From positions 1 to 23,878 of IMG/VR virus record IMGVR_UViG_3300046167_000333: a DNA stretch of 23,878 bases, one strand, 5' to 3'. The notes below the pieces were generated by a model. That model searched no databases, was not told where the DNA came from, and worked only from the letters and a program-made list of their open reading frames with translations. How positions within the stretch are numbered: the stretch's first letter is position 1; every line of letters starts with the position of its first letter. Positions 1 to 23,878 of the stretch are shown piece by piece. Origin of the DNA: a virus. The position numbers and the translations under genes are program-made.

Positions 1-56
1 TAGGGAGGCGACTTTTTTGACGTTGAAAGTAAAAGGGAATCCCCTAAATTAGTGCC
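1..56 (+). promoter_or_regulatory. Leader before terS; possible promoter and cos-like motif
   Basis: A TTG at 23-25 is followed after exactly 19 nt by TAAATTAG at 45-52, a partial match to the Bacteroidota -33/-7 pattern (TTG-N19-TAnnTTTG). Only 4 nt separate the box from the ATG at 57. The segment at 3-14, GGGAGGCGACTT, matches 10 of 12 positions of the lambda cohesive end as I recall it (GGGCGGCGACCT). Its position just before the small terminase gene is where cos sites normally lie. Both readings are tentative; the -7 box is imperfect and the cos resemblance could be chance. Confidence 0.35.
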
Positions 57-380
57 ATGAATGACGCACAATTTCAGCGATTTACCGAACGCGTGGCCGA
101 ATACAGTACACGCAGCGAGCTTACAAGCGGCGTAAAGTCATTAATTCAAACGCTTTCATGCGTGGAAATTGAGGAGGAAATGCTGCAGGCGTTTTGCAAT
201 GAGCAAGGCACGTGCTACCAAGTCACAGGCAAAAGCGGCGACGTTTACAGCCGCGCCCGTCCTGAATGGCAACAACTCAAGGAGGCACGAATGAGAAAGC
301 AGGCCATGATTGCCACGCTGGAGAGGTTAGTAGGTACAACGGCAGAAACAGAAGAAAGCGTTGACGAATTCTTTGGATGA
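57..380 (+). CDS. terS: Terminase small subunit (P27-like)
   Basis: A 107-residue protein immediately upstream of the large terminase. The small subunit binds the packaging site on phage DNA and regulates the large-subunit motor. The central segment (about residues 55-80, YQVTGKSGDVYSRARPEW followed by a Lys/Arg-rich helix) resembles the C-terminal half of P27-family small terminases, which carry a short G-x-hydrophobic-x(n)-P stretch and then a helix ending in a Leu-rich tail. The length is normal for the family. The ATG at 57 follows a promoter-like box by 4 nt. The 3' end overlaps the terL start by 20 nt, suggesting coupled translation. Assignment rests on context plus weak motif similarity. 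Confidence 0.72.
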   Translation: MNDAQFQRFTERVAEYSTRSELTSGVKSLIQTLSCVEIEEEMLQAFCNEQGTCYQVTGKSGDVYSRARPEWQQLKEARMRKQAMIATLERLVGTTAETEESVDEFFG

Positions 381-1923
381 ATTCCACTTTGACGAAGACG
401 CGGCAAACCGTGCCGTTGACTTCATTGAAAAGTTTTGCAGCCATGTGAAAGGCGAGCTTGGCGGTAAGCCGTTTTTACTTGAAGACTGGCAAAAAAACGA
501 TATTATTCGCCCACTTTTTGGCTGGAAAAAGGCCGACGGCCGGCGCAAATATCGCACTTGTTACGTTGAAATTCCGCGTAAAAATGGCAAGTCAAACCTT
601 TCTGCAGCCATTGCGCTCTATATGCTTTTTGCAGACGGTGAACCGGGCGCGGAAGTCATAAGCGCAGCAGGTGACCGAAATCAGGCGAATATTGTCTTTA
701 GCATAGCGCAGGAGATGATACACAACAACAAACACCTGAGCCAACGCGCAAAGGTTTTGCGAAACTCCATTAACTACAAAAGCAGTTTTTACAAGTCCAT
801 AAGCGCCGAGGCAAGCACGAAACACGGCTTTAATTGTCATGCCGTAATTTTCGACGAACTACACACGCAGCCTAACCGTGACTTGTGGGATGTACTTGTA
901 ACGTCCACAGGCGCACGAACGCAGCCGCTTGTTATCGCACTAACCACCGCAGGACATGATAGGAATTCGATTTGTTTTGAAATTCATGAATACGCTCGGC
1001 AAGTTCAGGAGGGCAGTATTCTCGATGAAACTTTTCTACCAGTACTTTATGCCGCTGATGAAAGTGATGACTGGACAGCTGAAGAAACATGGGCAAAAGC
1101 CAACCCGGGCTATGGGTCGATTTGCACTAAAGCGTACTTTGAGCAAGAAAGCAAGAAAGCGCAGAATGTCCCGTCGTACTTAAACACTTTTTTGCGTCTG
1201 AATCTTAATATTTGGACGAGTGCCGAACACGCGTGGATACCTGACGACGTTTTTATGCAAGGCGCGGAGCCTATACCGTGGAAGCGTTTGCCGCTTTTAC
1301 CTGCGTTCGGTGGGTTAGATTTGGCCAGCACGCAGGATTTAACGGCTTTTGCCTTGCTATTTCGTGATGATGAACACGATTGTTTTTATCTCATCGTTCA
1401 CCAATTTGTAAACCAAGACAAGGCCGACAGCAAGAAACTAAGCGCAGGAATTGACTACCACAGGTACGCAAAAGATGGCCATATAACTATAACGCCGGGC
1501 AACGTTACCGATTTCAGGTATGTTAAAGAGCATATTGTAGACGCGTGCGCTAAATACGACATTCGCGGCATAGGATACGACCCACGATTTAGCACGTATA
1601 TCGTGAGCGAATTGATACAAGACGACATAGAAATGCACCCAATGGCGCAGAATATTACGACTATGAACGGCCCAACTAAGGAATTTGAGATGCAAATGAT
1701 GAAAAGCAACATCATTCACGGCGGCAATGAGGTGCTAAGGTGGCAAATGGGTTGCGCAGTTGTTTACACGGACGTCAACGAAAACAAGCGCGTGACGAAA
1801 GAGAAAACCGAAAGCAAGAAAGTAGATGGCGTTATTGCTTCAATCATTGCAATGAACGAATACGGCCACCATAAAACGAGCGGAGCGCACGATACAGTTT
1901 TTGATATAATTTCCCTTTCGTAA
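361..1923 (+). CDS. terL: Terminase large subunit (HK97-like, Terminase_1)
   Basis: DNA-packaging motor ATPase and nuclease. A Walker A-like loop, PRKNGKS, is at residues 72-78, and Walker B with the catalytic acid, AVIFDE, at 161-166. The C-terminal RNase H-like nuclease shows its acidic residues in GGLDLAS (D320), IGYDPRF (D407) and KKVDGVIA (D489). The 520-residue length is usual. No ATG lies near the 5' end: the frame is closed by a stop at 331-333, and only TTG codons (361 or 373) precede the conserved region, so a TTG start is inferred, overlapping terS by 20 nt. The product acts at the portal vertex of the prohead. The adjacent portal, protease and capsid genes support a standard HK97-type head module. 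Confidence 0.96.
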   Translation: MTNSLDEFHFDEDAANRAVDFIEKFCSHVKGELGGKPFLLEDWQKNDIIRPLFGWKKADGRRKYRTCYVEIPRKNGKSNLSAAIALYMLFADGEPGAEVISAAGDRNQANIVFSIAQEMIHNNKHLSQRAKVLRNSINYKSSFYKSISAEASTKHGFNCHAVIFDELHTQPNRDLWDVLVTSTGARTQPLVIALTTAGHDRNSICFEIHEYARQVQEGSILDETFLPVLYAADESDDWTAEETWAKANPGYGSICTKAYFEQESKKAQNVPSYLNTFLRLNLNIWTSAEHAWIPDDVFMQGAEPIPWKRLPLLPAFGGLDLASTQDLTAFALLFRDDEHDCFYLIVHQFVNQDKADSKKLSAGIDYHRYAKDGHITITPGNVTDFRYVKEHIVDACAKYDIRGIGYDPRFSTYIVSELIQDDIEMHPMAQNITTMNGPTKEFEMQMMKSNIIHGGNEVLRWQMGCAVVYTDVNENKRVTKEKTESKKVDGVIASIIAMNEYGHHKTSGAHDTVFDIISLS

Positions 1924-1935
1924 TTTGCACCCCAC

Positions 1936-2439
1936 ATGGCAACACTTCGCGACAGATTAAACGCGCTTTTGAGGTATCGCGTAGGTAAGTACGATTCACA
2001 GACCTTGGCGAACGACCTAGGCATCTACGGCACTACGGTAAGCGGTGCGAATATCAACGAGAATACAGCGCTTACAATTTCGACGGTATACGCCTGCGTC
2101 TACAAGATTGCCAGCACCTTGGCCAGCCTAGACCTTGAGGTATATGAGCGCACAGGCCGCGAGATAGAACCGGCGAACGTTCACCCTGCTTATGACGTTA
2201 TCAAATACAAGCCCAACGAATACCAAACGGCGTTCGACTTTTGGGAAACCATTATAAGCAATGCAGTCATTAACGGCGTTGGCTATGCACTGATTGAGCG
2301 CGATGGCCGTGGATACGTTACCAGCCTGATATGCTTGGATATTTACGACGTTGACCGCAAGAACGTGAACGGCCAAATTGTTTACAGCGTGCGAAACGTG
2401 GGCATAGTCCAGCCGGAGAATATGCTTGGAGATTTGTAA
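1936..2439 (+). CDS. Portal protein, N-terminal part (frame broken)
   Basis: Residues 1-167 match the N-terminal half of HK97-type portal proteins: an early stretch of ALTISTVYACVYKIASTLA type, then YDVIKYKPNEYQTAFDFWETI, then a segment ending QPENML. The portal forms the dodecameric ring through which DNA enters the head and to which the tail attaches. The frame stops at 2437-2439, just where portals normally continue with a His-Ile/Leu-Lys/Arg-Gly loop leading to Ser-Pro-Ile. The continuation is in the next frame from about 2426. As it stands this is half a portal; see the entry for 2426-3130. Confidence 0.85.
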   Translation: MATLRDRLNALLRYRVGKYDSQTLANDLGIYGTTVSGANINENTALTISTVYACVYKIASTLASLDLEVYERTGREIEPANVHPAYDVIKYKPNEYQTAFDFWETIISNAVINGVGYALIERDGRGYVTSLICLDIYDVDRKNVNGQIVYSVRNVGIVQPENMLGDL

Positions 2440-3130
2440 TCTTCAAAGAAAGTCACCAATTCGATTGCACCGCGAAAATTTAGGACTAGCCAAAAGCGCC
2501 GAAGACTTTGGCGCGGAGTACTTTGGTAGCGGCGGGCAAATGACGGGGATACTATCCAGCGACCAGCCTTTGAAAAAGGAGCAGATGGATATAATTCAGG
2601 GCAGTTGGAACAAGGCCGCCCAACAGGCTGGCACGAAGCTGCTGCCGTTTGGATTTAAATATTCACGAATTAGCATTAGCCCGGACGAGGCGCAATTTAT
2701 TGAAACGCGTAAATTTCAAGCGGAAGAGATATGCCGCATTTTCAGCGTGCCGCCGACATTGGTACAGCTCGAAAGCCAAACAACATACAACAATGTCGAG
2801 CAGCAAAACCTACAATTCGCACGGCACACGATTGCACCATGGGCCAAGCGTATTGAGCAGGAGATAGATAGGAAGTTAATCCAGTCGCGCGAGCGCCCAC
2901 AGATATATAGCAAATTCAATTTGAACGATTTGTACAGGGGCGATATGCAGAGCCGCGCAGACTTCTACACGAAGATGCTGAACAACGGCGTGCTGAGCAT
3001 TAACGAAGTCAGGGGCAAGGAAGATATGAACCCAACGGACGGAGGCGACACGCACACGGTGCAGGTGAACCAAATCGCGCTGGACCGCCTAGGCAAGTAC
3101 AGCGATAAAGTCAGCAGCGATGGCGTTTAG
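2426..3130 (+). CDS. Portal protein, C-terminal part (frame +1 from the N-terminal half)
   Basis: Continues the portal: SPIRLHRENLGLAKSAEDFG, a following Gly-rich segment, then FQAEEICRIFSVPPTLVQL and the helical NNVEQQNLQFARHTIAPW, all typical of the HK97 portal core and stem. The reading frame is +1 relative to 1936-2439. The only available start is a TTG at 2426, unlikely to be used alone because half a portal could not form the ring. The junction loop (about 8 residues between QPENML and SPI) is shorter than I expect for the family (about 13), so more than one base may have changed. The 3' end overlaps the next gene (ATG 3120). Best treated as one gene, 1936-3130, with a frame break near 2425-2440. 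Confidence 0.85.
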   Translation: MEICNLQRKSPIRLHRENLGLAKSAEDFGAEYFGSGGQMTGILSSDQPLKKEQMDIIQGSWNKAAQQAGTKLLPFGFKYSRISISPDEAQFIETRKFQAEEICRIFSVPPTLVQLESQTTYNNVEQQNLQFARHTIAPWAKRIEQEIDRKLIQSRERPQIYSKFNLNDLYRGDMQSRADFYTKMLNNGVLSINEVRGKEDMNPTDGGDTHTVQVNQIALDRLGKYSDKVSSDGV

Positions 3131-3392
3131 TAAGTACCCTGAGGCGATGACAAACAACGCGAAGCGCGGCCTGCGTCTTAATGAAGAGGTAGGCGGAAAA
3201 TGCGCGACGGCGGTAGGCAAAGAGACCGCGCGGATATTATCAAACAAAGAAGCAATCAGCGAGGCACGCACCAAAAGAATGTACAGCTTTTTGAGCCGCG
3301 CCCGAACATATTACAAGCCCGACGATACAGAAGCGTGCGGCACAATTAGTTACCTTACTTTGGGGCGGCGATACCGCACTAAATTGGAGTGA
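3120..3392 (+). CDS. Conserved small protein between portal and protease (frame broken near its end)
   Basis: This 90-residue frame begins MAFSKYPEAMTNNAKRG and reaches DDTEACGTISYL before diverging. I recognise it as a small protein of unknown function recurrent between portal and prohead protease in Bacteroidota phages and prophages, where the end usually reads like GTISYLLWGG. Here the frame is lost at about 3357: skipping one base (the A at 3357) gives LLWGGDTALNWSESKVKAM in the next frame, running to a stop at 3460-3462. The start at 3120 overlaps the portal stop. No catalytic or metal-binding motif is evident, and the function is unknown. Confidence 0.7.
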   Translation: MAFSKYPEAMTNNAKRGLRLNEEVGGKCATAVGKETARILSNKEAISEARTKRMYSFLSRARTYYKPDDTEACGTISYLTLGRRYRTKLE

Positions 3393-3462
3393 ATCAAAAG
3401 TTAAAGCAATGAAAGAAGAAGAAGACAAGCGCACCGAAGGAGCTGCGCAGCCAATACGGTGA
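3358..3462 (+). pseudogene. Displaced C-terminal end of the small conserved protein
   Basis: In the +1 frame relative to 3120-3392, this segment reads LWGGDTALNWSESKVKAM and then an acidic, Lys-rich tail ending at a TGA at 3460-3462. It restores the expected C-terminus of the preceding conserved protein. It has no start codon of its own before the conserved part, apart from an ATG at 3409. That ATG may instead belong to the protease: dropping one A from the run after it would give a start MKKKKTSAPKEL that continues into the protease N-terminal frame. Confidence 0.5.
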
Positions 3463-3601
3463 CACCGTAGAACTGCGAACGGCAGAAGTGCGGGCCGCAG
3501 GCGATGACGCGTTAGTAGTCGAAGGCTATGCCAGCAATTTTAACGTGGAGTATGATTTAGGATATTTCAAAGAAACCGTAGCCCGTGGCGCGTTTCGATG
3601 A
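3413..3601 (+). pseudogene. Prohead protease N-terminal segment in a displaced frame
   Basis: This stretch encodes ELRTAEVRAAGDDALVVEGY, then ASNFNVEYDLGYFKETVARG and AF, before a stop at 3599-3601. It is the standard beginning of an HK97-family prohead protease (S78): a charged N-terminus, an EGYA-x-F strand, then GAF before the Asp-Asp-Val segment. The continuation, DDVMQDDVRFLLNH, is found in the next frame starting at 3585. Skipping the single C at 3595 joins the two precisely. No ATG precedes it in frame (a stop lies at 3410-3412); a GTG within GAEVRA-encoding sequence or a shifted ATG at 3409 are candidate starts. Confidence 0.7.
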
Positions 3602-5312
3602 CGTCATGCAGGATGATGTACGGTTTTTACTCAATCACACAGGCGCACCTTTGGCACGAACTACAAACGGCACTTTAGAGCTTAGCGTAGATGAACAAGG
3701 CTTAAAGTATCGCGCAGCACTTGCAGACACGCAGGACGGGCGCGACCTTTACAAGCTGATCAAGCGCGGCGATATTACACAAAGTTCGTTCGCTTTTACA
3801 ATTGACTCGGATACGTGGAGCGAGGACCGCAGCACGCGAACAATTACCAAGGTGGGCAAATTATTAGACACGTCGGCGGTTACATACCCAGCCAGCCCGA
3901 CGGCATCAGTCTACGCGCGAAACATGGCAGAGGCGGCGCAGGAAGTGGAGGAATTAAAAGACGAACAGGTAGCAGTTGAACCCGTAGAGGAAAAGCGCGC
4001 AGAACCTGAAACGATAAAAACAGAACCGCGTAACTTTACGCAAAACATTACAAAGATGACTTTAAACGATTTGAAAGGCCAGCGCAATGCGAACTATGAA
4101 GAGTTTGTTGCAATCGGCCAAAAGGCGGACAGAGAGGGCCGCGTTATGACAGAAGCAGAGCAGGAGCGATGCGATAAGCTTGACAGCTTAATGCAAGACC
4201 TTGACGTTAAGATTAAGCACAAAACACGCGAGCAGGATATGGTTGCACGAATGGCGCAGAGCGGTACAGCCGGCGCATCCGAGCAACGCGAAGTTGAGCG
4301 CGTAAATAGTTCTTTCAGCTTAAGCCGTGCAGTAGCTGCCGTTGCCAACGGTCGAAACTTGGAAGGTGCAGAAGCAGAGTGGGCAAGTGAAGCAAGCAAG
4401 GAGGCACGAAGCCAAGGCCTGCAAATGGCTGGACAGATTGCAATTCCTTCAGTGGCTTTGCGTGCTGGAGCTGCTGACGACTTCCAAGCAGGAAGCGGCG
4501 ACGGTTCAGGATTTGTTCCAACTGTTGTACCTGCTGCAATCGAAGCACTGCGCGCGCCTACCGTATTGGAAGGACTCGGCACAACAGTAATTCGAAACGC
4601 TACAGGTAACTTGCAGTTTCCACGTGTAAGCGCTAAGGCCGCAGGTACAGGTGAAACAGAAGTTTCAGCCGATGCAGGTTCAGGCATGGAAATGGATGAC
4701 GTTACTTTGTCACCGCAACGAGTTGCAGCCAACACCAAGTACAGCAAGCAATTGATTTTGCAGGGCGGTGCAGAGGTAGATGCTTTGATTGCTAACGAAT
4801 TGGCCGCAGCTATGAACGCCTATGTTGATACAACAGCCTTCGCCGCTATCATGGCATCGACTGCTGTAAACCAGTCGAATGTTGCTGATGGCGCTTTGAC
4901 TGCTGCAATGGTTAACCTGATGGAAACGGACGCACTTGCAGAGGGTGCAAACCTTGCAGGCGCTTCGTACGTTATGAGCGCAGGCGCTTACGGCCTTTCA
5001 AAGGCATTGGCGCAGGTTGCGAACGTTAACCCACTTTGGGAGAATGGCCGCTTCAATATGTACAACGCCGTTGCTACGCCATACCTCGCTAACGGATTTT
5101 TAGAGGACGGAACAACAGCAGCAGCGGGAGCGCTTTGCTTTGGTAACTTCCAACAGGGCGGAATCCTTGCCTACTTTGGTGGCATTGATTTGCTAGTTGA
5201 CCCGTACAGCGACGCAGGCACTGCACAAATTGCATTGCACGTGAACCGATTCTTCGACTTCGATTTGCGACAGCCAAAAGCGTTGTCCATTGCGAAGCAC
5301 TTGAATGCTTGA
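3585..5312 (+). CDS. Prohead protease-major capsid protein fusion (HK97 fold)
   Basis: Residues 1-110 are the body of an S78 prohead protease. His18 (in LLNHTG) and a Ser at 67/68 (in TQSSFAF) match the catalytic His and Ser; the protein is missing its usual first 50 or so residues because of the frame break at 3595. A charged linker (about 115-155) leads without a stop into a scaffold-like coiled segment (about 158-215, LNDLKGQRNANYEEF onwards) and then the HK97 capsid domain: FVPTVVPAAIEALRAPTVLE, AGTGETEVSADAGSG and a C-terminal LHVNRFFDFDLRQPKAL. In separate-gene phages these are two proteins. An in-frame ATG at 4056 could start an unfused capsid protein of 418 residues. The expected product is the shell subunit, with the protease freed during maturation. 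Confidence 0.9.
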   Translation: MARFDDVMQDDVRFLLNHTGAPLARTTNGTLELSVDEQGLKYRAALADTQDGRDLYKLIKRGDITQSSFAFTIDSDTWSEDRSTRTITKVGKLLDTSAVTYPASPTASVYARNMAEAAQEVEELKDEQVAVEPVEEKRAEPETIKTEPRNFTQNITKMTLNDLKGQRNANYEEFVAIGQKADREGRVMTEAEQERCDKLDSLMQDLDVKIKHKTREQDMVARMAQSGTAGASEQREVERVNSSFSLSRAVAAVANGRNLEGAEAEWASEASKEARSQGLQMAGQIAIPSVALRAGAADDFQAGSGDGSGFVPTVVPAAIEALRAPTVLEGLGTTVIRNATGNLQFPRVSAKAAGTGETEVSADAGSGMEMDDVTLSPQRVAANTKYSKQLILQGGAEVDALIANELAAAMNAYVDTTAFAAIMASTAVNQSNVADGALTAAMVNLMETDALAEGANLAGASYVMSAGAYGLSKALAQVANVNPLWENGRFNMYNAVATPYLANGFLEDGTTAAAGALCFGNFQQGGILAYFGGIDLLVDPYSDAGTAQIALHVNRFFDFDLRQPKALSIAKHLNA

Positions 5313-5335
5313 TTTGGTTAGGTTATAGTTTGGTG

Positions 5336-5364
5336 AAAGGGGGGCTTCGGCCCCTCTTTTTTTT
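5336..5364 (+). terminator. Rho-independent terminator after the capsid gene
   Basis: A GGGGC-TTCG-GCCCC hairpin at 5341-5354, extended by A-T and G-T pairs, is followed by a run of T to 5364. It lies 24 nt after the capsid stop and should end much of the head-operon transcription. Confidence 0.88.
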
Positions 5365-5426
5365 GTCCTGTAACCCCAGTAAACAAAGGGTAAACCAAAA
5401 AACATTTAAAATAAATACGAAAAAAC

Positions 5427-5458
5427 TTGCGTAGAAAGAAAAGGTTACCGTATCTTTG
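5427..5458 (+). promoter_or_regulatory. Bacteroidota-type promoter of the small-gene cassette
   Basis: TTG at 5427-5429 and a perfect -7 box TATCTTTG at 5451-5458, spaced 21 nt (19-20 is usual). The upstream part, TACGAAAAAACTTGCGTA at 5416-5433, is 17/18 identical to the promoter at 18076-18093. The predicted start of transcription, about 5463-5465, leaves a leader of about 25 nt before the ATG at 5490. Confidence 0.75.
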
Positions 5459-5489
5459 AGACATCAAACGAAACAAAAACAGAGCAATC

Positions 5490-5729
5490 ATGACAACAGC
5501 ATTCGGAAATATTAAATTTACAAAGACGATACCGCAGGGTGGTGATGGCTGTTACGAATGGCTTGGCGAGAATGTTCGAATTTACAGAACGGGCGGGATT
5601 GATTGCCGAGGACATTTTACATACAACCTCGGAAGTTATGAGGTCGAAGTAAAAAATAATGTAATGGCTACCGATATAAAAACGCTAAAGGCAGCTAAAG
5701 AGGTCGCTATATACTATGCATCAAAGTAA
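5490..5729 (+). CDS. Small unknown protein of a moron-like cassette
   Basis: A 79-residue soluble protein beginning MTTAFGNIKFTKTI, with aromatic and Gly-rich stretches (YEWLGENVRIYRTGG) and a Lys/Ala-rich C-terminus. I do not recognise the family. It has its own promoter and sits between two terminators, inside an otherwise structural gene block, which suggests expression independent of head and tail genes. Accessory genes placed this way (morons) often change host phenotype or counter defences, but nothing in the sequence shows which. Its stop overlaps the start of a 27-codon reading frame at 5716. Confidence 0.72.
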   Translation: MTTAFGNIKFTKTIPQGGDGCYEWLGENVRIYRTGGIDCRGHFTYNLGSYEVEVKNNVMATDIKTLKAAKEVAIYYASK

Positions 5730-5799
5730 AAACGAGCCCGAATGGTTTCAAGAGGTGCTTGACCGCACCGAACAAACCGAATCCTTCCTCCTGTCTTAA
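5716..5799 (+). CDS. 27-residue acidic peptide
   Basis: ATG at 5716 overlaps the previous gene by 14 nt; the frame reads MHQSKNEPEWFQEVLDRTEQ and ends in a Phe-Leu-Leu-Ser tail at the stop 5797-5799. The stop lies 1 nt before the terminator hairpin, so this frame fills the cassette exactly. The same arrangement (small gene followed by an overlapping short acidic frame) recurs at 18121-18455. It may be a real peptide or chance. Confidence 0.45.
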   Translation: MHQSKNEPEWFQEVLDRTEQTESFLLS

Positions 5800-5800
5800 C

Positions 5801-5824
5801 AGCCCCTCACGGGGCTTTTTTTTT
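5801..5824 (+). terminator. Rho-independent terminator closing the small-gene cassette
   Basis: AGCCCC (5801-5806), loop TCAC, GGGGCT (5811-5816), then a T run to 5824. It is 1 nt past the stop of the 27-residue frame and 18 nt before the next structural gene. Confidence 0.9.
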
Positions 5825-5841
5825 AGCCGTATTTTAGCGAC

Positions 5842-6405
5842 ATGATGACCGTAGAAATAACAGGCGCGCCCGACCTCGACAGCATTATAACCGTGGCACA
5901 GCTAAAGGAGCATTTGCGAGTAGACCACACAGACGAAGACACGTTAATCGAGGCGCTGAGAGATGCAGCAATAGCGTGGATTGAAGACGTATGTAATACG
6001 CGCCTTGGCGATGTTGACGCCGTTGGTTACATCGATTACTTTTACAACGTTCGTTTTCCAATCGGCCCGGTTAACTCCATTGCATCCGTGACGTATTTGG
6101 ACACGGCAAACGCAACGCAAACGCTGCCAGCCGCTAAATATTGGTTTGACATAAAAACCAAAAGCGCGCGCATTACGTTCGACAATACGCCCGACCTATA
6201 CGACGACACTTTTAACGCGGTGCAGGTGAATATGAACGTCGGTTATCCGGAGGCCGATATTCCACAGCCGCTTGTTCATGGCATTCGTTTGCTGGTTGGT
6301 CATCTCTACGAAAACAGGCAAACCGTAACCGCGCACAAAATGCACGAATTGCCGTTAGGTATTTATAGCATCATTTCACCATATAGAAACGTTACAAGCG
6401 TATGA
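5842..6405 (+). CDS. Head-tail connector (gp6-like / phiE125 gp8 family)
   Basis: A 187-residue protein with the connector signature: ITVAQLKEHLRVDHTDEDTL near the start, followed by an Ala-rich helix (IEALRDAAIAWIEDVC), a PIGPVNSIASVTYLD strand pair, and a C-terminal VHGIRLLVGHLYENRQ helix. These proteins form the ring beneath the portal that prepares the head for tail joining. The first ATG (5842) is chosen over the immediately following one because it sits 4 nt after a TATTTTAG box (5830-5837). It overlaps the next gene by 4 nt (ATGA), typical of translational coupling. Confidence 0.88.
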   Translation: MMTVEITGAPDLDSIITVAQLKEHLRVDHTDEDTLIEALRDAAIAWIEDVCNTRLGDVDAVGYIDYFYNVRFPIGPVNSIASVTYLDTANATQTLPAAKYWFDIKTKSARITFDNTPDLYDDTFNAVQVNMNVGYPEADIPQPLVHGIRLLVGHLYENRQTVTAHKMHELPLGIYSIISPYRNVTSV

Positions 6406-6734
6406 GATTTGGCACACTTGACAGGCGCATAACGATAGAGCGCGCCACCTTAACGCTGAACGATTACGGGGAGCGCGCCGAAACTTGGACGACCTTGGCC
6501 ACGGTTTGGGCAGAGGTAAACTATAGGCCAGGAAGTGGCAGCGAAACAATTGAAAGCGACCAAGTTTTTGCAGTGCAGCGCGTGCGCTTTGTTATCCGTT
6601 ACAGTAGCACGGTTAGCGACGTCAAGCCAAGCGACCGTGTAAGCTACAACGGCCAACTGTATCAAATTGAAGCGGTGCAGGAAATCGGACGCGCCGAGGG
6701 CTTGCGACTGGTAACCACGTCAACGGGTGAATAA
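6402..6734 (+). CDS. Head-tail adaptor / head closure protein
   Basis: A 110-residue protein beginning MRFGTLDRRITIER with a following ETWTTLATVWAEV segment and FVIRYSSTVSDVKPSDRVSY, then YQIEAVQEIG. This is the recognisable beta-barrel pattern of the phage head-tail joining family (SPP1 gp16-like). It would close the portal channel and connect head to tail. It overlaps both neighbours by 1-4 nt. Confidence 0.88.
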   Translation: MRFGTLDRRITIERATLTLNDYGERAETWTTLATVWAEVNYRPGSGSETIESDQVFAVQRVRFVIRYSSTVSDVKPSDRVSYNGQLYQIEAVQEIGRAEGLRLVTTSTGE

Positions 6735-7288
6735 TGGGAACAATTTCCGAAAGATTAGAAAGGCCAAGGGGTGCAGGCGGCGGCGGTGGTGGTGCGTTGC
6801 CTGTTGCGCAGGTTGACGGATTGGAGCAGGTTTTAAAAAAGATAAACAAGGCTATCCGGTGGAATGAGGAAGACAAAAAACAACTGCGCAAAATCAACCG
6901 CCAAGTCGTTAGCATATACGTCAGGAATTTGAAGCGCGGCAGTAATCGCATAATTGACGCACAGAAGACTATAAAGGTAAAAGGTAGGGATGACATCAAG
7001 CCGGGTACTTTGAGGCGCTCAGTGGGCACGTGGACGCCTGAGAAAGGAAGCACGAAAGTTTTAGGCGGGCCAAAGTACAAAGGCGGCAGCGGAAAAGCCC
7101 AAAGCAATAATGATGCATGGTTTGCGCATATCGTGGAGGAAGGCGATTTTTCGCACTACTTTGGCGGCAAAAATAAAAGCCATCCAAATTATAAGAAATT
7201 TGAAAAGGCGAAAAAAGCAACTCAAGCAAGAATGCAAAGGATGCTATTAAATAAGTTACGAGCAGAATTTGAACGCTTCATGTCATGA
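6734..7288 (+). CDS. HK97 gp10-like tail component
   Basis: A 184-residue basic protein. A 6-Gly run lies at about residues 15-20 (GAGGGGGGALPV, encoded by repeated GGN codons at about 6776-6797), then QVDGLEQVLKKINKAI, a TLRRSVGTW segment, and a WFAHIVEEGD motif. Order and motifs (LRxSVxxW, then WxxxVExG) match gp10-like proteins, which act in tail completion between adaptor and tail terminator. The C-terminus is Lys/Arg-rich. The stop overlaps the next gene by 4 nt. Confidence 0.78.
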   Translation: MGTISERLERPRGAGGGGGGALPVAQVDGLEQVLKKINKAIRWNEEDKKQLRKINRQVVSIYVRNLKRGSNRIIDAQKTIKVKGRDDIKPGTLRRSVGTWTPEKGSTKVLGGPKYKGGSGKAQSNNDAWFAHIVEEGDFSHYFGGKNKSHPNYKKFEKAKKATQARMQRMLLNKLRAEFERFMS

Positions 7289-10116
7289 TAGTAGGAAAAG
7301 CAATTTACAACCTGTTAGTGTCAAACGCCGATTTGCGTGCAATCGTTGACACGCGCATTTTTCCGGAAGTAGCGCAGCAGGACGCAGCACTGCCTTACGT
7401 CGTTTACAACGTGAGCAACAACGAACCCAGCGACACGAAGCGCGAGCCGTCTAAGATGGACACGGCACAAATTGAGGTTAATTTATTTTCGACCAGTTAC
7501 ACCGAGTGCATTGATATGGCGACGCACGTACGGGCTGCGCTTGACCGTGTAACGGGCACATATTCGGGCGTGAATGTTCAAAGCATTCAATACCTAAGTG
7601 AAATAATTGACTTTGACGAAGCGCAGAGAACTTACAACATATCGGCAGATTATGACGTGCGAATAAGTCGCAGCGATTTCGAAATAGCACAGGGCAGCCC
7701 AATTACAGGGGTAACACTTGGCCAACTCTCCGACGTTGACACCACAGGCGTAACCGATGGCCAGGTGATTGCATACGATGCAGCAGCGCAGGAATGGCAA
7801 CCAGCAGACGACGCGGGCGGCGTTACTGAGTTGGGGCAGTTGACAGATGTCCAATTCGGTCAGGGCGGCCCCGAAACGGGCGAGCTATTGAAGTACGACG
7901 GCAGCGAATGGACAAACGACAGCATCGTTAAAAGTGAGATAGGACTTGGTAACGTGGACAACACCAGCGACGCAAATAAACCCGTCAGCACGGCCACGCA
8001 AACCGAACTAAACGCCAAGGCAAACAGCGCAGACTTTAGCAACGTGGACAACACCAGCGACGCGGATAAGCCAGTGAGCACGGCAACACAAACGGCACTA
8101 AACGCAAAGGCCGATACTAGCGCCGTACCTACGGATTTAAACGACTTGAGCGACGTTACAATAGTCGGCACACCGGCAGGAAATCAGGCGCTAATTTATG
8201 ACGCTACAGCGGGCGCGTTCAAATCGCAGGTGAGTTATACCAACCGTTTTGAAGATGAGGTTGAAACGGGAAAAGATATGCCCTCGATATTTGCAGAACG
8301 CGCCTATAGTGTCAAAGGCGAAGGTGACGGGGTTTTCATCGACCCCGAAAGCGACACGCCAACAGCGGGCAAAGTAATCGTGCGAAAGATTTACCACAAA
8401 ACGGGATTCATTACAGACGCCGACGTTATCGGTGACTATACTTTGATTCACACCTTTGCGGACGATACAGCTTACGCGGATACCGTTGCGACCTTTGAAG
8501 GCTTTGAAGATGGCGCAACTTATGGCGTGCCACCGTTCACGTTGCTGCAAACATGGGAGGAAATAGAGCCTTCGACGTACTTGCTTGACCAATCTTATGG
8601 AAGCGGAGCAGCGGCGGCATACTCAACGCGTCAACTTCGATTCGCTCAAACCGACTGCATGGTAATTCGCAGGGCATCGGATAGCACGACCACCACGATA
8701 GGCTTTGACGGTTCAGGAAACATAGACGAGGCAGCTATTGAAACGTTTTGCACGGGCACAACCTGCACGGTTCAAACTTGGAAAGACCAATCAGGCAACA
8801 GTTTTGACTTTTCAGAAAGTAATACTAACATCCAACCACTTATCTATGATTCGGGAGAGATTTTTAAGACAAACGGCAAACCTTCAATAAACTTTACAAC
8901 AAGTGATATTAGGTTAACAAATACGAATTCGATTGTTGATTCTGCTTCTAATATGTGGGTCAGTTGGGTTGCGCGTAGAGATTCAGCAAACGAACAAGAT
9001 GTCAACCGCGGATTATTTGACACTTTTGGAGATCGTACTGTTTTTGACACAAGCACAGAGGGGTGGCTGTATGATGGGAATTATAGTGGTAACCCTTTTA
9101 ATTACAATAATTTACGCAGGAACGCCTTTTTAGACTTGCAAGCAGGATCGGGCAACGCATCCGCCTATTTAGACGGTGTTTTGTGGGATACCGATACCTA
9201 TACTGCAAGCGCAATAAAAACAACGAGTCATCTTGGCTTTGGAGGTTCAGGATATATGAAGGGAGACTTGCAAGAGTTTATTATATGGACGAACAATCAA
9301 TCTTCAAACCGTACCAGCATTGAAGAAAACGTAGGCGACTACTTCACACAAAACACGCCACTGCTTGACACGTATTCAGGTGCGGCGGCGGCGTACTCTT
9401 TGAGGCTTTTGGATTCGACGTATACCGGTTCAGCTATCCGGGTCCGTAGGTCGTCAGACAACACCGAGCAGGATATTGGATTTAACGTATTCTCAGAGCT
9501 GGATACGGTGAGCCTTGCGGCCTTCGCAGGTACTGGTAATGCCTTCGTAAAGACTTGGTACGACCAAAGCGGAAACAGCAACGACGCGACGCAGACGACG
9601 GCGGCGAATCAGCCAAAGATTTACGACGGGACTACGGGGGTGGTGACGGAGAACGGAAAACCTGCGGTGCAATGGACAAGCAGTTCAATGAACCTTATCG
9701 GCACGCCATCAGCAGCAATTCCGCAACCCTATACACTTTTAGCGGTCGCGTCGAATGATGATTATACAGCATTAGCGGGTATTGCGGATATAAGTCAAGG
9801 TTTTTGGCTTGGCTCGCATTACAGAGATGGAGGGAAGAATATAATTAGATTCGGAACTGAAGTTTATGGGTCGGCTTCTACGCCAAACCAGTCTATTTAC
9901 TACGGACTAGGAGATGGTACAAGTAGCAAATTAGCCGTCAATGGCACCATAGAAGCAACAGGCAACGCAGGAACTTTGGATTTGACAAGGTTCGGCATAG
10001 GTGCGACATTTGGATATTTGGGCTACATACAAGAGGTCGTTTATTACCCGTCCGACGAATCTACCAACCGCACGAACATCGAGAGCAATATCAACACCTT
10101 TTATAGTATCTACTAA
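7285..10116 (+). CDS. Tail terminator (DUF3168-like) fused to fibre and lectin-like domains
   Basis: Residues 1-132 resemble tail-completion/terminator proteins: IVGKAIYNLLVSNADLRAIV, RIFPEVAQQDAALPYVVY and ISADYDVRIS. Such proteins normally end here. Instead the frame continues for about 800 residues. About 145-310 hold fibre-like repeats of the form L(S/T)DV...G...YD...W, plus two 30-residue copies beginning NVDNTSDANKPVSTATQT (223-252, 253-282). About 440-690 and 697-943 are two related domains (AAAYSxRxL, RRxSD, then TWxDQSGNS) resembling ConA-like lectin/arabinofuranosidase-B-type domains. The C-terminal part probably binds host surface glycans, since no other large fibre gene is present apart from the tail-tip protein. 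Fusion and roles are inferred; no stop or internal start signal separates the parts. Confidence 0.82.
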   Translation: MIVGKAIYNLLVSNADLRAIVDTRIFPEVAQQDAALPYVVYNVSNNEPSDTKREPSKMDTAQIEVNLFSTSYTECIDMATHVRAALDRVTGTYSGVNVQSIQYLSEIIDFDEAQRTYNISADYDVRISRSDFEIAQGSPITGVTLGQLSDVDTTGVTDGQVIAYDAAAQEWQPADDAGGVTELGQLTDVQFGQGGPETGELLKYDGSEWTNDSIVKSEIGLGNVDNTSDANKPVSTATQTELNAKANSADFSNVDNTSDADKPVSTATQTALNAKADTSAVPTDLNDLSDVTIVGTPAGNQALIYDATAGAFKSQVSYTNRFEDEVETGKDMPSIFAERAYSVKGEGDGVFIDPESDTPTAGKVIVRKIYHKTGFITDADVIGDYTLIHTFADDTAYADTVATFEGFEDGATYGVPPFTLLQTWEEIEPSTYLLDQSYGSGAAAAYSTRQLRFAQTDCMVIRRASDSTTTTIGFDGSGNIDEAAIETFCTGTTCTVQTWKDQSGNSFDFSESNTNIQPLIYDSGEIFKTNGKPSINFTTSDIRLTNTNSIVDSASNMWVSWVARRDSANEQDVNRGLFDTFGDRTVFDTSTEGWLYDGNYSGNPFNYNNLRRNAFLDLQAGSGNASAYLDGVLWDTDTYTASAIKTTSHLGFGGSGYMKGDLQEFIIWTNNQSSNRTSIEENVGDYFTQNTPLLDTYSGAAAAYSLRLLDSTYTGSAIRVRRSSDNTEQDIGFNVFSELDTVSLAAFAGTGNAFVKTWYDQSGNSNDATQTTAANQPKIYDGTTGVVTENGKPAVQWTSSSMNLIGTPSAAIPQPYTLLAVASNDDYTALAGIADISQGFWLGSHYRDGGKNIIRFGTEVYGSASTPNQSIYYGLGDGTSSKLAVNGTIEATGNAGTLDLTRFGIGATFGYLGYIQEVVYYPSDESTNRTNIESNINTFYSIY
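7951..8130 (+). repeat. Two tandem 90-bp coding repeats in the fibre region
   Basis: AACGTGGACAACACCAGCGA begins both copies, at 7951 and 8041, 90 bp apart, keeping the frame. The first 22 bp are identical; the rest diverge mostly at third codon positions. Both encode NVDNTSDAxKPVSTATQTxL, a common phage fibre repeat. Confidence 0.85.
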
Positions 10117-10523
10117 TGGCGCAGTATATAATCGTACTTCCCGAAGGAACACTAACAAGCGAACACCGAGCCAAAGCCATCACGCGCGAATTGTACAATA
10201 TCACAGCGCCGTTGGTTATGCAAGAACCCTATCAAAAAGACGGGACGGTGTTCGGAGTTATCGAACACCCTGACGGAATCCAATTCGCTTTGCAGGTGGA
10301 TACGGAATACAATATTCCCGTCAGCCCTATGGCGACGCTTGAGAAGCTCATCACGCTAATGCTCGAATTGAGCGAGGTAGAAATCCGACAACTTTCCAGC
10401 TACGTACTTAATGCGCAATCCTTCCCGTTTGGGGCAATCGTTCCTAGCACTACGACGGTAAGAGATGATGCGTATATGATTGAGAACGGATGGTTTCCCG
10501 AAACGCCTGAAGGTGAAATTTAA
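10116..10523 (+). CDS. Unknown protein following the adhesin
   Basis: A 135-residue soluble protein, start overlapping the adhesin stop by 1 nt (TAATG). It begins MAQYIIVLPEGTLTSEHRAK and contains FGVIEHPDGIQFALQVDTEY and an Ile/Leu-rich helix; the C-terminus is acidic. Not recognised. Its coupling to the fusion adhesin gene suggests either a fibre-assembly chaperone or a fibre-associated protein, but no motif supports one over the other. Confidence 0.72.
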   Translation: MAQYIIVLPEGTLTSEHRAKAITRELYNITAPLVMQEPYQKDGTVFGVIEHPDGIQFALQVDTEYNIPVSPMATLEKLITLMLELSEVEIRQLSSYVLNAQSFPFGAIVPSTTTVRDDAYMIENGWFPETPEGEI

Positions 10524-10541
10524 AAGCAGTAAATTGCACGC

Positions 10542-10697
10542 ATGAAGGTAACCATACAAAAACCATACAACAAAAACGGCTGGAAATGGTCAGCGGGCAA
10601 AGTTGTAGACGTTTCCAATAAGTTTGCCGCAAAACTTAAAAAAGGCGGGTATTTAGATAAGCCCGAAAAAAAAGAATCAAAAAAAATTAAAGAGTAA
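10542..10697 (+). CDS. Small Lys-rich protein upstream of the major tail protein
   Basis: A 51-residue frame, MKVTIQKPYNKNGWKWSAGK, then VVDVSNKFAAKLKKGGYLDK and a Lys/Glu-rich tail. Its pattern (short beta strand, GxVVDVS, then a helix ending in GGYL) resembles small structural-module proteins that precede tail genes in many phages; function unknown. It overlaps the next ATG by 1 nt (TAATG), supporting translation. Confidence 0.7.
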   Translation: MKVTIQKPYNKNGWKWSAGKVVDVSNKFAAKLKKGGYLDKPEKKESKKIKE

Positions 10698-11143
10698 TGG
10701 CACAAACAACAGGCATAATTAACTCGTCGAGCATTCGGGTTTTTCTCGGAACTACAGACGACAGCGAGGTAGTAATTGACCACGTAACAGAGTGCAGCAT
10801 TTCCATGACCACGGATATGCGCGATATAACCACCAAGACAAGCGCGGGTTATCGTGAACTTTTGCCCGGTTTAAAGTCAGCCAGCATGAGCGTGAGCGGC
10901 CTTTTTGCAGAGGATGCCACCAACGGTTACAACCAACTTATCGACCACCAACTTGCAGGCGATAAGCTTTTTGTAATCTTCACAAATACGGGAGGCGGAG
11001 CAACTGCAAACGCAGGCGACGAGCAGTTTGATATTGAAGGTTACATCTCAAGCCTTGAGCAAACCGCAGGCGTAGAAGACAACGTTGGCTTTTCTATGAC
11101 TATCGAAGTAACGGGCACAGTTGTACGTGAGGTGATTGCGTAA
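10697..11143 (+). CDS. Major tail protein (TP901-1-like)
   Basis: A 148-residue tail tube subunit: VTECSISMTTDMRDITTKTS, then GYRELLPGLKSASMSVSGLF, and FDIEGYISSLEQTAGVEDNV. The pairing of an early Ser/Thr-rich strand with the GLKSAxMSVSG strand is typical of TP901-1-type major tail proteins. It polymerises as stacked rings around the tape measure. Its place directly before the chaperone pair and tape measure gene agrees. Confidence 0.9.
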   Translation: MAQTTGIINSSSIRVFLGTTDDSEVVIDHVTECSISMTTDMRDITTKTSAGYRELLPGLKSASMSVSGLFAEDATNGYNQLIDHQLAGDKLFVIFTNTGGGATANAGDEQFDIEGYISSLEQTAGVEDNVGFSMTIEVTGTVVREVIA

Positions 11144-11151
11144 TATCTTTG
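11121..11151 (+). promoter_or_regulatory. Candidate promoter before the tail chaperone gene
   Basis: TTG at 11121-11123, 20 nt, then a perfect TATCTTTG box at 11144-11151, with only CCAC before the ATG at 11156. Transcripts from it would be leaderless or nearly so. It overlaps the end of the major tail protein gene. Confidence 0.5.
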
Positions 11152-11155
11152 CCAC

Positions 11156-11461
11156 ATGGTAGAGATAAAACTAGACGGTAAAACATTCCCAATCCGTGCA
11201 ACGATGCGCGCTTGGCGAAAGTTTGAAGATGCGACAGGTAAAAAGGTGGCAGACGTTGACAGCAACGACGTTACTTTGATTCCTGAGCTGGTTTATTATT
11301 TTGTGCAGGAGGGTTGCAAAAGCCAAGGCATGGCGTTTGAAATGGACGTTGATGATTTCTTTGGTATGATAGAAATATCAGACTTGCAAAAACTCAGCGA
11401 AGCCGTGGCCAAAGTCATGGGCGGCACACAAAAAAAAACAAAGGCCAAGGCAAGCCGTTGA
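11156..11461 (+). CDS. Tail assembly chaperone (gpG-like)
   Basis: A 101-residue protein beginning MVEIKLDGKTFPIRATMRAW, with a MDVDDFFGMIE segment and a Lys/Thr/Ala tail. By position (between major tail protein and tape measure), size and the -1 frameshift site near its end, it is the short form of the tail assembly chaperone, which coats the tape measure protein during tube assembly. It is read in frame to a TGA at 11459-11461; a fraction of ribosomes should shift into the next frame (11458-11745). Confidence 0.85.
   Translation: MVEIKLDGKTFPIRATMRAWRKFEDATGKKVADVDSNDVTLIPELVYYFVQEGCKSQGMAFEMDVDDFFGMIEISDLQKLSEAVAKVMGGTQKKTKAKASR
11431..11437 (+). promoter_or_regulatory. -1 ribosomal frameshift site in the tail chaperone pair
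   Basis: A run of nine A (11430-11438) contains the heptamer A AAA AAA at 11431-11437 in the correct phase (codons CAA AAA AAA ACA). A -1 slip yields NKGQGKPLTWDEIEE and continues to 11745 without a stop. This is the expected G/GT arrangement. Confidence 0.85.
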
Positions 11462-11745
11462 CGTGGGATGAAATTGAAGAAATGGGGTTGGGCCAGTTGC
11501 GCCTAACCCCTTTTTTGCTTTATGGTTTGACGTTCTCAGAGTTTGGCAACGCTATGGCGGGCCACTACAAAGAAATCGAAGAAAGAGAAAAAGCGGAATG
11601 GGAGCGCACGCGGTGGCTTGCAGCTATCACAATAAACCCACACGTAAAGAAAAGGATAACGCCAAAAGACTTGGCATCCTTTCCATGGGAGAAGAAAGAA
11701 AAGGCCGCCGATGGAATTGGTATCTTGCGACAGTTAGCAAAGTAA
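11458..11745 (+). CDS. Tail assembly chaperone, T part (expressed by -1 frameshift)
   Basis: The -1 frame relative to gpG encodes TWDEIEEMGLGQLRLTPFLL, YGLTFSEFGNAMAGHYKEIE and an Arg/Trp-rich helix, ending at 11745. LTxxEFxxAxxGH is the typical T-domain motif that binds the tape measure. It would be made only as a GT fusion (about 11156-11745, 196 residues); the TTG at 11458 is a poor start and lies beyond the slip site. It ends 4 nt before the tape measure ATG. Confidence 0.85.
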   Translation: MTWDEIEEMGLGQLRLTPFLLYGLTFSEFGNAMAGHYKEIEEREKAEWERTRWLAAITINPHVKKRITPKDLASFPWEKKEKAADGIGILRQLAK

Positions 11746-11749
11746 CAGC

Positions 11750-14086
11750 ATGGCAAAATTAGGCGATTTAATTGTAAGAGTTGGCGCGGATACCACGCCA
11801 CTAAATACGGCACTTGGAAACGTTACCCGCACCATGCGGCAAAGCACGGGCAACATCCAAAAGTTAGGCCGTAATATGAGCATGGCGATAACTGCGCCAC
11901 TGGTTGCTATAGCTGCAACCTCATTCCGTACTGCTGCAACCTTCGAGCAATCAATGGCCAAGGTTAAAGCCGTTTCGGGTGCAACCGCTGCCGAGTTTGA
12001 AAGCCTAGAAAATAACGCCAAAGAGTTAGGACGTACAACGCGATTCACAGCAAGCGAGGTAAGCGCCTTGCAGTTGGAATTTGCAAAGCTTGGTTTTTCC
12101 GCACAAGAAATTACAGAGGTAACAGAAGCCACTCTAAACCTTGCACAGGCGACAGGTTCAGACCTTGCACAAAGTGCAGAGGTAGCGGGTGCAACGCTGC
12201 GCGCGTTTGGTTTGGATGCATCAGAAACCAGCCGCGTCACCGATGTAATGGCCGCAAGCTTCAGCACCTCGGCGCTGGATATTGATAGTTTCCAGGATTC
12301 CATGAAATTTGTTGCGCCTGTTGCCAAGGCTGCCGGCGTTTCATTGGAGGAAGCCACGGCGATGCTTGGACAGCTTGCCAATAACGGTATCAAAGGCAGC
12401 ACGGCGGGCACGTCACTGCGTAGGATATTGCAAGAAATTGCGGGCAGCGGTCAGCCATTTGCCGAGGCTATGAAAAAGAGCGCCGACGAGGTTATAAACT
12501 TGGCCGACGCAAAGGATGAGGTAGGCCGTACGGCTTCGAGTGCGTTTCTTGTTTTAAAGGAAGGCATGGGCGATGTGCAAGGACTAACGACAGAGCTACA
12601 AGGTGCGACAGGTGCGGCGGCGGCAATGGCCGCAATCATGGACGACACAGCCGAGGGCGCAATGAAACGGATGCAGTCGGCAATCGAGGGGGCGCAGATA
12701 GAAATAGGCACGGCGCTTGCTCCTATCATGATAAAATTGGCGGGCATTGTTGCCGACTTAGCGCAGAAGTTTAGCACGATGAGCGACGGCGGGCAAGCTA
12801 TGGTTTTCGCATTGTCTGCCGTGTTTGGTGCAATTGGCCCGGTGCTTGCATTGTTGCCAAGCTTTACAGCAGGATTGAAGGCGGCTAAACTTGCTTTTGC
12901 TTCTCTAAATATGACAATGCGCGCCAACCCCTTCGGCGTGGTTGCAACGGCCATCGGTTTGGTTGTTGGCGCGGTTATCATGTTGAACAATGCAAGCAGC
13001 GAAGGCAGCAGCAAGGTGGACGACCTGAAGAAAAGCCTAGGCGGTTTAGATTTAAAGCAGCAAAAGGCAGCAATTGAAGGCGCGGCAACATCTCAGAAAG
13101 CATACGTTGAACAACTCAAAGAGGAACGCGATACAATTTTAAAACTCGCGCCATATAAAAGACACGCAAACAGTGGAGCGGGCCGAGACTTGAAGAGACT
13201 CGAAAAAGCATTAGAAACAGCAAACGCGGATTTAACGACAATGCTGAGCCTAGAGGAAGGAGTAGCATTGAAGCTGAAAGCAGTAGGAGCAGAGGCGAGC
13301 GGCGCAGGCGATACCATTGTAACACTTGCAACAGATACCAAGACGACAACCACAGAAACGCGTCAGCTCGACCAAACGTTAGGGTATTTATTCAATACGC
13401 TTGAGGAAACACCAAACGAAAACATATGGCAACCAACGGAGGAAGGTGCAAAGGACTTAACGCAGACGCTTGGCCACTTGTTTAACAAGCTTGAACAAAT
13501 GCCGAGCCTAACCGAACCACTGACACAGGCCGAGCAGGATTTGCAAGACTTTAATAATAGCGTAACTCAAGCGGTAGAAGGTGCAGCACAAAGCGCGGCC
13601 ATTGGTTTTGGTATGATGTTGGGTGAAGGCATTGCCACCGGCCAAGGCATGAAAGGCGTGGGCGCTATGTTGTTGGGCGTCTTTGCAGATTTAGCCATTC
13701 AATTAGGCACGTTGGCAATTGGTTACGGTATTGCCATAGAACAAATTAAAATTGCATTAGCGTCATTGGCTGGCCCTGTTGCAATTGCCGCAGGGATTGC
13801 GCTTGTTGCATTGGGTGCAGGACTTAAAGGAGCAATAGCCAAAAAAGCCGAAAGCGCGGGCGTTCCAGCCTTTGCCGATGGCGGAATAGTTTCAGGCCCG
13901 ACGCTTGGCCTTGTGGGTGAATATCCCGGCGCAAAAACTAACCCGGAGGTAATTGCACCACTTGACAAATTGCGCGGTATGTTAGGCGGGCAAAATGTAC
14001 AGGTAACAGGCAAGATTTCAGGCCGTGATATATTATTAACGAGCGAAATGAGCAGTATAGACCGTAACCGAGTAAGGGGATACTAA
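11750..14086 (+). CDS. Tail tape measure protein
   Basis: A 778-residue protein. The N-terminal 300 residues (VRVGADTTPLNTAL, ITAPLVAIAATSF, FEQSMAKVKAVSGATAAEFE) are the PhageMin_Tail/TP901 tape measure core. The middle is helical with Lys/Glu/Gln stretches. Near the C-terminus is a hydrophobic Gly/Ala/Ile region (about 600-710) and then AFADGGIVSGPTLGLVGEYPG, the usual end motif. The length sets the tail tube length: at about 1.5 angstrom per residue, roughly 115-120 nm. Transcribed with the tail operon. Confidence 0.94.
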   Translation: MAKLGDLIVRVGADTTPLNTALGNVTRTMRQSTGNIQKLGRNMSMAITAPLVAIAATSFRTAATFEQSMAKVKAVSGATAAEFESLENNAKELGRTTRFTASEVSALQLEFAKLGFSAQEITEVTEATLNLAQATGSDLAQSAEVAGATLRAFGLDASETSRVTDVMAASFSTSALDIDSFQDSMKFVAPVAKAAGVSLEEATAMLGQLANNGIKGSTAGTSLRRILQEIAGSGQPFAEAMKKSADEVINLADAKDEVGRTASSAFLVLKEGMGDVQGLTTELQGATGAAAAMAAIMDDTAEGAMKRMQSAIEGAQIEIGTALAPIMIKLAGIVADLAQKFSTMSDGGQAMVFALSAVFGAIGPVLALLPSFTAGLKAAKLAFASLNMTMRANPFGVVATAIGLVVGAVIMLNNASSEGSSKVDDLKKSLGGLDLKQQKAAIEGAATSQKAYVEQLKEERDTILKLAPYKRHANSGAGRDLKRLEKALETANADLTTMLSLEEGVALKLKAVGAEASGAGDTIVTLATDTKTTTTETRQLDQTLGYLFNTLEETPNENIWQPTEEGAKDLTQTLGHLFNKLEQMPSLTEPLTQAEQDLQDFNNSVTQAVEGAAQSAAIGFGMMLGEGIATGQGMKGVGAMLLGVFADLAIQLGTLAIGYGIAIEQIKIALASLAGPVAIAAGIALVALGAGLKGAIAKKAESAGVPAFADGGIVSGPTLGLVGEYPGAKTNPEVIAPLDKLRGMLGGQNVQVTGKISGRDILLTSEMSSIDRNRVRGY

Positions 14087-16359
14087 TGAGCACAATAAGA
14101 TTTTATGGAGAGTTTCGGGATGAACTTGGCACAGACTGGCGCATTAATTTGCACGACACTGATTTTGTTGGCACAACGTACGAGATAACCCTAGGCGGTG
14201 AAGGTTTTCAATTGCGTTATACAGGCGACAGCGAAAACCGTTTTCAACCTGTTATAGGTTCATCGGTTACATTCAGCGTTTTGAATGATGGCGGACAATT
14301 TGAAACCTTTTTAAATACTGTTTTTCCTGCTGCTGAGGAAGGGCGAATGCAGGTTGAAATTCGCAAAGACCCGGACGGCTTAAATACATTGTATTGGGCG
14401 GGAATCATAGCGGCGGAACAGATAGAGCAGGAGGATGCACCAGCGCCGAATATCGTAAACATAACCGCGTCCGATGATATAGCAAACCTCAAAGAAACGC
14501 GATTTATTCCGCCTGCTGTACCCTATCCATTACGCGCCACGGTGATACAAATATTTAACCAAATGCGCACAACGAGCCTGTGGGGAAACAGCGCGGCTTT
14601 TTTAAGATATGTGAACGATGTAGAAATGGAAGACTACACGGGCACGGATTGGTTTAAAGATGTGACGACGTACAATTTGATGGTAACCAATGATAGTAAA
14701 ATTTACGATGGAGCACGCGGGCACAATAGCTTTGAAATTTTAGAAAGTCTTGCATTGTCGCTGAACGCGCGAGTGTTTCAGGCTGCCGGGCATTGGTGGT
14801 TTCTACCTGTAAACTGCCATTTGCGGGCGAGCGAAGGCGACAACTGGACGAGCGATTTAAAGCAGGTTAATTTATCTGGTAATGCGGTGACATTGACCAC
14901 GGGCGAAGTATCTGAATTATCTGCGGAATATGTTACCGAAATAGATGACGATTTTACCAAAATGGCAGGCGGTACAATCAGCAATTTACCGCCTTATAAA
15001 AGCGTGCGGCGGGTAAGGCGATACGATGGCAATGATTACATTTTTAGCGATTACACGACAGGCATAACCACGGGCGACAACGTTACGTTTTCAGATACAG
15101 ACCGCACATATATTCAAAATTTACAGTTCACGCTTGGCGGCAGTTGTCAAATTTTACTGCCTGCGCAATCGTACGAAAATAACCCTTTCAACAATGCGGT
15201 GGTGCAGGTGCAGATGACAATACAATGCGGCACACTGTATTACACAAATGCGGGTTGGACTTCTACACCGGGAGAACGCACGCAAGGCATTGCAAACTTC
15301 CAACGCGGGGAAGGTCTTGACGCGGCTTTGACATGGGGCGTCACTACTGACGAATTGCCCAGCCAACAGGAGGGAATCGATATAACCATACAGATTAGAA
15401 TCATTCAAATTGGGGTTGATGTTACAAGCGACTACACCAGCACCGGGCAAATGATTTTAATTAGTCACCTAAATTTACAAGACGACCAAGGACTGCTTGG
15501 CGATGGTCTTTTATATGAAGCACAAACCAGCTTGAATAATAAATTAGTCAGCGACCAAGGCGAGGCGCTGCATGGTGACCCACAAGCCACAATTAGCGGC
15601 GTAAATTTTCAAGTCCTTTATGGTGCTTTTATCATTGACGGATTAGACAATCAATATACAAGCAGCCAAACAACAACCGCAGTACCCTTGCACCGTCTTG
15701 GCGTTGAGGAAGCAATGGCGGCGGCGCAGTTTCCTATACCAATAAAGCGCGGCCAAATTTATGGGCGTTTGTTTGAGATGTGGCAAACGATAAAGGAAGG
15801 CACCGAATACTTTGCACCGTTTTGCTTTGATGTAGTTATGAACGCACGCCAAAGCAATGTGCAGCGATGGCAATTGGATTTTGACGCTACTAATATCACT
15901 TCAAACGAGTTGATTTTAGAAAACGACAACGACACGTTACAGACGTCTATGTTAGCCACAAACGTCGTCGAAGGCGTGGGCACAGTATCGGAACAGGTGC
16001 GGCAATTGCGTGCGGGTGAATTAAGCAGCTTCAGCGACGTTAGGACAATTTCAAACCGTAGCGGGTCAAATAATTATATACTACAGCACGACACGCACAT
16101 ATTCAATAACTGGATAGGTGGCAACGGCAGCGGAAATTTGTATTTGCCCCTTGTGGCCAACAGCGAAGGGCGAACGATACAAATACATAGTGATGCGACC
16201 ATTGCAGCCAATAAATTTGTGAAACTGCTGCCAAATGTTACGGATACAAGTGCAACAATAGACGGCGCAACGAGTTACAACTTCGACCGTGCTTACGACG
16301 GCATTACTATCTTGTGCCATAATTCGAATTGGTATATCATACAGAAAAAAGAGAAGTGA
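14086..16359 (+). CDS. Large tail-tip protein with C-terminal beta domain
   Basis: A 757-residue protein overlapping the tape measure stop by 1 nt. Its start, STIRFYGEFRDELGTDWRIN, and the following FQLRYTGDSENRFQPVIGSS segment occur in tail-tip/baseplate hub proteins of Bacteroidota siphophages. A DDIANLKE segment (about 128) and YDGARGHNSFEILESLALSL (about 208-227) follow. The last 100 residues (NNYILQHDTHIFNN, TIQIHSDATIAANKF, NSNWYIIQKKEK) look like a small beta-sandwich head often found at the end of phage fibres. Probable role: tail tip, with host contact by the C-terminal domain. Assigned by context and general resemblance. Confidence 0.72.
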   Translation: MSTIRFYGEFRDELGTDWRINLHDTDFVGTTYEITLGGEGFQLRYTGDSENRFQPVIGSSVTFSVLNDGGQFETFLNTVFPAAEEGRMQVEIRKDPDGLNTLYWAGIIAAEQIEQEDAPAPNIVNITASDDIANLKETRFIPPAVPYPLRATVIQIFNQMRTTSLWGNSAAFLRYVNDVEMEDYTGTDWFKDVTTYNLMVTNDSKIYDGARGHNSFEILESLALSLNARVFQAAGHWWFLPVNCHLRASEGDNWTSDLKQVNLSGNAVTLTTGEVSELSAEYVTEIDDDFTKMAGGTISNLPPYKSVRRVRRYDGNDYIFSDYTTGITTGDNVTFSDTDRTYIQNLQFTLGGSCQILLPAQSYENNPFNNAVVQVQMTIQCGTLYYTNAGWTSTPGERTQGIANFQRGEGLDAALTWGVTTDELPSQQEGIDITIQIRIIQIGVDVTSDYTSTGQMILISHLNLQDDQGLLGDGLLYEAQTSLNNKLVSDQGEALHGDPQATISGVNFQVLYGAFIIDGLDNQYTSSQTTTAVPLHRLGVEEAMAAAQFPIPIKRGQIYGRLFEMWQTIKEGTEYFAPFCFDVVMNARQSNVQRWQLDFDATNITSNELILENDNDTLQTSMLATNVVEGVGTVSEQVRQLRAGELSSFSDVRTISNRSGSNNYILQHDTHIFNNWIGGNGSGNLYLPLVANSEGRTIQIHSDATIAANKFVKLLPNVTDTSATIDGATSYNFDRAYDGITILCHNSNWYIIQKKEK

Positions 16360-16562
16360 TGGATTGGGAAATTGTTGCAATCATATTGCCAGTTGTGGCG
16401 GGTTTGGTAGGTGTATGGGTAAACCTTAACAGCACGGTGGCACGCCTAAAAAGCCGGGTGATTCAGTTGGAACTAGACAGCAACGAGATAAAGAGCGACA
16501 TGAAGGAACTACTGGCCAGCGTCCACAAAATCGAGTTAATGCTTGCAAAGCTGCAAAAATGA
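16359..16562 (+). CDS. Small membrane protein with coiled-coil tail
   Basis: Start chosen at the ATG 16359, overlapping the tail-tip stop by 1 nt; an in-frame upstream codon at 16329 would lie inside the tail-tip gene. The 67-residue product has one N-terminal membrane helix (about 5-22, VAIILPVVAGLVGVWVNL) and then a heptad-like amphipathic helix to the end. Such proteins (haemolysin XhlA-like or holin-associated) are common before endolysins. It may help membrane disruption or anchor lysis proteins. Confidence 0.6.
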   Translation: MDWEIVAIILPVVAGLVGVWVNLNSTVARLKSRVIQLELDSNEIKSDMKELLASVHKIELMLAKLQK

Positions 16563-16681
16563 TTTGGATTATATTAGCGACCATTACCGTCAACGTCATA
16601 TATAAGGCCCGCGAGTACGGCAGGGCAGATGTTGCCGACCTCATTATATTGATTGCCGCCTGCGCACTGTTATGGAACTAA
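16559..16681 (+). CDS. 40-residue two-helix membrane protein, holin candidate
   Basis: The ATG at 16559 overlaps the previous stop (ATGA), and the frame ends at 16679-16681, 10 nt inside the M15 peptidase gene. It has two hydrophobic stretches, MIWIILATITVNVIY and ADLIILIAACALLW, separated by a charged turn (KAREYGR). Size and placement immediately before the endolysin gene suggest a tiny holin or antiholin, though 40 residues is very short for that. Confidence 0.5.
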   Translation: MIWIILATITVNVIYKAREYGRADVADLIILIAACALLWN

Positions 16682-17055
16682 GGTATTTCCGCTTCGAAGA
16701 ATTTGATTGTAAGTGCAAGAAATGCCGCACTAATTCGGAGGGCCTTGGTATCGATATAATGGACATGGATTTTTTAATGATGCTGGACGACGCCCGCCAC
16801 AAAGCTGGCGTGCCGTTTCGGATTAGCTCGGGCGTAAGATGCAGCGCACACAATCGGGCGAGCGGCGGGAAAAAGGACAGCGCACACCTTGACGGCTTGG
16901 CGGTTGATATTGTATGCAGTGACAGCAGGACGCGCGGGTATATGATTGGCGCACTTTACGAGGCGGGATTTAATAGGATAGGTATTCACCCGGATTTTTT
17001 GCACGTGGATGACGACCCGGCGAAAGATGCCGACGTAGTATGGCTATATGATTAA
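16672..17055 (+). CDS. Endolysin, M15-type D-Ala-D-Ala/LD-peptidase
   Basis: A 127-residue zinc peptidase. The M15 motif is visible: SAHLDGLAVDI with His72 and Asp79, and FLHVDD with His111, giving the three zinc ligands. A preceding RISSGVRCSAHN strand and EFDCKCKKC N-terminus are characteristic of the Peptidase_M15_3 group encoded by many phages. It would cleave peptidoglycan cross-links during lysis. No signal peptide is seen, so it depends on a holin or other route for export. The ATG at 16672 overlaps the 40-residue membrane protein. Confidence 0.92.
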   Translation: MELRYFRFEEFDCKCKKCRTNSEGLGIDIMDMDFLMMLDDARHKAGVPFRISSGVRCSAHNRASGGKKDSAHLDGLAVDIVCSDSRTRGYMIGALYEAGFNRIGIHPDFLHVDDDPAKDADVVWLYD

Positions 17056-17611
17056 CAAGATACGCCCACGGATCAACGCGCAGCAAAAGAAAGCGCTGGA
17101 CTATCTTAGGACAAAAGAAAAGCGCATTTTAGTAATTGGTGACCTGCATTGCCCTTTCGAGAAGGCTGGATATTGGGAATTCTGCGTTGATACTTACGAC
17201 CGGTATGCGTGCAATCAAGTTATTTTCATAGGCGATTTAATTGACTCACACGCAACCAGCAGGCACGAAACAGATCCGAATGGTCTGAGTGCAAAGACAG
17301 AACTAGAGCAGGCAATTGCAGACCTGCAAAAATGGCGGGAAGCTTTTCCCGTTGCGGATGTAATAATTGGCAATCACGACCGGGTAGTAATGCGCCGGGC
17401 GTTTAGTTCATCAATTCCAAATATGTGGATCAAGTCCTTTAATGAAGTGTTGGGCACGTCGTGGAACTGGACAGAGCGCGTAGAATATAACGGCGTGCAA
17501 TTCGTGCATGGGGAAGGTGGAACAGCGCGCACAAAGGCAAAGAACGACCTACAAAGCACGGTGCAGGGGCACATACACACACAGGCTTATGTTGAGTGGA
17601 TGGTAGGGTAA
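17048..17611 (+). CDS. Metallophosphoesterase (calcineurin-like), C-terminus cut off by a frame break
   Basis: All metal motifs are present: GDLH at 31-34, GDLIDS at 62-67, GNHD at 108-111, His154 in FVHGEG, and GHIH at 174-177. These define a binuclear metal phosphoesterase acting on DNA, nucleotides or another phosphate ester; the substrate cannot be told. The frame stops at 17609-17611 after YVEWMVG. The family normally continues about 45 more residues, found in the next frame at 17616-17762. Removal of one G from the GGG at 17606-17608 would join them as MVGNNMKLFGMQVGCG. The start overlaps the endolysin by 8 nt. Placement after an endolysin is common in Bacteroidota phages. Confidence 0.85.
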   Translation: MINKIRPRINAQQKKALDYLRTKEKRILVIGDLHCPFEKAGYWEFCVDTYDRYACNQVIFIGDLIDSHATSRHETDPNGLSAKTELEQAIADLQKWREAFPVADVIIGNHDRVVMRRAFSSSIPNMWIKSFNEVLGTSWNWTERVEYNGVQFVHGEGGTARTKAKNDLQSTVQGHIHTQAYVEWMVG

Positions 17612-17615
17612 TAAT

Positions 17616-17762
17616 ATGAAGCTTTTCGGTATGCAGGTAGGTTGCGGCCTTGACCGCGAAACGTACGCGGCTGCATATGCTAAGCACTACAAAAAGCAGG
17701 CGATAGGTTGCGGCGTTGTTATCGGAGGGCACACGGCGATCAATTGTTTGATGCCGCTTTAA
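17616..17762 (+). pseudogene. Displaced C-terminal segment of the phosphoesterase
   Basis: A 48-residue reading frame, MKLFGMQVGCGLDRETYAAA and then YAKHYKKQAIGCGVVIGGHT to a stop at 17760-17762. The QVGCGLD and QAIGCGVV segments are the conserved end of phage metallophosphoesterases. It is in the +1 frame relative to 17048-17611. It has its own ATG, so separate translation is possible, but a one-base frame break in a single gene is the simpler view. Confidence 0.7.
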
Positions 17763-17786
17763 TACCTTGCACTAAATTTTAATATT

Positions 17787-17972
17787 ATGGGAGAGTTAAT
17801 ACAGACATATTGGGCCGAGATTCTTTTGGCGCTTATGGCATTCGTGAAGGTCATTGTAAACCTGACACCAACGGAGGCGGATAACAAAGTATTTGGCTGG
17901 CTTGACACGCTAATAAGCGCAATCGTTAGCGACAGGCGAAAGGAACGCCGAGAAGCGCGAAAAAATGACTAA
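17787..17972 (+). CDS. Small conserved membrane protein
   Basis: A 61-residue protein: MGELIQTYWAEILLALMAFV starts a membrane helix (about 10-28), followed by NLTPTEADNKVFGWLDTLIS and a strongly basic end (RRKERREARKND). I recall this pattern (a single helix, then NLTPTExDNK) in many Flavobacteriia phages near lysis genes. A holin or lysis-accessory role is possible. It is the last gene before the terminator at 18024-18049. Confidence 0.75.
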   Translation: MGELIQTYWAEILLALMAFVKVIVNLTPTEADNKVFGWLDTLISAIVSDRRKERREARKND

Positions 17973-18023
17973 CTTAGCCGCTAGGGTTGTTTCCTAGTTT
18001 GTTTCATAGAGATTGATTTAAAG

Positions 18024-18049
18024 AGCCTCCAAACGTGGGGGCTTTTTTT
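18024..18049 (+). terminator. Rho-independent terminator at the end of the late operon
   Basis: AGCCTCC (18024-18030), loop AAACGT, GGGGGCT (18037-18043), then seven T to 18049. It separates the structural/lysis block from the early/replication block. Confidence 0.9.
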
Positions 18050-18086
18050 GTGCCCTAAAAAAAATCAAAGTTTTTTACGAAAAAGC

Positions 18087-18116
18087 TTGCGTAACGAAAT
18101 AAGTTGCGTATCTTTA
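18087..18116 (+). promoter_or_regulatory. Promoter of the replication (early) operon
   Basis: TTG at 18087-18089, exactly 19 nt, then TATCTTTA at 18109-18116 (one mismatch to TAnnTTTG). The 18 nt at 18076-18093 match the cassette promoter at 5416-5433 at 17 positions. CAGC separates the -7 box from the ATG at 18121, so transcripts should be leaderless or nearly so. Confidence 0.78.
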
Positions 18117-18120
18117 CAGC

Positions 18121-18342
18121 ATGACAAACGCAAACAACACTACAGCAAACGAACGGAAGAGCATTCAACGAATCATTCAAGGCGGTTACGTTGGACAAGA
18201 TTGCAAGATTGGACGCACTTCGTACCGAGTGACAAAAAACAAAGCAGGATATGAAGTAAAAATCGGTAAGCAGACACGCGGACTCGGTTTTTATGGTGAG
18301 CCATTGCGATTTACTGTGCGAACAATACAAGTTGGATTGTAA
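18121..18342 (+). CDS. Small basic protein, first gene of the early operon
   Basis: A 73-residue, Lys/Arg-rich protein: MTNANNTTANERKSIQRIIQ, then VGQDCKIGRTSYRVTKNKAG and a strand-rich C-terminus. Not recognised. As the first early gene directly behind a strong promoter it may act on host processes or DNA. It loosely resembles the moron-cassette protein (5490-5729) in size, an MT-x-A-type start and a GYEV/SYEV segment, too weak to claim homology. The stop overlaps the next ATG (18342). Confidence 0.7.
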   Translation: MTNANNTTANERKSIQRIIQGGYVGQDCKIGRTSYRVTKNKAGYEVKIGKQTRGLGFYGEPLRFTVRTIQVGL

Positions 18343-18455
18343 TGTGGCGCGAAGGATACGACTACCCAGCAGACGACGAAGACGAAGGCCGTGACTTTTT
18401 TGAAGAGGCCGACGAACAACATGACAAATACCAAGACGAAAAACTAGACCAATGA
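18342..18455 (+). CDS. 37-residue very acidic protein
   Basis: The frame MWREGYDYPADDEDEGRDFF continues with Glu/Asp-rich sequence to a TGA at 18453-18455. More than a third of residues are acidic. Starts and stops overlap both neighbours by 1-4 nt, which supports real translation. Acidic miniproteins in early phage operons sometimes mimic DNA or bind basic host proteins; here that is only a possibility. Confidence 0.6.
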   Translation: MWREGYDYPADDEDEGRDFFEEADEQHDKYQDEKLDQ

Positions 18456-18601
18456 ACAAACCTATTTGCGTGCGCTCTAGCGTACAAGTAACAGCCCCGA
18501 CGTCATTTAATCAATGGCAGCAAGACCTAGCCGATGAGCGCGAGTTTTTGCGCCTAATTGACAAAATGAAAATGCACCTAAAGCAAAACCGAGAAAAATG
18601 A
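18452..18601 (+). CDS. 49-residue unknown protein
   Basis: ATG at 18452 overlaps the previous stop (ATGA); the frame reads MNKPICVRSSVQVTAPTSFN and then a helix, DLADEREFLRLIDKMKMHLK, ending at 18599-18601, overlapping the following ATG at 18598. Unknown. The coupled overlaps on both sides and the strong helix pattern are the reasons for keeping it. Confidence 0.6.
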   Translation: MNKPICVRSSVQVTAPTSFNQWQQDLADEREFLRLIDKMKMHLKQNREK

Positions 18602-18972
18602 GTAACACCGATGAACTTCGGGCGCTGTCTGCGAAATACGATATGCACCCAGACCATTTCCACAAAGACCCGCGCGGCTTCGTCATTATGACGCGCAGAG
18701 GCGTCGAGCATTTACAAGCCAAAATAAAGGCCACAGTGCGCTTTTCTACCGTAGCGGAATACTCAGACCCAAAGGAGGGGAGATATTGCATTAAAGCCTA
18801 CGCAAAATGCGAAATAGGGCAAGTAGAAACGTTTGGTGAAAGCAGCAAAGCAAACAACCGCAACGCTTACCCGATTGCCATGGCTGAAAAACGGGCTTTA
18901 TCGCGTGCCATTTTGAAGCTCGCAGGCTTTTACACTGCTGGCGTATATGGCGAAGACGAAATTGACGAATGA
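18598..18972 (+). CDS. Conserved phage recombination/replication-module protein
   Basis: A 124-residue protein: HFHKDPRGFVIMTRRGVEHL, then KAYAKCEIGQVETFGESSKA and ANNRNAYPIAMAEKRALSRA, with a C-terminal GEDEIDE. The AEKRALSRAxLKL helix is typical of proteins beside SSB and recombinases in Bacteroidota phages and resembles the end of single-strand-annealing proteins. I do not know an experimentally proven function. Position before the SSB-like gene supports a role in DNA metabolism. It overlaps both neighbours by 4 nt. Confidence 0.75.
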   Translation: MSNTDELRALSAKYDMHPDHFHKDPRGFVIMTRRGVEHLQAKIKATVRFSTVAEYSDPKEGRYCIKAYAKCEIGQVETFGESSKANNRNAYPIAMAEKRALSRAILKLAGFYTAGVYGEDEIDE

Positions 18973-19244
18973 ACCTCGACGAATTCTTTGACAGCGTAGA
19001 GGCTGACCAAGCCGCACACGTGGAAGACGTCAAGGACTACGCTTTGCACTTGCTCAGCACGTCCACAATGAAGGACGACGATGACGGGTTAGAGGATGAA
19101 ATAATAGACACAGACCCAACGCCAAGCCGCTGGCGTGAGATATTCGAGCGGCTACGATTAAACCAGTTGCGTGCAATCGACTTGCCTAACTGTTCACAAA
19201 CTGAATTCACTAAATCTTATAAAAAACATGGAATTAATAATTGA
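18969..19244 (+). CDS. Acidic unknown protein of the replication module
   Basis: A 91-residue protein, MNLDEFFDSVEADQAAHVED with an acidic middle (DDDDGLEDEIIDTDPTP) and then RWREIFERLRLNQLRAIDLP and a basic end. Not recognised. It lies between the annealing-type protein and the SSB, overlapping both by a few to 17 nt. The WREIFERLR helix is the only clear structural feature. Confidence 0.65.
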   Translation: MNLDEFFDSVEADQAAHVEDVKDYALHLLSTSTMKDDDDGLEDEIIDTDPTPSRWREIFERLRLNQLRAIDLPNCSQTEFTKSYKKHGINN

Positions 19245-19575
19245 GGGAGTTATTAAGCGCGTTTGTAAACCGATGGAATTTGAAAGCGGCTTCAGGAAGT
19301 GCGAAGTGCACGTTGAAATCCAAGATGGAAAATATCCGCAGACTTTGGCGCTGGAGTTTCTGAAAGACGACGTAGACGAAGCCGTAGCATTGCCAGAAGG
19401 CAAGACAATCAAAGCCCGGTGCAACGTACGCGGCAGCGAATGGCAAAAGGACGACACGCAGCCGATGCGCGTATTCATGTCTTTAGTGCCTTGGAAGTAT
19501 GAAATTTTAGAAGCTGGAGCGCAGCCAGCACCAACCCAACAACCTGCAAAAGATGGCGGAAATTTCCCTTTCTGA
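19228..19575 (+). CDS. Single-strand DNA-binding-like protein (DUF3127 type)
   Basis: 115 residues from the ATG at 19228, which is chosen over an upstream GTG because the product then starts directly with the OB-fold strand MELIIEGVIKRVCKPM. The pattern FRKCEVHVEIQDGKYPQTLA, LEFLKDD, and an RCNVRGSEWQ strand is that of the DUF3127 family, found mainly in Bacteroidota and thought to be an SSB-like OB fold. The end, GGNFPF, resembles the acidic/hydrophobic tip of SSB proteins that recruits partners. It likely coats ssDNA during phage replication. Confidence 0.82.
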   Translation: MELIIEGVIKRVCKPMEFESGFRKCEVHVEIQDGKYPQTLALEFLKDDVDEAVALPEGKTIKARCNVRGSEWQKDDTQPMRVFMSLVPWKYEILEAGAQPAPTQQPAKDGGNFPF

Positions 19576-19762
19576 TGTGCGGTATATCGTTAAGCTACCA
19601 AAGCAAAACACGCGCGTAACGTTTGAGAACTACGGCAGCTTTGCCAAGTACGTCGAGGACCTGCGCACCAAGCAAATAAAACATGAACTTCACATTGAAT
19701 ACGATGAATCTCAGACAGTTTATAAAGCAACATTACAAGACGGTCGGCAGGTGCGCGGATGA
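19553..19762 (+). CDS. 69-residue unknown protein
   Basis: ATG at 19553 overlaps the SSB-like gene by 23 nt. The frame MAEISLSDVRYIVKLPKQNT, then VTFENYGSFAKYVEDLRTKQ and HELHIEYDESQTVYKATLQD, looks like a small alternating strand/helix fold. Not recognised. Its last 80 nt overlap the next gene in another frame. Confidence 0.6.
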   Translation: MAEISLSDVRYIVKLPKQNTRVTFENYGSFAKYVEDLRTKQIKHELHIEYDESQTVYKATLQDGRQVRG

Positions 19763-19946
19763 TCTTGGTGTAACTCGTCGCACGGTCGAAAATTACTGTT
19801 TTCGTAATCCGTCCGGGATATTGAAACACAGCGGGCAAATTATACAGCTGGATGGCGTCGAGCCTTTGCAGTTGTTCGACGCGGTAGCCGCGTCCATGGA
19901 GCAAATTAATGAAAACAAAAACCCAAACAATCAAACAAATGTTTAA
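19683..19946 (+). CDS. Small helix-turn-helix DNA-binding protein
   Basis: An 87-residue product (or 80 from the ATG at 19704, which reduces the overlap with the previous gene to 59 nt). LRQFIKQHYKTVGRCADDLG followed by VTRRTVENYCFRNPSGIL is a clear helix-turn-helix of the Cro/YdaS-like kind: one helix, a turn after the Asp-Leu-Gly, and a recognition helix starting at VTRRTVENY. It could regulate the early operon or take part in replication. The 3' end overlaps the ParB-like gene by 38 nt. Confidence 0.72.
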   Translation: MNFTLNTMNLRQFIKQHYKTVGRCADDLGVTRRTVENYCFRNPSGILKHSGQIIQLDGVEPLQLFDAVAASMEQINENKNPNNQTNV

Positions 19947-20775
19947 CCTTTCACAACATTCGGGCGCGAATAAAATCACGCAACAACGACACCAAGTAGT
20001 TCAAACTCGCAGTTACAGCATGTTTAAATACATGAACGGCAACCGCGCACTTAGCGAACAAAACATTCGCGCAATCATGCACCAGATACAGCAGCATGGG
20101 CAACAACAGCCTATAATTGTAAATGAAAAGTATGAAATCATTGACGGCCAGCACCGACTAGAAGCGTGCAAAAGATTGAAAAGGCCAGTATTATTTTACA
20201 AGAAACAAGGCGCAACGATTGAGCATGTGATTAGTACAAACGTAGTCGGTAAAAAGTGGACGACCTTAGATTATTTTAACCGTTTCGCCAGCGAAGGCAA
20301 TGAAAATTATAAGCGCGGCCTAGAATTTATAGAACACGCACAAAAGAACGGTTTTTCGCAAACGGCGGCAATTAATATTATGGGAGGAAGTCACCGAAAA
20401 CTAGCCATGTGCGCCGACGGTGAAATTCGATATAAACATCCCAGCAACGTTGATAAAAAAAATGAACTTTATGACGTTGGCAACGCTATGCAATTGGGTC
20501 ATTTCAAATGCCCACAGATGCACGATCTGCAACAAATTATGGATGCAATTCGGCTTTTTGAAGCGTTTCCGTTCATTAAAACAAAGACGTTTGTCGCGGC
20601 TTTTTTGCGTGTTTTACGCGTAGATGGATTTGACCCACAACGATTAAAGGAACGCGCACTTCGTTACCCTAGTATGTTTACGCACGAACCAAATGCAAAG
20701 CGTTATTTAGAAATGTTTGATAAGGTTTATAATTACCGGTCCAAGAATAAACTGGCTTTGCTGCATTTGGCATGA
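19909..20775 (+). CDS. ParB-like nuclease-domain protein
   Basis: A 288-residue protein whose N-terminal part carries a ParB/Srx-type signature: QQHGQQQPIIVNEKYEIIDG with DGQHRLEACKRL at 79-90. In phages such proteins are usually not plasmid-type partition proteins; they occur with replication and methylase genes. A helical middle (KNGFSQTAAINIMGGSHRKL, about 146-165) resembles a DNA-binding helix-turn-helix. No partner ParA is present in the window. Function in DNA binding is likely; partition is unproven. It ends 4 nt past the start of the replication gene (overlap). Confidence 0.85.
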   Translation: MKTKTQTIKQMFNLSQHSGANKITQQRHQVVQTRSYSMFKYMNGNRALSEQNIRAIMHQIQQHGQQQPIIVNEKYEIIDGQHRLEACKRLKRPVLFYKKQGATIEHVISTNVVGKKWTTLDYFNRFASEGNENYKRGLEFIEHAQKNGFSQTAAINIMGGSHRKLAMCADGEIRYKHPSNVDKKNELYDVGNAMQLGHFKCPQMHDLQQIMDAIRLFEAFPFIKTKTFVAAFLRVLRVDGFDPQRLKERALRYPSMFTHEPNAKRYLEMFDKVYNYRSKNKLALLHLA

Positions 20776-21488
20776 AGCGCACAGGCATCTGGATACCGCT
20801 AGAGATTTGGGAGCTGGACCTCGCGCCGATGGATCGCGTTCTATTGGCCGAGGTTGCCAGCTTCGCGGAAAATGGAAAGGCGTGTTTCATGACCAACGCC
20901 AAATTAGCCGAGGCGCTCGGCATTAGCGAAGACCGTACCCGGAAGATTATATACAGACTGATTCAAAGCGGCCACCTCAAAAGGGGGGTGGTTGCTAACG
21001 GACAGGGTGGGCACAAACGGACTTTAGGGTGGGCGCAAACGGACAGGGGGGTGGTTGCTAACGGACAGGGGGGTGGGCGCAAACGGACACGTACAAATCA
21101 ACTTACAAAACAAATTACTAAAACACTACAAAACAAGGGGGAAAAATTTTCGATAGTACTTCCATGGCAGACAGAAGCCTTCACAGCCGCATGGTCCGAG
21201 TGGCTAGAGTACAAGAAAACAGAACACCGATTCACCTACAAATCGCCCAAAAGCGAACAGCGGGCACTAATCAAACTCCAAAATGAACACACTGAAGAAA
21301 CAGACGCAATCGACGCAATTCATACAGCAATTGCAAACGGATGGAAAGGCTTGGTATTTAACTCACCCAAAGGCGGGGGAGCTAACCGCAGGCGAGCGGA
21401 TAACCTTGAAAGAGATGTCAACCGCAAAAAGCTTGCAGAATTTGCAAGAACTGGACGTGTCACGCCTGACAATCGAAATGGCTTTTAA
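20772..21488 (+). CDS. Replication initiation protein containing the origin iterons
   Basis: A 238-residue protein. Residues 1-72 form a winged helix-turn-helix (LAEVASFAENGKACFMTNAK, EALGISEDRTRKIIYRLIQS), as in DnaD/phage replisome organisers. Residues 72-106 are a Gly/Arg-rich, repetitive linker (RGVVANGQGG twice) encoded by DNA iterons (20986-21088). The C-terminal 110 residues (WQTEAFTAAWSEWLEYKKTE, KSEQRALIKLQNEHTEE, AIANGWKGLVFNS) resemble the C-terminal domain of phage replication proteins that recruits the helicase loader. As in lambda O, the origin appears to lie inside the gene for the protein that binds it. It overlaps the next gene. Confidence 0.82.
   Translation: MKRTGIWIPLEIWELDLAPMDRVLLAEVASFAENGKACFMTNAKLAEALGISEDRTRKIIYRLIQSGHLKRGVVANGQGGHKRTLGWAQTDRGVVANGQGGGRKRTRTNQLTKQITKTLQNKGEKFSIVLPWQTEAFTAAWSEWLEYKKTEHRFTYKSPKSEQRALIKLQNEHTEETDAIDAIHTAIANGWKGLVFNSPKGGGANRRRADNLERDVNRKKLAEFARTGRVTPDNRNGF
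20986..21088 (+). repeat. Five iterons, putative replication origin
   Basis: An 18-bp motif, GGGTGGNNRCWAACGGAC, occurs at 20986-21003, 21005-21022, 21027-21044, 21049-21066 and 21071-21088. Copies 2 to 5 are spaced exactly 22 bp; the first to second step is 19 bp. Variation sits in four internal positions. An AT-rich stretch follows (about 21090-21160). This is the iteron plus unwinding-element layout of initiator-bound origins. Confidence 0.82.
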
Positions 21489-21990
21489 GGGCACAAACGT
21501 GCGCACGGCATTGGTATGCGACGAAGCACCAACACGGGCGGCACTCATTGGAATGCTTACCGGTTGCGTGAAGTACATAGACGCCAACAAGACGCTTACA
21601 GAGCCTGAACACATTGCAATGACGGTGAATGAATTGGTTCAGATGTTTCCAACCTTCACGCTTGAAGATTGGCGCTTGTGCTTGCACATGATGAAAAAAG
21701 AACACTTTGGAAACTATTGGGAGCGCCTAAAGGTGGCGCAGTTTGTCGATTGCTTCACCAAGTACGACCAACTGAAGCAGCCAGTAGTTCAGACGATACG
21801 AGAGAACGAACGCAAAGAGGCCGAGCGGATGCAGCAGGAAGCCATGAGGCATTTAAAGCCCGAATACGCCACCGAAATCAACCCAGTGGCCGCAAGGGTA
21901 CACCCAGCGGATTGGATGGCAGGAACGAACCGCCTAACGTACACAGAGCGCGAAGAGATGCAGAAACGACAGAAGCAAAGCAATGATTGA
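21283..21990 (+). CDS. Replication-module protein, possible helicase loader
   Basis: The 235-residue frame overlaps the initiator gene by about 200 nt. A start at the ATG 21415 (giving about 191 residues, MSTAKSLQNLQELDVSRLTI) would leave only a 74-nt overlap and is more likely. It continues with TRAALIGMLTGCVKYIDANK, TVNELVQMFPTFTLEDWRLC and HFGNYWERLKVAQFVDCFTK. The HFGxxxxRLxxAxFxxxFxKY pattern recalls proteins next to initiators in Bacteroidota phages and mobile elements (I recall DUF6633). No ATPase motif is seen. A loader role is an inference from position only. Confidence 0.7.
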   Translation: MNTLKKQTQSTQFIQQLQTDGKAWYLTHPKAGELTAGERITLKEMSTAKSLQNLQELDVSRLTIEMAFKGTNVRTALVCDEAPTRAALIGMLTGCVKYIDANKTLTEPEHIAMTVNELVQMFPTFTLEDWRLCLHMMKKEHFGNYWERLKVAQFVDCFTKYDQLKQPVVQTIRENERKEAERMQQEAMRHLKPEYATEINPVAARVHPADWMAGTNRLTYTEREEMQKRQKQSND

Positions 21991-22636
21991 ACTACACAAC
22001 GTGGATTGCATGGAATACCTTGCAACGCTGGAGGACAACGCATTCGAGCTGGCTATTGTCGACCCTCCTTATGGAATAGGCGAAGACGGAGCAAAAAACC
22101 ATTCGAGAGGTTCAAAATATAAAGCCACGCAATACAAGGCAAAAAATTGGGATAAAGAACCTGTAAATAAAAACGTTCTTACCGAAATTCAAAGATGCTC
22201 AAAAAACCAAATTATTTGGGGCGCAAATCATTTCGCCAATGAATTTAACAGTAGTTCCAGCGGTTGGATAGTTTGGGATAAGATGGAGAAAACGAACGAC
22301 TTTAGTACTTGCGAATTAGCTTACACTAGCTTCAATAGAGGATTACGCAGATACAAATTTCTGTGGTCAGGCTATTGGCAGGGGGACATGAAAAACAAAG
22401 AGAAACGAATCCACCCAACACAGAAACCCGTGAAGCTATACGAATGGTTGCTAATGAACTACGCAAAGGAGGGCGACCGCATACTTGACACGCACCTCGG
22501 AAGCGGTTCAATCGCAATTGCCTGCCATAACCTCGGCTTTGATTTGGTCGGCTGCGAATTGGACGCGGATTATTTTGACGCGGCAAAGAAACGCCTCCAG
22601 CAGCACCAATCACAACTAAGAATACCAATGCAATGA
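21983..22636 (+). CDS. DNA adenine N6-methyltransferase (beta class order)
   Basis: A 217-residue methylase. The catalytic DPPY is at residues 27-30, HPTQKP at 144-149 and the AdoMet-binding loop THLGSGS at 170-176, followed by GCELDADYF. Catalytic motif before AdoMet motif is the beta-class order. The protein has GWIVWDK before the target segment. It probably protects phage DNA from host restriction; no endonuclease partner is adjacent. The stretch 22090-22380 is visibly richer in A and T than the flanks, suggesting that the recognition segment came from elsewhere. It overlaps its neighbours by 4-8 nt. Confidence 0.92.
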   Translation: MIELHNVDCMEYLATLEDNAFELAIVDPPYGIGEDGAKNHSRGSKYKATQYKAKNWDKEPVNKNVLTEIQRCSKNQIIWGANHFANEFNSSSSGWIVWDKMEKTNDFSTCELAYTSFNRGLRRYKFLWSGYWQGDMKNKEKRIHPTQKPVKLYEWLLMNYAKEGDRILDTHLGSGSIAIACHNLGFDLVGCELDADYFDAAKKRLQQHQSQLRIPMQ

Positions 22637-23016
22637 CACCGATAGAGCAATTTTGGGCGGACCTGATGGATTCACGCCGCTACGCTATAACAGAAGTTTA
22701 CGGCGCGGAATGTGCAAGCCGTTACAGGCCGCATCCGCAAGAACGCGAATACTTCATAAACAACAAAGGGACATTTTCAGAACATCCCGACGTAACCGAA
22801 CACACAAAAGCGTTTTGGGTGATGTGCGAAACGCATTACACCACAGAGCGCGAGGCGTACCGTACCAAACTACGGGCCAACTGGCACAAGGTGCAGCAAT
22901 CCACCGAATACAAGAACCGCAAACGTGAACGCGAAATGCTAAAGGATTACATTAGCGACGCAATTAACGGGAATGCCAAAGAAACGAACGCACGCACAGG
23001 AGAAGAAAAAGGTTGA
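22633..23016 (+). CDS. Unknown charged protein upstream of NinG
   Basis: A 127-residue, strongly charged protein: MTPIEQFWADLMDSRRYAIT, then HTKAFWVMCETHYTTEREAY and a Lys/Arg/Glu-rich helical tail. Not recognised. It starts 4 nt inside the methylase stop and its end overlaps ninG by 44 nt, so it is part of the same translational string. No catalytic motif noted. Confidence 0.65.
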   Translation: MTPIEQFWADLMDSRRYAITEVYGAECASRYRPHPQEREYFINNKGTFSEHPDVTEHTKAFWVMCETHYTTEREAYRTKLRANWHKVQQSTEYKNRKREREMLKDYISDAINGNAKETNARTGEEKG

Positions 23017-23461
23017 TGAATGGTTCAGCAAATACACCCGGTGGAAAGCGGCAGACGCAGAAGGCAACTGTACTTGTTACACCTGCAACCGAGTGTATCA
23101 CGCATCAAAGATTCAAGCCGGGCACTTCCTTAGCCGACGATTCGCAGCAACTCGGTGGAACGAAGCTAACGTTAAGCCGCAATGCTATGCCTGCAATATT
23201 CTCAGAAGCGGAGAACAGTGGTTATATGGCTGCCGTATTGAAAGCGAAAACCCCGGAACAACTGCGCAGCTTATGCGAGAAGCGGACGAAGGAAGAAAGT
23301 ACACGATACGCGAGCTACGAAACTTACATGACCATTATAGGACAAAGGCCCTGCAATTTGCAGAAGCCAAAGACGTACAGCCTAAGCCCACAGGAACGGA
23401 TAAAGTTCGACGAGCTAAGAAAGGCAAGGCTCGACCTGTTAAACGTGAACATGGTAAGTAA
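22973..23461 (+). CDS. ninG: NinG/Rap-like recombination protein
   Basis: A 162-residue protein with the NinG zinc-binding pattern: CYTC (C35, C38), AGHFLSR with His51, and CYAC (C71, C74), then IRELRNLHDHYRTKAL. Lambda NinG (Rap) is a structure-specific endonuclease cutting branched recombination intermediates. Its basic tail (about 132-162, rich in Lys/Arg) lies beyond the family core. Position after the methylase and before the HNH endonuclease matches the distal early region of many phages. Confidence 0.85.
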   Translation: MPKKRTHAQEKKKVDEWFSKYTRWKAADAEGNCTCYTCNRVYHASKIQAGHFLSRRFAATRWNEANVKPQCYACNILRSGEQWLYGCRIESENPGTTAQLMREADEGRKYTIRELRNLHDHYRTKALQFAEAKDVQPKPTGTDKVRRAKKGKARPVKREHGK

Positions 23462-23570
23462 TATCAAAGCACTGAACTACGGCAGCAGGTGGCAACGATT
23501 CCAGCAGCTAAGCCATGAACTGTACCAATTGACAGGGCACAACGGTTATAACTATGGCCTATATTCCTAG
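23328..23570 (+). CDS. Possible 80-residue protein overlapping the ninG end
   Basis: In the +1 frame relative to ninG, an ATG at 23328 opens MTIIGQRPCNLQKPKTYSLS, then PQERIKFDELRKARLDLLNV and ALNYGSRWQRFQQLSHELYQ, ending at 23568-23570. The second stretch looks like a genuine charged helix. A shorter start at 23451 (39 residues) would nearly avoid the overlap and fill the gap between ninG and HNH. It overlaps the HNH start by 17 nt. It may be real or an out-of-frame shadow of ninG's Lys/Arg-rich tail. Confidence 0.4.
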   Translation: MTIIGQRPCNLQKPKTYSLSPQERIKFDELRKARLDLLNVNMVSNIKALNYGSRWQRFQQLSHELYQLTGHNGYNYGLYS

Positions 23571-23844
23571 AGGCAGCAGGCGCAGCCCGTGGTTCAGCCC
23601 AAAGGTTGAGCACCAACGCAAGGCAGGACAGGATAAACGTTACTGGTCGTATGCTTGGAAGAAAGCACGCGCGGCATTCATCCGCACGCATCCAACGTGC
23701 AACGAGTGCGGTGAGTTTGCCAACGTAGTCGACCACGTTGAGCCAGTAAGTGCGGGCACGCATGACTTTTATGATAGTACCAACTGGCAAGCCTTATGTA
23801 CTCATTGCCATGCAGTTAAGTCAGGCAGAGAGCGATGGGGGTAG
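23554..23844 (+). CDS. HNH endonuclease
   Basis: A 96-residue HNH nuclease: zinc Cys pairs C49-x2-C52 and C82-x2-C85 (followed by His86), the catalytic DH at 60-61 within VVDHVEPV, and Asn77. This compact type sits just before terS in many HK97-like phages, and in some of them the HNH protein works with the terminase for cleavage at cos. Here the window ends 34 nt after the stop and begins with terS, so adjacency around a circle is probable. Confidence 0.93.
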   Translation: MAYIPRGSRRSPWFSPKVEHQRKAGQDKRYWSYAWKKARAAFIRTHPTCNECGEFANVVDHVEPVSAGTHDFYDSTNWQALCTHCHAVKSGRERWG

Positions 23845-23878
23845 GGGGTGCAGAAAAAAAACAGCCTTTGCACCTACA
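23845..23878 (+). other. Noncoding end of window with a GGTGCA/TGCACC inverted repeat
   Basis: GGTGCA at 23847-23852 and TGCACC at 23869-23874 form a 6-bp stem with a 16-nt loop containing an A8 tract. There is no poly-T tail for a + strand terminator. If the ends join, this sits about 60 nt before terS and could be part of the packaging region. Role unknown. Confidence 0.35.

Follow-up and report, generated by a model that had tools for sequence, protein, structure and literature searches.

In the genome of a small siphovirus-type phage with an HK97-type capsid, the capsid gene ends at position 5312 and the connector gene starts at 5842, and the region between them raises the question of what kind of unit stands within a structural operon, how it is exchanged and what its genes might do. 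The stretch analysed, termed the window, is a virus record of 23,878 bases that contains terminase, portal, fused protease-capsid, connector and head-completion genes according to Pfam and PHROG matches, with HK97-type capsid, Phage_connect_1 and Phage_HCP matched in Pfam. The promoter type of the phage points to a host among the Bacteroidota. Rfam gave no match at gathering level and no tRNA was found. The portal gene (1936-3130) is split over two frames in the record; as it occupies one open frame in 89 of 92 loci from relatives that contain the two halves (overlapping loci counted separately), the window copy is broken or misread.

An initial annotation had described 5313-5841 as a self-contained, moron-like unit of terminator, promoter, 79-codon gene, overlapping 27-codon frame and second terminator, and had suggested host takeover, counter-defence or a lysogenic benefit as its role. 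All of these parts are present where they had been placed, and the lysogenic benefit finds no support, as a Pfam scan of 26 ORFs of the window revealed no integrase or other recombinase. PeSL (promoter-early stem-loop) cassettes were reportedly described from T4-like phages by Arbiol in 2010 and Comeau in 2014. We consider it probable, on the comparisons given below, that the region between capsid and connector genes is a fixed slot holding a moron-like and PeSL-like mobile early-gene cassette, which would be exchanged by recombination at its leader and terminator.

Anatomy of the cassette

The insert covers 5369-5828 (460 nt) and is composed of a promoter head, a -7 box, an A-rich leader, the 79-codon gene, the overlapping 27-codon frame and a terminator, all on the forward strand. 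The terminator preceding it, which folds into a stem at 5335-5360 with a T run to 5364 (-18.4 kcal/mol, z -3.80) and is followed by GTCC (5335-5368 in total), stands in the empty relatives listed and is therefore assigned to the backbone, namely to the capsid gene. Promoter, genes and second terminator of the proposed self-contained unit thus hold, whereas its first terminator lies outside the cassette; the left edge of the insert is TTTTTTTTGTCC (5357-5368).

The lineage-specific promoter head (5369-5450, 33% GC) is found again in occupied relatives and is related to promoter regions of early operons. It leads to the -7 box TATCTTTG (5451-5458), which is of the Bacteroidota TAnnTTTG type (consensus in a part of PMC6847099) and has a TTG upstream at 5427-5429 with a spacer of 21 nt. 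The unstructured, A-rich leader (5459-5489) is common to other cassettes and to a second phage lineage and is the candidate left exchange handle; the candidate right handle is the cassette terminator (5801-5828), consisting of the 24-nt AGCCCCTCACGGGGCTTTTTTTTT and AGCC at the right edge of the insert, with a stem at 5801-5816 and nine T residues to 5824 (-11.3 kcal/mol, z -3.75).

An inverted repeat is present in cassette heads of the window (5367-5390) and of relatives, upstream of several promoters, and differs between lineages (CCCTG..CAGGG, CCCTT..AAGGG, CCTTG..CAAGG). It may serve as an operator and is weak in the window, where it is poor and folds like shuffled sequences (z 0.19), so that it was dropped from the explanation.

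The motif TAnnTTTG occurs 11 times on both strands of the window, four times with an upstream TTG at 18-24 nt, so that the -7 box alone is no evidence. A generic terminator scan found five candidates in the window versus 4.5 in shuffles, and a strict definition (perfect stem with at least five G/C, T run of at least seven) found one versus none in 100 Markov shuffles. Promoter-like and generic terminator-like scans by themselves are near chance, and the case is carried by the comparison with relatives: what lifts it above chance is the exact empty site, the repeated association of head, leader and terminator with other genes, and the codon-position bias in the 79-codon frame.

Empty and occupied capsid-connector sites

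Relatives, all of them uncultured contigs, were fetched with the capsid and connector proteins and not with the cassette, so that occupancy was not selected for, except in the window itself. Both neighbours were found in 118 loci, many of which are overlapping stretches of one contig, and removal of repeats left 74 distinct sites. The site is empty in 59 of these (gap of 59-73 nt) and occupied in 15 (366-965 nt). The view of the region as an independent accessory unit is borne out by this absence from most relatives; conservation in all of them, named beforehand as the contrary outcome, was not found. In empty sites the capsid stop is followed by a hairpin with T run, mostly GTCC, GTATTTTAGCGAC or a close variant, and the connector start.

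Among sites with at least 85% capsid identity, 31 are empty and five occupied. On a capsid tree of 73 rows, from which the distant L068 was left out, occupancy requires 14 changes for 15 occupied rows, compared with a mean of 13.9 for shuffled labels (343 of 500 shuffles were as low), and the well-supported branches force at least ten changes. Occupancy is unclustered on the capsid tree, and by this measure the slot turns over fast.

In the inserts, small genes that are for the most part unrelated are enclosed by similar heads and almost identical terminators. TTTGAGACATCAAACGAA is exact in eight of the 15 heads, which were extracted by position and -7 box and not by leader, and one locus (L039) carries two units in tandem, the first gene of which is related to that of L114 while the second is the same as that of L058. 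The exact leader 23-mer occurs in 48 viral stretches and nowhere in genome_contigs; the exact 24-nt terminator occurs in 43 viral stretches. Over all loci examined, the latter amounts to 35 distinct places, namely 16 in the capsid-connector slot, 18 in a terminase slot described below and one inside the L039 tandem; in L288 and L291 it stands at the capsid-connector slot with a variant flank.

The 79-codon gene and the 27-codon frame

The 79-codon gene (5490-5729) had been called unrecognisable, and its protein indeed has no Pfam, PHROG or PADLOC match and none among annotated phages, but a single full-length homologue exists in L001, which belongs to the second lineage. The two genes differ at 12, 10 and 29 first, second and third codon positions, respectively, corresponding to a dN of 0.170 and a dS of 0.690 (NG86). 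The gene is evidently under purifying selection, and the dN/dS of about 0.25 points to a working protein. A short peptide-pattern search, which could miss remote relatives, found none in genome_contigs. L002 was rejected as a homologue, the match covering only 15 residues within a different protein, and the AlphaFold2 model, built on a two-row alignment, is poor (mean pLDDT 44.9).

For the 45 cassette proteins compared with Pfam, PHROGs and PADLOC, no confident function was obtained (PADLOC 0 of 45); the best matches were a TrmB-type HTH in one protein (5.8e-4) and PHROGs without assigned function. A near-DNA search of annotated phages yielded short terminator-like pieces only (best 20 of 85 records).

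The 27-codon frame (5716-5799) overlaps the 79-codon ORF by 14 nt and encodes the recurrent peptide NEPEWFQEVLDRT. Its EPEWFQ motif was found in 20 distinct contexts, preceded by lead genes of ten or more kinds and mostly forming a free peptide immediately 5' of the terminator; this recurrence rules out a chance overlap. The residues are nearly constant across 17 DNA variants, although this conservation was partly selected for, as some of the loci were found by peptide pattern, and the peptide is therefore probably translated. Both frames look translated, the longer one by its codon-position bias and the shorter one by its DNA variants.

In L147, L170, L189 and L197 the frame with the EPEWFQ start is longer or ends differently; as L170, L189 and L197 are early regions, the peptide may be the retained start of the second early gene. 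In L147 (reverse strand, from about 700), a terminase-slot cassette continues without terminator into early-operon-like genes, a long EPEWFQ frame followed by a SHSQEENW frame; this is either a real crossover between slots via a shared gene or an assembly chimera.

A second lineage and a common gene pool

The second lineage, which includes L001, has a Terminase_3 large subunit unrelated to the terminase of the window (BLASTP E 0.072). In this lineage the slot separates the terminase gene from the gene after it, and at least 62 distinct gaps were counted there, at least ten of them of 130 nt or less and at least 52 of 300 nt or more, a count biased to occupied sites because the loci were partly fetched by leader or peptide. 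None of the 13 records with the second-lineage terminase contains the window's capsid gene; one of them, a 40-kb contig, contains the window's RecT-like gene.

That contig (40,311 bases; L170, L217 and L304) combines the second-lineage terminase with an early region like that of the window, including a 97% identical RecT-like gene, and carries two copies of an MNYSIQQ gene in different slots; it is either a recombinant or a chimera. A further slot is formed by a similar unit directly upstream of the second-lineage terminase gene in L149 (reverse strand, about 1928) and L185 (reverse strand, about 9141). In the distant relative L241, a gap of 1846 nt 3' of the terminase gene is occupied by at least five consecutive small ORFs, which may be an array of such cassettes.

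The gene pool was sampled in 95 regions, comprising 19 from the capsid slot, 53 from the terminase slot, two from upstream of the terminase gene, 19 from the early slot and two other early ones. They contain 108 ORFs of 40 codons or more, with a median length of 70 residues, which fall into 58 families, 13 of them shared by two or more sites. Before clustering, a pattern filter had taken out adjacent holin-like ORFs along with a few that were considered spurious or that overlapped the peptide; some of those kept may be spurious. Of the 17 capsid-slot families, eight also occur in the terminase lineage and two in the early slot. A cassette that is absent or replaced in most close relatives and present in an unrelated lineage looks like a member of a common pool of interchangeable small genes. 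Membership in such a large set, common to another phage lineage, could not be seen by the initial annotation.

Six cross-lineage pairs were aligned in parts. In five, DNA identity is 0.86-0.97 in the gene, 0.81-1.00 in the stretch to the terminator end and 0.64-0.97 in the leader; in the flanks it is 0.33-0.48 from -120 to -40, 0.50-0.64 in the 40 nt before the -7 box and 0.44-0.50 in the 80 nt past the terminator. The sixth pair (L122/L187) is remote, with 0.49 in the gene and 0.22 in the 3' stretch. Between the window and L001 the values are 0.47 upstream, 0.65 in the -40 region, 0.95 in the leader, 0.78 in the gene and 0.44 downstream, homology stopping with the gene and not at the terminator. 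Homology hence declines close to the leader on the left side, and on the right side it does so, in most pairs, at the T run of the terminator; the exchanged block would then be the leader, the gene and usually the terminator, placed under a resident promoter. Within the contigs compared, these data show a unit that is either present or cleanly absent, an interchangeable gene and the movement of genes between two lineages with unrelated terminases.

Small units that replace one another, insert exactly and form tandem arrays would also be expected if an integron-like or transposon-like cassette were moved by a dedicated recombinase. We regard this explanation as very unlikely: no recombinase is encoded in the cassettes or among the 26 scanned ORFs of the window, and the common ends are the functional promoter leader and the terminator, near which homology breaks, rather than a separate site.

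The link to the early operon

The putative early operon of the window opens between the holin-like and RecT-like genes, and its promoter region (18053-18120, forward strand) is related to the cassette head, an HMM of which matches at 18053-18122. The first early gene (18121-18342, forward strand, 73 aa) belongs to the same pool, being 82% identical to a terminase-slot gene of L149. At E<0.01 the head HMM matches early promoter regions in 14 of 18 sequences and gives no match in the early heads of L274, L280, L283 and L285. The first early gene is variable, and those of L270/L275, L272 and L278/L279 have matches among the genes from other slots. The likeness of the head to the phage's early promoter suggests early expression of the cassette; together with the common pool, the simplest assumption is an early gene behind a relative of the early promoter, the timing being inferred. 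The cassette promoter would be early and recognised by the host, so that the gene would be made soon after entry, and the two terminators would shield it from the late genes.

The composition of the 79-codon gene (GC 0.404, GC3 0.362) departs from that of its neighbours (0.514 and 0.482) and of the window (0.480), and this low GC, the promoter-gene-terminator layout and the absence in relatives would suit a classical moron, i.e. a foreign gene that arrived from host or plasmid DNA in a single event of illegitimate recombination, bringing its own promoter and terminator but no common exchange ends. The early gene at 18121 is, however, similarly low (0.428, GC3 0.365), the 79-codon gene lacks a relative in genome_contigs, unrelated genes at this position are enclosed by recurring heads and terminators, and the tandem and the common families already suggest repeated exchange via the same ends, so that a one-time acquisition appears unlikely.

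The position next to the capsid gene might also indicate a late capsid decoration or stability factor whose own promoter is incidental, and a section of PMC4378225 names decoration proteins among morons. Such a virion role is highly improbable, as the same gene lies 3' of the terminase gene in L001, other pool families come first in the early operon, and the slot takes unrelated genes, including the HTH-like one mentioned above. The gene is small, stands behind an early-type promoter, turns over rapidly and is replaced by unrelated genes, which makes it rather likely that the 79-residue protein acts on the host, in takeover or counter-defence.

Possible mode of exchange

The preferred reading, a mobile early-gene cassette in a fixed slot, would involve ordinary or annealing-type recombination in the short leader and terminator stretches, and annealing-type exchange at these two places is plausible. 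It might be assisted by proteins of the phage itself, namely a weakly RecT-like, possible annealing protein (18598-18972, forward strand; PF03837 E 0.0083, below its cut-off), an SSB-like protein (19171-19575, forward strand; phrog_4932 E 2.2e-15) and a NinG/Rap junction endonuclease-like protein (22973-23461, forward strand; phrog_5034 E 2.9e-17). Translation alone could also keep the leader, which is unstructured and A-rich, as is favoured for translation in Bacteroidota (PMC6847099, in part).

More tentatively, and with a likelihood a little short of even, two lineages with unrelated terminases may maintain permanent gene ports, in which resident promoters are followed by short common stretches of leader and terminator that serve as integrase-free recombination handles, and through which a community-wide pool of small early genes is traded between virion operon, terminase region and early operon. 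Their hosts would probably be overlapping Bacteroidota, and NEPEWFQ would be the retained start of the second early gene and a functional element carried along with the unit.

With candidate target sequences in view, exact empty sites and genes that can be traced between unrelated backbones, the exchange mechanism can be put to the test. The slots also offer a way of gathering candidate takeover and counter-defence genes of Bacteroidota phages from sequence alone, at present 58 small families.

Comparison with known systems

Integron gene cassettes are interchangeable small genes that form tandem units. The cassettes described here share both properties and differ in the lack of an integrase among the 26 ORFs of the window and in each unit having its own promoter and terminator.

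SAS/ESAS elements of Cluster K mycobacteriophages are, according to portions of PMC3203893, short conserved sequences that precede numerous variable small genes and in some cases include an inverted repeat; they are tied to start sites and stay with their gene families. A conserved short sequence 5' of many variable small genes is likewise found here; in contrast, -7 box, leader and terminator are common to the cassettes, and unrelated genes are swapped under the same head.

Morons are defined in parts of PMC4378225 and PMC1524935 as coding units with promoter and terminator, of deviating composition, between genes that are adjacent in related phages. A further trait of morons is expression of their own, in some cases from a prophage. 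The cassette resembles them in its coding regions between a predicted promoter and terminator and in its insertion between two genes adjacent in relatives (59 of 74 sites empty). It differs in recurring ends, tandem units, quick exchange and a common pool, and the 26 ORFs give no sign of lysogeny such as an integrase. An excerpt of PMC4378225 calls the acquisition of morons and variable phage genes mysterious, no common target sequence having been found.

In PeSL cassettes, as outlined in part of PMC4503421, an early promoter and a stem-loop adjoin small variable genes of T4-like phages and are taken to mediate their shuffling. Here, too, a promoter of early type (head related to early regions in 14 of 18 sequences, timing inferred) and a stem-loop terminator stand by small variable genes, which are shuffled between copies, as judged from the breakpoints and from the 13 families, out of 58, that occupy two or more sites. 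Unlike PeSL, the cassette does not occur in a T4-like myovirus with the PeSL motif but in a phage with HK97-type capsid, Phage_connect_1, Phage_HCP and a Bacteroidota-type -7 box, and the units are common to lineages with unrelated terminases and occupy slots in virion, terminase and early operons. A search of the open-licence PMC literature, which is no proof of absence, returned no description of such cassettes in Bacteroidota phages; as far as this literature shows, it is new that lineages with unrelated terminases share such units and that one pool serves several slots. By its predicted elements, the cassette fits the moron definition in layout and works like PeSL without being a member of that class.

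Follow-up and report, generated by a model that had tools for sequence, protein, structure and literature searches.

One open reading frame in the viral DNA analysed here (the window, 23,878 nucleotides) encodes a 943-residue protein, P0001, in which a tail terminator is followed without interruption by a fibre shaft and two lectin-like domains (7285..10116; this and all features below lie on the plus strand). The terminator–adhesin fusion reported in the preliminary description is thereby confirmed. The search for phage adhesins usually centres on the tail tip, and annotation treats terminators as short ring proteins with a housekeeping function, normally of 110-150 residues. We consider it probable that P0001 is a tail terminator carrying a C-terminal, exchangeable adhesin that projects as neck or upper-tail whiskers.

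Two independent profile libraries together with gene position bear out the identification of the N-terminal domain (residues 1-133; 7285..7683) as a tail terminator of the gp17/DUF3168 type. PF11367 (Tail_completion_gp17) matched residues 5-127 with an E-value of 4.2e-14 and 53.2 bits, above the cut-off of 24.5, and PHROG 347, annotated 'tail terminator', matched residues 3-133 (E 3e-19); further matches were to phrog_78, phrog_176 and phrog_123. An alignment of 12 fused relatives (A1) contained 36 invariant columns in this domain. The gene order in the window is canonical: head-tail adaptor Ad1 (5842..6405; PF05135, phrog_442), head closure Hc1 (6402..6734; PF05521, phrog_25), neck protein Ne1 of the HK97 gp10-like type (6734..7288; phrog_5, E 0.0018), P0001, the small ORF x10116, major tail tube protein (10697..11143; PF06199) and tape measure protein (11750..14086; phrog_1533, E 2e-88). 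P0001 thus occupies the normal terminator site between Ne1 and the tail tube gene, and Ne1 lies directly upstream in 67 of 71 distinct gp17-type ORFs. Profile searches and the structure model of x10116, which lacks a terminator fold, revealed no other terminator-like gene in the neck/tail block of the window. The tape measure gene is followed by a 757-residue tail-tip candidate (14086..16359; phrog_23570, E 7e-6) without a Pfam match, which is the other possible receptor-binding protein of this genome. The portal gene of the contig is frameshifted. A host scan of the genome_contigs collection returned a single Pirellulaceae MAG contig, too weak for a host call.

The P0001 frame runs unbroken from its ATG to the stop through 943 codons. 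Its start overlaps the stop of Ne1 in an ATGA (7285-7288), and its end overlaps the start of x10116 in a TAATG (10114-10118). Continuation past the terminator, as claimed from the window, recurs in dozens of relatives. The search for the same fusion in related phages was successful in IMG/VR, where 50 of 80 loci carry a terminator plus shaft and/or lectin on one ORF, many of them in a syntenic setting, with neck genes before the ORF and tail genes after it. All 71 distinct complete gp17-type ORFs that we found extend past the terminator (261-1224 residues), so that none is stand-alone, and 60 contain lectin-like domains. Judged from codon substitutions, the terminator–fibre junction is under purifying selection (dN/dS of about 0.09, compared with about 0.05 within the terminator). 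For cultured phages, none of the INPHARED matches listed covers more than 27% of P0001; these matches fall in fibre repeats or lectin domains. The gp17-type proteins matched in phiSASD1 and Bacteroides Bacuni_F1 stand alone. Of the findings that the preliminary description had named as refuting, none turned up among those open to sequence analysis. An internal translation start for the fibre half was also considered and rejected for want of a suitable ATG: there is none in frame between codons 78 and 332, and among the GTG and TTG codons of this interval only codon 224 has even a partial ribosome site, a weak AGGA. After residue 133 comes a short linker, IAQG(S/T)P(I/V)TG, that is conserved; no protease site is recognisable in P0001.

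The shaft (residues 134-322; 7684..8250) was assigned from matches to PHROG tail-fibre and minor-tail families. It includes two LGNVDNTSD-type direct repeats of family D2 (7946-8021 and 8036-8111; 76 nt each, 84% identical, spacing 90). A linker domain, identified as a conserved block in the relatives (residues 323-432; 8251..8580), occurs in two types across the family and leads to lectin-like domain 1 of the GH54/ConA type (residues 433-692; 8581..9360; PF09206) and domain 2 at the tip (residues 693-943; 9361..10113; PF09206/phrog_10356). The two domains are 30% identical to each other, and relatives have one to three copies. The match to PF09206, the GH54 catalytic domain, is confined to its N-terminal part (E 2.8e-12; best stretch at profile positions 9-86 of 315). 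Similarly, a profile of the tip (A6) matched the solved GH54 structures 1wd3 and 6sxr with an E-value of 0.003 over only the first ~70 of ~250 residues. The lectin-like domains have no match to the later part of the GH54 fold, where the catalytic residues are located. Glycan binding by the two domains is therefore best described as putative. PHROG 10356 has matches in Hc1 as well as in the window's lectin region, hinting at a known head-closure/lectin fusion; a search through Hc1 gave ordinary Hc1/adaptor annotations only, among the matches listed. Across the relatives, the C-terminal half has the character of a diversified, binding-type tip: 126 distinct tips were collected, of which 98 representatives are mutually below 65% identity, and the core of the tip domain (around residues 803-907; 9691..10005) is hypervariable, with a majority-residue fraction of 0.12-0.32 against 0.6-0.8 in the conserved flanks. 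The window contains no template-like repeat for a diversity-generating retroelement behind this variability.

The ORF following P0001, x10116 (P0002; 135 residues; 10116..10523), co-occurs strictly with the lectin-bearing fibre. A member of its family (~133 residues) lies behind 49 of 49 lectin-bearing fusions and behind none of 22 fusions without lectin. Two loci from unbiased scans, L178 and L183, both have x10116 and keep to the same lectin rule. Like a fibre chaperone gene, x10116 is directly downstream of the fibre tip and co-inherited with it, and it probably encodes a chaperone or cap dedicated to the lectin tips. The AlphaFold2 model is good and matched no fold in the PDB, including any known chaperone fold. 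x10116 also had no Pfam match, a sub-threshold PHROG match only and nothing in INPHARED; two unnamed viral homologues were found.

Shaft, lectins and the downstream ~133-residue ORF also occur on a second N-terminal domain, altN. It has no Pfam match and no convincing PHROG match, and comparison with the gp17-type terminators detected no sequence similarity (hhalign probability 0.3%). The AlphaFold2 model of altN (pLDDT 77, pTM 0.77) gave the phage lambda terminator gpU as best PDB match (E 3e-5, TM to target up to 0.67), followed by the Chi neck, T5 p142, Milano and other terminators. The model suggests that altN is a second terminator family with a terminator fold; terminators are known to share the fold without sequence similarity (PMC11784142). 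On other contigs the same cassette is carried by other structural proteins, and cassettes with a visible N-terminus sit behind an N-terminal carrier domain. Between the window and relative L005, DNA identity is ~53% in the terminator and ~98% from about codon 150 on, a step that indicates cassette exchange between backbones. Shaft, lectins and x10116 form, on these comparisons, a mobile cassette that is borne by no fewer than two terminator families and by certain further structural proteins. Exchangeable C-terminal modules on a constant anchor are likewise a mark of neck passage structures and whiskers. Related phages with a swappable fibre on two kinds of tail cap are many, and marine.

A neck location of the P0001 fibre follows from known terminator biology, since the N-terminal domain is a terminator. 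The N-terminal domains would form a hexameric ring that caps the tail tube at its head-proximal end. The C-termini would leave the outer face of this ring and continue into fibre shafts ending in one to three ConA-like domains of glycan-binding type, served by x10116 as chaperone or cap. The unit of shaft, lectins and x10116 moves between phages and can be grafted onto differing anchors. By binding surface glycans, the whiskers could serve in first contact, in setting host range, or in adhesion to particles or mucus. Ring location, whisker geometry, oligomeric state and ligand are all inferred. Fibre shafts are usually trimeric; if this one is, the six subunits would make up two whiskers on each virion. 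The mismatch between a six-fold ring and a presumably trimeric shaft counts against this reading, as do the separate tail-tip protein and the GH54 match of only ~70 residues. C-termini of terminators can point outward: in E217 gp29 C-terminal extensions run outward to the sheath (PMC10329688), and in A-1(L) the beta7-beta8 hairpin protrudes to it (PMC10966104). Such a path is not guaranteed, because tagging the C-terminus of the T5 terminator led to aberrant polymerisation, and folding of the tag into the lumen was suggested (PMC11784142).

The best-surviving alternative, possible though less probable, is that the whiskers sit at the neck without binding the host. They would then serve in environmental sensing, in protection of the virion or in its attachment to particles or mucus, roles that have been suggested for T4 fibritin and the A-1(L) neck fibres. 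Host binding was not seen with the distal neck-fibre CBM of A-1(L) (PMC10966104), which means that lectins at the neck are not necessarily receptor binders, and a passage of the R7M report, citing earlier work, states that lactococcal whiskers have no effect on host range (PMC8265664). Against this, a hypervariable tip between conserved flanks, combined with module swapping, is the usual signature of a host-range determinant, and one lactococcal NPS module binds host cells (PMC6669499). We regard it as improbable that P0001 is cut, or its fibre also started internally, leaving a short terminator in the ring and a fibre elsewhere, for example at the tail tip. The usual terminator length and the conserved linker after residue 133 would fit such a product, but the lack of a suitable start and of a recognisable protease site argues against it, and a free fibre would be devoid of the anchor that other cassettes with a visible N-terminus possess. 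Slightly less probable still is a mere docking domain derived from a terminator, with another protein capping the tail. Ring proteins are often reused as adaptors, but the domain is exactly at the terminator site, no second terminator-like gene was found nearby, and altN also has a predicted terminator fold. An assembly or sequencing artefact, conceivable for a metagenome contig with a frameshifted portal gene and given that L279 looks chimeric at the fibre cassette, is rejected because dozens of independently assembled contigs show the fusion, syntenic to either side of it, and purifying selection spans the junction.

The terminator-anchored whisker resembles known neck structures in part. 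T4 fibritin (wac) also forms fibrous neck appendages; it is a separate protein on the neck ring (discussed in PMC10966104), without a terminator domain or lectins. The lactococcal NPS of 936 and P335 phages shares a conserved N-terminal anchor (~130-180 residues) and an exchangeable C-terminal carbohydrate-binding module, and it is a trimeric fibre at the neck, as P0001 would be; but its anchor is a BppU-like beta-sandwich in a proposed 18-mer collar, which is non-essential in TP901-1 (PMC6669499), and not the terminator itself. Profile searches found no BppU-like collar domain in P0001, whose N-terminus belongs to no family other than the terminators. The neck fibres gp80-82 of Anabaena phage A-1(L) likewise end in a carbohydrate-binding module, but are three separate proteins on a 15-mer ring, with a separate terminator, gp8 (PMC10966104). 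The preliminary description held the neck to be an unusual place for glycan binding; the lactococcal precedent weakens that part. The papers that we found do not describe anchoring through the terminator itself. The marine Alteromonas siphophage R7M has hairy whiskers at the head-tail interface, tentatively assigned to a head-tail module gene (PMC8265664); its candidate protein, ORF28, is not known to be a terminator fusion, and Alteromonas is not among the organisms in the P0001 INPHARED tally. In Alteromonas phages V22 and A5, a tail fibre and its cognate downstream chaperone are shared between unrelated phages as a module, like P0001 and x10116, but these are ordinary tail fibres, and their chaperone is similar to intramolecular chaperone domains (PMC10579305); no solved fold is matched by x10116. 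E217 gp29, A-1(L) gp8 and PVC16 also combine a terminator fold with extra C-terminal material, outward-facing in the first two (PMC10329688, PMC10966104, PMC11784142); there it amounts to tens of residues or a duplicate domain, mostly in sheath contact, compared with an adhesin of ~800 residues in P0001.

A bolder proposal, which we hold to be doubtful, makes the terminator-anchored whisker the chief means of host recognition in these small (~24 kb) siphophages. Host range would then be determined where the tail meets the head, without dependence on the tail tip, by a cassette of shaft, lectins and dedicated partner protein that jumps from phage to phage and from one anchor protein to another. 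These data describe a widespread group of uncultivated phages that joins adhesin and terminator on two families and swaps the adhesin half freely. They give an unnamed family of ~133-residue proteins a testable role as fibre partner and pose the structural question of how a six-fold ring carries fibre shafts. If the neck reading is true, these phages may hold on to surfaces by the neck in addition to, or in place of, the tail tip, and predictions of their host range based solely on tail-tip genes would overlook the relevant protein.

The fusion ORF (7285-10116, plus strand) runs uninterrupted for 943 codons from ATG to TAA, as read in the preliminary description, and its N-terminal domain is indeed that of a tail terminator. 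Residues 5-127 match the gp17/DUF3168 tail terminators (PF11367, E 4.2e-14) as well as phrog_347 and three further PHROG terminator families, and the domain belongs to this family by both sequence and gene position. PHROG matches and two LGNVDNTSD repeats define a fibre shaft at residues 134-322. Two related lectin-like domains (residues 433-692 and 693-943) are each recognized by a match to PF09206, the GH54 catalytic domain, in its N-terminal portion. Alignment to the GH54 structures 1wd3/6sxr (E 0.003) is limited to about the first 70 residues of the lectin-like domain; the term therefore describes a predicted fold, not an activity. ATG is absent between codons 78 and 332, and the ORF is coupled on both sides, overlapping the upstream neck gene by ATGA and the downstream ORF by TAATG.

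The fusion lies in a gene block of classic siphophage layout, in the order TerL, portal, protease-capsid, head-tail adaptor Ad1, head closure Hc1, neck protein Ne1, terminator-fibre, x10116 (10116-10523, plus strand) and tail tube, after which come two small ORFs, the tape measure, a tail-tip candidate of 757 aa and endolysin/peptidase. No terminator candidate other than the fusion was found in this block. The portal gene, a single ORF of ~400 aa in relatives, is frameshifted here by error or decay (overlapping ORFs 1936-2439 and 2426-3130, region 1936-3130). Two circularly permuted relatives (L294 and L295; 23.1 and 23.7 kb) carry the counterparts of the two window ends, 23757-23878 and 1-400, next to each other, separated by no more than about 150-250 nt. 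Because its ends adjoin in this way, the window very probably represents a nearly complete siphophage genome of ~24 kb, and the adhesion genes of this phage are therefore probably all in view, namely the fusion and the 757-aa protein. Terminators of 261 aa in related contigs (L204-L216) end in a domain with 36% identity (E 4e-23) to the last ~110 aa of the 757-aa protein (16030-16359), one small domain thus decorating both tail ends in related phages. A repeat with 22-bp spacing (GGGTGGGCGCAAACGGACA...) occurs in overlapping copies at 21005-21089, inside a replication-initiation-like gene (20772-21488), and may represent origin iterons.

The viral-contig scan yielded 169 relatives, of which the best 80 were kept, many of these matching over the full length (39-91% identity). 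In 50 of the 80 the same fusion recurs as a single ORF, with terminator followed by shaft and/or lectins; lectin copies range from one to three. Pooling relatives over all scans, one of which was seeded with the terminator alone, gave at least 71 distinct complete gp17-type ORFs, all extended beyond the terminator (261-1224 aa), with Ne1 directly upstream in 67 of 71 among the matches listed; all relatives are metagenomic contigs, and these counts are samples (best 80 per scan), not censuses. Values of dN/dS near 0.05 for the terminator and 0.09 across residues 116-160 show that the junction is kept as protein. Two loci carry the fusion broken into several ORFs by errors or decay (L202:6571-8816 and L289:8001-11528). 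The genome-contig scan for a host returned one Pirellulaceae MAG contig, and the general character of the relatives suggests largely marine contigs.

The terminators of relatives fall into two types of about 41% mutual identity with shafts often more than 90% identical, by sequence a mosaic pattern. The window and the related contig L005 share about 53% DNA identity in the terminator, whereas from codon ~150 onward, across the lectins and on into x10116, their identity is 98-100%, with 49 mismatches over 2.8 kb; the break sits immediately behind the terminator. At L279:7329-12428, the shared cassette forms the joint between two phage types, one contributing the half with TerL/217-aa/altN and the other the tail tube/tape measure, in a natural recombinant or a misassembly. 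The tip domains, highly diverse with 98 representatives of mutual identity below 65% among 126 distinct tips, have majority-residue fractions of 0.6-0.8 in two conserved flanks and 0.12-0.32 in a hypervariable middle, an alignment pattern usual for receptor-binding tips and not proof of receptor binding. In the two scans that had other seeds than x10116, this ORF comes next after 49/49 lectin-bearing fusions with downstream sequence and 0/22 fusions with other C-termini, counted as distinct proteins rather than independent events. Its confident model (pLDDT 87) found no fold match in the PDB, its only two homologues are unnamed viral proteins, and INPHARED gave no match. By likeness to the fibre and chaperone modules of Alteromonas V22/A5 (PMC10579305), its likeliest role would be that of a fibre chaperone or cap.

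Shaft, lectins and x10116 also stand behind a different ~150-residue domain, altN ('MITFNNIVERFEIFAENHFF...'), in other contigs. No resemblance of altN to the gp17 type could be detected (hhalign probability 0.3%), and Pfam gave no match. Compared with the PDB, the AF2 model of altN (pLDDT 77, pTM 0.77) best matches lambda gpU (E 3e-5, TM to target 0.58-0.67), followed by Chi neck, T5 p142, A-1(L), P74-26, Milano, Bxb1 and T4 gp15. In two relatives of the altN phages (L091/L103), altN is a stand-alone 153-aa protein adjoining an Ne1-like gene, and the lectins and x10116 are carried at the C-terminal end of a structural protein before the tape measure, homologous to a 740-residue structural protein; in L070/L071, where the portal is of another type, a collagen-like N-terminus precedes the cassette. 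The adhesin unit is thus combined with several anchors, including two terminators, the second by predicted fold. The window matches a single family, phrog_10356, at both 6402-6734 (Hc1) and 9304-10113 (lectin); this family is Hc1-like at its N-terminus and lectin-like at its C-terminus, which suggests that another neck protein, head closure, may also be fused to this lectin fold.

Whiskers and carbohydrate modules at the neck are already known, as is the swapping of fibre-chaperone pairs; the literature searched yielded no account of a fibre adhesin joined to a tail terminator, nor did the INPHARED records listed include a cultured phage with such a fusion. Terminators assemble as hexamers at the end of the tube nearest the head (PMC11784142). 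In E217, the terminator-like gateway protein has C-terminal extensions that reach outward (PMC10329688), and the C-terminal hairpin of the A-1(L) terminator protrudes to the sheath (PMC10966104). An outward path from the ring is therefore plausible for the 800-residue extension, despite the misassembly of T5 p142 bearing a C-terminal tag (PMC11784142). If the shaft is trimeric, the six chains of the predicted terminator ring would yield two whiskers. At the neck, the fusion could serve host recognition, as with an NPS module of lactococcal phages shown to bind host cells (PMC6669499), or it could do something else, as may the A-1(L) neck-fibre CBM, which showed no binding to its host (PMC10966104).
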